64,000 nucleotides of DNA from Streptomyces pseudovenezuelae. Lineage in GTDB: Bacteria > Actinomycetota > Actinomycetes > Streptomycetales > Streptomycetaceae. A model generated the notes under the pieces. That model did not search any database and was not told the origin of the DNA. It saw only the letters and a list, made by a program, of their open reading frames with translations. Position 1 is the first letter of the stretch. Each line of letters opens with the position of its first letter. The stretch is taken from NCBI RefSeq assembly GCF_029892565.1, contig NZ_JARXVH010000003.1, positions 248,001 to 312,000 of the forward strand. The letters are read 5' to 3'. The position numbers and the translations under genes are program-made. This document shows positions 1-64,000 of the stretch, in pieces.

Positions 1-408
1 GCCGCCGCCGGCGAGGAGTTCGTCGTTGGAGAGCGGATGGGGGAAGTCCACGGGGACGTACGCACCCGCGTGGTCGTAGTGCCAGACCAGGTGCGACTGC
101 TGGGCCGTCGTCTCGAACATCTCCAGCAACTGCTCGTAGTCGCCGCCCAGTTCGTCGACCGGTGTCACGGGGAGCTGGCACAGCTGCAACAGGTACACGC
201 GGCGCAGGAAGTGCAGCGCGTCGTAGTCGAAGCCGGCCACCGGGGCGACGTCGCCGGACAGGCCGGGCATGTACTGGTACACCGGGACCGGCGGGAGCCC
301 GGCGTCGGCCAGCGCCTTGTTGAACTGCGCGAGTTCCTCGGCGAACGGATTGTCGGGGGTGTGGCACAACACGTCGACGAGTGGGACCAGCCACAGGTCA
401 CAGGCCAA
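1..408 (-). CDS. Hypothetical protein, 3' end outside window
   Basis: 136 codons of an open frame run off the left edge of the window. The frame begins at a TTG preceded by AGGAG six bases upstream and has an in-frame TAG just before that, so the start is well defined. The protein begins LACDLWLVPLVDVLCH and continues with a soluble, acidic, aromatic-rich sequence (QYMPGLSGDVAPVAGFDYDALHF in two parts). There is no signal peptide or membrane segment in the visible part. I do not recognise the family. Third-position G/C is high, supporting real coding. It lies downstream of the GntR regulator on the same strand but is separated from it by about 140 bases with a possible hairpin. Confidence 0.6.
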   Translation of the reverse strand, partial: MACDLWLVPLVDVLCHTPDNPFAEELAQFNKALADAGLPPVPVYQYMPGLSGDVAPVAGFDYDALHFLRRVYLLQLCQLPVTPVDELGGDYEQLLEMFETTAQQSHLVWHYDHAGAYVPVDFPHPLSNDELLAGGG

Positions 409-432
409 AGGTCGCTCCTAGCGTGGATCGGT

Positions 433-483
433 CAGTCAGGGAAGGGTAATGGGTGCCGGGCTCACCCGGTCCCCTCCTGACTG
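433..483 (-). terminator. Possible hairpin between GntR gene and left-edge gene
   Basis: Outer arms CAGTCAGG and CCTGACTG (8 bp, perfect) enclose a second inner hairpin (GGGTG / CACCC). It lies just past the 3' end of the GntR gene. There is no T-run, so the terminator assignment is an inference. Confidence 0.35.
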
Positions 484-551
484 TTCTTCCCTCTCCACTG
501 GCCGGATCCCCTCCTCGGACCCACCGAGTCGGTCGCCGGACGAGCGCCGGG

Positions 552-1247
552 TCAGTCGTCGGCCAGGCGCTCGATGAGCGCGAGCGAGTGCGTGTTGTAC
601 GCGGCGACGATCGAGTGGGCCGCGGAGATGTCCAGCAGCGCCAGGGCGTCGACCAGGTCGGTGTGGTCGGACCACAGCCGGCCGCGCAACTCGGTCATCC
701 GGCGCAGGTGCTGCACCACGCACACCCAGGACTGGACCCGCAGCCGGTGCAGGAAGTCCGTCAGGTACGGATTGCCGAAGAGGAACCCCAGCTCGCGCCA
801 GAACCGCAGGTCGTAGCCGATCAGCACGGTGACGTCACCGGCGAGCGCGGACCGCTGCGCCTCCTCGCCGCGCCGGCGCACCCCGGCGAGGGCGACGGCC
901 CTGCGCGGATCGTCGCCCGGCCGCATCAGCTCGTGGCCGGCGTGCAGGGCGTGGAACATGCCGTCGGTGACCAGGCTGCGGGCCTCGACGATGCCCCGGT
1001 AGTCGGCGAAGGAGTACTCGTGCACGTGGAAGCCGCGGTGCTGGTCCGCGTCCAGGAGCCCCTGCGCGGACAGGTCGACCAGCGCCTCGCGCACGGGCGT
1101 CGCGGAGACGCCGTACTGCTCGGCGATCTCCTTGACCGTGAACTCCTGTCCCGGCTGCAATCGCCCCGCCAGCACCTCGTCGCGAAGGGCGTCGGCGATC
1201 TGCTGTCGCAGGGTGCTGCGGGTGACGGCGCCGCTGCTGCCGGGCAT
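552..1247 (-). CDS. GntR family transcriptional regulator (FCD type)
   Basis: 231 aa. The N-terminal winged helix-turn-helix spans about residues 10-75, with the typical FTVKEIAEQYGVSATPVREAL segment (shown as two halves: FTVKEIAEQYG, VSATPVREAL) followed by a short wing. The C-terminal two thirds are all-helical and fit an FCD ligand-binding domain of the FadR/VanR type, which usually binds a small carboxylic acid. ATG start has GAGGAG upstream. It sits downstream of, and on the same strand as, the class III aminotransferase with a 139-base gap, so it may control that gene or itself; this is inference. The effector cannot be read from the sequence. Confidence 0.9.
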   Translation of the reverse strand: MPGSSGAVTRSTLRQQIADALRDEVLAGRLQPGQEFTVKEIAEQYGVSATPVREALVDLSAQGLLDADQHRGFHVHEYSFADYRGIVEARSLVTDGMFHALHAGHELMRPGDDPRRAVALAGVRRRGEEAQRSALAGDVTVLIGYDLRFWRELGFLFGNPYLTDFLHRLRVQSWVCVVQHLRRMTELRGRLWSDHTDLVDALALLDISAAHSIVAAYNTHSLALIERLADD

Positions 1248-1386
1248 GTGTCGGACGTCTCCTCGTCGCGTCGGATGGCGTGCTCGTACACATCTCTACG
1301 AGCAAGCCACCCTACGCGTTCGGATTCTCCGTGTTGACCCGCGTAACAGCGGACGATCGGTGTCGCCGCCGATGCGTGGGCCGCGA

Positions 1387-2742
1387 CTACTTCGTGTACT
1401 CGTCCGCCACCCCGAGCGCCGCGTCCAGCGCCGCGAAGCCTTCCTTCAGCTCGGCCTCGGTCACGTTGCACGGCGGCACGACATGGGTGCGGTTCATGTT
1501 GATGAACGGCCAGATGCCGTGCTGCTTGGCGGCGGCCCCGAAGGCGGTCATCGGCGCGTTCGCCTCACCGGCCGCGTTGTACGGCACCAGCGGCTCGCGC
1601 GTCCGGCGGTCCTTGACCAGCTCCAGCGCCCAGAACATGCCGACGCCCCGCACCTCGCCGACGCTCGGGTGCCGCTCGGCCAGCTCGCGCAGGGCGGGCT
1701 CGACGACGGACGTACCCAAGGTCCTGGCGTTCTCGACGACGCCCTCCTCCGCCATGACGTTGATCGTCGCGACGGCGGCGGCGCAGGCCAGCGGGTGCCC
1801 GGAGTACGTCAGACCGCCGGGGTAGGGCCGCTTAGCGAAGGTCTCGGCGATCGCGCCGGAGATGGCGACCCCGCCCAGTGGCACATAACCGCTGTTCACG
1901 CCCTTGGCGAAGGTCAGCAGGTCGGGGGTGACGTCGAACAGGTCGGCCGCGAACCACTCACCGGTGCGCCCGAACCCGGCCATCACCTCGTCCAGGACGA
2001 GGACGATCCCGTACTTGTCGCAGATCTCCCTGACCCCGGCGAGATAGCCGGGCGGCGGCACCATGATCCCGGCGGTCCCCGGAATGGTCTCCAGGACGAT
2101 CGCGGCGACGGTGGCCGGCCCCTCGAAGGCGATCGTCGTCTCCAGGTGCTCAAGGGCCCGCGCGCACTCCTGCTCCTCGGTCTCCGCGTAGAAGCGGGAG
2201 CGGTACAGGAAGGGCGCCCAGAAGTGCACGACACCGGCGGCGGCCCCGTCGGAGGCCCAGCGCCGGGGATCACCGGTGAGGTTGATCGCCTGCTGGGTAC
2301 CACCGTGGTACGAGCGGTACGCCGACAGCACCTTCGGGCGCTCAGTGTGCAGCCGCGCCATCCGCACCGCGTGCTCGATCGCGTCCGCGCCACCGTTGGT
2401 GAAGAAGATCTTGTCCAGGTCCCCCGGCGTCCGCTCGGCGATCAGCCGGGCCGCCTCCGACCGGGCCTCGATCGCGAAGGCGGGCGCGAAGGTGGACAGG
2501 GTCGCGGCCTGTTCCTGGATCGCGGCGACGACCTTCGGGTGCTGGTAGCCGATGTTGGTGTAGACGAGCCCGCTGGTGAGGTCCAGATACCGCCGGCCGT
2601 CGTAGTCCCAGAAGTACGACCCCTCCGCGCCGGCGACGGCGAGCGGGTCGATGAGCTCCTGCGCGGACCAGGAGTGGAACACATGCGCGCGGTCCGCGGC
2701 CTTCACGGCGGCGCCGACCTCGGGATTTGGCTGAGGGGTCAT
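1387..2742 (-). CDS. Class III (PLP-dependent) aminotransferase
   Basis: 451 aa from the ATG of MTPQPNPEVG. An upstream extension of 36 codons is open but looks like non-coding frame. Fold-type I class III features are visible: YTNIGYQHPKVVAAI near residue 61, DEVMAGFGR (Asp251, pyridine nitrogen partner), and the Schiff-base lysine Lys280 in TFAKGVNSGY. Members of this family transfer amino groups from omega-amino acids, taurine, GABA or beta-alanine to pyruvate or 2-oxoglutarate. Substrate is not evident. It is transcribed towards the GntR gene and away from purA, separated from purA by a strong hairpin. Length is normal for the family. Confidence 0.88.
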   Translation of the reverse strand: MTPQPNPEVGAAVKAADRAHVFHSWSAQELIDPLAVAGAEGSYFWDYDGRRYLDLTSGLVYTNIGYQHPKVVAAIQEQAATLSTFAPAFAIEARSEAARLIAERTPGDLDKIFFTNGGADAIEHAVRMARLHTERPKVLSAYRSYHGGTQQAINLTGDPRRWASDGAAAGVVHFWAPFLYRSRFYAETEEQECARALEHLETTIAFEGPATVAAIVLETIPGTAGIMVPPPGYLAGVREICDKYGIVLVLDEVMAGFGRTGEWFAADLFDVTPDLLTFAKGVNSGYVPLGGVAISGAIAETFAKRPYPGGLTYSGHPLACAAAVATINVMAEEGVVENARTLGTSVVEPALRELAERHPSVGEVRGVGMFWALELVKDRRTREPLVPYNAAGEANAPMTAFGAAAKQHGIWPFINMNRTHVVPPCNVTEAELKEGFAALDAALGVADEYTK

Positions 2743-2800
2743 GCCGGTGAGCGTAAATGTCCGCGATACGGAAGCGACATCGGCGTCCTGTCTGCGGTCA

Positions 2801-2837
2801 CGCCCGCCGCTTCGACAGGTTGTCGAAGAGGCGGGCG
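2801..2837 (-). terminator. purA downstream hairpin terminator
   Basis: 17-bp arms CGCCCGCCGCTTCGACA and TGTCGAAGAGGCGGGCG with a single mismatch around a 3-base loop, placed 40 bases beyond the purA stop. There is no long T-tract, which is common for Streptomyces terminators. Confidence 0.6.
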
Positions 2838-2877
2838 CGATACCGCTCACAGGAGTGCCGCCGACAGCGAGTGCCGC

Positions 2878-4161
2878 CTACAGGAACGAGTTGACCTCGA
2901 TCGTCTCGGTGCGGCCCGGGCCGACCCCGATCGCCGAGATCGGCGCCCCGGACATCTCCTCCAGCGCCTTCACGTACGCCTGCGCGTTCTTGGGGAGGTC
3001 GGCGAAGGTCTTGGCCTTCGTGATGTCCTCGCTCCAGCCGGGCAGGTTCTCGTAGATCGGCTTCGCGTGGTGGAAGTCGGTCTGGGAGTACGGGAGTTCC
3101 TCGACGCGCTTGCCGTCGATCTCGTAGGCGACGCAGACCGGGATCTGCTCCCAGCCGGTGAGGACGTCGAGCTTGGTCAGGAAGAAGTCCGTGAGGCCGT
3201 TGACCCGGGTCGCGTAGCGTGCGATCACCGCGTCGAACCAGCCGCAGCGCCGGTCGCGGCCGGTGGTGACGCCCCGCTCGCCGCCGATGCGGCGCAGCGC
3301 CTCGCCGTCCTCGTCGAACAGCTCCGTCGGGAACGGGCCCGAGCCGACGCGGGTGGTGTACGCCTTGAGGATGCCGATGACCCGGCTGATCTTCGTCGGG
3401 CCCACGCCGGCGCCGGTGCAGGCGCCGCCCGCGGTCGGGTTCGAGGAGGTGACGAAGGGGTACGTGCCGTGGTCGATGTCGAGGAGCGTGCCCTGGCCGC
3501 CCTCGAACAGGACGACCTTGTCCTCCTCCAGGGCCTGGTTGAGCACCAGGACCGTGTCGGCGACGTAGGGCTTCAGCCGGTCCGCGTAGCCCAGCAGTTC
3601 CTCGACGACCTGGCCGACCTCGATGGCGCGGCGGTTGAAGACCTTGGTGAGGAGCTGGTTCTTGCCGTCGAGGGCCGCCTCCACCTTCTGGGTGAGGATC
3701 GACTCGTCGTAGAGGTCCTGGACCCGGATGCCGACGCGGTTGATCTTGTCGGCGTAGGTCGGGCCGATGCCGCGGCCGGTGGTACCGATCTTCCGCTTGC
3801 CGAGGAAGCGTTCCGTCACCTTGTCCACCGTCACGTTGTACGGCGTGATGATGTGCGCGTTTCCGCTGATGAGGAGCTTGGAGGTGTCGACGCCGCGGTC
3901 GTTCAGTCCGTTCAGCTCGGAGAACAGGACCGACGGGTCGACGACGACTCCGTTGCCGATGACAGGAGTACATCCGGGCGACAGGATTCCGGAAGGGAGA
4001 AGGTGGAGGGCGTACTTCTGATCGCCCACGACTACCGTGTGGCCGGCGTTGTTGCCGCCTTGGTAGCGGACCACGTAGTCGACGGATCCGCCGAGCAGGT
4101 CCGTCGCCTTCCCCTTGCCTTCGTCACCCCACTGAGCACCGAGCAGCACAAGTGCGGGCAC
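2878..4161 (-). CDS. purA: Adenylosuccinate synthetase
   Basis: 427 aa, full length. Catalyses the GTP-dependent joining of IMP and aspartate to adenylosuccinate, the first committed step from IMP to AMP, in the cytoplasm. The N-terminal GDEGKGK loop (residues 12-18), the catalytic Asp13 and His41 in NNAGHTVV, and the family signatures [19 protein letters not shown] (start of the IMP site) and [10 protein letters not shown] near the C terminus are all present. Start is GTG with GGAAGGGG upstream. Monocistronic: the next gene on the same strand follows a hairpin at 2801-2837, and the upstream neighbour is divergent. Confidence 0.98.
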
Positions 4162-4187
4162 GCGCGTACACCCCTTCCGGGCGGGGC

Positions 4188-4283
4188 ATGTCCAAGGTCA
4201 GGGGCGCACGCGTACGGTTCACCGCCGTGTGCGCCGCGGTCGTCTTCGACCGCGAACTGTCGGACCCGGATGCCCCGGAATAG
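4188..4283 (+). CDS. Candidate 31-aa small ORF in purA leader region
   Basis: An ATG-TAG frame of 32 codons begins [19 protein letters not shown] and ends [11 protein letters not shown]. About 80 percent of codons end in G or C, as in real genes of this genome. Its stop is followed within five bases by a 12-bp hairpin (4288-4315). There is no convincing ribosome site. It is antisense to the purA leader and upstream of the DAG-kinase-like gene. It could be a real small gene, a leader peptide or chance. Confidence 0.25.
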
Positions 4284-4287
4284 ACCA

Positions 4288-4315
4288 AGCCCCTGGCGCA
4301 ATAGCGCAAGGGGCT
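4288..4315 (+). terminator. Hairpin in the purA / DAGK-like divergent region
   Basis: Arms AGCCCCTGGCGC and GCGCAAGGGGCT (one mismatch) around AATA, followed by CTTGC. A terminator-like stem in a divergent intergenic region is unusual unless a short transcript, such as the small ORF before it, ends here. An attenuator or operator role is also possible. Confidence 0.4.
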
Positions 4316-4357
4316 CTTGCACAAAGATGCTACCCGAGGAAGCGAGGCAGGACCGAG

Positions 4358-5227
4358 GTGGCGACTTCCGCGACTTCCGAACAGCTGCTGGTGGTGATCG
4401 ATCCGGTCGCCCGGCAGACGGACGGGGAGTCGGTACGCATCGCGAAAGACGTGCTCAGCGCGGGTGCCACCACGAAGGTGTGCCTGCCCGACGGACCGGA
4501 GGAATTCGCCCGGGCACTGGCGCGCCGGGGAGCGCGGCGGCCGGTGGTGATCGGCGACGACCGGGCGCTGATCCGCACGGTGGCCCTGCTGCACCGGCAG
4601 CGGGAGCTGGCCGGATGTGTGCTGTCGGTGGTGCCGGTGGGCAGTGCGCTGTCCCTCGCCGGAGCCCTGGGGGTGCCCACCGGGGCGGTGGCCGCGGCGC
4701 GGGCGGTGCTCGACGGGGTCGCACGGCGGATGGATCTGCTGGTGGACGACAGCGACGGGGTGGTGCTCGGCGCCCTGCGCATCCCGCCGGTCTCCCTGCG
4801 GGAGGCTCCGCTGGAGGAACCGCTGCCGTCGACGTCCGACGGCCACGGGCACGCCTCCTGGCTGCGCACCTGCCAGTCCCTGGTACGAACCCTGGTACCG
4901 GCCCGCCCGGTCCGCGACCCCCTCGCTGTCCTCCCCCGGCCCCGCCCGGCGCGGCTGCGAATCGAGGTCGACGGGGTGACGCTGGTGGACCTCGACCAGC
5001 CGGTGGAGGGCATCTCGGTGACCCCGTGCGCTTCGGGTCTCGCGGAGGTGGAGGTCCGGCCGGTGTCGGTGGGCGCGGAGGCGTCTTCGCTGGTGGCGCG
5101 GGGGCGGACGGTGACGGTGTCGGGGGCGGATTTCCGGTACCGGGCGGATGCGGGGGTGTGGGGGCCGGTGCGGACTCGGACGTGGGTGGTTCGGGAGGGG
5201 GCTTGGGGGCTTACGTTGCCGGCGTGA
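4358..5227 (+). CDS. Diacylglycerol kinase-fold protein, degenerate nucleotide motif
   Basis: 289 aa from a GTG with a purine-rich AGGCAGGA just upstream; the frame is open further upstream but without coding signs. The layout follows the DAGK/lipid kinase catalytic fold: LLVVIDPVARQTDGE (usual NPxSG region), PVVIGDDRALIRTVALL (usual GGDGTxxxVxNGL) and LSVVPVGSALSLAGALGVP (usual GxIPLGTGNDFARxLGIP). The residues that bind ATP phosphates (GGDGT, GTGNDFA) are replaced, so kinase activity is doubtful. The C-terminal half is a beta-rich domain as in lipid kinases. No signal or membrane segment. Divergent from purA. A catalytically dead paralogue or a protein with a changed substrate are both possible. 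Confidence 0.7.
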   Translation: MATSATSEQLLVVIDPVARQTDGESVRIAKDVLSAGATTKVCLPDGPEEFARALARRGARRPVVIGDDRALIRTVALLHRQRELAGCVLSVVPVGSALSLAGALGVPTGAVAAARAVLDGVARRMDLLVDDSDGVVLGALRIPPVSLREAPLEEPLPSTSDGHGHASWLRTCQSLVRTLVPARPVRDPLAVLPRPRPARLRIEVDGVTLVDLDQPVEGISVTPCASGLAEVEVRPVSVGAEASSLVARGRTVTVSGADFRYRADAGVWGPVRTRTWVVREGAWGLTLPA

Positions 5228-5270
5228 GTCGGGGGGTTATCTCGCCCCCGCCGCCCCTACCCGTCCCATC

Positions 5271-5352
5271 CCCAGGGGGCGCTGCCCCCTTCGACCCCCG
5301 TCTCCGGGGGGCTGCCCCCCGGGCCCCCGCTCCTCAAACGCCGGAGGGGCTG
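5271..5352. repeat. GC-rich hairpins and dispersed 20-mer after eutC
   Basis: Contains AGGGGGC-GCT-GCCCCCT (5274-5290), a second C-run/G-run stem around 5295-5320, and at 5333-5352 the sequence CTCAAACGCCGGAGGGGCTG, one of three copies of this element in the window. It lies between two convergent genes and probably ends both transcripts. Confidence 0.6.
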
Positions 5353-5364
5353 AATTGGCGGACC

Positions 5365-6126
5365 CTAGTGCTCAAGGAGCGGCACGTCCGCATCGTCCTT
5401 CAGCCCTACCCCCGTCGCCCCCAACTCCCGTGCCCTTCCCATCAACCCCGCCAACTTCCCCGCCGCCACCTCGTACGTCAGCCCCAGCGGCGGCCTGATG
5501 TTGCTCAGGCAGTTCCGGTCGGCGTCCGTCGTCACTCCGGGGGTCGGGCGGTACGTCAGGTACGCGCCCAGGGAGTCCGCCGCGGACATGCCGGGGCGTT
5601 CGCCGATCAGGACGACCGCCGTGGTGGCGCGCATCGTGGACGCGATGTCGTCGCCGAGGGCCACGCGGGACTGTTCGGCCAACACCACGGGCGCGATCCG
5701 CCACGACCCCAGCCGCGCCACCGTCTCCCGGACCATCGCCGCCGCGTGCTCGTGCACCGCCCGGCTGGAGAGGCCGTCCGCGATCACGAACACCACGTCC
5801 CAGTCGCCGGTGGGCAGATGGGCGCGGTCGGTGGGGTGCAACCGGCGTCCCAGGTCGGGGCGTTGGAGATACGTCAGCCGGTCACCGGCCGCACTGCGCA
5901 CCCGCACCGTCGGCATCCCGGTCAGCCCCGCGGCGACCAGGTCCGGGTCGAACGGCGAGTGCACCGCGTCCCGGGCGGCGGCGTGTGCGGTCTGCAACTC
6001 CAGGCGGTGCCGGGTGGGGAGGGCGGAGCCCGCGCGGCCGAGGCCGATGCGGGCCTGGGTGTGCCGGCGCAGGGCCGACCACAGTGCCAAGTCCTCCGTA
6101 CCCAAGGACACTTGACTGTCCGTCAT
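5365..6126 (-). CDS. eutC: Ethanolamine ammonia-lyase small subunit
   Basis: 253 aa. Small subunit of the adenosylcobalamin-dependent enzyme that converts ethanolamine to acetaldehyde and ammonia. Family hallmarks include LRRHTQARIGLGRAG near the N terminus, VFVIADGLSSRAVHEHA in the centre and LIGERPGMSAADSLGAYLTY towards the end. The chosen ATG overlaps the eutB stop (ATGA), indicating translational coupling; the longer open frame upstream lies inside eutB. N-terminal signals for packaging into a microcompartment are not obvious, and no shell genes are present nearby. Confidence 0.95.
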   Translation of the reverse strand: MTDSQVSLGTEDLALWSALRRHTQARIGLGRAGSALPTRHRLELQTAHAAARDAVHSPFDPDLVAAGLTGMPTVRVRSAAGDRLTYLQRPDLGRRLHPTDRAHLPTGDWDVVFVIADGLSSRAVHEHAAAMVRETVARLGSWRIAPVVLAEQSRVALGDDIASTMRATTAVVLIGERPGMSAADSLGAYLTYRPTPGVTTDADRNCLSNIRPPLGLTYEVAAGKLAGLMGRARELGATGVGLKDDADVPLLEH

Positions 6127-7514
6127 GCCGCCAGCTCCCGTCCGATGGCGGTCAGTGGGTGCGCCCCCGGCGCGGCAGCGATCGCGCCCCGCTCGTCCAG
6201 CAGCCCGATCGACCCCAGCCACGCCTCGAACTCCGGTGCCGGGCGCAGCCCCAGCACCTCGCGCAGGTACAACGCGTCGTGGTACGAGGCCGATTGGTAG
6301 TTCAGCATGATGTCGTCGCCGCCCGGCGTGCAGATCACGAAGGACGCGCCGGCCACGCCCAGCATGGTGAGCATCGTGGCGATGTCGTCGTCATCGGCGT
6401 CCGCGTGGTTGGTGTAGCAGATGTCCAGGCCCATCGGCAGGCCCAGCAGCTTGCCGCAGAAGTGGTCCTCCAGGGCGGCGCGGAGGATCTGGCGGCCGTC
6501 GTACAGGTACTCCGGGCCTATGAAGCCCACCACCGTGTTCACCAGGAGCGGGTCATAGCGACGAGCGACCGCGTACGCCCTTGCCTCCACCGTCTGTTGG
6601 TCCACTCCGTGGTGCGCGTCGGCGGACAGCGCGCTGCCCTGGCCCGTCTCGAAGTACATGACGTTGTCGCCGACCGTGCCCCGGCCCAGCGCCCGCGCCG
6701 CCTCGTACGCCTCGTCGAGCAGGCCCAGCGTCACGCCGAAGGACGCGTTCGCCGCCTGCGTACCGGCGATGGACTGGAAGACGAGGTCGACGGGGGCGCC
6801 GCGTTCCATGAGGTCCACGCTCGTCGTGACATGGCACAGGACGCAGGACTGGGTGGGGATCGCGTAGCGCTGGATCACTCCGTCCAGGAGTTGCAGCAGG
6901 TCCCGTACCGCCTTGGGGCTGTCCGTCGCCGGGTTGATGCCGATCACCGCGTCGCCCGAGCCCAGCAGCAGGCCGTCGAGCAGGGCCGCGGCCACGCCCG
7001 CCGGGTCGTCGGTGGGGTGGTTGGGCTGGAGGCGGGTGGCGAGCCGCCCCGGCAGACCGATCGTCGAGCGGAAGGCCGTCACCACCCGCACCTTGCGCGC
7101 GACCGCGACCAGGTCCGCGTTGCCCATCAGCTTCGACACCGCCGCGACCATCTCCGGCGTCAGCCCGGGCGAGACGGCGGCCAGCGTCGCCGCGTCCGCC
7201 GCCTCCGACAGCAGCCACTCCCGGAACTCCCCGACCGTCAGCCCGGCCACCGGCGCGAAGGCGGCCGTGTCGTGGGTGTCGAGGATGAGCCGGGTGACGT
7301 CGTCGGTCTCGTACGGGATCAACGGCTCGGTCAGGAAGGCCGCGAGCGGCACCTCGGCCAGCGCCCAGCGGGCGGCGACCCGTTCGCGGGCGCTGCCGGC
7401 GGCGAGTCCGGCGAGCCGGTCGCCGGAGCGCTCGGGGCTCGCGGCGGCGAGGAGGCGGGCGAGCGAGTCGAAACGGTGGCGCTCGCCGCCGAGGGTGGAG
7501 GTGTAGGCGCTCAT
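6123..7514 (-). CDS. eutB: Ethanolamine ammonia-lyase large subunit
   Basis: 463 aa, starting at MSAYTSTLGGERHRF, which matches the usual N terminus; an upstream in-frame ATG would add 19 unlikely residues. Large, catalytic subunit that binds substrate and, with EutC, adenosylcobalamin. Conserved segments include DAVIGINPATDSPKAV, TQSCVLCHVTTSVDLMERG, FQSIAGTQAANASFG and YFETGQGSALSADAHHG. Stop overlaps the eutC start by four bases. The divergent APC permease 150 bases upstream probably brings in ethanolamine. Reactivating factor EutA and acetaldehyde dehydrogenase genes are not in this window. No cobalamin riboswitch is recognisable in the 150-base leader region. Confidence 0.97.
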   Translation of the reverse strand: MSAYTSTLGGERHRFDSLARLLAAASPERSGDRLAGLAAGSARERVAARWALAEVPLAAFLTEPLIPYETDDVTRLILDTHDTAAFAPVAGLTVGEFREWLLSEAADAATLAAVSPGLTPEMVAAVSKLMGNADLVAVARKVRVVTAFRSTIGLPGRLATRLQPNHPTDDPAGVAAALLDGLLLGSGDAVIGINPATDSPKAVRDLLQLLDGVIQRYAIPTQSCVLCHVTTSVDLMERGAPVDLVFQSIAGTQAANASFGVTLGLLDEAYEAARALGRGTVGDNVMYFETGQGSALSADAHHGVDQQTVEARAYAVARRYDPLLVNTVVGFIGPEYLYDGRQILRAALEDHFCGKLLGLPMGLDICYTNHADADDDDIATMLTMLGVAGASFVICTPGGDDIMLNYQSASYHDALYLREVLGLRPAPEFEAWLGSIGLLDERGAIAAAPGAHPLTAIGRELAA

Positions 7515-7664
7515 GCCGGTGACCGTACGAGCCGCGTGTTGCGGCCAGATTTCTAAAGGTCTGGTTGACAAGCATTTAACGTCCCGACACCCTTGGGCGA
7601 CTCATTCGGGCGACAGAGTTCCGCTCCGGTACACCAGCGGACGAGCAGGAGAGGGGCCACCCCG

Positions 7665-9173
7665 ATGGCAGTGGACGAGGGAGTCGCCCCGGCGGCGAAA
7701 ACGGGCGAGGAAGAGGCCGTTCACCGGCTCAAGCCGAACGCGATCGGCCTGCTGGGCGTGGTCTTCATGGCCGTCGCGACCGCCGCGCCGATCACCGCGA
7801 TGACGGGCAACGTGCCCTTCATGGTCTCGTCCGGCAACGGCATAGGCGCCCCGGCGAGCTACCTCGTCGCAATGGTCGTCCTGGCAATCTTTTCCGTCGG
7901 CTTCACCTCGATGGCGAAGCACATCACGTCGACGGGCGCGTTCTACGGCTTCATCTCCTACGGCCTCGGCCGCACCGTCGGACTCGCCTCAGGCCTCCTG
8001 GCGACCTTCGCGTACGTCGTGTTCGAGCCGGCCCTCATCGGCATCTTCTCGACCTTCGCCACCGGAACCCTCAATGACCAGACGGGACTTGACATCCCCT
8101 GGTGGGTCTTCGCGATCGTGATGCTGGCCGTGAACGCGACGGGCACGTGGTTCGGTGTCTCGGTCGCCGAGAAGCTGCTGATCGTGCTCCTCGCGACCGA
8201 GGTGACGGTCCTGGCGGCGATGGCGATCTCGGTCGCCCTGCACGGCGGCGGCCCGAACGGCTTCAGCTTCGACCCGGTCAACCCGGTCAACGCGTTCAAG
8301 GGCACCAGCGCGGGCCTCGGCCTCTTCTTCGCCTTCTGGTCGTGGGTCGGCTTCGAGTCGACCGCCATGTACGGCGAGGAGTCCCGCAACCCGAAGAAGA
8401 TCATCCCCAAGGCGACGATGATCTCCGTCCTGGGCGTCGGCGTCTTCTACGTCCTCGTCTCCTGGATGGCCATCTCCGGCACGGGCGAGTCGAACGCCGT
8501 GAAGGTCGCCACCGACAACCCCCTCGCCCTGTTCTTCAACCCCACCGAGCGCTACGTCGGCCACTGGGCGGTCGACGTCATGCAGTGGCTGATGATCACC
8601 GGCTCGCTCGCCTGCGGCATGGCCTTCCACAACTGCGCCAGCCGCTACATGTACGCGCTCGGCCGCGAGGGTGTGATCCCCGCCCTGAAGAACACCGTCG
8701 GCCGCACCCACGCCCGGCACGGCTCCCCGCACATCGCGGGCCTGGTGCAGACGATCGTCTCCGCCGTACTGATCGGGGCGTTCTGGGTCGCGGGCAAGGA
8801 CCCGTACAACGCGCTCTACGTCCTGCTGGCCATCCTCGGCACGATGGCGATCCTGGTGGTGCAGGCCGTGTGCTCGTTCGCCGTCCTGGCCTACTTCCGC
8901 AAGAACCACCCCGAGAGCCGGCACTGGTTCAGGACCTTCACCGCCCCGCTCGTCGGCGGCATCGCGATGCTCGCGGTGGTCGTGCTGCTGGTCTCCAACA
9001 TGGGGGTCGCGGCGGGCGCGGAGTCCGGTTCGCTGGTGCTGAAGGCGACGCCGTGGCTGGTGGCGCTGGTCGCGGCGACGGGCATCGGCTACGCGCAGTA
9101 CCTGAAGCGGCGGGCGCCCGAGCGGTACGCGCTGCTGGGGCGGACGGTGCTGGAGGAGACGAAGGAACGGTAG
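7665..9173 (+). CDS. APC family permease, probable ethanolamine/amino acid importer
   Basis: 502 aa from an ATG with AGGAGAGGGG upstream. About twelve hydrophobic segments; the first carries the APC-type motif AVATAAPITAMTGNVP and a later one GLGLFFAFWSWVGFESTAMYGEES, followed by NPKKIIPKATMIS, typical of amino acid/polyamine/organocation secondary transporters that exchange or symport with protons. Short hydrophilic tails face the cytoplasm. It is divergent from eutBC, so ethanolamine is the most likely substrate; that is inference from context. Several other APC substrates would fit equally by sequence alone. Confidence 0.85.
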   Translation: MAVDEGVAPAAKTGEEEAVHRLKPNAIGLLGVVFMAVATAAPITAMTGNVPFMVSSGNGIGAPASYLVAMVVLAIFSVGFTSMAKHITSTGAFYGFISYGLGRTVGLASGLLATFAYVVFEPALIGIFSTFATGTLNDQTGLDIPWWVFAIVMLAVNATGTWFGVSVAEKLLIVLLATEVTVLAAMAISVALHGGGPNGFSFDPVNPVNAFKGTSAGLGLFFAFWSWVGFESTAMYGEESRNPKKIIPKATMISVLGVGVFYVLVSWMAISGTGESNAVKVATDNPLALFFNPTERYVGHWAVDVMQWLMITGSLACGMAFHNCASRYMYALGREGVIPALKNTVGRTHARHGSPHIAGLVQTIVSAVLIGAFWVAGKDPYNALYVLLAILGTMAILVVQAVCSFAVLAYFRKNHPESRHWFRTFTAPLVGGIAMLAVVVLLVSNMGVAAGAESGSLVLKATPWLVALVAATGIGYAQYLKRRAPERYALLGRTVLEETKER

Positions 9174-9182
9174 GCGTTGGGG

Positions 9183-9216
9183 CCGGTCACCGGTGGGCGT
9201 GGGGGCCGGTGACCGG
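9183..9216 (+). terminator. Hairpin after APC permease
   Basis: 11-bp perfect arms CCGGTCACCGG and CCGGTGACCGG with a 12-base loop, beginning ten bases after the permease stop. Likely ends that transcript. Confidence 0.5.
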
Positions 9217-9320
9217 TGCGGTTCGGCGGGCGGGTGAACTCCCGGACAACCATTGGTGTGCCTCGGGTGTCTCAAGTGGCGTGGCGGGAGCGATCGTCGC
9301 TCCGCCGAGGGGAGCCACCA

Positions 9321-10910
9321 ATGACCAACCGCCGGTACCGACTAGGGGCCGTGCTGGCAGTCTTCGCGGCCGCGGTCGCCGCATGGCTGCCCGCCACGTC
9401 CGCCCAGGCCGCCGAGGCCGACGGCCCGGTCGTACGCATCCATCTCCAGGACGACAACCTGGGACTGCCTCTGCCGCCGAACACGTACGACCCGCCGCAG
9501 GTGAACTGGGGCCTGGACAACGACGGTCCGGGCACCGCGAAGGACGTCACCATCCGTGCGGACCTGAGCAACGTCATCGACTGGGTCACCCCGGACGCGA
9601 CCGTGCCCGCCGACCACATCTACACCTGGCCCACCCGTGACGTCTCCGAAGGCCCGGGGGACGGCTCGCTCATCGGCCTGAGCGCCAAGCCCGGCACCCC
9701 GCTCGGCACCACCGGCACGGTCACCCTCAGCGGTACGTCCACCAACGGCACCGTGGTGCCCGTCACCGCGAAGGTGACCGTGGGCACCAACGACCTGACG
9801 GTCAATCAGCTGCCCACCCGCAAGGGCGACAAGCCCGGATCCACGATCGACACCCCGATCACGATCAGCAACGTCGGCACCCTGCCCTCCGACGGGGTCC
9901 AGCTGCGGATGCGCACCACCATCGGGCTCGCGTACGCGGAGCACTTCTCCAACTGCGTGTACTCCAAGGAGAGTCCGGACCCCTACGGCCTGACCGAGCA
10001 GGCGGTGTGCACGTTCGACACGGTCGTCGAGCCCGGCAAGAAGTACCGCCTTGACCAGCCGGTCGGGCTGGACGTGACCGAGCAGGCCCTGTTCGAGTAC
10101 TTCAGCCACGAGGCCCTGCCCCTGTCCGGGCCCGGCTCCACCGCGCGGTCGGGGAACGGTCCCGTGCTCTCCCTCGTCGCCGACGGAGCCGCCGCCACCG
10201 ACGGCACCGAGATCGACCGGCAGCACATCGACGCCGACAGCACCGCCGACATGGTCGCGGGCGGCGACACCGCCAAGGGCGAGCATGGCGACCTGGTGCA
10301 CGTGACCGTCTCCCTCACCAACGAGGGCCCGGGCTGGGTCGGTTACAACGCCAGCGACGACCAGCCGGCGCTCATGTTCACCGTCCCCACCGGCGCCAAG
10401 GCCGTGGAGATCCCCGAGCACTGCAGCGTGTGGAACATCGACGGCCCCTCCGGCGAACAGACGCCGGGCGCACCGAAGTACATCTGCCAGTCGAGTCCGA
10501 GCGAGTTCACCGTCGGGGACAGCCGCAGCTTCGAGTTCGGTCTGCGGATCCGCGCGCACGCCAAGACCACCACCGGTGAGGCCAAGGCGACCACGGCATA
10601 CGGCAGCATCATGGCGTTCGACCACAATCACGGCAACGACACCGCGGCGGTCACGGTCGAGGTCAAGGGCGGCGGCACCCCGTCGCCGAGCGCCTCGGCG
10701 TCCCCCGTGTCCGGGACCGGGACCGGCGGCAACAATCCCAGCACGCAGACCGTCTCCTCCGCCGACGACACCGGCACCGGCCCCCTCGCCTCCACCGGCA
10801 GCAGCGACGCCGTGCGCGTGGCCGCCGCCTGGGGCGCGGGCGCGCTGTTGCTCGGCGGCGGGCTGGTCGTCCTCGCCAGGCGCAGGAACTCGACGAGCAT
10901 GAAGCCGTAG
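9321..10910 (+). CDS. Secreted cell-wall-anchored protein with LAXTG sortase motif
   Basis: 529 aa, ATG with GAGGGGAG upstream. N-terminal signal peptide (RRYRLGAVLAVFAAAVAAW, cleavage after SAQA near residue 31). The long ectodomain has repeated beta-sandwich-like stretches (VTISNVGTLPSDGVQLRMRT split over positions, VTVSLTNEGPGWVGYNASD) resembling DUF11/CARDB-type extracellular modules. The C terminus is a Ser/Thr/Pro/Gly-rich linker, then LASTG at residues 489-493, a hydrophobic helix (about 500-519) and ARRR. That is the class E sortase pattern used for long chaplins. Cell-wall anchoring is therefore expected. Function beyond surface structure is unknown. Converges with the GbsR gene. Confidence 0.8.
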   Translation: MTNRRYRLGAVLAVFAAAVAAWLPATSAQAAEADGPVVRIHLQDDNLGLPLPPNTYDPPQVNWGLDNDGPGTAKDVTIRADLSNVIDWVTPDATVPADHIYTWPTRDVSEGPGDGSLIGLSAKPGTPLGTTGTVTLSGTSTNGTVVPVTAKVTVGTNDLTVNQLPTRKGDKPGSTIDTPITISNVGTLPSDGVQLRMRTTIGLAYAEHFSNCVYSKESPDPYGLTEQAVCTFDTVVEPGKKYRLDQPVGLDVTEQALFEYFSHEALPLSGPGSTARSGNGPVLSLVADGAAATDGTEIDRQHIDADSTADMVAGGDTAKGEHGDLVHVTVSLTNEGPGWVGYNASDDQPALMFTVPTGAKAVEIPEHCSVWNIDGPSGEQTPGAPKYICQSSPSEFTVGDSRSFEFGLRIRAHAKTTTGEAKATTAYGSIMAFDHNHGNDTAAVTVEVKGGGTPSPSASASPVSGTGTGGNNPSTQTVSSADDTGTGPLASTGSSDAVRVAAAWGAGALLLGGGLVVLARRRNSTSMKP

Positions 10911-10941
10911 GCAGGAACTTCCAAGCAGCAACTCGTCAGCA

Positions 10942-10987
10942 GATCAGGGGTCTTCGGCGGGGCGTCGTCCCTCGCCGAAGACCTGAT
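10942..10987. terminator. Extended hairpin at convergent gene ends
   Basis: GATCAG-GG-GTCTTCGGCG pairs with CGCCGAAGAC-CTGATC (16 bp with a 2-base bulge, 13-base loop). It includes the last codons and stop of the GbsR-like gene and lies 31 bases past the convergent surface-protein gene, so it could end both. Confidence 0.45.
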
Positions 10988-11456
10988 CGCGGTGGACGCG
11001 CCAACGGTCCATCATCAGCGAGATCTCACCGTCGATGAACTCGAAGAAGGCCTGGGTCTCGGCGAGCCGGCGGCCCGCGGGCGTGTCGGCGCCGAGGTTC
11101 TCGACGCCCTCGCGCAGCGCGTACGCCCACCGCTTGAGAATCGCCTCGCGGTTGGTCAGCGCCTCGTACCACTGGTCGCTGTGCACGCGGTAGCGCTCGC
11201 GCCGTGAGCCGGGTTCCCGCTCGCGCGAGACCATGTGCGTCTGGGACAGGTAGCGCACCGCCCCGGAGACCGCCGCCGGGCTGATCCGCAGCTGCTCGCC
11301 CAGCTCGGCCGAGGTCAGCACGCCGTCGTCGGAGGCCAGGAGCGCGGCGAAGACCCGGGCCGGCATCCGCTGCATCCCGGCCTCGACGAGCTGTGCCGCG
11401 AAGCCCTCCACGAACTTCGAGACCGCCTCCCGGTCCCTCCCTGCCTGATCCGTCAT
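10944..11456 (-). CDS. GbsR/MarR-type transcriptional regulator
   Basis: 170 aa from the ATG of MTDQAGRDR; a GTG nine bases earlier is also in frame. The winged helix-turn-helix is clear: MPARVFAALLASDDGVLTS, ELGEQLRISPAAVSGAVRYL, then a basic wing (MVSREREPGSRRERYRV). The C-terminal part is helical, as in the GbsR branch of MarR regulators. It is divergent from a two-gene ABC exporter with only 74 bases between the starts, an arrangement in which the regulator normally represses the transporter and itself. A palindromic AT-rich site in that gap is the probable operator. The inducer is unknown. Confidence 0.88.
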   Translation of the reverse strand: MTDQAGRDREAVSKFVEGFAAQLVEAGMQRMPARVFAALLASDDGVLTSAELGEQLRISPAAVSGAVRYLSQTHMVSREREPGSRRERYRVHSDQWYEALTNREAILKRWAYALREGVENLGADTPAGRRLAETQAFFEFIDGEISLMMDRWRVHRDQVFGEGRRPAEDP

Positions 11457-11480
11457 ACCCACCACCCTATCCGGGCTTCA

Positions 11481-11519
11481 TACGCTTCCTTAACTTCACA
11501 AATTTCTGAAAGAAGCGTA
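11481..11519. promoter_or_regulatory. Probable operator between GbsR gene and ABC exporter
   Basis: Perfect inverted repeat TACGCTTC ... GAAGCGTA with a 23-base spacer containing a second, nested repeat TTCA-N8-TGAA. The region is distinctly AT-rich for this genome and lies 12 bases before the exporter ATG. Assignment to the adjacent GbsR-like protein is inference. Confidence 0.5.
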
Positions 11520-11530
11520 CGTTCTGAACC

Positions 11531-12469
11531 ATGACGAAGGCAATCACCGTCTCCGGACTGCACAAGTCGTTCGGCAGGACGCACGCCCTCACCGGCCTCG
11601 ACCTGGACGTCGACACCGGCGAGGTGCACGGCTTCCTCGGCCCCAACGGCGCCGGCAAGTCCACCACCATCCGGGTCCTGCTCGGCCTGCTGCACGCCGA
11701 CTCCGGCGCCGCGCAGGTCCTCGGCCGCGACCCGTGGGCGGACGCCGTGGAGATCCACCGCCGTATCGCGTACGTCCCCGGCGACGTGACCCTGTGGCGC
11801 AACCTCTCCGGCGGCGAGGTCATCGACCTCTACGGCCGTCTGCGCGGCGGACTCGACACCGGGCGCCGCGCCGAACTGATCGACCGCTTCGAGCTGGACC
11901 CCACCAAGAAGGGCCGCACCTACTCCAAGGGCAACCGGCAGAAGGTCGCCCTGGTCGCCGCGTTCGCGTCGGACGTGGACCTGCTGATCCTGGACGAGCC
12001 GACGTCGGGCCTGGACCCGTTGATGGAGGAGGTCTTCCAGCGCTGCGTGGAGGAGGAGCGGGACCGAGGCCGCACGATCCTCCTCTCGTCCCACATCCTC
12101 AGCGAGGTCGAGGAGTTGTGCGACCGGGTGAGCATCATCCGCAGCGGCCGCACGGTCGAGACGGGCTCGCTGGCCGACCTGCGCCACCTCACCCGCACCA
12201 GCGTGACGGCCGAACTGGCGGGCGAGCCCAACGGGTTGGCGTCCCTGCCCGGCGTGCACGACCTGGCCATCCAGCGAATTCAGAACAGCCAGGGCAAGCG
12301 GGTCCGGCTCCAGGTCGACAACAACGAACTGGACGCCGTCCTGCGGTCGTTGACCACATCGGGCGTCCGCTCGCTGACCTCGACGCCGCCGACGCTGGAG
12401 GAGCTGTTCCTGCGGCACTACCAGGATGCCGACGCCGACGCCGATACCGGTGAGGTGGCGGCCCGATGA
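11531..12469 (+). CDS. ABC transporter ATP-binding subunit (drug/lipid exporter type)
   Basis: 312 aa. Cytoplasmic ATPase of an ABC-2 type exporter. Walker [10 protein letters not shown] near residue 38, ABC signature region [15 protein letters not shown], Walker [17 protein letters not shown] and the switch histidine in [13 protein letters not shown] are present. The signature is YSKGN instead of LSGGQ, as in the DrrA-like group. The C-terminal extension (about 90 residues) is typical of drug-resistance ATPases. Its stop overlaps the permease start (ATGA), so the two are translated together. Confidence 0.95.
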
Positions 12470-14034
12470 CGACGTTCACCGGCACCGGGGTCCTTCTCCG
12501 CTTCTCCCTGCGCCGGGACCGGGTGATGATCCCGGTGTGGGTGGCGGTGAACACCCTCATGGTGCTCTCCATCCCCAACACCCTGAAGAGCACGTACGGC
12601 ACCGAGGCCGAGCGCACCGACCTCGTCCACCAGGTCGCCACCAACTCCTCCTTCCGCGCGCTGATCGGGCCCGTCTTCGACGACTCCCTCGGCGCCCTCA
12701 CGGCCTGGCGCGTCGGCGTCTACGCGGGTGCGCTCGGCGCCGTCACCGCCCTCCTGGTCGTCGTACGCCACACCCGTGACGAGGAGGAGAGCGGCCGGCA
12801 GGAGCTGATCGCCTCCGGCGCGGTGGGGCGCAGGGCCTCGCTGACGGCGGCACTGCTGGCGGCGGCGGTCGCAAGTGCCGTACTGGGACTGCTGGTTGCG
12901 GCGGGCCTGGCCGGTCAGGGCGCCACCGGTGCGGTGGCCTTCGGTCTTGGCCTGGCGGCGGTGGGCATGCTCTTCGCCACGATGGCCGCGATCGTCGCGC
13001 AGCTGACGGAGAGCGCGCGCCTGACCCGGGGACTGACGGCGGGGGTCCTGGGCGGGGCCTTCGTACTGCGCGCGGCGGGCGACGCGGCGTCGACGGACGG
13101 CTCGTCGGTCCTCACCTGGCTCTCCCCACTCGGCTGGCTGGAGAACCTGCGCCCCTTTGCGGCCGAACGCTGGTGGGTACTGGGCCTGTTCGCGACGGCG
13201 GTCGCGCTACAGGGCACGGTGGCCTACGTGTTGGCGGGCCGCAGGGACGTGGGCATGAGCTTCCTGCCCACCCGCCCGGGCCCGCCGACCGGCTCTCTCG
13301 GCACGGCGGCCGCCCTGGCCTGGCGCCTGCAACGCGGCAGCGTCCTCGGCTGGTCGATCGGCTTCTTCCTGGCCGGGGTGATCTACGGCGGCCTCACCGA
13401 CGGCGCGGCCGACCTGGTCGGCGACAACAAGCAGGCCCGCGAGATCTTCGAGCGGATGGGTGGCCAGAGCGGCATCACGGACGCGTTCCTCGCCTCGATG
13501 ACCGGCATGCTGGGCCTGGTCGCCGCCCTCTACGTCGTCGCCTCCGTCCTGCGCCTGCACGGCGAGGAGACCTCCGGCCGCGCGGAACCCCTCCTGGCGA
13601 ACGCGGTGGGCCGCGTGCGGTGGGCCTCCGGCCACTTGACGGTGGCCTTCGCCGGCTCCGTACTGATCATGCTGCTGGCGGGCCTGGGCTTCGCGGCGGG
13701 CTACGGCAAGGAGGTGGGGCCGATCCTGGGCGCGTGCGTCGTCCAGGTGGCGGGTGTGTGGGTGATCGGCGGCCTGACGGTCCTGCTCTATGGCCTGACC
13801 CCGCGCCTCGCCCCGGCGGCGTGGGGAGTCGCCGGAGCGGTCCTGCTGATCGGCTGGGTGGGCCCGGCACTGGACATCCCGCAGGCAGTCCTGGACGTCT
13901 CCCCCTTCGGGCATCTGCCGAAGTTGCCGGGTGGGGAGATGGAGTGGGGGCCGGTGCTGGTGCTGCTGGGTGTTGCCGTGGTGCTGGTGGGCGGAGGGCT
14001 GGCGGGGTTGCGGCGGCGGGACATGACGACCTGA
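12466..14034 (+). CDS. ABC exporter permease (polyketide-exporter type)
   Basis: 522 aa with roughly twelve hydrophobic helices arranged as two similar halves: each begins with a segment such as [18 protein letters not shown] or [20 protein letters not shown], followed by [15 protein letters not shown] and [16 protein letters not shown]. The duplicated RxxEExGRxE-like loop is characteristic of the family annotated as exporters of polyketide antibiotics. Coupled to the upstream ATPase by ATGA overlap. Likely exports a hydrophobic compound; no biosynthetic cluster is adjacent except a single P450, so self-made or environmental substrates are both possible. Confidence 0.9.
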
Positions 14035-14056
14035 CGCAGGGCGCGAGAGCGGGTGA

Positions 14057-15262
14057 TCACCGAACCTCGACGCTGAGCCCCTCCAACCCCCGGATCACGA
14101 AGTTCGGCTTACGGACCGGCTCCGCCGCCAGGCTCAGCGTCGGGGCCCTCTCCAGCAACGCCCCCATCGAAGCCGCCAGTTCGATGCGGGCCAGGGGTGC
14201 GCCGATGCAGTAGTGGATGCCGGCGGAGAAGGAGATGTGCGGGTTGTCCTTGCGGGTCAGGTCGAGGCGGTCCGGGTCCGTGAAGACGTCCGGGTCGTGG
14301 TTCGCCGAACCGAAGAGCATCGCGATCTCCGCGCCCCGGGGCACCGTCGTGCCGTCGATCTCGATGTCGTCGAGCACCCACCGCTCGAAGAGCTGGAGCG
14401 GGGTGTCGTAGCGCATCAACTCCTCGACGGCGGACGGGATCAGGGAGTGGTCGGCGCGGAGAGCGGCCAACTGCTCCGGGTGCCGGAACAACGCCCACCA
14501 ACCATTCACCGTGGCGTTCACCGTCGCCTCGTGCCCCGCGTTCAGCAGGAGCACGCAGGTGGAGATCATCTCCTGCTCGGTGAGCCGGTCGCCCTCGTCG
14601 TGGGCCGCGATGAGGCCGGAGACGAGGTCGTCGCCGGGTTCCTTGCGGCGGGCGGCGATCAGTTCCAGCAGGTAGTCCGAGAACTCGACCGACGCGCGGA
14701 CCGCCTTCGCCGCGGTCTCCTCGGACGGGCTCAGCTCGTACATCCCGCAGATGTCGGCCGACCAGGGGCGCAGGGGCGCGCGGTCCGACTCCGGGATGCC
14801 GAGCATCTCGGCGATCACGGCGACGGGGAGGGGTTCGGCGACATCGGTGAGCAGATCACCGCCGCCGCGTTGCACGAGCCCATCGACCAGTTCACCGGCC
14901 AACTGGCTCACGTACGGCTTGAGTTGCTCGACCGTGCGCGGGGTGAACGCCTTCGACACCAGGCGCCGGATCCGGGTGTGGTCCGGGGGCTCCAGGTCGA
15001 GCATGCCGTGATCGTTGAGGGTGTGGAAGGGCTCATGCGCCGCCGGGGGTGCCGTGCGGCCGAAGTCCTCGTGGGTGAAACGGTGTTGGTACGTCCGCCC
15101 GAGGCGCCGGTCGCGCAGCAGCGCCGAGACGTCCGCGTGCCGGGGCACCAGCCACTGGTCCGTGGGCTCGTAGTAGTGCACGCGGCCCCGGGAACGCAGT
15201 TCGGCGTAGGCGGGGTAGGGGTCGGCGAGGAACGCCGGGGCCCAGGGATCGAAGGCTGCCAT
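14057..15262 (-). CDS. Cytochrome P450
   Basis: 401 aa, usual length for a soluble bacterial P450. The I-helix oxygen-binding motif is LLNAGHEATVN, the K-helix ExxR lies in SAVEELMRYDTPLQ, and the heme-ligand loop is FSAGIHYCIGAPLARIE with Cys352. No ferredoxin or reductase gene is adjacent, so it must use redox partners encoded elsewhere. N-terminal FDPWAPAFLADPYPAYAELR is typical of CYP107/CYP105-like enzymes; subfamily cannot be fixed by eye. Converges on the ABC permease with 22 bases between stops. It may act in secondary metabolism or xenobiotic oxidation. Confidence 0.95.
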   Translation of the reverse strand: MAAFDPWAPAFLADPYPAYAELRSRGRVHYYEPTDQWLVPRHADVSALLRDRRLGRTYQHRFTHEDFGRTAPPAAHEPFHTLNDHGMLDLEPPDHTRIRRLVSKAFTPRTVEQLKPYVSQLAGELVDGLVQRGGGDLLTDVAEPLPVAVIAEMLGIPESDRAPLRPWSADICGMYELSPSEETAAKAVRASVEFSDYLLELIAARRKEPGDDLVSGLIAAHDEGDRLTEQEMISTCVLLLNAGHEATVNATVNGWWALFRHPEQLAALRADHSLIPSAVEELMRYDTPLQLFERWVLDDIEIDGTTVPRGAEIAMLFGSANHDPDVFTDPDRLDLTRKDNPHISFSAGIHYCIGAPLARIELAASMGALLERAPTLSLAAEPVRKPNFVIRGLEGLSVEVR

Positions 15263-15375
15263 ACGCGGACATTAGATCGACGGCACCCATCCTGACCAGG
15301 GGGGTCGAGGTGTGCGGGGTGGCGTCGCCTGACTCCCTCTTGCCCCAACCTTTGTGTCCGGACTACCCGAAATAC

Positions 15376-15389
15376 GCCATGTACATGGC
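15376..15389. promoter_or_regulatory. 14-bp perfect palindrome upstream of secreted protein
   Basis: GCCATGTACATGGC is self-complementary and lies 45 bases before the TTG start of the next gene, in the P450/secreted-protein divergent region. Position and symmetry suit an operator; no regulator is identified. Confidence 0.4.
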
Positions 15390-15433
15390 ACCATGAGCCC
15401 TTCGTTTGATCAGAGAGACATGCGGGGGATCCG

Positions 15434-16762
15434 TTGAGAAAGTGGCGAACAAGTGTCGGCACGGTGGCAGTTGCCCTCTTGGCCATGCTGGCCGCGGGCA
15501 CGCCGGCGCAGGCCGCTCCGGGGGACGATCCCGGGCCGATCACCACCATCACCTCGGCGAGCGACCTGGCGAAGCTGACGTTGACCCAGCACCAGGTGCT
15601 GGATACGACGATCAGCAAGCTCGGCACTCACCTTGACAGCGTTGGTGTGGACGAGGTCCTCAAGAGTGCCAACCACCCGATGCGGAACAGGTCGTCGTGC
15701 CGGGCCACGGAGACCGGCGCGCTGCCCGTCCAGCCTGCCGCGTCGAACGCCTACTGCTGGGACACCGGCGACGACACCACCAGGGAGTTCCTGCCCCAGG
15801 GCCTGACCTCGTCCGGCGACGCCGACGACGACGGCCTGTGGGGCACCAACAAGGTGATCATCTCGGCGTGGGCGCACAACGACAGCACCGACTACTCCTG
15901 GCCGGAAGAGGACGGGCACCTGGCGCGGTTCGCGTTCATCGACGCGAACAACTCCAGCGCGTTCAAGTACCGCTGGGTGCTGCCGGTGATCCCGACCGAG
16001 GGCGGGGACAACTTCGCCAAGTTCGGCTCGCACGTGGGCGGGGCCGTCTGGTTCGGCGACAAGCTCCTCGTCACGGCGTACAACACCGACGGCAGCCACA
16101 ACGCGCTGTACGTCTTCTCGATGGCGCACATCCTCCAGGCTTCGGTGAACGCCCACGAGATCGGCAAGGTCAGCGGCGGCTACTCGGCGCACGGCTACCA
16201 GTACATAATGCCCGCGATCGGCTCCTACAGCCTGGACGCGGACTGCGACTCGAGTTCCTCCGACAACCTGCCGTGCGTCGCCTCGATCACGCTGGATCGC
16301 AGCACCAGCCCGTTCACCATCGTGGCCAACGAGTGGTTCTCGTCCGGCGGCAGCACGCCCGCCCGGATCTTCCGCTACAAGCTCGCCGCGCCCGGCGGTG
16401 AGATGCCGCTGGTCACCTCCGGCGGCAAGGCGACCGTGTCGGAGGCCTTCAAGACCAAGGCGGTGGGGTTGCAGTCGGTACTCGCGCACGACAACGTCTT
16501 CTACGCCGACGACGCGCGCGGCGGCCGGGGCCAGCACGGCATCCTGTGGCAACTGAGGAACAGCACGACGACGTGGCGGGGTTGCAGCGGCACCGACTCG
16601 GAAAAGGCCTGCTGGGCCCAGCATGCCGAGGGTGCGTCCCTGTGGTGGAGCACCCAGCAGATGTGGTCCCAGACCGAGTGGGCGGCGGACGCCAACTCGC
16701 ACTGGATCGATGACCCGATTCCGGAACGGGTGCTGTTCTCGGTGCCGTTGAACGGTTTCTGA
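15434..16762 (+). CDS. Secreted protein of unknown function
   Basis: 442 aa from a TTG with GCGGGGGA upstream. Sec signal peptide (MRKWRTSVGTVAVALLAMLA, cleavage about AQA/AP at residue 28). The mature protein is Asp/Trp/Ser-rich and hydrophilic, with six cysteines that could form disulfides. Segments such as HLARFAFIDANNSS, GAVWFGDKLLVTAYNTDG and NALYVFSMAHI recur with beta-strand spacing and suggest a beta-propeller, but I recognise no catalytic motif. It is separated from the divergent P450 by about 170 bases. Signal, start and codon use support a real exported protein; its role is unknown. Confidence 0.75.
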   Translation: MRKWRTSVGTVAVALLAMLAAGTPAQAAPGDDPGPITTITSASDLAKLTLTQHQVLDTTISKLGTHLDSVGVDEVLKSANHPMRNRSSCRATETGALPVQPAASNAYCWDTGDDTTREFLPQGLTSSGDADDDGLWGTNKVIISAWAHNDSTDYSWPEEDGHLARFAFIDANNSSAFKYRWVLPVIPTEGGDNFAKFGSHVGGAVWFGDKLLVTAYNTDGSHNALYVFSMAHILQASVNAHEIGKVSGGYSAHGYQYIMPAIGSYSLDADCDSSSSDNLPCVASITLDRSTSPFTIVANEWFSSGGSTPARIFRYKLAAPGGEMPLVTSGGKATVSEAFKTKAVGLQSVLAHDNVFYADDARGGRGQHGILWQLRNSTTTWRGCSGTDSEKACWAQHAEGASLWWSTQQMWSQTEWAADANSHWIDDPIPERVLFSVPLNGF

Positions 16763-16795
16763 CGGAACGGCCGGGCCGACGGTAGCGTCTGCTCC

Positions 16796-17200
16796 ATGAC
16801 GACGGAATCACCGGCCCAGACCGTACAACGCCTGTTCCCACTGCTCGCCGAGGGCAAGAGCACGGAGGCGGCGGCCCTGTTCGCCGACTCCGTGTCCTTC
16901 TCGATCCCGCACCCGCCGGGCATTCCGTGGGTCCCTGAGGTCGACTCGGCCGACGACATGCGAACGTTCTTCGACCTGCTCCGGACCCACGTGCAGGCCA
17001 AGGAGTTCGACCTCCGCCAGGTCATCACCGACGGCGACGACGTGGTCCTCATCGGCCGCATGGTCTCCGAGATCAAGAAGACGGGCCGGGACATCGACAC
17101 CGCGTTCGCCCTCCACACCACGGTCCAGGACGGCCGGATCACCCGCTACCACCTGTACGAGGACACGTACGCGGTCGCGAAGGCCTACTTCGACGAGTGA
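16796..17200 (+). CDS. NTF2-like / SnoaL-type protein
   Basis: 134 aa. The pattern VQRLFPLLAEGKSTEAAALF, then VSFSIPHPPGIPWVPEV, and a C-terminal beta sheet (DGDDVVLIGRMV, FALHTTVQDGRITRYHLYED) is that of the NTF2/ketosteroid-isomerase fold with a hydrophobic cone-shaped pocket. Such proteins act as isomerases, cyclases, hydratases or ligand carriers; no active-site set is diagnostic here. The last 16 bases overlap the convergent DUF397 gene. Confidence 0.8.
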   Translation: MTTESPAQTVQRLFPLLAEGKSTEAAALFADSVSFSIPHPPGIPWVPEVDSADDMRTFFDLLRTHVQAKEFDLRQVITDGDDVVLIGRMVSEIKKTGRDIDTAFALHTTVQDGRITRYHLYEDTYAVAKAYFDE

Positions 17201-17370
17201 CCGGCCTTGAGATGGTCGACGAGCGCGGTGAAGGAGGCGGTCGGGAAGGAGAGGGTGGCTCGGTTCGGGGCCTTGCTGTCGCGGACGGCTGTGCGCGCGG
17301 GGAGGGTGGCTATCTCGACGCAGGTGTCACCGTCGCCGCCGCTGGAGTACGTCGACTTCTGCCAGTTCAT
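17185..17370 (-). CDS. DUF397 small protein
   Basis: 61 aa. Begins MNWQKSTYSSGGDGDTCVEI and ends with TALVDHLKAG, the whole DUF397 pattern (W-x-KSSYS...CVEVA...VRDSK...L.F....W..F). These small proteins accompany WhiJ-like regulators in many Streptomyces paralogous clusters and are thought to act with them, possibly as an antitoxin-like or accessory partner. Its ATG shares one base with the stop of the upstream regulator (TGATG), so it is translated from the same mRNA. Confidence 0.92.
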   Translation of the reverse strand: MNWQKSTYSSGGDGDTCVEIATLPARTAVRDSKAPNRATLSFPTASFTALVDHLKAGHSSK

Positions 17371-18221
17371 CAGAGTTCCTTCGCCAGTCGGTGAATGAAG
17401 TCCCGCGACGCCACCGGTTCCAGCGACGCGCTCTTCACCTTAAGGAACAGGGTGCGGAGCTTTTCCAACTGCGCTTCCGCATGGTCGAAACCGACGCCGG
17501 TGGGCGAGTCACGCAACCCGGTGTCCAGCCGGGGCACCGGACCGCCGAGGTACATCATCGATGCTCCGGCACCGGCGAAACCCACCTGGTCGACGGGGAT
17601 GACACGCACGACGGCATGCCCCTCCTCGACCTGCTCCAGGATGCGGCGGAGTTGAGCAAGCGCAACGCCGCGATCCGCCACCAGGACACGCAGGGCGAAC
17701 TCGTGGATGACCGTCTCGTACGGGGTGGGGTTGTCACCTTCGATGACAACGCGCCGGTTCAGCCGGTGCTCCACACGGATCTCCACCTCGCTCTCGGGAA
17801 GTTCGGGGCGCATGTACGCGTAGACCGCGCGGGCGTAGTCGGCGGTCTGTAGCAGCCCGGGAACGAGCGTGATCACGACCTCACGCAGGAACGTCGCATG
17901 GTGCTCGGCCTCGGCGGTGTCCAGGAACACCGGCGGCAACACTCCCCGGTACTCCTCCCACCACCCTCGCGTACGGTCGGTCGCCATCGCCACGAGGATG
18001 TCGATCAACGCCTCGTCCGTGCAGGCGCAGTGAGCCGCGAGACGCCGTACCCGTTCCTCGCTGACGCCGGCGAAGCCCAGCTCCACCTGGCTTATCTGGG
18101 CAGAGGTCGAACTCAGCAACTCGGCCAACTCGCGAGCCTTCAGCCCGGCCGCCTCACGCAGTCGACGCAGCTCGGTGCCCAGCCGCACCTGCCGAGCCGT
18201 GGCGTGACTCCTCGGCGCCAT
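17370..18221 (-). CDS. WhiJ-like XRE regulator with DUF5753 (Scr1-type) domain
   Basis: 283 aa. Residues about 14-70 are a Cro/C1 helix-turn-helix (LGTELRRLREAAGLKARELA, SSTSAQISQVELGFAGVS). The rest matches DUF5753: WWEEYRGVLPPVFL, LVPGLLQTADYARAVY, RVEHRLNRRVVI, VRVIPVDQVGF. WhiJ-type proteins influence aerial growth and antibiotic production; many copies exist per genome and each is paired with a DUF397 protein. Here it forms a two-gene operon with DUF397 and is divergent from an RsbW-like ATPase, the complete triad. The intergenic region has an AT-rich island that may hold its operator. Confidence 0.93.
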   Translation of the reverse strand: MAPRSHATARQVRLGTELRRLREAAGLKARELAELLSSTSAQISQVELGFAGVSEERVRRLAAHCACTDEALIDILVAMATDRTRGWWEEYRGVLPPVFLDTAEAEHHATFLREVVITLVPGLLQTADYARAVYAYMRPELPESEVEIRVEHRLNRRVVIEGDNPTPYETVIHEFALRVLVADRGVALAQLRRILEQVEEGHAVVRVIPVDQVGFAGAGASMMYLGGPVPRLDTGLRDSPTGVGFDHAEAQLEKLRTLFLKVKSASLEPVASRDFIHRLAKEL

Positions 18222-18291
18222 TCGCCCTCCTCAACAACCCTGCCGCGATGCCTCGTTCGGGCGTCAGGTTACGCCAACCAGTTGCGACAGG

Positions 18292-18301
18292 AATAATTAT
18301 T
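18292..18301. promoter_or_regulatory. AT-rich palindrome in divergent promoter region
   Basis: AATAATTATT, self-complementary, within the 218-base region between the WhiJ-like gene and the ATPase gene. It is exceptional in a genome this GC-rich, so a promoter or operator position is plausible. Confidence 0.3.
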
Positions 18302-18439
18302 GCTCTACCGTCGGTGACGCGACGCACACTCTGCGAAACCCCGGGGCACCGGAAGCGCACCGCACCGTCATGCCATGACGAGCGCGGCAATGCCACCGGC
18401 CACCCCTCTCAACTCCCCCCTCCCCCACAGGAGTCAGCC

Positions 18440-18874
18440 ATGCCCGAGTCCGAAACCGAACCCGGATCCGACCCCTGGGAGTACTCCCTCTACATCCCCA
18501 ACGACACCCGCGCCGTCACCGTCTGCCGCCGTACCGTCCGTCTGGTCCTCACCCTGCACGGCCTGATCGCCTTGGTCGACACAGCGGAGCTGCTCGCAGC
18601 CGAGTTGGTCTCCAATGCCGTACGCCATACCAAGGGCCCCGCCGCGCTACGGGTGCGCTGGGCGCCCGGTGTCCTTCAGGTCGGCGCATGGGACGCGGAT
18701 CCCGAACCGCCTCCGCCCCCACGCCAGTTGGCAGAGCCCGCGGACCTCGCCGAGATGGAGAACGGCCGAGGCCTCCTCCTGGTCCGCACCTGCGCCGACC
18801 TCTGGGGCTGGCAGCCCCTGTCCAGGTTCGGCAACCGCGGCAAGTACGTGTGGTGCGAACTGGCGACGGCCTGA
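18440..18874 (+). CDS. RsbW-like ATP-binding protein (HATPase_c)
   Basis: 144 aa from an ATG with CAGGAG upstream. A single Bergerat-fold kinase domain: N box AELLAAELVSNAVRHT, G1 region VGAWDADPEPP and G2 region NGRGLLLVRTCADLWGW. There is no sensor or phosphoacceptor domain, as in anti-sigma factors of the RsbW/SpoIIAB group. In Streptomyces such proteins commonly sit beside WhiJ/DUF397 pairs. It could bind a sigma factor or its antagonist; none is encoded close by. The region AWDADP replaces the common DDG(P) and is somewhat divergent. Confidence 0.88.
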   Translation: MPESETEPGSDPWEYSLYIPNDTRAVTVCRRTVRLVLTLHGLIALVDTAELLAAELVSNAVRHTKGPAALRVRWAPGVLQVGAWDADPEPPPPPRQLAEPADLAEMENGRGLLLVRTCADLWGWQPLSRFGNRGKYVWCELATA

Positions 18875-18879
18875 GGTCC

Positions 18880-19545
18880 CTACCCCGGCGTAACCAACCG
18901 CGCCTCATAAGCGAACACCGCCGCCTGCGTCCGGTCCCGCAGCCCCAGCTTCACCAGCACCCGGCTGACATGGGTCTTGATCGTCGACTCGGCCACCACC
19001 AGGCGCCCGGCGATCTCGGAGTTGGACAGGCCCTGGGCGATGAGGACCAGGACCTCCGTCTCGCGGTCGGTGAGGTCGCCGTAGGCCGCGTGAGCGGACG
19101 GCATCAGGCGCGGGGTGTCGGAGAGTTTGGAGAACTCGGTGATCAGGCGGCGGGTGACCGAGGGGGCGAGGAGGGCCTCGCCGGAGGCCACCACCCTTAC
19201 GCCCTCGGCGAGTTGGTGGGCCGAGGCGTCCTTGAGGAGGAAGCCGGAGGCACCCGCGCGCAGCGCCTGGTAGACGTACTCGTCGAGGTCGAAGGTGGTC
19301 AGGACGAGGACCTTCGCGGTCGCGTCCGCCGCCACGATCTCCTTCGTCGCCTCGATGCCGTTCAGTTCGGGCATGCGGATGTCCATCAGGACGACGTCCG
19401 GGGCGAGTTCACGCACCCGCTGCACCGCCTCGCGGCCGTTCACCGCCTCCCCGACGACCTCGATGTCGGGCATGGCGTTCAACAGGACCGAGAAGCCCTC
19501 GCGCACCATCATCTGGTCGTCCGCGATCAGGACGCGGATGGTCAT
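18880..19545 (-). CDS. NarL/LuxR-type response regulator
   Basis: 221 aa. Receiver domain residues about 3-120 with acidic pocket DDQ (9-11), phosphorylated Asp in DVVLMDIRMPE and Lys in LLKDAS. Linker, then a LuxR-type helix-turn-helix about 155-215 (LTDRETEVLVLIAQGLSN, EIAGRLVVAESTIKTHVS). Phosphorylated by the kinase encoded immediately upstream, whose stop overlaps this start (ATGA). Target genes unknown. Converges with the ATPase gene, five bases apart. Confidence 0.96.
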   Translation of the reverse strand: MTIRVLIADDQMMVREGFSVLLNAMPDIEVVGEAVNGREAVQRVRELAPDVVLMDIRMPELNGIEATKEIVAADATAKVLVLTTFDLDEYVYQALRAGASGFLLKDASAHQLAEGVRVVASGEALLAPSVTRRLITEFSKLSDTPRLMPSAHAAYGDLTDRETEVLVLIAQGLSNSEIAGRLVVAESTIKTHVSRVLVKLGLRDRTQAAVFAYEARLVTPG

Positions 19546-20900
19546 GCCTCCCCCTCGCCCTCGCCCAGCGCGGCGACCGGCACCGGCAGGAACACCGCCA
19601 CCTCGTAGCCCCCGTCGGCCGTCGCGCCCGCCGTCATCTCGCCGTTCAGCATGGAGACGCGCTCACGCATGCCGGTGATGCCGTGGCCGGCGCCGGGCGA
19701 GGGCTTGACCAGGGAGGGCGCGGGCGGCGCCGCGTTGACGATCCGCACGCCGAGCCCGCCGAGGACGTATCCGATCTCCACCCGCGCGCTCGCGCCCGGC
19801 GCGTGTCGGAGGCTGTTGCTCAGCGCCTCCTGGACGATGCGGTACGCCGACAGCTCGACGCCCTGCGGGAGTTCGCGCACGGCTCCGGTGACGACCTTCT
19901 CGACGGACAGCCCGGCGTCGCGCACGTTGGCGAGCAGGCCGTCCAGGTCGGCGAGGGTGGGCTGCGGGGCGTCCGGGGCCTCGTAGTCCTCGGCGCGTAC
20001 GACGCCCAGGACCCGGCGGAGTTCGGTCAGAGCCGCCACCGCGTTCTCCCTGATCGTGATGAACGCGCGCTCCAGTTCCGGCGGCGGGTTCTCCACCCGG
20101 TAGGGCGCGGCCTCGGCCTGGATGGCGACCACCGACATGTGATGCGCGACCACGTCGTGCAGCTCGCGGGCGATCGTCGTGCGCTCCTCCAGCAGCGTGC
20201 GCCGGGAGCGCTCGTGCGCGGTCACCGTCTGCTGCGCGGTCACCTCCTGCCAGGCCTCGCGGCGGATCTGCCAGACGGCGACACCGAGCAGGACCACGGC
20301 GGAGAGGAACAGCATCTGCGCGGTGTTCGAGCCGAAGGCATGGCCGCCTGCCAAGGTGCCGGCGCCGATGCCGTAGACGGCTGTGAGCGCCCACATCCAG
20401 GCGGCCGTGCGCGGACGGGTGCGTATCGCCACGATCGTGAGCACGAACAGGTGGCAGGCGAAGCTGCCGCCCCGCCACGGCCAGTCGTCGTTGAACTCGG
20501 TCGCCAGGGCGGTGGCGACCGGGGTCGCGGCCATGGACAGCCAGAACGCGCCGACCGGCCGCACCATGGTCAGCAGCACCGGCACCAGGGTGAGCAGGCC
20601 GAGGACCACGTTGCTGCCCGCGGGGCGGGCCTCGTCGTTCGTCGCGATGAACATCGCGAGCAGGCCGGCCGCGATGATCAGGGCGTGCGGGCTCCAGGCC
20701 GCGTACTCCCGCGCCCGGCCCCTCAGGCGCCGGGTCACCGGGCCGTAGGCGGCGGAGCGGGGCAGCGGGCGGAAGATGAAGGCGTCGTGGAACAGGTCCT
20801 GCCGCAGCCCCCGCAGGGCGTCCGCGGCCAGCCGGAACTCGGGGCTGCGCGCCGCCGCCCCGCCCGGCATCTTCGTCTGCGTCTGGGTCGTCTCGGTCAC
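19542..20900 (-). CDS. Sensor histidine kinase (HisKA_3 type)
   Basis: 452 aa if it starts at the GTG of VTETTQTQTK; an ATG ten codons later is also possible, and neither has a clear ribosome site. The much longer open frame upstream is a shadow of the hydrolase gene. Six hydrophobic helices (about residues 60-220) form a membrane sensor. The dimerisation box TTIARELHDVVAHHMSVVAI carries the phosphorylated His; the ATPase domain has RIVQEALSNSLRHAP and GAGHGITGMRERV. Autophosphorylates and passes phosphate to the coupled NarL-type regulator. Signal unknown. Confidence 0.9.
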   Translation of the reverse strand: MTETTQTQTKMPGGAAARSPEFRLAADALRGLRQDLFHDAFIFRPLPRSAAYGPVTRRLRGRAREYAAWSPHALIIAAGLLAMFIATNDEARPAGSNVVLGLLTLVPVLLTMVRPVGAFWLSMAATPVATALATEFNDDWPWRGGSFACHLFVLTIVAIRTRPRTAAWMWALTAVYGIGAGTLAGGHAFGSNTAQMLFLSAVVLLGVAVWQIRREAWQEVTAQQTVTAHERSRRTLLEERTTIARELHDVVAHHMSVVAIQAEAAPYRVENPPPELERAFITIRENAVAALTELRRVLGVVRAEDYEAPDAPQPTLADLDGLLANVRDAGLSVEKVVTGAVRELPQGVELSAYRIVQEALSNSLRHAPGASARVEIGYVLGGLGVRIVNAAPPAPSLVKPSPGAGHGITGMRERVSMLNGEMTAGATADGGYEVAVFLPVPVAALGEGEGEA

Positions 20901-21030
20901 GGGAACAAACGTAAGCGTGCCCGGCGTCCCGGTCGTCACCAGCGAGGAGGGTCCTGCGACCTCCGTCTCAGGTACTACGGGCTCATCCTGTACGCGGGTA
21001 CCGCACGCCACCCCCGGTGTGCGGGCCGGC

Positions 21031-21915
21031 TCAGAACGCCAGCTGCGCGATCTCCTCCGCCACCACCGCGCACGCGTCCGCCACCGGGTCGATGAGCGGG
21101 AAGTGGCCGACGTCCTCCAGGAGCGTGATGCCCACCACCTCGCCGGCCTTCGCCGCCGCGTCGGCGTACGCCTCGGCGACCGCCTGCGGGACGACGAGGT
21201 CGCTGCGGCCCTGGACCAGCGTGGTCGCGATGCCGGTGGGGAGCAGGAGAGCCGGGTCGGCGTACGGCCGGCGTTCCGCGAAGTGCTCCGCGCCGCCGAG
21301 GAGTTGGAGCGAGGCGTTGCCGCAGACGTCGAGCTTCTCGGCGACCTCGAAGTCGGCGATCGGGGCGAGGGCGACGACTCCGCGCAGCGTGGCGGAGGCG
21401 CCGGTGCGCCAGGGGGCGTCGGCCGGCAGGACGTGCCGGGACGCGGCCCACAGCGCCAGGTGACCGCCCGCCGAGTGGCCGGCCAGCACGGTACGGCGCG
21501 GGTCGGCCTGCGGCAGCGCCTCGCGGACCAGGCCGGGCAGCGCGTCCAGCGCGGCGGCGATGTCGTCGAAGGTGTCCGGCCAGCGCCCGGCGACCGGCCC
21601 CGCACCGCCCTGCGCGGGGAGCACGCTCCCCCGCCGGTACTCGACACTCGCCACCGCGAAGCCCCGGCGGGCCAGGAAGTCCGCGAAGGGCGAGAGGTGC
21701 CGGCGGTCGTACGGGGCCCGCCAGGCGCCGCCGTGCAGCACGACGACCAGCGGGGCGGGTACGCCGACGATCTGCTCGGCGCGCGGGGCGTAGAAGTCGA
21801 TCACCTGATCGGGGTGGTCGCCGTACGTCCCGGTCGAGTCGGGGTCGACCGCCGGATGCGAGAAGGCCGACTCCTCCTCCGCGGCGGACCGGGATGCTGC
21901 GGCGTCGTCCGGCAT
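21031..21915 (-). CDS. Alpha/beta hydrolase, probable kynurenine formamidase
   Basis: 294 aa from ATG; upstream frame discarded. The esterase/HSL-like motif HGGAW (residues 61-65) forms the oxyanion hole and GHSAGGH (146-152) holds the nucleophile Ser148; a late Asp and the His of LLEDVGHFPLI would complete the triad. It lies downstream of tryptophan 2,3-dioxygenase and kynureninase on the same strand, where N-formylkynurenine hydrolysis is the missing step. The HGGxW type of arylformamidase fits. Assigning this activity is inference from context; a general esterase is the alternative. A 175-base gap separates it from kynU. Confidence 0.75.
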   Translation of the reverse strand: MPDDAAASRSAAEEESAFSHPAVDPDSTGTYGDHPDQVIDFYAPRAEQIVGVPAPLVVVLHGGAWRAPYDRRHLSPFADFLARRGFAVASVEYRRGSVLPAQGGAGPVAGRWPDTFDDIAAALDALPGLVREALPQADPRRTVLAGHSAGGHLALWAASRHVLPADAPWRTGASATLRGVVALAPIADFEVAEKLDVCGNASLQLLGGAEHFAERRPYADPALLLPTGIATTLVQGRSDLVVPQAVAEAYADAAAKAGEVVGITLLEDVGHFPLIDPVADACAVVAEEIAQLAF

Positions 21916-22090
21916 GCTCCAACCTCTCAGCGACGAAGGGGGTTTACGTGGCGGACCAGGTGTGAAACAGGCCGTTGGCGGGGACGCTATCAGGCCCGTG
22001 ACGTGCGTGGACACGCGGATGTCACGCTCGGTGAGGGATAAACGGTTCTGTACCGGACCCCCGCCGGGTCGCCGAGAGGTGGAGCGCCCG

Positions 22091-23293
22091 TTACCTGAGC
22101 ACCTCCCCCAACACCCTTGCCGCCCGCTCGACATCGGCGAACCCGACGTACAACGGCGTGAAACCGAAACGGAGTACGTCGGGATGCCGGAAGTCGCCCA
22201 CCACACCCCGCTCGATCAGCCGCTTCATCACGTCACCGGCATCCGCGCACCGCAGCGCCACCTGACTTCCGCGCTCCCCGTGCGCGACCGGCGTCAAGGA
22301 CTCCACCCGCCCGTCCGGCGCGTACGCGGCCACGCACTCCAGGAAGAAGTCCGTCAGGGCAAGGGACTTGGCCCGCACCGCCTCGATCGAGACCCCGTCC
22401 CAGACCTCAAGGGCCGCCTCCAGGGCGAGCATGGAGAGGATGTCCGGGGTGCCGACCCGACCGCGAAGGGCGCCGTCGGCCGGCGTGAAGTCGCTGCGCA
22501 TGCCGAAGGGCTCGACGTGGGAGTTCCAGCCGGGCAGCGGTGAGTCGAAGCGGTCCTGGAGGTCACCGCGCACATACAGGTACGCGGGTGAACCCGGGCC
22601 GCCGTTCAGGTACTTGTAGGTGCAGCCGACCGCGAGATCGACCCCGTACTCGTCCAGCCCCACCGGCAGCGCGCCCGCGCTGTGGCACAGGTCCCAGACC
22701 GAGACCGCGCCCGCCGCGTGCACCGCGGCCGTCAGCGCGGGCAGGTCGTGCAGTCGCCCGGTGCGGTAGTCGACGTGGTTGAGCAGCACGGCGGCGGTAC
22801 GGCCGGACAGCGCGTCCGGCACTTGCGCCGGAGTCACCGGACGCAGCGTGCGACCCGTCATCCGGGCCGCCGACTCGGCGATGTAGCCGTCGGTCGGGAA
22901 GGTGGTCGCGTCGACCAGGATCTCGTCCCGGCCCTCCCCCGCCATCCGGACGGCCGCCACAAGCGCCTTGAAAACATTGACACTTGTCGAGTCGCCCACG
23001 ACGATCTGGCCGGCCGCCGCCCCGACCAGCGGAGCGATCCGGTCGCCGATCCGCTCGGGCGCGGTCCACCAGCCGCTCTCGTCCCAGGACCGGATGCGCA
23101 GCTCGCCCCACTGCCGGCGCACGACGTCCTCGACCCGACCGGGGACCGCGGACGGCAGCGCGCCGAGGGAGTTCCCGTCCAGGTACACCACCTCGTCGAG
23201 GACGAACTGGCCGCGCACGCCCGCGAGTTCGTCACCGGCGTCCAGCTTCTCGGCCTTCGCGGCCTTCTCCGCCCGCACCGCGAACTCAGACAT
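22091..23293 (-). CDS. kynU: Kynureninase
   Basis: 400 aa. PLP enzyme that splits L-kynurenine to anthranilate and alanine. YLDGNSLGALP (38-48), the phosphate-binding region GDSTSVNVFK, DLCHSAGALPV and the cofactor lysine Lys227 in CTYKYLNGGPG are all present. GTPDILSMLALE and the C-terminal LRFGFTPLYVGFADV agree with the family. The start overlaps the end of the tryptophan dioxygenase gene by eight bases. Product anthranilate could feed tryptophan or secondary metabolites. Confidence 0.97.
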   Translation of the reverse strand: MSEFAVRAEKAAKAEKLDAGDELAGVRGQFVLDEVVYLDGNSLGALPSAVPGRVEDVVRRQWGELRIRSWDESGWWTAPERIGDRIAPLVGAAAGQIVVGDSTSVNVFKALVAAVRMAGEGRDEILVDATTFPTDGYIAESAARMTGRTLRPVTPAQVPDALSGRTAAVLLNHVDYRTGRLHDLPALTAAVHAAGAVSVWDLCHSAGALPVGLDEYGVDLAVGCTYKYLNGGPGSPAYLYVRGDLQDRFDSPLPGWNSHVEPFGMRSDFTPADGALRGRVGTPDILSMLALEAALEVWDGVSIEAVRAKSLALTDFFLECVAAYAPDGRVESLTPVAHGERGSQVALRCADAGDVMKRLIERGVVGDFRHPDVLRFGFTPLYVGFADVERAARVLGEVLR

Positions 23294-24125
23294 GGGACCT
23301 CGCCGTCCACAGCTCGGGGAACACGTTCTTGCGGGCGCGCTTCTCCAGCCAGGCGACGCCGGCCGAGCCGCCGGTGCCCATCTTGGAGCCCATCGCGCGG
23401 CGGGTGGCGACCAGGTGGTCGTTGCGCCATCGCCACACCAGCTCGCCCACGTCGGTCAGCGCCTCGCCGAGGCGGGCCACCTCGTCGCCCGCGTCGCCGG
23501 AGTAGACGGCGGCCCAGGCGGCCTCGACGGCGTCCGAGGGCTCGTAGCGCAGGGAGACGTCACGTTCGAGGACGGCGGCGGGCAGGTCGTGCCCGCGCCG
23601 CGCGAGCAGCCGTACGACCTCGTCGTACAGGCTCGGCTCGTGCAGCGCCTTCTCCAGTTCCGCGTGGACCCGCGGAGCGCCCCGGTGCGGGACCAGCATG
23701 GAGGCGGACTTGTCGCCGAGCAGGAACTCCATGCGGCGGTACATCGCCGACTGGAAGCCGGAGCCCTCGCCGAGGGCGGCGCGGTAGGAGTTGAACTGGG
23801 CCGGGGTCAGCTGGCCGAGCGGCTTCCAGGAGGCGTTCAGCGCCTCCAGCTCCCGCACGGAACGCTTCAGCGCGTCGATGGCGACCGGCACCCGGTCCTC
23901 GCGCAGCGCCTTCGCCGCCGTCTCCCACTCGTGGACGATCACCGTGAACCACAGCTCCATCACCTGGGTGGTGACCAGGAAGACCATCTCACCGGGATCG
24001 TCGGAGAGGGTGTGCTGGAGGTGGGTGAGCACGTCCGCCTTGACGTAGTCCTCGTACGGAGTGGTGTTCTGGAAGTCGAGATGCGGAGTCTCGGGCTCTT
24101 GGGTGTCCTGAGCCTCGTGGGACAT
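23286..24125 (-). CDS. kynA: Tryptophan 2,3-dioxygenase
   Basis: 279 aa, starting at MSHEAQDTQ with GGAG upstream. Heme enzyme that opens the indole ring of tryptophan to give N-formylkynurenine. Visible signatures: LDFQNTTPYEDYVKADVL, MVFLVTTQVMELWF (substrate/heme pocket), FQSAMYRRMEFLLG, and near the C terminus VWRWRNDHLV with the likely proximal heme His, followed by MGTGGSAGVAWL that covers the substrate. First gene of the kyn set. Confidence 0.97.
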   Translation of the reverse strand: MSHEAQDTQEPETPHLDFQNTTPYEDYVKADVLTHLQHTLSDDPGEMVFLVTTQVMELWFTVIVHEWETAAKALREDRVPVAIDALKRSVRELEALNASWKPLGQLTPAQFNSYRAALGEGSGFQSAMYRRMEFLLGDKSASMLVPHRGAPRVHAELEKALHEPSLYDEVVRLLARRGHDLPAAVLERDVSLRYEPSDAVEAAWAAVYSGDAGDEVARLGEALTDVGELVWRWRNDHLVATRRAMGSKMGTGGSAGVAWLEKRARKNVFPELWTARSHV

Positions 24126-24261
24126 CGCTGTCTCCTGTTGTGCTCCGGGTAGCGGTCCGCCCCTGCCGATGCCGACACGGGGGCCCCGGTCCCCACCCGC
24201 ATCCTCCACAATCGCCCCCCGTCACGGCAACCCCGGCCGGCGGCGGTGGCAGACTTCCCCC

Positions 24262-24681
24262 ATGACCACCCACACGAACCTGCTCGGCGGCCCCGACCCC
24301 ACGCTCCTGCCCGCCGACGAGGCGGCCTACCGCCTGCTGGACGAGGAGTCCCTCGCCCCCGCCGAGGTCGCCGCGCAGCACCCCACCTTCTCGCTCGCCT
24401 GGGCGCTGCTGGCCGAGGACGCGTTCACGGGCGGCCGGGTGATCGAGTCCTACGCGTACGCCCGTACCGGCTACCACCGCGGTCTCGACGCCCTGCGCCG
24501 CAGCGGCTGGAAGGGCCACGGCCCGATCCCCTGGACCCACCGCCCCAACCAGGGCTTCCTGCGCTGCCTCGCCGCCCTCGCCCGTGCCGCCGAGTCGATC
24601 GACGAGAAGGAGGAGTCGGAGCGCTGCCGCCAGTTCCTGCGCGACAGCGACCCGCAGGCCTTCACGGAACTGCTGGGCTGA
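24262..24681 (+). CDS. DUF3151 protein
   Basis: 139 aa. Matches DUF3151 throughout: NLLGGPDPTLLPAD, HPTFSLAWALLAEDAF, SYAYARTGYHRGLDALRRSG, GHGPIPWTHRPNQGFLRCL. All-helical soluble protein conserved in actinobacteria, often close to fba; function is not known. Start ATG chosen at MTTHTN because the codons before it lie in the divergent kynA leader. Converges with the MFS gene, 25 bases apart. Confidence 0.92.
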   Translation: MTTHTNLLGGPDPTLLPADEAAYRLLDEESLAPAEVAAQHPTFSLAWALLAEDAFTGGRVIESYAYARTGYHRGLDALRRSGWKGHGPIPWTHRPNQGFLRCLAALARAAESIDEKEESERCRQFLRDSDPQAFTELLG

Positions 24682-24706
24682 ACGAGCGGGTCCACCGGTC
24701 CGCGGG

Positions 24707-26173
24707 TCAGGAAATCCTCCCCGCGTTCCGGTCCGCCTCCAGCGGCGGAGCCAGCACATTGCCGTGCGTACGGCATTCCGGGCGGCGGCAGTCCGGCGGT
24801 GGGCGGCGGACGGTCGTGAAGGCGATCACCGCGCCGACCGCCAGGATCGCCGTGCAAAGGATCATCGCGTGGTGGAAGGCGTCGTCGAAGGCGGTCGCCG
24901 AGCGGTAGGCCTCCGGGCCCATGCCGGCCAGCAGCGGCAGCGCGGCGACCGAGATCAGGCCGGCCGCGCGGGCCGCCGCGTTGTTGATGCCGCTGGCCAG
25001 GCCCGCCCGCGCGACGTCGACGGAGGCCAGCACCGTCGCGGTCAGCGGGGCGACCAGGGTGACCATGCCGAGGCCCAGGACCAGCAGGGCCGGCAGGACG
25101 TCGGCGAGGTAGGAGGCGTCCGGCCCCACCCGCAGCATCAGCAGCATGCCCGCCCCGCACAGCAGCGGGCCGACCGTGAGCGGGATGCGGGGGCCGATGC
25201 GGTCGGCGAGGGCGCCCGAGCGGGCGGAGAGCAGCAGCATCAGGACGGTCGTGGGCAGCAGCGCCGTACCGGCGGCCAGGGCCGACCAGCCGACCGCGAC
25301 CTGGAGTTCGAGGGCGGCCAGGAAGAAGAAGCCGCTGAAGCCCGCGTACACGCACAGGGTGACCAGGTTGACCGCCGTGAACTGGCGGGAGCCGAAGATG
25401 TCCAGCGGCATCATCGGATCCGGTCTGCGCTTCTCCACCAGGACGAAGGCGACGCCCGCCGCCACCCCGGCGACCGCAGTGACGGCCACGACGAGCGACC
25501 CCTCGCGGGCCTCGATCAGCGCGTACGTCACCAGCGCCAGGGCGATGGCTCCCAGGGCCGCGCCGAGCACGTCGAAGCGCCCGTGGCTGCGGCCGTCCAT
25601 CGACTCCGGCACATGGCGGACCGCGATCGGCGCACAGAGCAGCGCCAGCGGCACGTTGATCAGGAACACCCAGCGCCAGCCGGGCCCGTCCACCAGCCAG
25701 CCGCCCAGGAACGGACCCACGGCGGCGCCGACACCGCCGAAACCTGACCACAGGCCGACCGCCCGGGCCCGGTCGTCGGGGTGGAAGGAGGCCTGGATGA
25801 GGGCCAGCGAGCCGGGGGTGAGGAGTGCGCCGCCGATGCCCTGCAGGGCACGCGCGGCGACCAGGATGCCGACGTTCGGGGCCAGACCGCACAGCAGGGA
25901 GGCGGTCGCGAACCAGACGACACCGATCACGAAGATCTTGCGGCGCCCGTAGTGGTCGCCGAGCGAGCCGCCGAGCAGGATCAGGCCGGCCAGCGTGAGC
26001 ATGTACGCGTTGACCGTCCACTGCAGCGCCGCCAGATCGGCGTCCAGATCGCGGCCGATGCGGGGCAGGGCGACATTGACGACGGTCGAGTCCACCATGG
26101 CCATGCTGGAGCCGAGCACGGTGGTGAGCAGGATCCACTTGCCTTGGGGCGAGGCCAGCCGCACATCGGACAT
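24707..26173 (-). CDS. MFS drug exporter, DHA2 (EmrB/QacA) family
   Basis: 488 aa with 14 predicted helices. Motif A in the 2-3 loop is GGSLGDHYGRRKIFV, motif C-like ALQGIGGALLTPGSLALI follows in helix 5, and the early MVDSTVVNVALPRIGRDLDA is the DHA2 motif D1. Proton-driven export of hydrophobic or cationic compounds is expected. The C-terminal tail is long and Arg/Pro-rich. No TetR or MarR regulator is adjacent. The fba terminator hairpin lies within its leader region. Confidence 0.93.
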   Translation of the reverse strand: MSDVRLASPQGKWILLTTVLGSSMAMVDSTVVNVALPRIGRDLDADLAALQWTVNAYMLTLAGLILLGGSLGDHYGRRKIFVIGVVWFATASLLCGLAPNVGILVAARALQGIGGALLTPGSLALIQASFHPDDRARAVGLWSGFGGVGAAVGPFLGGWLVDGPGWRWVFLINVPLALLCAPIAVRHVPESMDGRSHGRFDVLGAALGAIALALVTYALIEAREGSLVVAVTAVAGVAAGVAFVLVEKRRPDPMMPLDIFGSRQFTAVNLVTLCVYAGFSGFFFLAALELQVAVGWSALAAGTALLPTTVLMLLLSARSGALADRIGPRIPLTVGPLLCGAGMLLMLRVGPDASYLADVLPALLVLGLGMVTLVAPLTATVLASVDVARAGLASGINNAAARAAGLISVAALPLLAGMGPEAYRSATAFDDAFHHAMILCTAILAVGAVIAFTTVRRPPPDCRRPECRTHGNVLAPPLEADRNAGRIS

Positions 26174-26188
26174 GCCCTAGGTATACAG

Positions 26189-26220
26189 CGAGCCCGGCGC
26201 CGTAGACAGCGCCGGGCTCG
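26189..26220 (-). terminator. fba terminator
   Basis: 12-bp perfect arms CGAGCCCGGCGC and GCGCCGGGCTCG, 8-base loop, 16 bases past the fba stop. Also lies just upstream of the MFS start, so it may insulate that gene. Confidence 0.7.
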
Positions 26221-26235
26221 TCGCGAAACGCCGGG

Positions 26236-27267
26236 TTACTTGATCTTCGTACCCGTGGAACGCAGGTTCCCGCAGGCCTCGGTGACGCGCTTGGCCATCG
26301 ACGCCTCGGCGAGCTTGCCCCAGGTGCGCGGGTCGTAGGTCTTCTTGGAGCCGACCTCGCCGTCGACCTTCAGGACACCGTCGTAGTTGCGGAACATGTG
26401 GTCCGCGACCGGGCGCGTGAACGCGTACTGGGTGTCCGTGTCGAGGTTCATCTTCACCACGCCGTTCTCCAGCGCGGTGGCGATCTCCTCCGCCGTGGAG
26501 CCGGAGCCGCCGTGGAAGACGAAGTTGAACGGCTTGCTGCCGGCCGGCTGACCGTACTTAGCGGCCACGCCCTCGTTCAGCTCCTTGAGCAGCTCGGGGC
26601 GCAGGACGACGTTGCCCGGCTTGTACACGCCGTGCACGTTGCCGAACGACGCGGCCAGCAGGTAGCGGCCCTTCTCGCCCAGGCCCAGCGCCTCGACCGT
26701 ACGGATCGCGTCCTCGACCGTGGTGTAGAGGTTGTCGTTGATCTCGTGCGAGACGCCGTCCTCCTCGCCGCCGGTCGGGGTGATCTCGACCTCAAGGATG
26801 ATCTTCGCGGCGGCGGCGCGGGCCAGCAGCTCCTGCGCGATGGACAGGTTGTCGGCGAGGGTCTCCGCCGAGCCGTCCCACATGTGCGACTGGAACAGCG
26901 GGTTGCCGCCGGCCTTCACGCGCTCCTCGGAGACGGCGAGCAGCGGACGGACGTACCCGTCGAGCTTGTCCTTGGGGCAGTGGTCCGTGTGCAGCGCGAC
27001 CGTGACCGGGTACTTCTCGGCGACGATGTGCGCGAACTCGGCCAGGGCCACGGAACCCAGGACCATCTCCTTGCTGTACTGGCCGCCCAGGAACTCGGCG
27101 CCACCCGTGGAGATCTGGACGATGCCGTCGCTCTCGGCCTCCGCGAAGCCGCGCAGCGCCGCGTGCAGGGTCTGGGTCGAGGTGACGTTGATGGCCGGGT
27201 AGGCGAACTTGCCTGCCTTCGCCCGGTCGAGCATCTCGTTGTAGACCTCGGGGGTTGCGATGGGCAT
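26236..27267 (-). CDS. fba: Fructose-bisphosphate aldolase, class II
   Basis: 343 aa from an ATG with AAGGAG nine bases upstream. Zinc-dependent enzyme that cleaves fructose 1,6-bisphosphate to dihydroxyacetone phosphate and glyceraldehyde 3-phosphate in glycolysis and does the reverse in gluconeogenesis. VALHTDHCPKDKL contains the catalytic Asp and a zinc-binding His; LEVEITPTGGEEDGV, SFGNVHGVYKPGN (second zinc His), FVFHGGSGS (third zinc His and phosphate loop) and VVKMNLDTDTQYAF complete the site. Length matches the E. coli-type class IIA enzyme. Monocistronic with its own terminator. Confidence 0.98.
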   Translation of the reverse strand: MPIATPEVYNEMLDRAKAGKFAYPAINVTSTQTLHAALRGFAEAESDGIVQISTGGAEFLGGQYSKEMVLGSVALAEFAHIVAEKYPVTVALHTDHCPKDKLDGYVRPLLAVSEERVKAGGNPLFQSHMWDGSAETLADNLSIAQELLARAAAAKIILEVEITPTGGEEDGVSHEINDNLYTTVEDAIRTVEALGLGEKGRYLLAASFGNVHGVYKPGNVVLRPELLKELNEGVAAKYGQPAGSKPFNFVFHGGSGSTAEEIATALENGVVKMNLDTDTQYAFTRPVADHMFRNYDGVLKVDGEVGSKKTYDPRTWGKLAEASMAKRVTEACGNLRSTGTKIK

Positions 27268-27326
27268 CTGTCCGCTCCTTGGTATGTGCGGGTTGGCGTA
27301 CTGGGTGCGTCCTACGGCCCTGACCC

Positions 27327-27438
27327 AGGGCCTGTCCGGCGGATCATGTCGGCGTCGCGGGGTCTGGCACGCACATCTGCCGCGTTGTCGTCGGTTGTCG
27401 ACGCTCCTCGTAGCCACCTGATCCGCCGGACAGGCCCT
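27327..27438. repeat. 112-bp MITE-like element with 20-bp perfect terminal inverted repeats
   Basis: Ends are AGGGCCTGTCCGGCGGATCA and its exact complement TGATCCGCCGGACAGGCCCT. The 72-base interior has no ORF. It lies in the fba leader, 60 bases upstream of the start. This terminal sequence is one I associate with high-copy intergenic repeats in Streptomyces genomes. No clear target-site duplication flanks it (GACCC left, AGACC right). Short length, perfect ends and no coding capacity fit a non-autonomous mobile element. Confidence 0.75.
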
Positions 27439-27492
27439 AGACCTCGGGAGTGACGTCATCGTCGTCCCCATCTTTCCAGACGTCCGGCCCGG

Positions 27493-28041
27493 TCAGTCCA
27501 GGCCCAGGTCGTCCTTGGAGTACGCGTACAAGTACGGCACCCCCGCGCCCTGCTCGATCTTCTCCGCGGCGCCGGTCGCGCGGTCCACGATCGTCACCAC
27601 CGCGACGACCTCGGCGCCCGCCTCACGTACCGCCTCGACGGCGGTCAGCGGGGAGTCGCCGGTGGTGGAGGTGTCCTCGACGACCACCACCCGACGGCCC
27701 GCGATGTCAGGCCCCTCGACCCGCCGCTGCATGCCGTGCGCCTTCGCCGCCTTGCGTACGACGAAGGCGTCGACCTTCTTCCCGCGGGCGGCGGCCGCGT
27801 GCAGGACGGCACCCGCGACCGGGTCGGCGCCCATGGTCAGCCCGCCCACCGCGTCGAATTCGAGGTCGGCGGTCAGGTCCAGCAGCACCTGGCCCACCAG
27901 CGGGGCGGCCTCGCCGTCGAGGGTGACGCGGCGCAGGTCGACGTAGTAGTCCGCCTCCAGCCCCGACGACAGGGTCACCTTGCCGTGCACCACGGCCTTG
28001 TCCTTGATCTGCTGCAGCAGCGCGCCACGTACGTCCGTCAT
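27493..28041 (-). CDS. pyrE: Orotate phosphoribosyltransferase
   Basis: 182 aa. Transfers phosphoribosyl from PRPP to orotate to give OMP in pyrimidine synthesis. The PRPP-binding motif VVVVEDTSTTGDSPLTAVEA (around residue 115) is intact, as are YYVDLRRVTLDGEAAPLVG and GLTMGADPVA. Short actinobacterial form. It stands apart from the main pyr operon, as usual in Streptomyces. Co-directional with the epimerase-like gene, ten bases upstream, so the two probably share a transcript. Confidence 0.96.
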   Translation of the reverse strand: MTDVRGALLQQIKDKAVVHGKVTLSSGLEADYYVDLRRVTLDGEAAPLVGQVLLDLTADLEFDAVGGLTMGADPVAGAVLHAAAARGKKVDAFVVRKAAKAHGMQRRVEGPDIAGRRVVVVEDTSTTGDSPLTAVEAVREAGAEVVAVVTIVDRATGAAEKIEQGAGVPYLYAYSKDDLGLD

Positions 28042-28051
28042 ACCGGCCAGC

Positions 28052-28840
28052 TTAGAGGCGGCGCCAGGCCCAGGTCATGGTGGCTTCGAGCGGCTCCAGC
28101 GGTGTGACGAGACGGGGCCGGCTGTTCAGCCCGTCGGGCGGCCCGGTCTGCGGCTCCACACAGACGGCGGCCTCCTGCTCGTCGTACACGACGACCCACT
28201 CCTCCGGGCTGCCCACCTTCAGCTCCAGCTGACCCGGCCAGGTGAGCGTGACGTCGACGCCGTCGGGCATCCCGAAGCAGTCGTCCCAGGGCCCGGGCCG
28301 CGGCTCGATCCGGTTGCCGGTGGGCAGATGGTCCTCGCCGCGCTCCTCCTGCCAGGTGGGCGCGAAGTCGACCCGCACGTCCTCGCCGCCGAGGTTCCGG
28401 TTGAACCACGGGTGCCAGCCGATCTGCGCCGGGAAGGAGGAGTCGTGCGCCTCCACGGCCATGGTCAGCGTGAGGGAGTCCGGCGTGAGGTCCAGCTGGT
28501 GGGTGACGCGACCGGGCCAGGGCCAGGGCTCCACCAGGTCGTACGTGATCACCGCCGCGTCGGCGCTCGTGCGGGCCACGCGCCAGGCGCCGTCGCGGAC
28601 GGTGCCGTGGATGGCGTGCGGTGGGGAGTTGAGGGGCATCTGGTGGACGGTGCCGCCGTTGCGGAACCGGCCGTCCCTGGTGCGGCCGCACCAGGGAACC
28701 ATCGGGAAACAGCCGAACCGCTCGCCCTGGCGCAGCAGTTCGACGCCGCCGACGCGAAGCCCGCCCACCCGGCCGCCGTTGCCCGGCTGCACGGTCACCT
28801 CCGCGTCGCCCGCGGTCAGCGTGATGTCTTCGTTGCTCAC
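28052..28840 (-). CDS. Aldose 1-epimerase family protein
   Basis: 262 aa from GTG. Galactose-mutarotase fold: VTVQPGNGGRVGGLRVGG at the N terminus, FPMVPWCGRTRDGRF, then MPLNSPPHAIHGTVRDGAW with the conserved His pair, GWHPWFNRNLGG and AVCVEPQTGPPDGLN. These include the catalytic His and Glu positions of sugar epimerases. It may interconvert anomers of a hexose or a hexose-6-phosphate; the true substrate is unknown. Ten bases upstream of pyrE on the same strand. Confidence 0.88.
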   Translation of the reverse strand: MSNEDITLTAGDAEVTVQPGNGGRVGGLRVGGVELLRQGERFGCFPMVPWCGRTRDGRFRNGGTVHQMPLNSPPHAIHGTVRDGAWRVARTSADAAVITYDLVEPWPWPGRVTHQLDLTPDSLTLTMAVEAHDSSFPAQIGWHPWFNRNLGGEDVRVDFAPTWQEERGEDHLPTGNRIEPRPGPWDDCFGMPDGVDVTLTWPGQLELKVGSPEEWVVVYDEQEAAVCVEPQTGPPDGLNSRPRLVTPLEPLEATMTWAWRRL

Positions 28841-28901
28841 GGGATGACAGTACTGGGGTGATCGCGGAGACCGAAGGCAGTGGTGCAGACCTCTCGGACT
28901 G

Positions 28902-28919
28902 TCGGGCCTTTCGGCCCGA
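28902..28919 (-). terminator. Short hairpin after CoxG-like gene
   Basis: On the minus strand TCGGGCC-GAAA-GGCCCGA, a 7-bp stem with a GNRA-type tetraloop, 17 bases past the stop of the SRPBCC gene. Very stable; likely terminator. Confidence 0.5.
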
Positions 28920-28936
28920 TCAGCGTGTTCTGTGGC

Positions 28937-29830
28937 TCAACGCCGCTTCCGCAGGGCACGGGTGACGACGATCGCCGACGCAAGCGCGAGCGCCGCCGCC
29001 GGGGCCGCCCAGCGGAGGGAGGAGCCGGGGGAGATGGCCTGCGGGGCCGGTACGGGGGCGTAGCGACCGCGCGGCGGGGCGTGGTCGACCTCCTCCGCGC
29101 TGCGCCCGATCATCGTGCGGCGGGCGTGCGCGGCTTCGGCGGGGGGTTCGGAGGGGTCGACGAAGGACTCGGTCACCGGGGTGGCGATCGGGGTGGGTTC
29201 CTCTTCCTCGTCTTCGGTGACTACGTCTTCGTCTTCGGTGACTACGTCTTCGGTGAGTTGGGCGATGTCTTCGTCGGTGACTTCGCCGTCGGTGACTTCG
29301 CCGTCGGTGGCTACGTTTTCGGTGGCTTCATCTTCCGGCGCGGGCGCGAGGGCCGGTGGGGGGATCTCGGTGTCGACGACGGACGGTTCGGGGGCCGCTT
29401 CCTCGGCCGCCGTCGTCGTACCCAGGTTCTCCGCGAAGCGGTCCAGCAGGCGGGTCACGGCCGCGGCGACCGAGCCGGCGGGCAGTTCCACGACGCGGCC
29501 GTCGGCCGAGGCGGTGCCCTCGACGGCGAGGGTGGAGCCGCCGTCGGCGTCCAACACCCGGAGGGTGAGGGCGAGTTTGACCGAGCCCGTGCCGCGCGCC
29601 TCGGAGGCGTCGCCCTCGGCGGTGTACGTACCGTCGTCCTGCGCGGTGACGCGTACGGTCCCGCGGTAGGTGACGGAGTGGCTGCCGACGCGCACCTTCA
29701 GCCGGCCGGTGACGGGGGCCGCGCCGGCGTCCTGCTGAAGTCCGGGAACCGCGCGGGCCACGCGTGCGGGGTCGGCGAGGGCGTCCCGCAGGTGGGCGGG
29801 GGGAACCGGAACGAACACCTCATGCTCCAT
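28937..29830 (-). CDS. CoxG-like SRPBCC protein with acidic linker and membrane anchor
   Basis: 297 aa from the ATG of MEHEVFVPVPPAHLRD; longer frame upstream is a shadow. Residues 1-145 match the CoxG/SRPBCC lipid-binding fold (ALADPARVARAVPGL, YRGTVRVTAQDDGTY, LPAGSVAAAVTRLLDRFAENL). Residues about 150-225 form a very acidic, repetitive linker rich in Glu-Val-Thr-Asp and Glu-Asp. The C terminus has one hydrophobic helix followed by RALRKRR, a tail anchor. CoxG proteins occur with carbon monoxide dehydrogenases, but none is present here. The linker contains exact DNA tandem duplications. Confidence 0.8.
   Translation of the reverse strand: MEHEVFVPVPPAHLRDALADPARVARAVPGLQQDAGAAPVTGRLKVRVGSHSVTYRGTVRVTAQDDGTYTAEGDASEARGTGSVKLALTLRVLDADGGSTLAVEGTASADGRVVELPAGSVAAAVTRLLDRFAENLGTTTAAEEAAPEPSVVDTEIPPPALAPAPEDEATENVATDGEVTDGEVTDEDIAQLTEDVVTEDEDVVTEDEEEEPTPIATPVTESFVDPSEPPAEAAHARRTMIGRSAEEVDHAPPRGRYAPVPAPQAISPGSSLRWAAPAAALALASAIVVTRALRKRR
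29211..29302. repeat. In-frame tandem duplications within acidic linker
   Basis: A perfect 21-bp unit occurs twice head to tail (29211-29231 and 29232-29252), and a perfect 15-bp unit twice (29273-29287 and 29288-29302). Both lengths are multiples of three, so the frame is kept and the linker length can vary. Confidence 0.85.
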
Positions 29831-29957
29831 GTGGGCCGAGGGTACCGGGGTGGGCGGAAGGTGCACCCCCGTTGCCCGAAAAGTTGCCCGCGCTCGTGTC
29901 GCCGTCGTCCGGGGGCTGCCGCTCCCAGAACCCCGCTTCGGCCTGGACGGCCTCGCC

Positions 29958-29977
29958 CTCAATCGCCGGACGGGCTG
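29958..29977 (-). repeat. Dispersed 20-mer copy
   Basis: CTCAATCGCCGGACGGGCTG, the second of three copies of a Streptomyces-type intergenic motif in this window, in the gap between the spermidine-synthase-like gene and the CoxG-like gene. Confidence 0.65.
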
Positions 29978-30057
29978 GAATGTGCGGACCGGCGTCCAGA
30001 AGTACCGCCTGGCCGAAGGATGAGGACCCGCGTTGAAGGGGCCCGTCCGAGGCGACC

Positions 30058-31698
30058 TCAGTCCGCGTACCGGGGATCGACCAACGTCGAAGCCCGCATC
30101 CCCGTGACCCTCGTACGCCCCACCGCCCGCGCATCCGCCGCCAACCCCGTCGCCGTCAACGTCCGAGGACGCGGCGCCCCGGGATCCAGCCCGAGCCGCT
30201 GCACCCCCACCCCCGCCAGAATGAACCCCCAGTCCCGCGGCGCCCGAAACGCACCGCTCGCCCGATCGGGCCCCGCCGCGAACCCCGAGTCCCGGCCGCC
30301 AACCCGATAAGGAACCGTCCGCAGACCCGCGGAGCGCACCGTCGCGTCGGCCGTCCAGAAGACCCGGGGACGGCTGGCGACCGGCCCGGCGTGCACGACC
30401 AGCCGTCCGCCGGGGGCAAGCGCACGGCGGGCGAGGCCGTAGAACTCCTGCGAGTACAGCTTCGTGCTCGCGGTGATCCCCGGATCGGGCAGATCGCAGA
30501 TCACCACGTCGAAGGCCCCCGGCGGAGCAACTCGCAGCCAGCGGAAGGCGTCCTGGGTGGTCTCGTGGACGCGGAGGTCGTCGTAGACGTGGTCGTTGAG
30601 ACGGGCGAGGGCCGGGTCGGTGCGGGCCAACCGGACGACTCCGGCGTCGAGTTCGACGATGTCGACGCGCCGTACGCCCGAATGTTCCAGCACCTCGCGG
30701 GCGGCCAGTCCGTCGCCGCCGCCGAGGATGAGCACGCGCGCGTGGGAGCCGTTCATCGCGGGGTGGACCAGCGCCTCGTGGTAGCGGCGCTCGTCGCGCC
30801 CGCTGACCCGCAGGCGTCCGTCGAGGAAGAGGTCGAGGGGGCGGCCGTGGGTGCCGCCGGTGAGGACGACCTCCTGGGTGCCGGTCTGCACCGCCACGCG
30901 GACGTCCTTGCCGTACACCGCCTCCCGCGCGGCCCGTTCGAAGTCGTCGACCAGGACGGCGGCGGAGGCGAGCAGACCGAGCACGGCGACGTTGGCGATC
31001 AGCAGCAACCACCGGGCGCGGCGCGTGAGATCGCGGCGGAACAGGCCGAGGACCAGCGCGCCGCCGGCGAACGCGTTGACCGTGCCGGTGATCAGTACGC
31101 CGGTCAACTGGCCCAGCAGGGGCAGGAGAAGGAAGGGAAAGGCGAGGCCGCCGACGAGCGCGCCGACGTAGTCCGCGGCGAACAGGTCCGCCACCGCGCC
31201 GCCCGCGTCCTGGCGCCGGATGCGCTGGATCAGCTCCATCAGCAGCGGGACCTCGGCGCCGATCAACAGGCCTATGGCGAGCGAGAAGGCGACCAGCAGC
31301 CAGCGCGGCCCGCTCGCCCACAGCCCGCCCCAACCGCCGGTCCACGCGAAGACGGCGTACAAAGCCATCGCACTGCACCCGCCGACCAGCGCGAGCGTCG
31401 CCTCGATCGCGCCGAAGCCGGCCGCCGCGTGCCAGCGCAGCTTCTTCGCGGCGAGCGAGCCGATGCCCATGGCGAAGACCATGACGGACAGCACGACGGA
31501 CGCCTGGGTGACCGAGTCGCCGATCAAGTACGAGGCAAGCGCGACCAGTTCGAGCTCGTAGACGAGTCCGCAGGCCGCGCAGACGAAGACGCACGCGAGG
31601 ACCAGGAACCGTCCGGTGCCCGGCCGCACCGGCAGCGGCGCGGGGCCGGGCCAGGGGGGCGGGGAGCCGGGCGGGGCCGGTGCGTGCGGTTCGATCAC
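30058..31698 (-). CDS. Membrane-bound spermidine synthase-like protein
   Basis: 546 aa from GTG. Residues 30-250 contain about seven hydrophobic helices; residues 260-520 are an aminopropyltransferase domain with [16 protein letters not shown] (nucleotide-binding GGGDG at 326-330), [15 protein letters not shown] and [11 protein letters not shown]. Soluble spermidine synthases lack the membrane half; this fusion is frequent in actinobacteria. Whether it makes spermidine or another aminopropylated compound is unknown. The conserved substrate Asp is kept in DLPDP, and [10 protein letters not shown] is the family entry loop. No adjacent SAM decarboxylase. Confidence 0.88.
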
Positions 31699-31788
31699 GA
31701 CTGCGACGTTACGTCACACTGAGGTCACCCTTCGTCACCCACACGTGTGGATCTGACGCCCTAAACGCCCGACACGAGGCGGAAATGC

Positions 31789-31808
31789 CTCAAACGCCGG
31801 ACGGACTG
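31789..31808 (-). repeat. Dispersed 20-mer copy overlapping the DUF2617 stop
   Basis: CTCAAACGCCGGACGGACTG. On the coding strand this element supplies the final codons and the TGA stop of the DUF2617 gene (ending SPSGV), so the repeat has become part of the gene. Confidence 0.65.
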
Positions 31809-32326
31809 AGCCGAGGCACCGGAATCCGTACGCCGACCCGGGTCCGGGTCGCCACCAACTGCCCGTCCTGCGGGTAGGCGTGCCAGGTCCGCCAGTGCAC
31901 CTGGCCCTCCTGGCGCTGGGCCAGCAGGGCCGTGAACGCGTGCGGGCTGCCGGGGAAGACGCCGGCCAGGCCGTTGGGATGGTCGGCGACCAGGGCGAGC
32001 AACTCCTGTGCGCGGCCCGCGAAGGAGCCCGGCGAGAGCAGTTCGACGCGGGCCGCGAACTCGTACTCCCAGTCGCCGACCCGCTTGGCGACGCCCAGCG
32101 GCAGCGGGGTGCTGCTGCCGGGGATGCACGCCACCGTCTCCGAACAACTGCCCCGCTCCTCCTCAAGGAGCACCTGGTGGGATGCGCCCAGGAGTCTCAA
32201 CTGCAGCTTCGCCCCGGCCAGTTCGAGGTCGAGCGTGGCGAGGGCGGGGAGCGGCTCCCGCCCCAGGGCCCAGGCGAGGTCGGCCGCGCGCGTGTCTGTG
32301 TACGAGGTGTTCAGGGTCGTGAGCAT
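31790..32326 (-). CDS. DUF2617 protein
   Basis: 178 aa, ATG start. Matches DUF2617 from LNTSYTDTRAADLAWALG to VRIPVPRLSPSGV; VLLEEERGSCSETVACIPG and HWRTWHAYPQDGQLV are conserved pieces. Soluble, mixed alpha/beta, no known activity. It lies between the spermidine-synthase-like gene and the Gly/Ser/Cys-rich membrane protein, all on one strand, but with long gaps. The last codons come from a dispersed repeat. Confidence 0.88.
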   Translation of the reverse strand: MLTTLNTSYTDTRAADLAWALGREPLPALATLDLELAGAKLQLRLLGASHQVLLEEERGSCSETVACIPGSSTPLPLGVAKRVGDWEYEFAARVELLSPGSFAGRAQELLALVADHPNGLAGVFPGSPHAFTALLAQRQEGQVHWRTWHAYPQDGQLVATRTRVGVRIPVPRLSPSGV

Positions 32327-32719
32327 GGATCGGCTCCGCTAGCACGCAAAGAAAAGGGAGGTGGGGAGGTGGGGTCCGGCGCACCCCGGTCGGTACCGGG
32401 AGATCGGCCCGGTCAACCCAGTCGGATCATCGGAAGGTGTGTGTGCAGGACGTCCGAGGGGCTGCGTTGGTGTTTTAGAGGGAATCATGAACGGTGGCGC
32501 CACCACAGCGTTTTTACCCAACTTCGTGGGGTTTCCATCCCTCAGAGGGCTCCACAGCTCAACTGTTCAACCACGGCGTGCGCCACGGCGGCCATGGCGC
32601 ACGCCGGAGCGCCAAAGCGCCCGCGGGGCGTGGTACCCGGCGGGCGCTCTCCTGGAGTGACGGGAGTGCTGGGAGCAAGGGAAGTGACGTACTCCCGGGT
32701 GGAGCTCAGCTGCCCCGTG
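32327..32719. other. 393-base region without a convincing gene
   Basis: Holds the DUF2617 promoter region and a hairpin at 32616-32648. A possible 57-codon frame at 32487-32660 on the plus strand has GAGGG before its ATG, but its C-terminal half is Arg/Pro-rich and resembles a shadow. The stretch 32500-32570 is less GC-rich than its surroundings. Nothing else is recognised. Confidence 0.5.
32616..32648 (-). terminator. Terminator of Gly/Ser/Cys-rich protein gene
   Basis: 9-bp arms AGCGCCCGC and GCGGGCGCT around a 15-base loop that itself can pair; followed on the minus strand by TTTGG. It is 70 bases downstream of the gene. Confidence 0.45.
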
Positions 32720-33022
32720 TCAGCTGCCTCCCCCGCATCCGCCCCCGCCACCGCCACCGCAGGAAGACCCGCCCCCGCAGGACGAACCGCCGCCGCAGGA
32801 GTGGCCGCCCGAGTGACCGCCGGAGTGACCGCCCGAGGACGAGCCGCAGGACACCGCCCCGCTGCTGCTCCCGGCCGCCCCGCCGGCCCACCAGCTGTTG
32901 TCGGAGCCGCGGCGCCGGCCGCCGCGGTTGGCCAGAATGGTGCTCCTGGTCCGGCGCGCCTTCGACACGACGACCAGCACGAACGCGATCACAACCGCTG
33001 CCACGATGATGCCGATTGCCAT
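32720..33022 (-). CDS. Small membrane protein with Gly/Ser/Cys/His-rich tail
   Basis: 100 aa from an ATG with AGAAGGGCGG upstream. One N-terminal helix (MAIGIIVAAVVIAFVLVVVS) is followed by a basic stretch (KARRTR) and a low-complexity tail with three GGHS units and repeated CGGG/SSCGGG units, seven Cys in the last 45 residues. The basic residues after the helix would keep the tail in the cytoplasm. The tail could bind metal or be an assembly module; there is no known family I can name. Codon use in the repeat is varied, which argues for selection on protein sequence. Confidence 0.65.
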   Translation of the reverse strand: MAIGIIVAAVVIAFVLVVVSKARRTRSTILANRGGRRRGSDNSWWAGGAAGSSSGAVSCGSSSGGHSGGHSGGHSCGGGSSCGGGSSCGGGGGGGCGGGS

Positions 33023-33160
33023 GGCGCCACCGCCCTTCTGATTCGCCTGAAGCAGCCCCCCGTGGGCGCCTCGCTCGTTGCGTGATCGGGGGATGCCCTC
33101 GCACGTCGTCGGCCAAAGCAGAGTTGAGGAACTCCAGAGCTTCGGCGCAGGATGACCGGC

Positions 33161-34339
33161 ATGACCTCCAGCAGCCGCCCGCTCCTCAACCGCCGTCTCG
33201 CCGAGTTCGGGACGACGATCTTCGCCGAGATGTCCGCGCTCGCCGTGCGGACGGGCGCGATCAACCTGGGCCAGGGTTTCCCGGACACCGACGGCCCGGA
33301 GGAGGTCCGGGAGGCGGCCGTACGGGCGCTGCGCGACGGCCGCGGCAACCAGTACCCGCCGGGCCCCGGCGTCCCCGAACTGCGCACCGCGATCGCCGCG
33401 CACCAGCAGCGGCTCTACGGCCTTGCCCACGATCCCGACACCGAGGTCCTGGTCACGGCCGGCGCCACCGAGGCCATCGCCGCCGCCCTGCTGGCGCTGC
33501 TGGAACCCGGCGACGAGGTGATCGCCTTCGAGCCGTACTACGACTCCTACGCGGCGTGCATCGCGATGGCGGGCGGCACACGCGTGCCGGTCACCCTGCG
33601 CCCGCAGGACGGCGCCTTCCGGCTCGACCTCGGCGAACTGCGCGCCGCCGTCACCGACCGCACCCGCCTCCTCCTGATCAACACCCCGCACAACCCCACC
33701 GGCACGGTCCTCACCCGCGAGGAACTCACCGCGATCGCCGAACTGGCCGTCGAGCGCGACCTGCTCGTCGTCACGGACGAGGTCTACGAGCACCTGGTCT
33801 TCGACGACGCCGAGCACGTGCCGCTCGCGACCTTCCCGGGCATGCGGGAGCGCACGGTGACCATCGGCTCGGCCGGCAAGACCTTCTCCTTCACGGGCTG
33901 GAAGGTGGGCTGGGTGACGGCCGCACCGGAACTGGTCACGGCGGTCCGCTCGGCGAAGCAGTTCCTGACGTACGTGGCGTCCGGACCCTTCCAGTACGCG
34001 GTCGCCGAGGCACTGGCGCTCCCGGACTCGTACTTCGCCGCCTTCCGCGCGGACATGCTGGCCAAGCGGGACCTGCTGGCGGCGGGCCTCGCGGACGCGG
34101 GCTTCGAGGTGTTCCGGCCGGCGGGCACCTACTTCATCACCACCGACATCCGCCCCCTCGGCGAGAGCGACGGCTTCGCCTTCTGCCGCGCGCTGCCGGA
34201 ACGGGCCGGCGTCGTCGCCATCCCGAACGCGGTCTTCTACGACCACCGGGAGGCGGGCGCGCCCTTCGTGCGGTTCGCGTTCTGCAAGCGGACCGGGGTG
34301 CTGGAGGAGGCCGTGAGCCGCTTGAAGTCGCTGGCGTAA
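33161..34339 (+). CDS. Class I/II aminotransferase (KAT/methionine aminotransferase-like)
   Basis: 392 aa from the second ATG, which has AGGA at good spacing; an ATG nine bases earlier is possible. Fold-type I PLP enzyme: NLGQGFPDTDGPEEV, TAGATEAIAAALLALLEPGDEV, INTPHNPTGTVLT, VTDEVYEHLVFD and the cofactor lysine in SAGKTFSFTGWKVGW. This last signature is typical of the kynurenine/glutamine transaminase K group, and in actinobacteria such enzymes are also annotated as DapC. Substrate undecided. Nearby kyn genes 10 kb away are suggestive only. Confidence 0.9.
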   Translation: MTSSSRPLLNRRLAEFGTTIFAEMSALAVRTGAINLGQGFPDTDGPEEVREAAVRALRDGRGNQYPPGPGVPELRTAIAAHQQRLYGLAHDPDTEVLVTAGATEAIAAALLALLEPGDEVIAFEPYYDSYAACIAMAGGTRVPVTLRPQDGAFRLDLGELRAAVTDRTRLLLINTPHNPTGTVLTREELTAIAELAVERDLLVVTDEVYEHLVFDDAEHVPLATFPGMRERTVTIGSAGKTFSFTGWKVGWVTAAPELVTAVRSAKQFLTYVASGPFQYAVAEALALPDSYFAAFRADMLAKRDLLAAGLADAGFEVFRPAGTYFITTDIRPLGESDGFAFCRALPERAGVVAIPNAVFYDHREAGAPFVRFAFCKRTGVLEEAVSRLKSLA

Positions 34340-34429
34340 AGTCACGCCGCCACGCCGGGCGCGGTGAATCCGTACCCGCCCGGCCGCGCAATGCTCGCCT
34401 GCGCCCGTTTCACCCGGCAATGTGCCGGT

Positions 34430-35617
34430 GTGACCCACGCCAGTACCCTCGCGCCCCGCCCTGTCACGGAGCCCGGTACCCAAGCCCGTACCCATCTGTC
34501 GACGGCGGCGGCCCTGGGCGGCGCCCTCGGTCTGTTCGCCGCCGCACGCCTGCTGGGCGTCGCCGCGCTGGCCCTGACGGCCTGGGCGACCGACCGGCAC
34601 TGGCCGGCGCTCCTGGGCCGCTCCTGGGACTCCCAGTGGTACCTGGGGATCGCGGCGCACGGCTACGGCCGGGCCCTGCACTTCCAGCCCGGTGTCGTCC
34701 ACAGCGATCTGGCGTTCTTCCCGCTGTACCCGGCCCTGGTCCGGGCGGTGACCGCGCTGAGCCCGCTGAGCGGGGGCGCGGCCGGGCTGCTCGTGTCCTG
34801 GCTCGCGGCGGCGGTCGCGGCCTGCGGGCTCTACACACTGGGCGCCCGCCTGCACGGCCGGGCGGTGGGCACGGCGCTCGTGCTGCTCTGGGGTCTGCTC
34901 CCGCACTCGATCGTGCTGTCGATGGCGTACACGGAGCCGGTCCTCACCGCCTTCGCCGCCTGGGCGCTGTACGCCGTGCTGGACGGGCGGTGGGTGTGGG
35001 CGGGGACGCTGGCCGCGCTGGCGGGGCTGGCCCGTCCCAACGGATTCGCGGTCGCGGCGGCGGTGCTCGTGGCGGCGGCGTACGAGATCTGTCGGGCGCG
35101 CGGAAAAGTTGTCCACAGGGTGTGGACGGGCGCGCTGCTCGCGCCGAGCGGCTGGGCCGCGTACGTCCTGTGGGTCGGCCACCGCAAGGGCGACCTGCTG
35201 GGCGGCTACTTCGAGGTACAGCGCCTGTGGGGGTCGAGGTTCGACTTCGGCAGGGGCTCGCTCCTCCTCGCCAAACACCTGCTCCTGCACGGCGACCGCT
35301 TCGTCTTCCCGATGACGATGATGATCGTCGCGGCGGCAACCGTCCTGTACGCCCTCCTGCTGGCGGACCGCGCCCCGCTCCCCCTGCTCGTCTACACGGG
35401 CGTCCTGCTCCTGATCGCGCTGGGCGGCTCGGGCTTCTTCGAGTCGAAGCCCCGCTTCCTGCTCCCCGCCTTCCCGCTCCTGCTGCCGCTCGCGCGGGCA
35501 CTGGTCCGCACGGCGAGAGCCCGGCCCTGGCACGCGACCGTGGTGGTCGGCGCCCTGGCCGGGCTCTCCTTCGGCTACGGGGCGTATCTCGTGGTGATCG
35601 CGAACACGCCGCTGTAA
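34430..35617 (+). CDS. PIG-V-like integral membrane mannosyltransferase
   Basis: About 395 aa from a GTG; start uncertain because an ATG at 34391 and a GTG at 34364 are also in frame and none has a strong ribosome site. Ten or so hydrophobic helices. The early loop WDSQWYLGIAAHGYG has the Asp and Tyr pattern expected for GT-C glycosyltransferases using polyprenyl-phosphate sugars, and FFPLYPALVRAV, MAYTEPVLTAFAAWALYAVL and FFESKPRFLLPAFPLLLPLA follow as in PIG-V proteins. Probably transfers mannose to a lipid or protein on the outer face of the membrane. Downstream of the aminotransferase gene by 90 bases. Confidence 0.8.
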   Translation: MTHASTLAPRPVTEPGTQARTHLSTAAALGGALGLFAAARLLGVAALALTAWATDRHWPALLGRSWDSQWYLGIAAHGYGRALHFQPGVVHSDLAFFPLYPALVRAVTALSPLSGGAAGLLVSWLAAAVAACGLYTLGARLHGRAVGTALVLLWGLLPHSIVLSMAYTEPVLTAFAAWALYAVLDGRWVWAGTLAALAGLARPNGFAVAAAVLVAAAYEICRARGKVVHRVWTGALLAPSGWAAYVLWVGHRKGDLLGGYFEVQRLWGSRFDFGRGSLLLAKHLLLHGDRFVFPMTMMIVAAATVLYALLLADRAPLPLLVYTGVLLLIALGGSGFFESKPRFLLPAFPLLLPLARALVRTARARPWHATVVVGALAGLSFGYGAYLVVIANTPL

Positions 35618-35672
35618 GTGCCGTGGACCGGAAGTGGGGCCGGAACCAGGACCGAGTAGCGAGTACCGGGGA

Positions 35673-36209
35673 CTACTCCCCGTCCTCGTCCTCGCCCTTC
35701 TCCTCCGCCTCATTGACGTCCTGCTCAAGGCCGAGCTGCTCGACGAGCCACTTGTCGAACTCGATGGCCGCGCGCACCCAGCTGACCGTCGAGGAGACGA
35801 AGTGCTCCAGGCTGACGCCGGTGCCGATCAGCATCTGCGCCTCGCCGATCAGACGGACGGTGCCGTCGTCATGCGTGTGCGTGTACACCTTGGGCCACAG
35901 GGTGCGCCGGTTCCAGTCGTCGATGGACTCCAGCAGCAGCGGCTTCTCGTCGATCTGGTGGGGCCGGTCGTAGAACGTCCGGACCGAGAAGACGGCCTGG
36001 TCGTCCTCGCCGCGGAACATGAAGTACGTGCGGAACTGCTCCCACGGCGCCGCGAGGTCTCCCTCGTCGTCGACGACATACTTCAGCTCCATCTGTTCGA
36101 GGAGCTGCTTCACGAGGTCCTGATCCGGGACAACGGGGCCCGCCGGCCCTTGGGGCTGCGGCTCGGGCTGGCCCCCGAAGTTCGGAATCGAGGACGGGTC
36201 GATGGTCAC
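35673..36209 (-). CDS. YbjN domain-containing protein
   Basis: 178 aa from GTG. The core (ELKYVVDDEGDLAAPWEQFR, VFSVRTFYDRPHQIDEKPLLL, DWNRRTLWPKVYTHTHDDG, GVSLEHFVSSTVSWVRAAIE) is the YbjN/T3SS-chaperone-like fold conserved next to clpB in actinobacteria. The N-terminal 30 residues are Pro/Gln-rich and the C terminus is acidic. Function unknown; a role in stress or sensory modulation is reported for distant relatives. Downstream of clpB on the same strand, 105 bases apart. Confidence 0.88.
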   Translation of the reverse strand: MTIDPSSIPNFGGQPEPQPQGPAGPVVPDQDLVKQLLEQMELKYVVDDEGDLAAPWEQFRTYFMFRGEDDQAVFSVRTFYDRPHQIDEKPLLLESIDDWNRRTLWPKVYTHTHDDGTVRLIGEAQMLIGTGVSLEHFVSSTVSWVRAAIEFDKWLVEQLGLEQDVNEAEEKGEDEDGE

Positions 36210-36314
36210 CGTGAATTTCCCTTCATATGGATGCCGTCATCCTCCCTCATGCGGGGAGGGGGGTGGCAAGCCCGACGGCCGGAAACTCACCACCCCCTGG
36301 TCAGGGCGTGAAAG

Positions 36315-38912
36315 TCACAGCGTCTTACCGGTCGCCCGCCCCACGATCAGCCCCTCCCCGAACGTGTCCACCCGTACCGTGTCGCCGTCCTTGATCTCGC
36401 CGGAGAGGATCTCCTTGGCGAGGCGGTCGCCGATGGCGGTCTGGACGAGGCGGCGCAGGGGGCGGGCGCCGTAGGCCGGGTCGTTGCCCTCTTCCGCGAG
36501 CCAGGTCAGGGCGTCCTCGCTGACCTCCAGGATGAGGCGGCGTTCCGCCAGGCGCTTGGCGAGGCGGTCGATCTGGAGGCGGGCGATGCGGGCCAGCTCG
36601 TCCTTGGCGAGGGCCGAGAAGACGACCAGGTCGTCCAGGCGGTTGAGGAACTCCGGCTTGAAGGAGGCCCGGACCACGTCCATGACCTGGTCCTTCTTCT
36701 CCTGCTCACTGGTCAGCGGGTCGACCAGGAACTGGCTGCCCAGGTTCGAGGTGAGGACCAGGATGACGTTGCGGAAGTCGACCGTGCGGCCCTGGCCGTC
36801 GGTGAGGCGGCCGTCGTCCAGCACCTGGAGGAGGATGTCGAAGACCTCGGGGTGCGCCTTCTCGACCTCGTCGAGCAGGACGACGGAGTACGGGCGCCTG
36901 CGGACCGCCTCCGTGAGCTGGCCGCCCTCCTCGTAGCCGACGTAGCCGGGCGGGGCGCCGACCAGGCGGGCCACGCTGTGCTTCTCGCCGTACTCGGACA
37001 TGTCGATGCGGACCATGGCCCGCTCGTCGTCGAAGAGGAAGTCGGCGAGGGCTTTGGCGAGTTCGGTCTTGCCGACGCCGGTGGGGCCGAGGAAGAGGAA
37101 CGAGCCGGTGGGGCGGTCGGGGTCGGCGATGCCGGCCCGGGTGCGCCGTACCGCGTCGGACACCGCCTGCACGGCCTCCCGCTGGCCGATCAGGCGCTTG
37201 CCCAGCTCGTCCTCCATGCGCAGCAGCTTCTGCGTCTCGCCCTCCATGAGGCGTCCGGCCGGGATGCCGGTCCAGGCGGCGACGACGTCCGCGATGTCGT
37301 CGGAGCCGACCTCGTCCTTGACCATGGTGTCCCGGGAGGCCTCCACCTCGGCCTCCGAGGCGGCCTCCAAGTCCCGCTCCAGGGTGGGGATCTCGCCGTA
37401 GAGCAGCTTGGACGCGGTGTCGAAGTCGCCGTCGCGCTGGGCCCGTTCGGCCTGGCCGCGCAACTCGTCGAGCTTCTCCTTGAGTTCACCGACGCGGTTG
37501 AGGGACTGCTTCTCCTTCTCCCAGCGCGCGGTCAGGCCGCGCAGCTCCTCCTCCTTGTCGGCGAGGTCGCGGCGCAGCTTCTCCAGGCGCTCGCGGGAGG
37601 CCGGGTCGGTCTCCTTCTCCAGCGCCAGCTCCTCCATCTTCAACCGGTCGACCACACGCTGGAGTTCGTCGATCTCGACGGGCGAGGAGTCGATCTCCAT
37701 GCGCAGGCGGGAAGCCGCCTCGTCGACCAGGTCGATGGCCTTGTCGGGCAGGAAGCGGGAGGTGATGTAGCGGTCGGAGAGGGTGGCGGCGGCGACCAGC
37801 GCGCTGTCCGCGATCTGGACCTTGTGGTGGGCCTCGTAGCGGCCCTTGAGCCCGCGCAGGATCGCGATCGTGTCCTCGACCGAGGGCTCCGCCACCAGGA
37901 CCTGCTGGAAGCGGCGCTCCAGCGCCGGGTCCTTCTCGATGCGCTCGCGGTACTCGTCCAGCGTCGTCGCGCCGACCATGCGCAGCTCTCCGCGCGCGAG
38001 CATCGGCTTCAGCATGTTGCCGGCGTCCATGGCGGAGTCCCCGCCCGCGCCGGCGCCCACGACGGTGTGCAGTTCGTCGATGAACGTGATGATCTGCCCG
38101 TCGGAGTCCTTGATCTCCGCCAGGACCGTCTTGAGCCGCTCCTCGAACTCGCCGCGGTACTTGGCGCCCGCGACCATCGCGCCCAGGTCGAGGGCGACCA
38201 GCCGCTTGTTCTTGAGGGACTCGGGCACATCGCCCTTGACGATCCGCTGGGCGAGGCCCTCGACGACGGCGGTCTTGCCGACGCCGGGCTCGCCGATCAG
38301 CACGGGGTTGTTCTTGGTCCGCCGGGACAGCACCTGCACGACCCGTCGGATCTCCTGGTCGCGGCCGATGACGGGGTCGAGCTTCCCCTCCCGCGCGGCC
38401 GCGGTGAAGTCCGTCCCGAACTTCTCCAGCGCCTTGTACTGGCCCTCCGGGTCAGCCGTGGTCACCCGGCGCCCTCCCCTCGCCTTCTGGAAGGCCTCCT
38501 GCAGCTTTTTCGCGGTGGCCCCCTGCCCGGACAGTACGTCACCGGCCGCGCCGCCCTTCGCGGCGATCCCGATGAGCAGGTGCTCGGTTGACAGGTACTC
38601 GTCACCGAGCTCCTTGGCCCGCTCGGCCGCGTCCGCGATGACCGCGAGCAGCTCCCGGTTGGGCTGCGGCGGCGCGACGGTGGAACCGGTCACGCTGGGC
38701 AGCGAGCCGAGCACCTTCTCCGCGCCGGCCCGGACGGCGGCCTGATCGGCGTCGACGGCGGCGAGCAGGTCGGTGATGTTCTCGTTCTCCTGCCCCTGGA
38801 GCAGAGCGAGGAGCAGGTGGGCAGGGGTGAGGTCGGAATGCGCCTCGGTCACGGCCCGGTTGCTGGCCGCGTTGATCGCGTCCCGGCTCCGGTTGGTCAG
38901 CTCTGCGTCCAC
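36315..38912 (-). CDS. clpB: ATP-dependent disaggregase ClpB
   Basis: 865 aa from a GTG with AGGAGGAG upstream. Hexameric AAA+ chaperone that works with DnaK-DnaJ-GrpE to dissolve protein aggregates. N-domain residues 1-150; first ATPase module with Walker A GEPGVGKT (207-214); middle coiled-coil domain (about 400-520, [20 protein letters not shown]), which marks ClpB instead of ClpA/C; second module with [15 protein letters not shown] and sensor region [10 protein letters not shown]. No ClpP-binding loop is expected. A HAIR site 114 bases upstream predicts HspR repression, linking it to the dnaK operon. Confidence 0.98.
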
Positions 38913-39001
38913 GTTCGCGCTCTCCTCCTGGCGTCAGCGGTCTTGACAGGTCTGTGCGGGGGTCCTGGGAAGTCTGTGCGGGGTCCCGGGAAGTCTCCCA
39001 T

Positions 39002-39016
39002 GCTGACTCAGTCAGC
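39002..39016. promoter_or_regulatory. 15-bp palindrome between HAIR and clpB
   Basis: GCTGACTCAGTCAGC: two perfect 7-bp arms around one central base. It differs from HAIR, so it may be a second operator or lie in the 5' leader of clpB mRNA. Confidence 0.45.
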
Positions 39017-39025
39017 GTGCACAAA

Positions 39026-39046
39026 GTTGAGTCTATTCCGCTCAAG
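39026..39046. promoter_or_regulatory. HAIR operator (HspR site) of clpB
   Basis: GTTGAGT-N7-GCTCAAG, a near match to the HAIR consensus CTTGAGT-N7-ACTCAAG with exact spacing. Its TTGAGC half could also serve as the clpB -35 box on the minus strand, so bound HspR would block RNA polymerase. Confidence 0.85.
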
Positions 39047-39059
39047 GCGATCGCGACAC

Positions 39060-39086
39060 AAAAAACGCCCCCGCACAGACGGGGGC
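39060..39086 (-). terminator. Rho-independent terminator upstream of clpB
   Basis: On the minus strand GCCCCCG-TCTGTG-CGGGGGC followed by GTTTTTT. A classical intrinsic terminator with a T-run, rare in this genome. It stops the Rieske-like gene transcript before the clpB promoter. Confidence 0.85.
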
Positions 39087-39163
39087 ACTTGGGCGTTGGT
39101 CATTTCCGGCCACTGATGATCGCCGGACGATTGCTCCGACACCCGGAGATTCCAGGCAAAACT

Positions 39164-39204
39164 GCAGCGGCGTCACCGTGTTCAGGTCACGGTGACGCCG
39201 CTGC
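39164..39204 (-). terminator. Strong 16-bp hairpin after Rieske-like gene
   Basis: Perfect arms GCAGCGGCGTCACCGT and ACGGTGACGCCGCTGC around nine bases; followed on the minus strand by AGTTTTG. First of two terminators in tandem. Confidence 0.75.
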
Positions 39205-39247
39205 GGGGGGAAGCACCTGCGCGATCTGTTACGACGGGGGAATCGCG

Positions 39248-39583
39248 TCAGGCACTGCGGGGGGTGGCTGAGATGGTCCGTAGGTTGGGGGCTTCCGGTT
39301 CCACCAGCCGATGGTCTCGCTGATCAAGGTTCACAAAGATCATTCCGTACCGAATCGCACATCGAACAGGCTGCGGCGCCCCCCGAGGCCGCCGCAGACA
39401 CCGATAGGCCCGTACGTCCTCGTCCTCGTCCCGCGTCACGACGACCGGCTCTCCGAAGACGGTCACCATCAGCGAGTCCCCGGGGTGGGGGATCGCGGTG
39501 ACCAGATCGATGAAGTGCCAGCCGGAGCGGTAGGCCGTGGCCATTTCGCGACGGAAGGAGCGGTCGTCGGGTGGAGTGGTCAT
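39248..39583 (-). CDS. Rieske-like protein lacking iron-sulfur ligands
   Basis: 111 aa; ATG overlaps the stop of the DSTW-repeat peptide gene (ATGA). YRSGWHFIDLVTAIPHPGDS, then VTVFGEPVVVTRDEDEDVRAY and YGMIFVNLDQ copy the backbone of the Rieske domain of ring-hydroxylating oxygenases. In a true Rieske protein a C-x-H motif and a C-x2-H motif bind the 2Fe-2S cluster. Here the region between reads YRCLRRPRGAPQPVRC: Cys62 and Cys75 remain, the ligand His residues are gone, and the loop is shortened. It is therefore not a normal Rieske protein. A structural or peptide-binding role is possible. High-G/C third positions and coupling to the peptide gene support a real gene. Confidence 0.75.
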   Translation of the reverse strand: MTTPPDDRSFRREMATAYRSGWHFIDLVTAIPHPGDSLMVTVFGEPVVVTRDEDEDVRAYRCLRRPRGAPQPVRCAIRYGMIFVNLDQRDHRLVEPEAPNLRTISATPRSA

Positions 39584-39837
39584 GACTCGGCGACCCACGT
39601 GCTGTCGCTCGGAGCGACCCAGGTGCTGTCATCCGGTGCGTCGGACGCCGTGACGACCCAGGTGCTGTCGCCGACGCCGACGGCAGTCACAGTGGTCGTG
39701 CGCCAGGTACTGTCGCCCGCCGTAGCACTGTCGGTCCCCGCAAAGCCACTCAGAGCCCCGAAAGCCACAACGGCGGAGAAGGCGGCGACTAGCGCCGAGC
39801 GAAGCATTCTCTTATGCATAGTCGGCTTCGTCCTCAT
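39580..39837 (-). CDS. Secreted peptide with four DSTW repeats
   Basis: 85 aa, ATG with GGGAGAGGTG upstream; an ATG six codons later is an alternative start. A positively charged N terminus and hydrophobic helix (SALVAAFSAVVAFGALSGFA) form a signal peptide, likely cut near residue 33-40. The mature 45 residues carry the tetrapeptide Asp-Ser-Thr-Trp at 42-45, 57-60, 70-73 and 78-81, each but one preceded by Gly/Asp/Ser and followed by Val or Arg. No Cys. Spacings shrink from 15 to 13 to 8. The gene is translationally coupled to the Rieske-like protein and divergent from three LuxR-type regulators. I know no characterised family with this repeat. It could be a signal, a modified peptide precursor or a surface peptide. 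Confidence 0.75.
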   Translation of the reverse strand: MRTKPTMHKRMLRSALVAAFSAVVAFGALSGFAGTDSATAGDSTWRTTTVTAVGVGDSTWVVTASDAPDDSTWVAPSDSTWVAES

Positions 39838-39950
39838 TTGAAGGTCACCTCTCCCCCGTCCGAATACGACGATGGCCCATTCCGGCACGTCATGGCCACA
39901 CAATCGATGCATCATGTTCCTGCACGTTCAGGACCCTGGGGGGTGGAGAT

Positions 39951-40934
39951 TTGACAATAAATGAGACTAAGCGGACACATCCTCACGGGCTGACCGACCT
40001 GTGCGCGGAAGGGCGTCGCCTCTACGGGAACGCTCTCCGGACGGGACGCGTCGCCCGTACGGATGTGGAACCCGCACCCTGTTTGATGGAGTTCGCCCTC
40101 CTTCATCCCGATCCTGACGACCCGACCTGGCTGCGTCCCGTACCTCCTTCGATTGCCCTCGCCCAGCGGCTCAACCCGATCGAGAGCGAGATCACCCAGC
40201 GCCGGCGGATGTCGATCGAACTCGCCGACGCTTTCGAGCCGTTCATGACCCTCAGCGCCCAGTCCACGGCGACCACGCACTCCATCACGGTGCTGGAGGG
40301 CCTGGACCGGATCAACGCGGCACTCGATCTGGCCACCGCCCAGTGCCAGACGGAGATGCTGACCGTGCAGCCGAGCCGTCGCCGGCTTGAGCACACCCTC
40401 GCCCAGGGCCTGAACCGCGACCGGCCGCTGATCGAACGCGGCTGCCGCATCCGCACCCTCTACCAGCACCCGGCCCGCTACAGCCCCGAGACACTGGCCT
40501 ACGTCGCCCAGTTCACCGAGGGCAAGGTCGAGTACCGGACGATCGACGAACTCGTCGAGCGGCTGATCATCTGCGACGAGACCGTGGCCTTCATCCCGAC
40601 CCGCGACGACGGGGAGATCGCCCTCGAACTCAGGCATCCGGGGCTCGTCCGCTACCTGATCAAGGTCTTCGAGTTCATGTGGAACCGCGCGGTCCCGCTG
40701 AGCGCCGGCGCACCCTACGAGACCGCCCCCGACGGCATCACCGAGATCCAGCACTCGATCGCCAAGCTCCTCATCGAGGGCCACGTCGACGAGGCGATCG
40801 CCCGGCGCCTGGGCATGAACGTCCGCACCTGCCGTGCCCACATCGCCAAGCTCGCGACGGCTCTGGGCAGCGGCAGTCGCGCGCAGCTCGGGTTCCTCAT
40901 AGCCCAGTCGGGGATCCTGAAGCAGGAGCCCTGA
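39951..40934 (+). CDS. LuxR-type regulator with PLD/TrmB-like middle domain (paralogue 1)
   Basis: 327 aa from a TTG just after GGTGGAG. N-terminal block HPHGLTDLCAEGRRLYGNALR, EPAPCLMEFALLHPDPDD. Middle block (about 90-240) GLDRINAALDLATAQCQTEM, ERGCRIRTLYQHPARYSPET, FTEGKVEYRTIDELVERL, DETVAFIPTRDDGEIALELRHPGLV has the look of a phospholipase-D-like/TrmB effector-binding domain without HKD catalytic motifs. C-terminal LuxR helix-turn-helix about 260-325 (EIQHSIAKLLIEGHVDEAI, RRLGMNVRTCRAHIAKLATA). No receiver domain. Divergent from the DSTW peptide gene across 113 bases, so it is its most likely regulator. Confidence 0.85.
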   Translation: MTINETKRTHPHGLTDLCAEGRRLYGNALRTGRVARTDVEPAPCLMEFALLHPDPDDPTWLRPVPPSIALAQRLNPIESEITQRRRMSIELADAFEPFMTLSAQSTATTHSITVLEGLDRINAALDLATAQCQTEMLTVQPSRRRLEHTLAQGLNRDRPLIERGCRIRTLYQHPARYSPETLAYVAQFTEGKVEYRTIDELVERLIICDETVAFIPTRDDGEIALELRHPGLVRYLIKVFEFMWNRAVPLSAGAPYETAPDGITEIQHSIAKLLIEGHVDEAIARRLGMNVRTCRAHIAKLATALGSGSRAQLGFLIAQSGILKQEP

Positions 40935-40973
40935 CCCGCAGAAGCAGAAACCGCAGGAAGAAGTAGGACACAC

Positions 40974-41951
40974 GTGACGACACAGCCACACCGGCACGGT
41001 CCGGAGGAACTGTGCGAGGAGGGCCTGGAGCTGTACGGCCGAGCGCTGCGTGCCGGGCACGTCAGCGGCGCGGACGTGCGGGCGGCCCCCTGTCTCGTCG
41101 ACTTCGGCCTGCTGAGCCCCGCCCCCGCGGACCCCGACCGTCTGGAGCCCGTCGCCCCGGCCCTCGCCCTGCACCGCAGGCTGAGCGCCTCGGCGGACCG
41201 CATCGCCGACGAACGCCGGCGCGAGCAACGGCTGGCCGAGACGTTCGAGCCGCTCATGCGCATCGACGGGCAGCGCACGGCCCCGACGGACCCGCCGGCC
41301 ATCGGCCTCATCGGCGGACTCGACCGGATCAACGAGGCCATCGCCGCGGCCATGGCCGACGCCTCCCGCGAGCTCCTGGCCATCCAGCCCTACAACGGCC
41401 GCAACCCCGCCTCGCGCCTGGCCAGGAGCCTGGGGCGCGACCAGGCCCTGCTCGACCGCGGCGGCCGTATCCGCACCCTCTACCAGCACACCCAGCGCCA
41501 CTCGCCGGCCGTGACGGCCCGCTACGAGCAGCTGGACGGCGACGCCGAGGCACGGACCCTGGACCAGGTCACCGAGCGCCTCGTCGTGGTCGACCGCACG
41601 GTGGCCTTCATCCCGGCCAACGCGGACCGCACGCTCGCCCTCGAAGTGCGCCACCCGGTCCTGATCGACTACTTCGCCATCACCTTCGACCGCCTGTGGC
41701 ACATGGCCGCCCCGATGTACCCCGAGACGGTCCCGCCCGCCACCCTCAACGGCATAACTCCCCGCCAGCACGCCATCGCCGCCCTCCTCGTCGAGGGCCA
41801 CACCGACGCCGTCATCGCGGAGCGCCTGGGGCTGAACGTGCGTACCGCGCGCGTGCACATCGCCAAGCTCGCGGCGACGCTGGGCAGCGAGAGCCGGGCG
41901 CAGCTGGGCTATCTCATCGGGCGGTCGGGGATTCTTGACCGGGAAGGGTGA
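40974..41951 (+). CDS. LuxR-type regulator (paralogue 2)
   Basis: 325 aa from GTG with TAGGA upstream, 39 bases after paralogue 1, same strand and probably same mRNA. Same three-part layout: RHGPEELCEEGLELYGRALR; GLDRINEAIAAAMADASREL and RGGRIRTLYQHTQRHSPAV in the middle; ITPRQHAIAALLVEGHTDAV, AERLGLNVRTARVHIAKLAA in the C-terminal helix-turn-helix. The segment DRTVAFIPANADRTLALEVR is shared almost exactly with paralogue 3, so the three genes arose by local duplication. Its last 38 bases overlap the convergent paralogue 3. Confidence 0.85.
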   Translation: MTTQPHRHGPEELCEEGLELYGRALRAGHVSGADVRAAPCLVDFGLLSPAPADPDRLEPVAPALALHRRLSASADRIADERRREQRLAETFEPLMRIDGQRTAPTDPPAIGLIGGLDRINEAIAAAMADASRELLAIQPYNGRNPASRLARSLGRDQALLDRGGRIRTLYQHTQRHSPAVTARYEQLDGDAEARTLDQVTERLVVVDRTVAFIPANADRTLALEVRHPVLIDYFAITFDRLWHMAAPMYPETVPPATLNGITPRQHAIAALLVEGHTDAVIAERLGLNVRTARVHIAKLAATLGSESRAQLGYLIGRSGILDREG

Positions 41952-42951
41952 GCGAGCCGATGTCGGCGGGCTGACGCGGGTTGTCGAGCCCCACCTGCGC
42001 TATCCGCACGCCGAGCTGGGCCCGGCTGGCCGCGCCCAGCGTCTCGGAGAGGCGCGCGATGTGGGCCCGGCAGGTGCGGACGCTTATGCCGAGCCGCTCG
42101 GCGATGACGGCGTCCTGGTGGCCCTCGGCGAGCAGCGCCGCGATGGACTGCTCGCGGTGCGAGATGCCCTCGATGCCGGTGTCGGGGAGGGCCGCGGTCA
42201 GCGGGATCGCGAGGCGCCAGAGGCGATCGAAGACCGTGCCCAGGTAGCCGACCAGCGCCGGGTGGCGCAGCTCAAGGGCGAGGGTGCGGTCCGCGTTGGC
42301 GGGGATGAAGGCGACCGTGCGGTCGAAGAGGATGAGGCGGTCGATCACCTCGTCCAGGGTCCGCGCCTCCACCGTGTCGCCCATCAGCTCCAGGTAGTTG
42401 AGCAGGCCCTGGCCGTGCCGGGCGACGTGCGTGTACAGGTCGCGCATGCGTACGCCCCGGCCGCGCAGGGCGAGCGCCCGGTGCAGTCCCTCGGTCAGCT
42501 CGTGCTCGGGCCGGATGCCGCCGGGCTGGACCGTCAGGACCTCCGTGGTGCACGCCTCGGTCGCCTCGTCCATCGCGGCCTGGATGCGGGAGAGACCGTC
42601 CAGGACCCGGATCGCGGCGCCCTCGCCGGCGCCCGTCGGCACCGGCGGCCCGAGACCGGCGTACCACTCGAAGGCGGCCACCGCGGAGCCCACCCGTCGC
42701 TGGCTCCCGCTGACCTCGTCGTAGACCCCGCGCAGCAGCCGGGTCATGACCTCCTGCGGGGAGGTCGGCACCAGCCAGTCCATGTCGTCGGGGTCCGGGT
42801 GCAGCAGGGCCAGCTCCAGCAGGCACGGCACCGACTCCGCGTCGGGGCGCGGCACGCGACCCCGTCGTACGGCCCGGGAGTACACGCGGTCCCCGGCCTC
42901 GCACAAGCGGTCGGCACCGTGCGGATGCTCCGCCGTCCCGTGCCCGGCCAT
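41914..42951 (-). CDS. LuxR-type regulator (paralogue 3)
   Basis: 345 aa from the ATG of MAGHGTAEHPHGADRLCEAG; the frame is open 18 codons further. Layout as in paralogues 1 and 2: ESVPCLLELALLHPDPDDMD, GLSRIQAAMDEATEACTTE, GRGVRMRDLYTHVARHGQG, DRTVAFIPANADRTLALELR and a C-terminal HTH (ISHREQSIAALLAEGHQDAV, AERLGISVRTCRAHIARLSE). It has a longer linker around residues 85-110 and a 20-residue tail. Transcribed towards paralogue 2 with 38 bases of overlap at the 3' ends, so simultaneous transcription would interfere. Confidence 0.85.
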   Translation of the reverse strand: MAGHGTAEHPHGADRLCEAGDRVYSRAVRRGRVPRPDAESVPCLLELALLHPDPDDMDWLVPTSPQEVMTRLLRGVYDEVSGSQRRVGSAVAAFEWYAGLGPPVPTGAGEGAAIRVLDGLSRIQAAMDEATEACTTEVLTVQPGGIRPEHELTEGLHRALALRGRGVRMRDLYTHVARHGQGLLNYLELMGDTVEARTLDEVIDRLILFDRTVAFIPANADRTLALELRHPALVGYLGTVFDRLWRLAIPLTAALPDTGIEGISHREQSIAALLAEGHQDAVIAERLGISVRTCRAHIARLSETLGAASRAQLGVRIAQVGLDNPRQPADIGSLTLPGQESPTAR

Positions 42952-43250
42952 CGCCCAACCCCCGGTTCTGCCGTCTATCGCAGCGCAACTATGCGCGGCC
43001 CGCACGGGCTCCGCAACACGGCTCGATCGGCCCAGGCACAGGAAAAACGCCGGTATGCCCGGGTATATACAGGCCTCCTTCCGTCGAGTTGCAACAAGCT
43101 GATGGCGCTGTGCAGGAACCTGGGGGTGCGCGGAACGTCTGCTTCCGCCGGGTGGTGGGCGCCGTGCGCGCCCCCGGAACCGCGCCGGGCGTGCGCTCCC
43201 GGAAATGCCGGAGTGATCGTTGTGTTACGTACCGCCCTTAACGTCCCCTC

Positions 43251-44795
43251 ATGGCGGACATATTTGACGCGTACGCGTTGGCCGACGCGTGGGACGAGAT
43301 GTTTGAGCGACCGGGTGAGGTCAGGGCCGCCTACGAGCCGGTGCTGGCGGCACTTCAACCGATCGAGCCGAGTGAATTGCGCTTCCGGGCCGACCAGATG
43401 GCCCGGGCGTTCACCGACCGGGGTGTGACCTACGCCTTCGCGGGCGAGGAGCGGCCCTGGCCGCTGGATCTGGTGCCGAGGATCCTCGACGCCCTCGAAT
43501 GGGATCTCATACAACGCGGGGTGAGCCAACGGGTCAGAGCCCTGGAGGCCTATCTCGCCGACGCCTACGGGCCCTGCCGGGCCTTCGAGGACGGCGTGGT
43601 GCCCTGGCGCCTGCTGCTCCACTCCCCGCACTTCCACCGCGCCGCGCACGGCGTCGAGCCACCGGGCGGGGTGCGCATCCACGTCGCCGGCATCGACCTC
43701 GTCCGGGACGAGGAGGGCGCCTTCCGGGTCCTGGAGGACAACGTGCGGGTGCCCAGCGGGGTCTCGTACGTCATCGAGAACCGCCGGGCGATGACCCGGG
43801 TCTTCCCGTCCCTCTTCGCCGAGCAGCACGTCGTGCCCGTCGACGGGTACGCCCAGCGCCTGTTGGCCGCCCTGCGCGCCGCCGCCCCCGAGGGGGTGGT
43901 GGACCCGCGGGTCGTGGTGCTCACCCCGGGGCCCAGCAACGCCGCCTACTTCGAACACGCCCTGCTCGCCCGGCTGATGGGCGTGCAGCTGGTGGAGGGC
44001 CACGACCTGGTCTGCCGCGGCAACCGCGTCTGGATGCGCACCACCCGCGGCGAGGTGCCCGTGCACGTCGTATACCGGCGCCTGGACGACGACTTCCTCG
44101 ACCCGCTGCACTGCCGCCCCGACTCGGTGATCGGCTGCCCCGGCATCATGGGCGCGGCCATGGCGGGCAACGTCACACTCGCGAACGCGGTCGGCAACGG
44201 GATCGCCGACGACAAACTGCTCTACACCTACGTCCCCGACCTGATCCGCTACTACCTCTCAGAGGAACCGATTCTCCCCAACGTCGAGTCCTACCGACCA
44301 GACGAACCAGGGCAGTTGGAGGCGGTCCTCGACCAGATCGACCAGCTGGTGATCAAGCCGGTCGACGGCGCCGGCGGCCAGGGCATCGTCATCGGGCCGA
44401 AGGCCGACGCGGACACCCTCGAACGCACCCGCAAAGCCGTCGCCGCCGACCCGCGCGGGTTCATCGCGCAGCGGCCCGTCGCGCTGTCCACCTCCCCCAC
44501 CCTCGCCGGCGAGCGCATGGCACCGCGCCACATCGACCTGCGCCCGTTCGCCGTGAACGACGGCAGCGACGTGTGGGTGCTGCCCGGCGGCCTGACCCGC
44601 GTCGCGCTCCAGGAGGGCAACCTGATCGTCAACTCCAGCCAGGGCGGCGGCTCCAAGGACACCTGGGTGCTCGCGGAGGGCCCGGCCGAGCCGCCGGCGC
44701 CCGCCTTCGAGGGCACGCTCCCGGCGGTCGCCCCACGTCAGCACGGACCCGACGGCAACCCCACCGTCGTATCGGAAGGGGCGCAGCAGCAGTGA
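43251..44795 (+). CDS. Circularly permuted ATP-grasp type 2 protein
   Basis: 514 aa. Matches the CP_ATPgrasp_2 (DUF407/DUF404) family: GVTYAFAGEERPWPLDLVPR, FHRAAHGVEPPGGVRIHVAG, DLVRDEEGAFRVLEDNVRVP, DDDFLDPLHC and KPVDGAGGQGIVIGPKA, the last being the ATP-grasp glycine loop. Such enzymes form peptide-like bonds between carboxylate and amine; substrate is unknown. Stop overlaps the alpha-E gene (GTGA), and a transglutaminase follows: the standard three-gene set. Start lacks a clear ribosome site and may be leaderless. Confidence 0.92.
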   Translation: MADIFDAYALADAWDEMFERPGEVRAAYEPVLAALQPIEPSELRFRADQMARAFTDRGVTYAFAGEERPWPLDLVPRILDALEWDLIQRGVSQRVRALEAYLADAYGPCRAFEDGVVPWRLLLHSPHFHRAAHGVEPPGGVRIHVAGIDLVRDEEGAFRVLEDNVRVPSGVSYVIENRRAMTRVFPSLFAEQHVVPVDGYAQRLLAALRAAAPEGVVDPRVVVLTPGPSNAAYFEHALLARLMGVQLVEGHDLVCRGNRVWMRTTRGEVPVHVVYRRLDDDFLDPLHCRPDSVIGCPGIMGAAMAGNVTLANAVGNGIADDKLLYTYVPDLIRYYLSEEPILPNVESYRPDEPGQLEAVLDQIDQLVIKPVDGAGGQGIVIGPKADADTLERTRKAVAADPRGFIAQRPVALSTSPTLAGERMAPRHIDLRPFAVNDGSDVWVLPGGLTRVALQEGNLIVNSSQGGGSKDTWVLAEGPAEPPAPAFEGTLPAVAPRQHGPDGNPTVVSEGAQQQ

Positions 44796-45724
44796 ACGAC
44801 GTGATCCTGTCCCGGATAGCCGAGGCCCTGACCTGGACCGGCCGGTACGTCGAGCGGGCGGACGCCACGGGCCGCATCCTCGACGCGTATCTGCACCGCA
44901 TGCTGGAGGACCCCTGGCGCGACGAGGACGTGGCCTGCCGGTCGCTGTACGCGATCCTCGGCGTCGACGCGGGCGGCACGCGCGTGGACATGCAGAAGGT
45001 GCTCGACCAGCTCGCCTTCGACGCCCGCTCGACCTGCTCCATCGAGGGCGCGCTCGGCGCCGCCCGGCTCAATGCCAGAAGCGCCCGGGAAGCCGTCTCC
45101 TCGGAGATGTGGGAGTGCCTCAACTCCACCTGGCACGCCCTGGCCGACCAACGTCTCGCGGCCCGCCGTACGGGCCCCTACGCCTATCTGGAACTGGTCC
45201 GCCGCCGCGCGGCCCTCTTCTTCGGCCTCGCCGACTCCACCATGAGCCGGGACGACAGCTGGCGGTTCGTGGTGCTCGGCCGGAGTCTGGAACGGGTCGA
45301 CATGACCGTACGGCTGCTGGCGGTACGTGTGCTGGACGCGGCGCACGCGCCCGACTGGCCGACGCTGCTGAGCGCTTCGGGTGCCGACGAGGCGTACGCG
45401 CGCGTGTACGGCGGTTTCGGCGACACCCCGCGGGTGGCCGAATTCCTGCTCCTGGACCGGGACTTCCCGCGTTCGGCGCTGCACGCGCTGACCACGGCGG
45501 AGGAGTGCCTCAGCGCGCTCGGCCGCCCCCGCCAGGACCCCGCGCGCCGCCCGATCGGCCGGCTGCGCACCCGCCTCGAATACCTCGACACCAACGCGCT
45601 GGAGGACCAACTCCCCCTCCTGCTCCGGGACCTGCAGCAGTCCTGCATGGCGTCCGCCGACGCGGTGGCGGAGCGCTTCTTCCCGTACCAGGGGCCCGTC
45701 GAGTGGGCCCAGGAAGGAGCCTGA
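44792..45724 (+). CDS. Alpha-E domain protein (DUF403)
   Basis: 310 aa from GTG overlapping the ATP-grasp stop. All-helical alpha-E superfamily protein: ILSRIAEALTWTGRYVERAD, LSSEMWECLN-like segment REAVSSEMWECLNSTWHAL, DDSWRFVVLGRSLERVDMTV, GRLRTRLEYLD. Function unknown, nearly always found with the ATP-grasp and transglutaminase neighbours; likely a partner of the ATP-grasp enzyme in peptide synthesis or modification. Confidence 0.92.
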   Translation: MNDVILSRIAEALTWTGRYVERADATGRILDAYLHRMLEDPWRDEDVACRSLYAILGVDAGGTRVDMQKVLDQLAFDARSTCSIEGALGAARLNARSAREAVSSEMWECLNSTWHALADQRLAARRTGPYAYLELVRRRAALFFGLADSTMSRDDSWRFVVLGRSLERVDMTVRLLAVRVLDAAHAPDWPTLLSASGADEAYARVYGGFGDTPRVAEFLLLDRDFPRSALHALTTAEECLSALGRPRQDPARRPIGRLRTRLEYLDTNALEDQLPLLLRDLQQSCMASADAVAERFFPYQGPVEWAQEGA

Positions 45725-45725
45725 C

Positions 45726-46568
45726 ATGGCTCGCCGCCTCCGCATCCGGCACGTCACGCGCGTCGCGTACGCCCAGCCTGCCGCGTCCTCGCACAACGAG
45801 GTCCGCATGACCCCGCTGACGCTCCCAGGACAGACCACCCTGGACGCCCGGGTCACCGTCAGCCCGGCCGCCGCGACCTGGTCGTACTGGGACTACTGGG
45901 GCACGCAGGTCACCGGCTTCGACCTGATGGACCCGCACGCGGACCTCACGATCACCGCGTCCAGCCTGGTGGAGACGTCCCCACCGAGCCCGCTCCCCGA
46001 ACCGCCCGACTGGCCGGAACTGGCCGAACACACGGCGGGCTCCCGCCTGTTGGAGTACGCGGGCCCGACCATCCGTACGACGATCCCGACAACGCTCCTG
46101 GACAAGGCGCGGGAGGCGGCGGCCGGCCTCGACCCGCACGCGACGGCCCTCGCGGTCTCGTCCCTGGTCGCCGACCAGGTCTCCTACCTCCCCGGCGCGA
46201 CGAGCGTGAACACCTCCCCCGCCGAGGCCTGGGAACAGGGCGCCGGCGTCTGCCAGGACATCACCCACCTCACCCTCGCCATGCTCCGCGGCGTCGGCCT
46301 CCCGGCCCGCTACGTCTCCGGCTACCTCCACCCCGAACGCGACGCCGAACTCCACCGCCCCGTCGTCGGCCAGAGCCACGCCTGGATCGAGTACTGGGCC
46401 GGCGACTGGTGCGGCTACGACCCCACCAACCGCACCCCCGCCGACGAGACCCACGTGGTCGTGGCCCGAGGCCGCGACTACGACGACGTCACCCCGCACA
46501 AGGGCATCTACCGGGGGGTGGCGGGCGGCCCGCCGGACGTACTGGTGGAGTTCACGCGGGTGGCGTGA
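45726..46568 (+). CDS. Transglutaminase-like cysteine protease family protein
   Basis: 280 aa, one base after the alpha-E stop. N-terminal beta domain (RLRIRHVTRVAYAQPAASSH, NEVRMTPLTLPGQ), then the transglutaminase core with catalytic Cys in GAGVCQDITHLTLAMLR, His in QSHAWIEYWAGDWCGYDPTN and Asp in the same stretch (GYDPTN). No signal peptide, so cytoplasmic. Members may act as peptidases or amidases on the product of the ATP-grasp enzyme. Third gene of the operon; ends at a strong terminator. Confidence 0.93.
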   Translation: MARRLRIRHVTRVAYAQPAASSHNEVRMTPLTLPGQTTLDARVTVSPAAATWSYWDYWGTQVTGFDLMDPHADLTITASSLVETSPPSPLPEPPDWPELAEHTAGSRLLEYAGPTIRTTIPTTLLDKAREAAAGLDPHATALAVSSLVADQVSYLPGATSVNTSPAEAWEQGAGVCQDITHLTLAMLRGVGLPARYVSGYLHPERDAELHRPVVGQSHAWIEYWAGDWCGYDPTNRTPADETHVVVARGRDYDDVTPHKGIYRGVAGGPPDVLVEFTRVA

Positions 46569-46574
46569 GACGAA

Positions 46575-46607
46575 CGGGCGGCACCCCCTCCCCCGGGGTG
46601 CCGCCCG
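46575..46607. terminator. Bidirectional terminator between transglutaminase and SBP genes
   Basis: 13-bp perfect arms CGGGCGGCACCCC and GGGGTGCCGCCCG around seven bases, seven bases past one stop and 29 bases past the other convergent stop. Confidence 0.75.
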
Positions 46608-46635
46608 CCTCGCCCGAACGCCTGGGCCGCCGTGC

Positions 46636-47763
46636 CTACTTGAGGCCGATCGCCTGGCAGTCCGCCGTGTACTTCGTGGTGCAGATGTCGGAGGTCTTGT
46701 AGATGCCGTCCGCGATGACCGTCGACTTGATGTTCTTCTTCGTCAGCGCGGTCACCGTGACGAGCTGGGCCGGGATGTCCTTGTTCGTGGGGCTGTCGAC
46801 GTTGTCCTGGGTGAGGGCGTCGAACTGGATGTCGTGGCCCTGCACCTTGGCCACGGCCATCTGCGCGGCGGCCTCGGCCTCCTGCGGGTAGGACTTGTAG
46901 ACGCTCATGTACTGCTCGCCGGCCACGATCCGCTGCACGGCGGCGAGTTCGGCGTCCTGGCCGGTGATCGGGGGCGGGTTGGTCACCCCGGCGGCGTCGA
47001 GGGCCTTGACGATGCCGCCGGCCATGCCGTCGTTGGCGGAGTAGATGGCGGCGATGTCGCCCTTGCCGATCTCCTCGATCGCGGCGGCCATGTTGGCCTG
47101 GGCGTTCTCCGGCTTCCAGTCCTTGGTGTCGTAGGACTTGGCGATCGTCACCTTGCCGTTGAGCTCGGACAGCGCGCCCGCCTTGAACTGCTTGGCGTTC
47201 GGGTCGGTGGGCGAGCCGTTCATCATGACGATCTTGTCGGCGGTGCTGGCGTCCGACCCCAACGCGTCCAGCAGGGAACGGCCCTGGACCTCGCCGACCA
47301 GTTCGTTGTCGAAGGAGATGTACGCGTCGATGGGCCCCTCGGCGAGCCGGTCGTAGGCGATGACCGGGATGCCGGCCTCCTTGGCCTTCTTCACCTCGCC
47401 GGCGATCGCGTGCGAGTCGACCGCGTCCAGCAGGATGATGTCGACCTTGTTGTCGATCATCTGCTGCATCTGGGTCGCCTGCTTGTTCACGTCCTGGTCG
47501 GCGTTGGCGTAGTCGACCTTGCCCCGCTTGTTCGTGAGGGTGGCGACCTTCTCCTTGATGATGGGGTAGTCGAAGTCCTCGTAGCGGGTGTTGGCCGTCT
47601 CCGGCAGGAGCAGGCCGATGGTCACGTCGTCACCCTTGGTCGGGGTGGCCGAGCTGCTGTCCGACGACGCGTTCAGCACACCGCAGGCGGCGAGCGAGAC
47701 GGTCATCGTGGACGCTGCCACGGAGATGGCTATTCGACGCGTGGGACGCATTGGGGAGCTCAC
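46636..47763 (-). CDS. Sugar ABC transporter substrate-binding lipoprotein (orphan)
   Basis: 375 aa from a GTG with GGAAGG upstream; an ATG four codons in is the alternative start. Lipobox SLAACG gives lipid attachment at Cys. The rest is a type I periplasmic-binding protein of the XylF/RbsB group: VTIGLLLPETANTRYEDFD, MQQMIDNKVDIILLDAVDSH, AGIPVIAYDRLAEGPIDAY, IYSANDGMAGGIVKALDAAG, TGQDAELAAVQRIVAGEQ. It would capture a pentose or hexose outside the membrane. No permease or ATPase gene lies in the window, so it must dock with a transporter encoded elsewhere or act as a sensor. Confidence 0.9.
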   Translation of the reverse strand: MSSPMRPTRRIAISVAASTMTVSLAACGVLNASSDSSSATPTKGDDVTIGLLLPETANTRYEDFDYPIIKEKVATLTNKRGKVDYANADQDVNKQATQMQQMIDNKVDIILLDAVDSHAIAGEVKKAKEAGIPVIAYDRLAEGPIDAYISFDNELVGEVQGRSLLDALGSDASTADKIVMMNGSPTDPNAKQFKAGALSELNGKVTIAKSYDTKDWKPENAQANMAAAIEEIGKGDIAAIYSANDGMAGGIVKALDAAGVTNPPPITGQDAELAAVQRIVAGEQYMSVYKSYPQEAEAAAQMAVAKVQGHDIQFDALTQDNVDSPTNKDIPAQLVTVTALTKKNIKSTVIADGIYKTSDICTTKYTADCQAIGLK

Positions 47764-48046
47764 TTCTGCTGCCTTCCGAACACGGCCGCAGCTGCGCGAC
47801 CCAGTTGTCTGAAAAGACAACGCGTGCGCGCCCCCGGCCGTCAAGCGGAACCACTTAACGAGTGGGCAACACCACGCTCTGTTGTGCATGTGAAGCACTC
47901 GTGCAACCACCTCCCGACATACTCCGCAAGCCCTCCATGCGGAACTCCACAAACAGGGGGCAAAGATCCGTACAACCAAGCCGATTCCTCGCGAGTCGTG
48001 ATCACGAACGCCTAAACCTCCGTTCCGCTTTCGCTCAGAGGACCGA

Positions 48047-50077
48047 ATGAACCCAGCCAGACGCACGACCGCCGCGGCCGCGGCTGCCGTCGCGCTGACC
48101 ACGGCGACCACTCTGCTCACCGTGTCCGCCGCCCCCGCCTCCGCCGCGACGACCTGCGCCTCGCCGGTCTACAAACGGCAGTTGTTCACGAACACCACCT
48201 TCAAGGGCACCCCGAAGAAGACCGCCTGCGACAGCGTCATCGACGAGAGCTGGACCGGCGCCCCCGCCGCCGGCCTCCCCAAGGACGACTTCGCCGCCCG
48301 CTGGACCGTCACCCGCGACTTCGGCTCGGGCGGCCCCTTCGCCCTCACCGCCACCGCGACCGACGGCATCCGCGTCTACGTGGACAACAGCCGCAAGATC
48401 AACCTGTGGTCCAACACCACCGGTTCGCGCACCAAGACCGTGAACGTGACGATCCCCAAGGGCAAGCACACCCTGCGGATCGACTACGTGAACTGGACCG
48501 GCGCCGCGAAGGTCAAGGTCGGCTACACGCCCCGCACTTCGGCGACCGTCGACAAGGTGAAGCCGCTGGCCCCGACGGGCTTCTCGGCGGACTACATCCC
48601 CGACGGGGAGTCGGCGTACACCGAACTCGCCTGGTCCGCGGGCAAGGAGATGGACCTCGCCGGCTACCGCGTCTACCGCCGGCCGAAGGGCTCCGGCACC
48701 TGGACCAAGGTGGCCACGACCGCGGCCACCAAGCGCACGGCCGGGGACTCCCCGCCGCCCACCGGACAGTCGTACTACTACGAGGCCCGCGCCTACGACA
48801 GGACGGGCAACGAGTCGACCGGCACCGCCGACCAGCCGATCACCACGCTGGACCGGACCGCCCCCGCCGCTCCGGTCCTCACCGCCACCGCCGTGGAGGC
48901 CTCCAACAACCTCTCCTGGACGGCCGCCGCCGACGCCGTGCTCTACCGGGTCTACCGCAAGTACGACGACGCGACCTCGTACACCCAGATCGCCGAGACG
49001 ACCGGCACCGGCTACGTCGACACCGGCGCGAGCTACGGCTCCGCCTACGACTACAAGGTCAAGGCGCTGGACGCGGCGAAGAACGGGCGGGACTCGAACG
49101 TCGTCCGCTCCACCCGGTCCATCCTCCCGCCGCAGAACGTGACGGCGACCGTGCCCGGCTACGGCGCGGTGTTCACCTGGACCGAGGCGCCGGGCGGCGA
49201 CACCGCCGACTACGAGGTCTACCGCTCGACGACCTCCCCGGTGGCGACCACCTACGACAACCTCACCGACTGCCGCAGCCGCAAGGTCACCACGGACGCG
49301 GCCGGCAACAAGGTCCGCAGCTGCGTCGACTACGACGGCGACCAGGGCGCCACGTACCACTACGTGATGACCCGGAAGAACACCGCGGGGCGCTGGTCCA
49401 CCGGCTCCGCCGACATGACCGTCACCCGCCCCGGCGACGAGAAAGCCCCGCCGCCGGTGACCGGCCTGACCGCGCAGCCCCTGGAGTACGGCGTCAGGTT
49501 GGACTGGGACGACAGTCCGGCGACGGACCTGGCCCACTACGAGGTCTACGAGTACCGGTCGTGCTGCACGCCGGACTTCCTGGGCGAAGTACCCGCCGGC
49601 ACCTCGGAGTTCGTCGTCGGCCCGGAGGTCGCGGACGGCGAGGAGAAGACCTACGTCGTCGTCCCGGCCGACATCTACGGCAACTACGCCGAGTTCACCG
49701 GCGCCTACTGGGACAGCCCCGTCGCCTCGGTCACCGTCACCGAGCAGGACCTCCGGCCGACGACCGCCCCCGAGGACACCGCGCCCTGCTCCGTGACCGC
49801 GTACACGACCCGTGGCGACGCGGGCGGCATGTACATCGACTGCGCCGACTCGGTCGCCACGGAGGCCGCCGGCATCAACGTGTACCGCTGGGACCGCGCG
49901 AGCGGCACCTACGTCCGCGTGACCGACGTACCGCTGGCGCCCACCGCCACCAGCTATGTCGACGGGACCCTGCCCCGCGGCACGACCGTCTACTACCTGC
50001 TCTCGGTCGTCGCCCCCGACGGCTCGGAGACCTTCAGCAACGTGGACTCCGCCGTGTCCCTGCCGAGCGGAGCGTGA
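48047..50077 (+). CDS. Secreted PA14 + fibronectin type III protein (copy 1)
   Basis: 676 aa, ATG with AGAGGA upstream. Signal peptide to about residue 32 (ASAATTC). Residues about 35-170 form a PA14-like carbohydrate-binding module (DGIRVYVDNSRKINLW, KHTLRIDYVNWTGAAKVKV). Then five or so Fn3 modules, e.g. AYTELAWSAGKEMDLAGYRV, YYYEARAYDRTGNES, VTGLTAQPLEYGVRLDWDDS. No catalytic domain or anchor. Probably binds extracellular polysaccharide. The next gene is a tandem duplicate. Confidence 0.85.
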   Translation: MNPARRTTAAAAAAVALTTATTLLTVSAAPASAATTCASPVYKRQLFTNTTFKGTPKKTACDSVIDESWTGAPAAGLPKDDFAARWTVTRDFGSGGPFALTATATDGIRVYVDNSRKINLWSNTTGSRTKTVNVTIPKGKHTLRIDYVNWTGAAKVKVGYTPRTSATVDKVKPLAPTGFSADYIPDGESAYTELAWSAGKEMDLAGYRVYRRPKGSGTWTKVATTAATKRTAGDSPPPTGQSYYYEARAYDRTGNESTGTADQPITTLDRTAPAAPVLTATAVEASNNLSWTAAADAVLYRVYRKYDDATSYTQIAETTGTGYVDTGASYGSAYDYKVKALDAAKNGRDSNVVRSTRSILPPQNVTATVPGYGAVFTWTEAPGGDTADYEVYRSTTSPVATTYDNLTDCRSRKVTTDAAGNKVRSCVDYDGDQGATYHYVMTRKNTAGRWSTGSADMTVTRPGDEKAPPPVTGLTAQPLEYGVRLDWDDSPATDLAHYEVYEYRSCCTPDFLGEVPAGTSEFVVGPEVADGEEKTYVVVPADIYGNYAEFTGAYWDSPVASVTVTEQDLRPTTAPEDTAPCSVTAYTTRGDAGGMYIDCADSVATEAAGINVYRWDRASGTYVRVTDVPLAPTATSYVDGTLPRGTTVYYLLSVVAPDGSETFSNVDSAVSLPSGA

Positions 50078-50082
50078 CCCCG

Positions 50083-52050
50083 ATGAAGACAGTCCTTCAG
50101 GCGACGGCCGTGGTGCTGACCACCACGGCCGGTCTCCTCACCACCGTGGCCGCGCCCTCCGCATCGGCCGCCACCAGCTGCAACTCCCCGGTCTACAAAC
50201 GGCAGTTCTTCGCGAACACCACCTTCAAGGGCACCCCGAAGAAGACGGACTGCGACAGCGCGATCGACGAGAGCTGGAGCGGCGCCCCCGCCGCCGGCCT
50301 CCCCAAGGACAACTTCGGCGTCCGCTGGAGCGTGACCCGGGACTTCGGTTCGGGCGGGCCCTTCGCCCTCGTCGCCTCCGGGCTCGACGGGATACGGGTG
50401 TACGTCGACGGCGTCCGCAAGATCGACCTGTGGAAGAACACGTCCAAGGCCGTGAGCAAGACCGTCAACGTGGCCGTCCCCAAGGGCAAGCACACTCTGC
50501 GGCTCGACTACGTGAACTGGACCGGCGCCGCCAAGGTCAAGTTGACGTACACGCCCCGCACTTCGGCCACCGTCGACAAGGTCAGGCCCCTCACGCCGAG
50601 GGACACGCTGGTGTCGTACGACACGGCGGGCAACAAGGCGAAGCTGAGCTGGGGCAAGAACGTCGAGATGGATCTCGCGGGCTACCGGGTCTACCGGCGG
50701 CTGCGGGGCAGCACCAGTTGGACGCGGCTCACCTCCACGACCGCGACCTCGTACACCGACACCCCGCCCGCGACCGGCGCCGTCTACTACTACGAGGTGC
50801 GCGCGTACGACAAGGCGGGCAACGAATCGGCCGGTACCGCCGACCAGTTGGTCACCAGCATCACGCTGACCGCGCCGTTCGGCCTCGCCTCGTCGGTCAC
50901 GGACACCACGGCCGAGCTGTCCTGGCGGGCGGTGCCGGGCGCGGTGAAGTACCGCGTGGTGCGCACGAACCGGGGCGGCGCCGACCAGGTCACCGACGTC
51001 AACTGGAACCACTTCAGCGACGACACGCTCGACCGGATCTCCACGTACGCCTACAAGGTCGCCGCGGTGGACGGCTCCGGTCATCTCTCTCCGTACACCG
51101 ACCCCGTGAGCGCGCACCGGCCGCCCGCCGCGCCGCGCGACCTCACGGCGACGGCGGACATCGGGGCCGCACTGCTGTCCTGGACGGTCAGGCCGGAGGA
51201 CGCCTGGGTCTACACCTTCCACGTGTACCGCTCGACGACCCTGCCGGTGGACACGTCCGGCACGCCAGTCACCTGCACCACGACGTACACCGAACGCGCC
51301 GACGGGTCACGGCGCTACAGCTGCGGCGACTACTCGGCGGACGAGAACACCACGTACCACTACGCGGTGACGACGCAGGACCAGGTGGCCGCCGTCTCCC
51401 TCCCCTCGGCGACGGTCACCGTCACCACGCTCGCCTCGGACAAGGCGCCGGCCCCGGTGACCGGGCTGACCGCGACGGCCACGGAGTACGGCATCGAGCT
51501 GGACTGGGCCGACAACACCGAGCCCGACCTGGCCCGGTACACCGTCTACCGGGGCCTGGTGCTCGGCGAGGAGGGCGACGAACAGGTCTGCTCCATGTCG
51601 GAGTGGGCGTGGCTGTCCCCGTCCACCTCGCGCTACACGGACGTGACCCTGCCCGACGGCCAGCAGCGCTGCTACTTCGTGGCCGCGGTCGACACCACGG
51701 GCAACTCCACCAGGTGGTCGTCGGGTCCCGTGTACGCCGTCCCGGTCGACGAGCTGGATCTGACCCCGTCGGTGGCGACCCCGGAGGGCTCGCCGATCGG
51801 CCTGACGGCGACCGCGACCGACTCGGGCGTCGGCCTGGAGTGGAACACGGCCGACTCGGCGACGGGCTACCAGGTCTACCGCTGGAACCCGGCCACCGGG
51901 GCGTACGAGAAGCTGGCGACCACCACGGACCGCTCCTACGACGACACCACCGCCGCCCGCGGCACCACCCACCACTACTGGGTGACCGCGCTGTACGCCG
52001 ACGGCACGGAGTCGGCGCCCGGGGCGGACTGGGCGATCCTGGAGCCCTGA
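50083..52050 (+). CDS. Secreted PA14 + fibronectin type III protein (copy 2)
   Basis: 655 aa; ATG with GGAG at good spacing, five bases after copy 1 stop, so co-transcribed. Same layout as copy 1: signal peptide, SPVYKRQFFANTTFKGTPKK, PA14 module (DGIRVYVDGVRKIDLW, KHTLRLDYVNWTGAAKVKL), then Fn3 modules (MDLAGYRVYRRLRGSTSW, YYYEVRAYDKAGNESAGTAD). The first 170 residues are nearly identical to copy 1, while Fn3 modules differ more. A recent duplication with diverging C-terminal parts is likely. Confidence 0.85.
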   Translation: MKTVLQATAVVLTTTAGLLTTVAAPSASAATSCNSPVYKRQFFANTTFKGTPKKTDCDSAIDESWSGAPAAGLPKDNFGVRWSVTRDFGSGGPFALVASGLDGIRVYVDGVRKIDLWKNTSKAVSKTVNVAVPKGKHTLRLDYVNWTGAAKVKLTYTPRTSATVDKVRPLTPRDTLVSYDTAGNKAKLSWGKNVEMDLAGYRVYRRLRGSTSWTRLTSTTATSYTDTPPATGAVYYYEVRAYDKAGNESAGTADQLVTSITLTAPFGLASSVTDTTAELSWRAVPGAVKYRVVRTNRGGADQVTDVNWNHFSDDTLDRISTYAYKVAAVDGSGHLSPYTDPVSAHRPPAAPRDLTATADIGAALLSWTVRPEDAWVYTFHVYRSTTLPVDTSGTPVTCTTTYTERADGSRRYSCGDYSADENTTYHYAVTTQDQVAAVSLPSATVTVTTLASDKAPAPVTGLTATATEYGIELDWADNTEPDLARYTVYRGLVLGEEGDEQVCSMSEWAWLSPSTSRYTDVTLPDGQQRCYFVAAVDTTGNSTRWSSGPVYAVPVDELDLTPSVATPEGSPIGLTATATDSGVGLEWNTADSATGYQVYRWNPATGAYEKLATTTDRSYDDTTAARGTTHHYWVTALYADGTESAPGADWAILEP

Positions 52051-52088
52051 GCACGATCCGAGCGGGATGGGGACACGACCGGCATGCG

Positions 52089-52120
52089 AGAGGGGCCCGG
52101 AGAAATCTCCGGGCCCCTCT
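52089..52120. terminator. Bidirectional terminator between PA14 gene and hspR
   Basis: 15-bp perfect arms AGAGGGGCCCGGAGA and TCTCCGGGCCCCTCT with a two-base loop centre, midway between convergent stops. Ends the dnaK-grpE-dnaJ-hspR operon. Confidence 0.8.
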
Positions 52121-52156
52121 TCCGTTCCGCCATGTCCGCGAAGCGCGTCGCGACGA

Positions 52157-52603
52157 CTACTCGGGCTGCCGCTTGGGCCGCCACACCACCAACGCACTGG
52201 TCTGCTGCACTTCTTGGTACGGCACCAGATCGCGGCGGTACGAGGCGTGCACCGCGGCCTCGCGCTGCTGCATCGCCGCCGCCGCGCCCTCGACCGCCGA
52301 CTGGAGCTCGGCGACGCGCTGTTGGAGCGCGGCGACCTGGTTCTCCAGCTCGATGATGCGCTTGATGCCGGCCAGGTTGATGCCCTCGTCCTGCGACAAC
52401 TGCTGGACGGTACGCAGCAGTTCGATGTCACGGGCCGAGTAACGGCGCCCCCGCCCGGCCGTGCGGTCCGGGGAGACCAGGCCGAGGCGGTCGTACTGGC
52501 GCAGCGTCTGCGGGTGCAGGCCGGAGAGCTGGGCCGCCACCGAGATGACGTAGACCGGGGTCTCCTCGGTCAGTTCATAAGGGTTACGTCGACGGCCGTC
52601 CAT
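52157..52603 (-). CDS. hspR: Heat shock repressor HspR (MerR family)
   Basis: 148 aa from the ATG of MDGRRRNPYEL with GGAG upstream; an in-frame TTG nine bases earlier would overlap dnaJ. MerR-type helix-turn-helix VYVISVAAQLSGLHPQTLRQ, YDRLGLVSPDRTAGRGRRYS, then a coiled coil (IIELENQVAALQQRVAELQS). Binds HAIR repeats upstream of dnaK and clpB with DnaK as co-repressor in Streptomyces, so free DnaK shuts the operon off after heat shock. Last gene of the operon it controls. Confidence 0.97.
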   Translation of the reverse strand: MDGRRRNPYELTEETPVYVISVAAQLSGLHPQTLRQYDRLGLVSPDRTAGRGRRYSARDIELLRTVQQLSQDEGINLAGIKRIIELENQVAALQQRVAELQSAVEGAAAAMQQREAAVHASYRRDLVPYQEVQQTSALVVWRPKRQPE

Positions 52604-52608
52604 CTCTG

Positions 52609-53799
52609 TCAAGCTCCCTTCGCGGCCTGGAACAGCTCCGCCCGCGGGTCCTCGCCCGCGGTCGCCTCTCGGTACGCCTCCAGTGCGTCACGAGCCTTCC
52701 CCGTCACGTCCTTCGGGACACTCACCTCGACGGTGACCAGCAGGTCCCCGCGGGTGCCGTCCTTGCGGACCGCGCCCTTGCCGCGGGCCCGCATGGTGCG
52801 GCCGTTGGGTGTGCCCGGCGGCAGCTTCAGGGTGACCGGCGGTCCGCCCAGGGTCGGGACCCTGACCTCGCCGCCGAGTGCCGCCTCGGAGAACGTCACC
52901 GGGACGGTCACCGTGAGGTTGTCGTCCTTGCGGCCGAAGACCGGGTGGGCGTCGACGTGCACGGTCACGTACAGGTCGCCGGCCGGACCGCCGCGCTCGC
53001 CCGGTGCGCCCTTGCCGCGCAGTCGGATCCGCTGGCTGTCCGCCACTCCGGCGGGGATACGGACCTGCATGGTCCTGGAGGACTTGGCCCGGCCGCTGCC
53101 CTTGCAGACCTCGCAGGGGGTCTCGGCGATCAGGCCGCGGCCCTTGCAGTCGGGGCAGGGGTCGGTGAGCGAGAAGCCGCCGCCCGAACCCCGGGCGACC
53201 TGGCCGGTGCCGACGCAGGTCGGGCAGACCCGAGGGTTGCCGTTCGCGTCGCCGGTGCCCGAACAGGCCTTGCAGGGGGCCTGCGAGGACATGCGCAGCG
53301 GGACCGTCGCTCCCTCGATCGCCTCGGTGAAGCTGAGGCTGACCTCGGTGTCGATGTCCTGGCCGCGCCGGGGCTGGGTACGGGTCGTGCCCGCGCCGCC
53401 GCGGTTGAACAGGCCCCCGAAGACGTCTCCGAGGCCGCCGCCGAAACCGCCGGCGCCCTGGCCGCCGCCGCCCTGGGGGCCGCCGCCACCGAAGAGGTCA
53501 CCGAGGTCGAAGTTGAAGTTGCCGCCGCCCGCGCCGCCGGGCCCCGGGCGGTAGCCGCCGTTGCCGAAGAGCGCGCGGGCCTCGTCGTACTCCTTGCGCT
53601 TCTTGGGATCACCGAGGATGTCGTTCGCCTCGGAGATCTCCTTGAAGCGCTCCTCCGCCTTGGCGTTGCCCTTGTTGGCGTCCGGGTGGAACTCGCGGGC
53701 GAGCTTCCGGTACGCCTTCTTGATCTCGGCCTCGGTGGCGTCCTTGGGGACGCCGAGGACCTTGTAGTAGTCCTTCTCGATGAAGTCCTTGGTGCTCAT
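52609..53799 (-). CDS. dnaJ: Chaperone DnaJ
   Basis: 396 aa. J domain residues 10-75 with HPD at 38-40; Gly/Phe-rich linker (GAGGFGGGLGDVFGGLFNRG); four zinc-finger repeats CKACSGTG, CPTCVGTG, CPDCKGRG, CEVCKGSG; C-terminal substrate-binding domain (VTVPVTFSEAALGGEVRVPT). Stimulates DnaK ATPase and delivers substrates. The GTRTQPRRG insert after the G/F region is typical of actinobacterial DnaJ1. 33 bases after grpE, five bases before hspR. Confidence 0.98.
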   Translation of the reverse strand: MSTKDFIEKDYYKVLGVPKDATEAEIKKAYRKLAREFHPDANKGNAKAEERFKEISEANDILGDPKKRKEYDEARALFGNGGYRPGPGGAGGGNFNFDLGDLFGGGGPQGGGGQGAGGFGGGLGDVFGGLFNRGGAGTTRTQPRRGQDIDTEVSLSFTEAIEGATVPLRMSSQAPCKACSGTGDANGNPRVCPTCVGTGQVARGSGGGFSLTDPCPDCKGRGLIAETPCEVCKGSGRAKSSRTMQVRIPAGVADSQRIRLRGKGAPGERGGPAGDLYVTVHVDAHPVFGRKDDNLTVTVPVTFSEAALGGEVRVPTLGGPPVTLKLPPGTPNGRTMRARGKGAVRKDGTRGDLLVTVEVSVPKDVTGKARDALEAYREATAGEDPRAELFQAAKGA

Positions 53800-53832
53800 C
53801 CTCGACGTCCCTCCTTCCGTACGGTCTCTACG

Positions 53833-56397
<2,565 letters not shown>

Positions 56398-56401
56398 CAG
56401 A

Positions 56402-56422
56402 CCTGAGTCACCGGGGCTCAAC
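56402..56422. promoter_or_regulatory. HAIR-like operator 2 of dnaK
   Basis: CCTGAGT-CACCGGG-GCTCAAC: correct spacing, three mismatches to HAIR. Lies just upstream of the proposed -35, 31 bases from the perfect site; cooperative binding is possible. Confidence 0.6.
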
Positions 56423-56424
56423 TC

Positions 56425-57444
56425 TTATCCGTTCCTTACGCGCAACCGGCCTCCGACCTGCGTGGACGGGGGCCGCCTGGCACCGTACACAGAGACCCGC
56501 AGCAGCGCGAACACGGCCACCAGCGCGACCGCCCCCACCCAGAACACCCCGGACTCCGCGACCCATCCCAGGTGCACGAGGACTCCGACGAGCACCGAGG
56601 AGAACGCACCGAGCCCGAGCAGCAGGATGGCGCCCTGCGGGGTAAGCCCGAGCCGCCGCAGCCGGTGCGCGAGATGGTCGGGCCCGCCGCGCAGCAACGG
56701 CCGTCCGGCAAATCGGCGCGACATCAGTACGAGGACGACGTCGGCGCTCGCCACGGCGGTGAGCGCGAACAGCACCCCCGCGCTGGAGGCGAGCCCGTGC
56801 CCGGTCCGGGCCACCACGGCCGCGGCGGCGAGCACGAACCCGGTGAACAGCGACCCGCTCGCACCGAGCGCCACGCGCGCGGGATGCCAGTTGTGCATCA
56901 GGAACCCGGTCAGCGCGGCGGCCAGCACGCTCAGCAGCACCGCGAGCCCGTCCATCACCTCGGCCGCGACACACGCGCCGACCCCGAAGGCGGTGACGAC
57001 CCCGACGGTCCCCGCGAGCGCGTCGGCGTGGTCCAGCGCCCAGAACCCGACGGCGACGAACACGATCCAGCCCACCGCCAGCACCCCGCCGACCACTCCG
57101 GTCTCCGCGTACGGCACCACACAGGCCGCCGCCACCGCCGTACCGGCGACCAGCACGCGCGCCTTGACCCGCCGTACGTCGGCGACGAGCCCGAGCGCGG
57201 CGACGGCGGCGCCCGCGACGAGCAGTTCGCCGACGCCTGCGCCGAGGGGTGCGGCGCCCGTCCAGTCCCCCGCGGCGGCCACCAGACAGGTGGTGAGCGC
57301 GAGCGCCGGCCCGCCGGACAGTGGCACCGGGCGCTGTCGCCGTCGGTCGAGGATCCCGAGGCGCAGGGCGGGCGTCCGCAGCAGCGCGGTAAGGACGGCG
57401 GCGAGGAGCAGGGCGGTGGTGGCGGCGACGATCCCGTAGAGCAC
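56425..57444 (-). CDS. MraY/WecA-like membrane protein with altered catalytic residues
   Basis: 339 aa from GTG (no clear ribosome site). About ten helices. It follows the polyprenyl-phosphate N-acetylhexosamine-1-P transferase plan: RRQRPVPLSGGPAL, GLVADVRRVKARVLV, ALDHADALAGTVGVVTAFGV, HNWHPARVALGASGSLFTGF and RGGPDHLAHRLRRLGLTPQG. In active enzymes these read DDxxK, NxxDGxDGLA and GDxGS; here the first Asp of the pair, an Asn/Gly set and the Asp of GDxGS are changed. Activity is doubtful. Upstream of, and codirectional with, the dnaK operon; divergent from the EtfD-like gene. Gene is probably intact. Confidence 0.75.
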   Translation of the reverse strand: MLYGIVAATTALLLAAVLTALLRTPALRLGILDRRRQRPVPLSGGPALALTTCLVAAAGDWTGAAPLGAGVGELLVAGAAVAALGLVADVRRVKARVLVAGTAVAAACVVPYAETGVVGGVLAVGWIVFVAVGFWALDHADALAGTVGVVTAFGVGACVAAEVMDGLAVLLSVLAAALTGFLMHNWHPARVALGASGSLFTGFVLAAAAVVARTGHGLASSAGVLFALTAVASADVVLVLMSRRFAGRPLLRGGPDHLAHRLRRLGLTPQGAILLLGLGAFSSVLVGVLVHLGWVAESGVFWVGAVALVAVFALLRVSVYGARRPPSTQVGGRLRVRNG

Positions 57445-57607
57445 GGATCTAAAGTAGGCGCGAATGTACCAATTTGGTACGAATAACACGGTCAGATTGT
57501 CACGGATGCCTGGGGTCCCCTTTAGGCAACCCTCAGCGATACAGATCACCGCACGCCCGGCTACAGTGCGACCGATGATGGGGGTAGTCTCAGACGGACT
57601 CCATAAG

Positions 57608-57621
57608 TTACCGCTTAGTAA
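57608..57621. promoter_or_regulatory. TTAC-N6-GTAA palindrome before EtfD-like gene
   Basis: TTACCGCTTAGTAA, 52 bases upstream of the start. This half-site type resembles operators of TetR-family fatty-acid degradation regulators in actinobacteria; no regulator is encoded nearby. Confidence 0.4.
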
Positions 57622-57672
57622 TGTCCTCCGATCCCGCTCGGAGACCCCCTCGCAGGCCCGAGGAGCCCTGAA

Positions 57673-59955
57673 ATGCAACTCGCCGCGATCATCGTGTCGC
57701 TGGTTCTGATCGTGGTCGGTGTGGCGCTGTTCGCCCGCGCCGTCCTGCAGATCTACACCTTCATGCGACTCGGCCAGGACGTGCCCGCGGGCACCCGCAC
57801 CGACGAGCCGGTCCAGCGGACCGTCACCGTGGCCAAGGAGTTCCTCGGCCACACCCGGATGAACCGCTGGGGCATCGTCGGTGTCGCGCACTGGTTCGTG
57901 GCGGTGGGCTTCTTCTCGCTGCTGCTGACGATCGTCAACGCCATCGGCCAGCTCTTCCAGGCCGACTGGCTGCTGCCGGTCATCGGCGAGTGGGCGCCGT
58001 ACAACGTCTTCGTCGAGTTCATCGGCACGATGACCGTGCTCGGCATCCTCGCCCTGATCGTGATCCGCCAGCTGAGCAAGCCGAACAAGCCCGGTCGCAA
58101 GTCCCGCTTCGCCGGCTCCAACTTCGGCCAGGCGTACTTCGTCGAGGCCGTCATCCTCATCGTCGGCGTCTGCATCTTCATGCTGCACGCCCTTGAGGGA
58201 GCCCAGCACCACGTCGACGCGTACGAGGCGTCCTTCTTCATCTCGTACCCGGTGGTGTCGGGTCTTGAGCACCTGGACGTCTCCACGCTCCAGAACCTCA
58301 CCTACCTCTTCGCCGGCGTGAAGATCGCGACCTCCTTCATCTGGATGATCACGGTCGCCCTGAAGACCGACATGGGTGTCGCCTGGCACCGCTTCCTGGC
58401 CTTCCCGAACATCTGGTTCAAGCGCAACGCGACCGGTGAGACGTCCCTGGGCGCGCTGCTGCCGATGACCTCCGGCGGCAAGCCGATCGACTTCACCGAC
58501 CCGGGCGACGACGACGTGTTCGGCGTATCGCAGGTCGAGCAGTTCTCCTGGAAGGGCCTGCTGGACTTCTCCACGTGCACCGAGTGCGGTCGCTGCCAGT
58601 CGCAGTGCCCGGCCTGGAACACGGGCAAGCCGCTCTCCCCGAAGCTCCTGATCATGTCGCTGCGCGACCACGCGCACGCCAAGGCGCCCTACCTGCTCGC
58701 GGGTGGCGGCAAGTCCATGGAGGGCGAGGAGAAGGCGTCCGAGGAGCAGTTGAAGGACGTCCCCGCGGCGGCTCTCGCGGAGGCCGAGCGCCCGCTGATC
58801 GGCACGGCCGAAGAGAACGGCGTCATCGACCCCGACGTCCTGTGGTCCTGCACCACCTGCGGCGCCTGCGTCGAGCAGTGCCCGGTGGACATCGAGCACG
58901 TCGACCACATCGTCGACATGCGGCGCTACCAGGTGATGATCGAGAGCGCGTTCCCGTCCGAGGCGGGCACGATGCTCAAGAACCTGGAGAAGAAGGGCAA
59001 CCCCTGGGGGCTCGCCAAGAAGCAGCGCCTGGAGTGGACGAAGGAAGTCGACTTCGAGGTGCCGGTCGTCGGCCAGGACATCGAGGACCTCACCGAGGTC
59101 GAGTACCTGTACTGGGTCGGCTGCGCGGGTGCGCTGGAAGACCGCGCCAAGAAGACGACGAAGGCCTTCGCGGAACTCCTCCACATCGCGGGCGTGAAGT
59201 TCGCGATCATGGGCGGCGACGAGAAGTGCACCGGTGACTCCGCCCGCCGCCTCGGCAACGAGCCCCTGTTCCAGGAGCTCGGCATGGAGAACGTCATGGC
59301 GCTGAACATGGCGTTCGGCGAGGAGCTGGACGACGACGGCAAGGTGGTCGCCGAGTCGGCGAAACCGAAGTCCGCCAAGAAGATCGTCGCGACCTGCCCG
59401 CACTGCCTCAACACCATCGGCAACGAGTACCCGCAGCTCGGCGGCGACTACGAGGTCATCCACCATACCCAGCTGCTCCAACACCTGGTGGACGAGGGCA
59501 AGTTGATCCCGGTGACTCCGGTCGAGGGCATCATCACCTACCACGACCCCTGCTACCTGGGCCGCCACAACAAGATCTACACGCCCCCGCGCGAGATCAT
59601 CGCCAGCGTCCCGGGCCTGCGCAACGAGGAGATGCACCGCCACAAGGAACGCGGCTTCTGCTGCGGCGCCGGTGGTGCGCGGATGTGGATGGAGGAGCGG
59701 ATCGGCAAGCGCATCAACAACGAGCGCGTCGACGAGGCTCTCTCCCTCAACCCCGACATCGTCTCGACGGCCTGCCCGTTCTGCCTCGTCATGCTCACGG
59801 ACTCCGTGAACGGCAAGAAGAACGACGGCTCCGCCAAGGAGTCCATCCAGGTCGTCGACGTGGCCCAACTCCTCCTGGACTCCGTCAGGACGCCGGTCGA
59901 CCCGGCGGGTGACGAGGAGACGGCGGACGCGCCGGAGCCGGAGCCGGTGAAGTAG
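57673..59955 (+). CDS. EtfD-like membrane iron-sulfur oxidoreductase
   Basis: 760 aa, ATG with AGGAG upstream. N-terminal half has about six helices of the NarI/HdrE type with conserved His (AHWFVAVGFFSLLL, GVAWHRFLAFPNIWF) that could bind heme. Two 4Fe-4S motifs follow: Cys302/305/308/312 and Cys393/396/399/403, each C-x2-C-x2-C-x3-CP. Two HdrD-type CCG domains complete it (YHDPCYLGRHNKIY, GFCCGAGGARMWM, ACPFCLVML). The mycobacterial protein of this plan, EtfD, re-oxidises the electron-transfer flavoprotein during beta-oxidation and reduces menaquinone; same role inferred here. Confidence 0.88.
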   Translation: MQLAAIIVSLVLIVVGVALFARAVLQIYTFMRLGQDVPAGTRTDEPVQRTVTVAKEFLGHTRMNRWGIVGVAHWFVAVGFFSLLLTIVNAIGQLFQADWLLPVIGEWAPYNVFVEFIGTMTVLGILALIVIRQLSKPNKPGRKSRFAGSNFGQAYFVEAVILIVGVCIFMLHALEGAQHHVDAYEASFFISYPVVSGLEHLDVSTLQNLTYLFAGVKIATSFIWMITVALKTDMGVAWHRFLAFPNIWFKRNATGETSLGALLPMTSGGKPIDFTDPGDDDVFGVSQVEQFSWKGLLDFSTCTECGRCQSQCPAWNTGKPLSPKLLIMSLRDHAHAKAPYLLAGGGKSMEGEEKASEEQLKDVPAAALAEAERPLIGTAEENGVIDPDVLWSCTTCGACVEQCPVDIEHVDHIVDMRRYQVMIESAFPSEAGTMLKNLEKKGNPWGLAKKQRLEWTKEVDFEVPVVGQDIEDLTEVEYLYWVGCAGALEDRAKKTTKAFAELLHIAGVKFAIMGGDEKCTGDSARRLGNEPLFQELGMENVMALNMAFGEELDDDGKVVAESAKPKSAKKIVATCPHCLNTIGNEYPQLGGDYEVIHHTQLLQHLVDEGKLIPVTPVEGIITYHDPCYLGRHNKIYTPPREIIASVPGLRNEEMHRHKERGFCCGAGGARMWMEERIGKRINNERVDEALSLNPDIVSTACPFCLVMLTDSVNGKKNDGSAKESIQVVDVAQLLLDSVRTPVDPAGDEETADAPEPEPVK

Positions 59956-59998
59956 CGCCCGAAGCGCCTCCCCGAGAGCGCGCTTCCACGGTCGTCAA

Positions 59999-60030
59999 GA
60001 CGCCCCATGCCTTCGCCGGCATGGGGCGTC
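59999..60030. terminator. Bidirectional terminator after EtfD-like gene
   Basis: 13-bp perfect arms GACGCCCCATGCC and GGCATGGGGCGTC, six-base loop, between two convergent genes. Confidence 0.75.
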
Positions 60031-60040
60031 GTCGTATCCG

Positions 60041-60367
60041 TCAGGCGTCCTTCGGCCCCACCTGCTGCGCCACCTCGAAGGACCACAGCTCCGAACCGGT
60101 GGCCGCGGGCTTCGGCCGCTCGCCGCCCTCGCCGCCGCCCTGGTGGGCGGCCTTCGCCGAACCGTCCCGCCACGCCTGGAACGACTCCTCGTCCCGCCAC
60201 CGCGAGTAGACGAGGTAGGTGTCCGTGCCCTCGACCGGCCGCAGCAGCTCGAACCACTCGAAGCCGTCGGAGTCCGCCACGGCCCCGCCCCGCGCGGCGA
60301 ACCGCTGCTCCAGCACCTCGCGCTGCTCGGCGGGCACGGTCAGTACGTTGATCTTGACTACGCTCAT
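60041..60367 (-). CDS. ABM-type monooxygenase domain protein
   Basis: 108 aa, ATG with AGGAT upstream. Dimeric ferredoxin-like fold: VVKINVLTVPAEQREVLEQR, GFEWFELLRPVEGTDTYLVY, SRWRDEESFQAWRDG. This length and the pattern NxLxVPxxxxExxxxRFAxR match actinobacterial antibiotic biosynthesis monooxygenase/heme-degrading (MhuD-like) proteins. Trp-rich strand SRWRDE is typical. Heme breakdown or quinone-forming oxidation are options; no Asn/Arg/Trp set was verified. Confidence 0.85.
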   Translation of the reverse strand: MSVVKINVLTVPAEQREVLEQRFAARGGAVADSDGFEWFELLRPVEGTDTYLVYSRWRDEESFQAWRDGSAKAAHQGGGEGGERPKPAATGSELWSFEVAQQVGPKDA

Positions 60368-60420
60368 GGATCCATCCTGACGCACCGGCGTCCGCGACCC
60401 ACCCAGGGCCCCACCCACGG

Positions 60421-60846
60421 TCAGAACACCAACTGCCCGACACCCAGCAGGTTTCCCTCGCTGTCCCGGAACCAGGCGCCGCGTTCGCCCCGCGCCCCCT
60501 TGCTCGGATAGTTCCCCTCGATGTCGGCGATCCCGCCCTCGGTCCGGAACCCGGGCAGGTCGACCTCCTCGAACACCACGCCCCGGCCGCGCAGTTCGGC
60601 CACCACCGCCTCGATGTCGTCGACCTCGAACGCCATCTGCGTGAAGATGCCGGAGGAGGCGCCCGCCGACCGGAACAGCACGAAGTCCGCGCCCTCGCTC
60701 CGGTACAGCAGCCCACCGGGCCGTTCGTCGACGGGGTCGAGCCCGAGCACCTCGGAGTAGAAGCGCCGGGCCCGTTCCAGATCCTGGGCCGGCAGCCTGG
60801 TCGCCACCCGGGCGCCCGCCAGAGTGTGCTTTCCGTTTGCGTTCAT
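60421..60846 (-). CDS. VOC (glyoxalase/bleomycin resistance) family protein
   Basis: 141 aa from ATG with GAGCGG upstream; an ATG four codons earlier is also open. One pair of beta-alpha-beta-beta-beta units: RVATRLPAQDLERARRFYSE, VLGLDPVDERPGG, MAFEVDDIEAVVAELRGRGV, GAWFRDSEGNLLGVGQ. Metal ligand positions (His/Glu) are not clearly kept at the first strand. May be a dioxygenase, isomerase or drug-binding protein. Same strand as the ABM gene, 53 bases apart; divergent from the FG-GAP lipoprotein gene. Confidence 0.88.
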   Translation of the reverse strand: MNANGKHTLAGARVATRLPAQDLERARRFYSEVLGLDPVDERPGGLLYRSEGADFVLFRSAGASSGIFTQMAFEVDDIEAVVAELRGRGVVFEEVDLPGFRTEGGIADIEGNYPSKGARGERGAWFRDSEGNLLGVGQLVF

Positions 60847-60974
60847 ACGTCCGCTCATGCGTCCACTGTGGCGCGGGCCGGGCCCGAAAGTGCCGCCCTG
60901 CCCAGGGGTGTCCCCGCGTGTCGAACGCATGCATCATTACTCGGGCGTTGTCGACGGGGCTGACGAGGTGAACG

Positions 60975-62276
60975 GTGCGCGTGCGAAGAAGCTGGGCGGG
61001 TACGGCGTCGGCGGTCGGTGGCCTCGTCCTGGTACTCGCCGCGTGCGGCCCGGGCACCGACTCGGGCGCCGGATCCGCCACCCACACCCCCGTATCCATC
61101 GCCAACGCCCCCGCCAAGCTCCCGATCCCGCGCGGCAAGGGCAGTAAGACGCCCGACGACTTCAACGGTGACGGCCATCGCGACCTCGTACTCAACGACT
61201 TGGTGAAGGACCAGGCGCACGCGGACGACCCCGGTATCGGCGTCGCCTACGGCAGCGCGCGTGGACTCACGCCCGGCGCACGGCAGTTGCTCAGTCCGAA
61301 GACGCGGGCGGCGGCGACCAAGGGTCAACTCCCCGCCGTTTTCGACGCGGAGGAGAGCTGCGACCTGGACGGCGACGGCTTCACCGACCTCGTCGTCTCC
61401 ACCGACCCGCCCTACGACGGGCAGGGGCAGCCGCCGGTCCCGTTGCAGCTTCTCTTCGGCTCCCCCGCAGGTCTGGCGACCCGCGGCGTCCACCTCGTGG
61501 TCCCGCCCGCCGCCCGCTTCGGCAACGACTGGGCCGACCAGCCGGTGTGCGGCGACTTCGACGGGGACGGCAGCAAGGACCTGGTCCTGCACGCCTCCGG
61601 CGGCCGACTGACCTATCTGCGCGGCCCGTTCACGCGCAAGGGCGCCCCCAAGAAGGCCGGCGCTCCGCTCCCCTCGCCGGGCGAGGTACCCACCGGTCCC
61701 GCCGCCGACGTGAACCGCGACGGATACGACGACCTGGTGGTCCGTACCGCCCAAGGCACCGGCAAGTCCGCGGTCGTCCTCGGCGGACCGGACGGCCCGG
61801 CCGAGACCGGCGTCGTCCTGCCGGCGGGCATCGACGTGTCCCTCGGCCGCTTCGGCAAGGGCAGGGATCTGGACGCGGCGGTCGGCGCGATGGGGGAGAC
61901 GGCCCTGCGCTACGACCTGCCGACGGCCACTCGCGCCGCCCTCGCCTCCCCCGGCTCCGTCCTCGACGCCGCCGACTTCGACGGCGACGGCCTCAGCGAA
62001 CTCGTCTCCAGCGGCTCGCGCCTGCGCGTCTTCAAGGGCCGTACGACGGGCCTGTCCACGGCCGGCATGGTCACCGTCCAGCCGCCCGTCCACGGCACCA
62101 CCCGCCTCCTCACGGCCGCCGACTTCGACGGCGACGGACGCGCCGACCTGGCGGTGCGGACGTATCGCAGCGAGACGAAGGACACCGTGGCGGTCTATCC
62201 CGGGGTGAAGGGCGACGGGCTGGTCGCGGCGCGGCCGGTCGTCACCTTCTCGACGTCGGCGTTCCTCGTTCCCTGA
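60975..62276 (+). CDS. Lipoprotein with FG-GAP (VCBS) repeats
   Basis: 433 aa from GTG with GAGGTG upstream. Signal with lipobox VLAACG, so membrane-anchored outside the cell. Repeated calcium-loop units D-x-D/N-x-D-G-x-D-L: DDFNGDGHRDLVLND, CDLDGDGFTDLVVS, GDFDGDGSKDLVLH, ADVNRDGYDDLVVR, ADFDGDGLSELVSS, ADFDGDGRADLAVR. These build an integrin-alpha-like beta-propeller of about seven blades. Ligand unknown; first of three such genes in a row. Confidence 0.88.
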   Translation: MRVRRSWAGTASAVGGLVLVLAACGPGTDSGAGSATHTPVSIANAPAKLPIPRGKGSKTPDDFNGDGHRDLVLNDLVKDQAHADDPGIGVAYGSARGLTPGARQLLSPKTRAAATKGQLPAVFDAEESCDLDGDGFTDLVVSTDPPYDGQGQPPVPLQLLFGSPAGLATRGVHLVVPPAARFGNDWADQPVCGDFDGDGSKDLVLHASGGRLTYLRGPFTRKGAPKKAGAPLPSPGEVPTGPAADVNRDGYDDLVVRTAQGTGKSAVVLGGPDGPAETGVVLPAGIDVSLGRFGKGRDLDAAVGAMGETALRYDLPTATRAALASPGSVLDAADFDGDGLSELVSSGSRLRVFKGRTTGLSTAGMVTVQPPVHGTTRLLTAADFDGDGRADLAVRTYRSETKDTVAVYPGVKGDGLVAARPVVTFSTSAFLVP

Positions 62277-62457
62277 CGCATCGAGCGGCTCGGGCGGCAC
62301 ACGCACCGCAGGCCGCACTCGCGTGGCCAAAATAACCGAACTCACGTACAACCCTTACCCTTCCGCGCCGGTCTCCTGATCGCCGGCGCCCGCGCCCCAC
62401 CTGCGCGGACCCGGCACCTCCCCGGAGTCCCCTACCTTTCCTCCCTGGAGCGCCTCC

Positions 62458-63891
62458 TTGCGCAAGCGCACCCTCCTGCTGGCCGTCGGGCTCACCACCG
62501 GCCTGCTCACCGCTCTGCCCGGCACCGCGACCGCGGCGCCCTCCAGGCTGGCCGGTGACTTCAACGGCGACGGCTATCGCGATGTCGCCATCGGCGCGGA
62601 CAGCGCCGACGTCGGCTCCGTCCAGTACGCGGGCGCGGTCGTCGTCCTGTACGGCTCCGCCTCCGGCGTCTCGGCCGCGAAGAAGACGGTCATCACCCAG
62701 AACTCCGCCGGCGTCCCCGGCGCCGCCGAGCAGGGCGACCGCTTCGGCAACAGCCTCGCCGCCGGCGACCTGAACGCCGACGGCTACGCGGACCTCGTGG
62801 TCGGCGCCCAGTACGAGAGCATCGGCTCCCGCGACGGCATCGGCACCGCCACCGTCATCTGGGGCGGCAAGTCCGGCCTGACCGGCGGTTCGGTGCTGCC
62901 CTCGCCGGGCGGACTGAACGAGTGGGGCGGCTACTCCTCCGGCATCGCGACCGGCGACTTCGACGGCGACGGCAAGACGGACGTGACGGTCACCGGCCAG
63001 AGCCGCACCGGTCTGTACAAGGGCCCGTTCACCCGCGCCGGGAAGCCCGTCGGCCTGACCTCCGTGGGCGAGGTCGGCTCGACGTACGGCGTGATCGCGG
63101 GCGACCTGGACGCCGACGGCGCGGCCGAGCGCGTGTACCCGTACGCGACCGACGGCGACCTCGGCGGCGTCATCGGCTACTTCGGCTACGACCCCGAGGG
63201 CTACGACTCCCACCCGGAGTCGAACTACGCCCGGACCGAGCTGCCGCTGGCCGACGGCGACCAGGGCGCGGTCGGCGACATCAACGGCGACGGCTACGGT
63301 GACCTCGTCCTCGGCGACCACGAGGACCCGCGCAGCGACAAGAAGACGGGCCACAAGGGCGGCCAGATCAGCGTCTGGTACGGCGGCCCGAACGGCCCCG
63401 ACCCGGCACAGAAGCCGACGGTCATCCACCAGGACTCGGCGGGCGTGCCCGGCACCGGCGAGGCCGCGGACCTCTTCGGCTCGGCGCTGAGCGTCGGTGA
63501 CGTCAACGGCGACAAGTACGCCGACGTCGCGGTGGGCGCCTTCGGCGAGGACAACGGCAAGGCCAGGGACTCGGGTTCGGTGACGATCCTGTTCGGCTCG
63601 GCCACCGGCCTCAAGGGCTCCGGCGCCAAGGTGTACACGCAGAACACCGCGGGCGTGCCCGGCGCCGACGAGAGCGGCGACTCCTTCGGCCAGTCCGTCC
63701 GCCTGGTCGACCTCGACAAGAACGGCAAGGCCGACCTGGTCGTCGGCTCCGGCTACGAGAACGCCTACGGCGCGATCACCGTCCTGCGCGGCGCCGCCTC
63801 CGGCCTCACCACCAGCGGTGCCAAGTTCCTCAGCGCCCGTGACGTCTCCCTCAAGGGCGACGCGTCCTTCGGCTGGGTGATCGGCCAGTGA
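62458..63891 (+). CDS. Secreted FG-GAP repeat protein
   Basis: 477 aa from TTG with GGAG upstream. Signal peptide MRKRTLLLAVGLTTGLLTAL cut near ATAA. Seven FG-GAP blades with calcium loops: GDFNGDGYRDVAIG, GDLNADGYADLVVG, GDFDGDGKTDVTVT, GDINGDGYGDLVLG, GDVNGDKYADVAVG, VDLDKNGKADLVVG, and the FG/GAP-like SxG motif (GVPGAAEQGDRFGNSLAAGD). No lipobox or anchor, so released. Stop overlaps the next gene start (GTGA). Confidence 0.9.
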   Translation: MRKRTLLLAVGLTTGLLTALPGTATAAPSRLAGDFNGDGYRDVAIGADSADVGSVQYAGAVVVLYGSASGVSAAKKTVITQNSAGVPGAAEQGDRFGNSLAAGDLNADGYADLVVGAQYESIGSRDGIGTATVIWGGKSGLTGGSVLPSPGGLNEWGGYSSGIATGDFDGDGKTDVTVTGQSRTGLYKGPFTRAGKPVGLTSVGEVGSTYGVIAGDLDADGAAERVYPYATDGDLGGVIGYFGYDPEGYDSHPESNYARTELPLADGDQGAVGDINGDGYGDLVLGDHEDPRSDKKTGHKGGQISVWYGGPNGPDPAQKPTVIHQDSAGVPGTGEAADLFGSALSVGDVNGDKYADVAVGAFGEDNGKARDSGSVTILFGSATGLKGSGAKVYTQNTAGVPGADESGDSFGQSVRLVDLDKNGKADLVVGSGYENAYGAITVLRGAASGLTTSGAKFLSARDVSLKGDASFGWVIGQ

Positions 63892-64000
63892 CGTACCGCC
63901 GAACGACCTGCCGCCGCCTGGCCGTCCTGCTCGCGGCCGGCCTCACCCCGCTCGCCCTCACCGCCCCCGCAGCCCAGGCCGCGACGCCCGCGAAGCCGTA
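63888..64000 (+). CDS. Secreted protein, 5' end only (probable third FG-GAP gene)
   Basis: Begins with a GTG overlapping the previous stop (GTGA). The 37 visible codons encode a signal peptide: basic YRRTTCRRLA, then a hydrophobic stretch (VLLAAGLTPLALTAPAAQA) and a probable cleavage at AQA/AT. Runs off the right edge. Coupling to an FG-GAP gene suggests the same family, but no repeat is visible yet. Confidence 0.65.
   Translation, partial: MTYRRTTCRRLAVLLAAGLTPLALTAPAAQAATPAKP

Follow-up and report, generated by a model that had tools for sequence, protein, structure and literature searches.

The window, that is the whole stretch of DNA analysed here, comprises 64,000 nt of Streptomyces pseudovenezuelae (GCF_029892565.1, contig NZ_JARXVH010000003.1, positions 248,001–312,000). 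It contains a small gene for a repeat-bearing pro-peptide, which lies 113 bp from the divergently oriented gene of a 327-aa protein, LA. The features of the locus, in window positions, are as follows.

39248..39583, minus strand: RSK (P0002), a 111-aa Rieske-like protein, whose ATG overlaps the pro-peptide stop (ATGA)
39580..39837, minus strand: pro-peptide gene with four DSTW copies (85-aa ORF and orthologues)
39592..39606, minus strand: copy 4, DSTWV, residues 78–82 (ORF translation)
39616..39630, minus strand: copy 3, DSTWV, residues 70–74 (ORF translation)
39655..39669, minus strand: copy 2, DSTWV, residues 57–61 (ORF translation)
39700..39714, minus strand: copy 1, DSTWR, residues 42–46 (ORF translation)
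39715..39837, minus strand: leader or signal-peptide-like region, residues 1–41, the most conserved part of the pro-peptide in an alignment of 24
39838..39950, no strand: divergent promoter region of the pro-peptide and LA genes, 110–127 bp long and mostly 113 bp in relatives
39918..39933, no strand: 16-bp palindrome TCCTGnACGTnCAGGA, the proposed LA binding site, in a conserved spacer
39951..40934, plus strand: LA (P0003), TTG start, proposed peptide receptor (fold searches and co-variation)
40356..40358, plus strand: codon of LA residue 136 (LA136, Met here), which tracks residue 2 of the peptide unit in 152 of 152 receptors, and in 79 of 79 held out
40974..41951, plus strand: LB (P0004), a paralogue of LA in the same direction, 0–4 copies per locus, no co-variation with the unit
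41914..~42951, minus strand: LC (P0005), a second paralogue, convergent and conserved, no co-variation, start codon uncertain

The pro-peptide translates as MRTKPTMHKRMLRSALVAAFSAVVAFGALSGFAGTDSATAGDSTWRTTTVTAVGVGDSTWVVTASDAPDDSTWVAPSDSTWVAES, followed by the stop. Its N-terminus is basic and continues into a hydrophobic stretch and an AxA-like site, as seen in the sequence. A preliminary description of this DNA had seen DSTW at residues 42, 57, 70 and 78 of a Cys-free peptide of the secreted type, with the motif rather than the spacing conserved; the translation of the minus-strand ORF bears out the positions and the lack of Cys, and the rest of that description is supported. All four Trp residues sit within the DSTW motifs, residue 5 of the unit is R, V, V and V in copies 1–4, and a 4-mer occurring at least four times arose in only 8 of 200,000 shuffles of residues 41–85. 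Among 95 distinct peptides of the family, 81 have residue 42 as the start of the first copy and 62 have Ala just before that copy; the tripeptide there is often VRA or ARA, which resembles a signal-peptidase site. The end of the last copy is the exact C-terminus in 51 of the 95. Judged by these sequences, the first and the last copy of such peptides would each have one end free without further proteolysis. Pro-peptide length, 85 aa in the window, ranges from 63 to 225 aa among the peptides listed for loci L032–L111, and 19 of the 95 distinct peptides have a single copy only. The 225-aa precursor (L092:8001-8678) carries 18 DSTW copies.

With the window peptide as query, matches at E ≤ 0.01 were found in 278 of 392 genomes of the genus. 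In a further scan, restricted to named genomes, 131 loci passed and 80 were kept, all from Streptomyces except one record, named Kitasatospora aureofaciens. Around these 80 named loci, full-length LA was present in 78, LC in 79, RSK in 77, ClpB in 75 and LB in 59, some of the stretches being cut by contig ends. A usable peptide was available for 79 of the 80, all but L110, and the Mantel and site tests were run on 73 of these, six being without full LA, LC, RSK or ClpB. Across the class, a sample of 296 genomes was searched; here LA matches at E < 1e-100 in 23 of the 28 genus genomes listed and, among the matches listed, in none outside the genus. The peptide profile matched, among the matches listed, in 22 of the 28 genus genomes (in G209 away from LA) and weakly (E 3e-4 to 0.01) in nine genomes outside the genus. 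In G209 (L160) and G327 (L159) the profile overlooked a repeat peptide with DPGW units adjoining LA, and with these recovered a unit peptide lies beside LA in all 23 LA-bearing genomes of the sample. The reading frame is kept in relatives, as had been expected beforehand: it is readable in 110 of 110 loci (L002–L111; 104, plus six with another start), the precursor of L110 running off its contig, and stops inside some genus-wide matches are taken for alignments that overrun the end of shorter peptides.

The copies are alike within a precursor and unlike between species. All copies share one 4-mer in 68 of 74 multi-copy peptides (92 distinct peptides), whereas 10,000 rounds of shuffling copies among peptides gave 10.5 on average and never more than 22. 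A fresh sample (L179–L258) added 60 new distinct peptides, and all 44 multi-copy peptides in it are homogeneous; the 62 of 63 homogeneous peptides of the held-out set overlap with the 74-peptide count, L002–L031 being in both. The search pattern itself demands D/N, S/T and W, and what is informative beyond it is that neighbouring copies in the 74 peptides never mix D with N or S with T, and that residues 3 and 5 agree. In most relatives the unit spans five residues, [DN][ST]xWx, with a looser residue 5 in the many-copy DSTW group that includes the window. In peptides with two or three copies, neighbouring copies are 90–100% identical at residues 1–5 (60 pairs), 2–15% at the six preceding residues and 9–45% after the unit (22 pairs). 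Over all peptides, including those with many copies, the flanks agree in 19–46% and residue 5 in 58%.

Comparison of motif with spacer and of synonymous with nonsynonymous change had been proposed as a check of the motif, and it turned out in its favour when the copies within one peptide were compared. At residues 1–3, 556 copy pairs show 438 synonymous versus 15 nonsynonymous codon differences (34% versus 2.3% per peptide), and 68 of the 74 peptides have at least one synonymous difference between copies. Synonymous drift with the amino acids kept indicates that selection, and not fresh duplication alone, keeps the copies alike. In many-copy peptides, residue 5 is variable and the spacers are partly alike; hence duplication contributes there, and the length of the mature peptide is uncertain.

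Across species, the unit reads DSTWV, DSSWG, DTVWS, DSVWP, NSSWP, DTRWD, DPGWT and more. More distant relatives again have repeated units (DSGWN, DVGWG, DSGWT, DLGWN, DITW, DPGWG, DPGWT and DIAW), and the loci of 152 receptors hold 48 different 5-mers. The expectation that DSTW would be conserved in orthologues therefore failed to the letter, given that the motif changes between species, and held in another form, in that the copies change together within each peptide, a pattern more telling than plain conservation. Six of the 74 multi-copy peptides are mixed (L022, L032, L044, L058, L085 and L086), mostly at residue 3. The clearest exception to homogeneity is L085:8001-8309, with DSYWP, DSFWP and DSVWA. 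L160 has one DPSW among its DPGW copies. Outside the 74, L110:8001-8177 mixes DSKW and DTKW and its receptor has Val at LA136 and Gln at LA221; it is possibly an intermediate between two pherotypes. Another locus, L232, has four EISW copies, in which the unit starts with Glu and not with Asp or Asn.

RSK follows the pro-peptide gene, with its start within a few bases of the pro-peptide stop in relatives as well, and is in turn followed downstream by clpB. Its identity across the named loci is about 85–98%. Cysteines C62 and C75 are invariant in 35 of 35 sequences, and Arg replaces both His ligands (C62-x-R64, C75-x-x-R78). The match to the Pfam Rieske family (E 0.0099) falls under the cut-off, and with a model of pLDDT 66.9 Foldseek found nothing better than E 0.4, the top matches being Rieske oxygenases. 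As both His ligands are absent, RSK was ruled out as a peptide-modifying enzyme. The conserved neighbours among those looked for are LA, LC, RSK and ClpB, and a conserved modification enzyme nearby, as is asked of RiPP precursors, was not found at the locus. Variation in LB copy number, with degenerate-looking LB remnants in several species, was noted at L045, L064, L083, L084, L098 and L108. An HSP70 gene, taken for dnaK, lies at about 54609–56321; in S. coelicolor, hspR/dnaK are presumably at SCO3668–3671.

AlphaFold2 was run on 68 sequences (60 LA, 8 LB or LC). The LA model (pLDDT 79.6, pTM 0.49) consists of a winged-HTH-like N-terminus, a long helix at 66–101, an alpha/beta region at 112–246 and a C-terminal HTH. 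Its Foldseek matches are TrmBL2 (5bpd, E 1.3e-14, with a loose global fit of TM 0.34 and rmsd 14), TrmB (3qph, 2f5t) and PLD-family nucleases. Like TrmB and TrmBL2 of Archaea, LA is thus predicted to combine a winged HTH, a linker helix and a PLD-like sensor domain, all three of which are present in the model within the limits of its pTM of 0.49 and the loose fit. Unlike TrmB, which has a sugar-binding domain according to the title of 2f5t, LA would have a further HTH, of putative LuxR type, at its C-terminus, and its ligand appears to be a peptide. A profile search retrieved TrmBL2 and DevR-type HTHs (DevR E 3.6e-5) with a profile that also holds LB and LC rows; LA itself scores 16.3 bits against Pfam GerE, below the cut-off of 23.5, which LB and LC pass. 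The putative C-terminal HTH would be a feature in common with LuxR-type regulators, but no autoinducer-binding domain was matched in Pfam here. Four LA paralogues elsewhere in the genome (L115–L118) have no adjacent repeat peptide among the ORFs listed.

LA co-varies with the peptide unit. Mantel tests of unit distance against protein distance, with partial tests on ClpB and 999 permutations, gave r = 0.547 for LA over the 73 loci, or 0.55 given ClpB, a value reached in 0 of 999 permutations. At the same 73 loci, r was −0.06 for LC, 0.036 for ClpB and 0.107 for RSK (0.101 given ClpB, 26 of 999), and over one set of 54 loci it was 0.066 for LB versus 0.519 for LA. LB and LC were rejected as peptide receptors because they do not co-vary with the unit. 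A column scan found that LA136 shares 0.91 of the entropy with unit residue 2 and LA221 0.94 with residue 5; for columns of LC, RSK and ClpB the five-best mean was at most 0.41, and none exceeded 0.5. All 59 loci with Ser at residue 2 have Met at LA136, and all 14 with Thr have Val or Leu there.

For a held-out test, 110 further loci (L002–L031 and L179–L258) were taken, from which we dropped 26 that were at least 99% like a training LA, two near copies of each other, L003 (cut LA), L238 (peptide missed by the pattern) and L232 (Glu-first unit), so that held-out receptors were <99% identical to any LA used before. The rule that LA136 is Met if residue 2 is Ser, and otherwise not Met, holds in 79 of 79 held-out receptors and in 152 of 152 receptors altogether. 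It also holds in 18 of 18 further loci scored by eye, which come partly from the same genomes as the 79 and were not added to them, and in the three single loci left out: Val with EISW in L232, Met with two DSHWP in L238 and Met with DSTW in L003. In the mixed peptide of L110, only one of the two copies fits. The two residues also fit in size (Ser with Met; Thr, Val or Ile with Val; one case of Leu with Ala).

Two other sites, LA88 and LA221, were chosen on the 73 loci, and both are weaker than LA136 on held-out data. Where residue 5 is Pro, LA221 is Gln in all 25 cases among the 73 loci and in 27 of 29 held-out receptors; where residue 5 is not Pro, Gln occurs at LA221 in 1 of 50 held out. 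LA88 is Ala with an Asn-first unit in 12 of 13 (73 loci) and 4 of 7 (held out), and with Asp in 3 of 72 held out. LA152 and LA153 were picked from a scan over all LA columns, uncorrected for their number. Of 19 near pairs with a difference at residue 3, 13 also differ at LA153 and 9 at LA152; where residues 1–3 are identical (48 pairs), the counts are 2 and 1. LA153 is Gly with Ile (6/6), His (8/8), Thr (22/25) and Val (24/28) at residue 3, Ala with Ala (14/19) and Gly (4/4), and either Gly or Ala with Ser, Lys and Arg. LA152 is Glu with Lys or Arg in 10 of 13 loci; given that it is also Glu with Ile (6/6), Val (18/28) and Ala (11/19), charge alone is no explanation. In the model, sites 136, 152–153, 180 and 221 lie within the predicted PLD-like domain and 88 in the linker helix. 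The pattern at residue 2, and to some extent that at residue 3, suggests packing of side chains, and co-variation at this level makes it very probable that LA recognises the peptide unit.

The divergent promoter region contains long runs of columns at 95–100% when the window is aligned with 77 relatives (78 sequences). Its palindrome occurs in its own genome, with at most one mismatch, 23 times forward and 23 times reverse (46), versus 14 and 11 (25) for a control pattern. A version two bases longer showed no trusted enrichment outside the locus in 61 genus genomes, among the matches listed. Since the palindrome is at most weakly enriched genome-wide, the locus itself is the sole proposed target, and no regulon is claimed. 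A search of 39200–40100 for sigma-70-like promoters or terminators found none.

We read the locus as a peptide-pheromone system with LA as the receptor, and put the probability of this reading at roughly 0.78, with export, processing and re-import as its inferred steps. The signal-peptide-like N-terminus would direct export of the pro-peptide, and signal peptidase and extracellular proteases would then free several peptides of 4–5 residues, here presumably DSTW(V). The peptide would return to the cell, probably by an oligopeptide permease, and bind the PLD-like sensor domain of LA, as the site-specific co-variation suggests. LA may act by way of its putative LuxR-type HTH; its first site would most likely be the palindrome between the two genes, and in this way the operon of pro-peptide and Rieske-like protein, and LA itself, would be autoregulated. 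Species would differ in their pheromone allele and carry a matching LA allele, as in other pherotype systems.

Several other explanations have to be weighed against a pheromone system. With a spacer of only 113 bp and signs that the cassette has moved between species, the match of peptide and LA might come from linkage and joint recombination with no recognition at all. In a tree of ClpB and LC, sister species indeed have different units, which means that the peptide–LA pair was probably exchanged, and the receptor sites follow the unit (pairs 11-0-0 for LA221 and 8-0-0 for LA136). To take out linkage, LA's own tree of 152 receptors was built with the 21 candidate columns removed. On this tree there are 22 switches at residue 2 and 22 at LA136, the two agree in 152 of 152, and 9 of 9 independent pairs on supported branches go together (p = 0.004). 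The best of the other LA columns is right for 117 of the 152, the commonest-state baseline being 108. The first 73 loci alone gave 7 and 7 switches and two supported pairs. The joint switches, the poor showing of other LA columns and the fact that RSK, equally close on the other side, hardly co-varies make linkage alone a most improbable explanation. For residue 5 and LA221, the tree of 152 has 3–4 switches, so that this link rests on few events.

Recognition leaves room for a different purpose. Co-variation speaks for recognition and not for what it serves, no target genes were found, and as many as 18 copies in one relative could suit a peptide whose main job is antimicrobial or lies at the surface or in the spore, with LA as a feedback or immunity-type sensor and no social signal. 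An extracellular function should, however, fix more than Trp and the first Asp/Asn, and instead residue 2, and less so residues 3 and 5, follow the receptor; one copy, as in 19 of 95 distinct peptides, is also little for a bulk peptide, and we regard such a job as unlikely. The adjacent, divergent genes would equally suit autogenous control by the nascent product, in which LA would meet its ligand, precursor or peptide, within the cell, whether or not export follows. This is more doubtful still, given the strongly conserved signal-peptide-like N-terminus, a first copy directly after the likely signal-peptidase site (Ala in 62 of 95) and a last copy at the exact C-terminus in 51 of 95. The preliminary description had suggested cross-links, ester links or metal binding by the Asp, Ser/Thr and Trp side chains of a modified peptide, and Trp and Asp/Asn do recur in the units (with one Glu, in L232) beside a coupled gene for a Rieske-like protein. 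The comparison lends this idea no support: Asn can stand in for Asp, residue 2 may be Thr, Val, Leu, Ile or Pro in place of Ser, many residues occur at position 3, and the changes at residue 2 go with changes in LA. The genes conserved alongside include no modification enzyme, RSK with its 111 aa and Arg for both His ligands has no catalytic domain, and ClpB is the only other enzyme conserved at the locus. A modified peptide of this kind is thus very improbable.

A pheromone system of this type can be compared with known ones. Multiple identical copies with unlike spacers in one secreted precursor are known from yeast precursors of the alpha-factor type, which act on a membrane receptor, whereas the system proposed here is bacterial and its receptor would be cytosolic. 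Passages of PMC10075063 give as the five criteria for RRNPP systems a small pro-peptide that is secreted by Sec and, as its direct neighbour, a cytosolic receptor of 250–500 aa that contains TPR repeats. Like RRNPP(A) systems of Bacillota (Rap-Phr, PlcR-PapR, NprR-NprX and AimR-AimP), the locus has a small pro-peptide (85 aa) directly beside a receptor of fitting size (327 aa), at 110–127 bp, and a short linear mature peptide is predicted. In contrast to them, LA has no TPR match in Pfam at E ≤ 1 and is predicted to have a TrmB/PLD-like sensor flanked by a winged HTH and a putative LuxR-type HTH, and the present family belongs to Streptomyces and has up to 18 copies per precursor. Some Phr pro-peptides of Rap-Phr systems hold several putative pheromones, as described in part of PMC11343458. 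It is likely that the family represents a class of linear-peptide quorum sensing of Streptomyces' own, unrelated to RRNPP, which combines tandem penta- or tetrapeptides, a LuxR-type receptor of TrmB/PLD fold and dozens of pherotypes as an exchanged cassette. We know of no such peptide and receptor gene pair in Streptomyces, nor of a gene for an imported peptide signal of development, and a search of open-licence literature returned no paper that we recognised as dealing with this peptide or gene pair.

Signals of Actinomycetota are typically small molecules, in the account of PMC10075063 as far as excerpted, and for Streptomyces an extract of PMC4748050 names gamma-butyrolactones, MMFs and other factors. 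A section of PMC11303876 states that in S. coelicolor the bald cascade is triggered by a quorum-sensing oligopeptide taken up through the oligopeptide permease BldK. That the BldK-imported factor is a product of the present gene family is only a lead, and that the family supplies an imported developmental peptide signal is speculative and improbable on present evidence. If the pheromone reading is true, a peptide signal with a mapped receptor offers a new handle on Streptomyces differentiation and antibiotic timing, the PLD-like domain is suggested as a peptide reader, and the species form a natural library of dozens of matched ligand–receptor pairs in which candidate specificity residues are already marked. 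In S. coelicolor, clpB is SCO3661 (PMC2687793, in part), and an insertion in SCO3664, annotated as 'regulator', raised actinorhodin more than 50-fold (PMC6585502, in part). By gene order, SCO3664 could be one of LA, LB and LC.

Some minor observations concern single loci and the surroundings. At L046, LA, LB, RSK, ClpB and the ATP-grasp gene are all split by frame breaks, which looks like poor assembly and not biology. A role in anti-phage defence was considered and dropped, as PADLOC gave nothing beyond a weak match to the HTH of LC (E 0.0056). Beside the locus lie genes for a circularly permuted ATP-grasp protein (PF14403; 43251–44795, plus strand) and a transglutaminase-like protein (45726–46568, plus strand), and an ATP-grasp gene is found near the locus in 25 of the 80 relatives.
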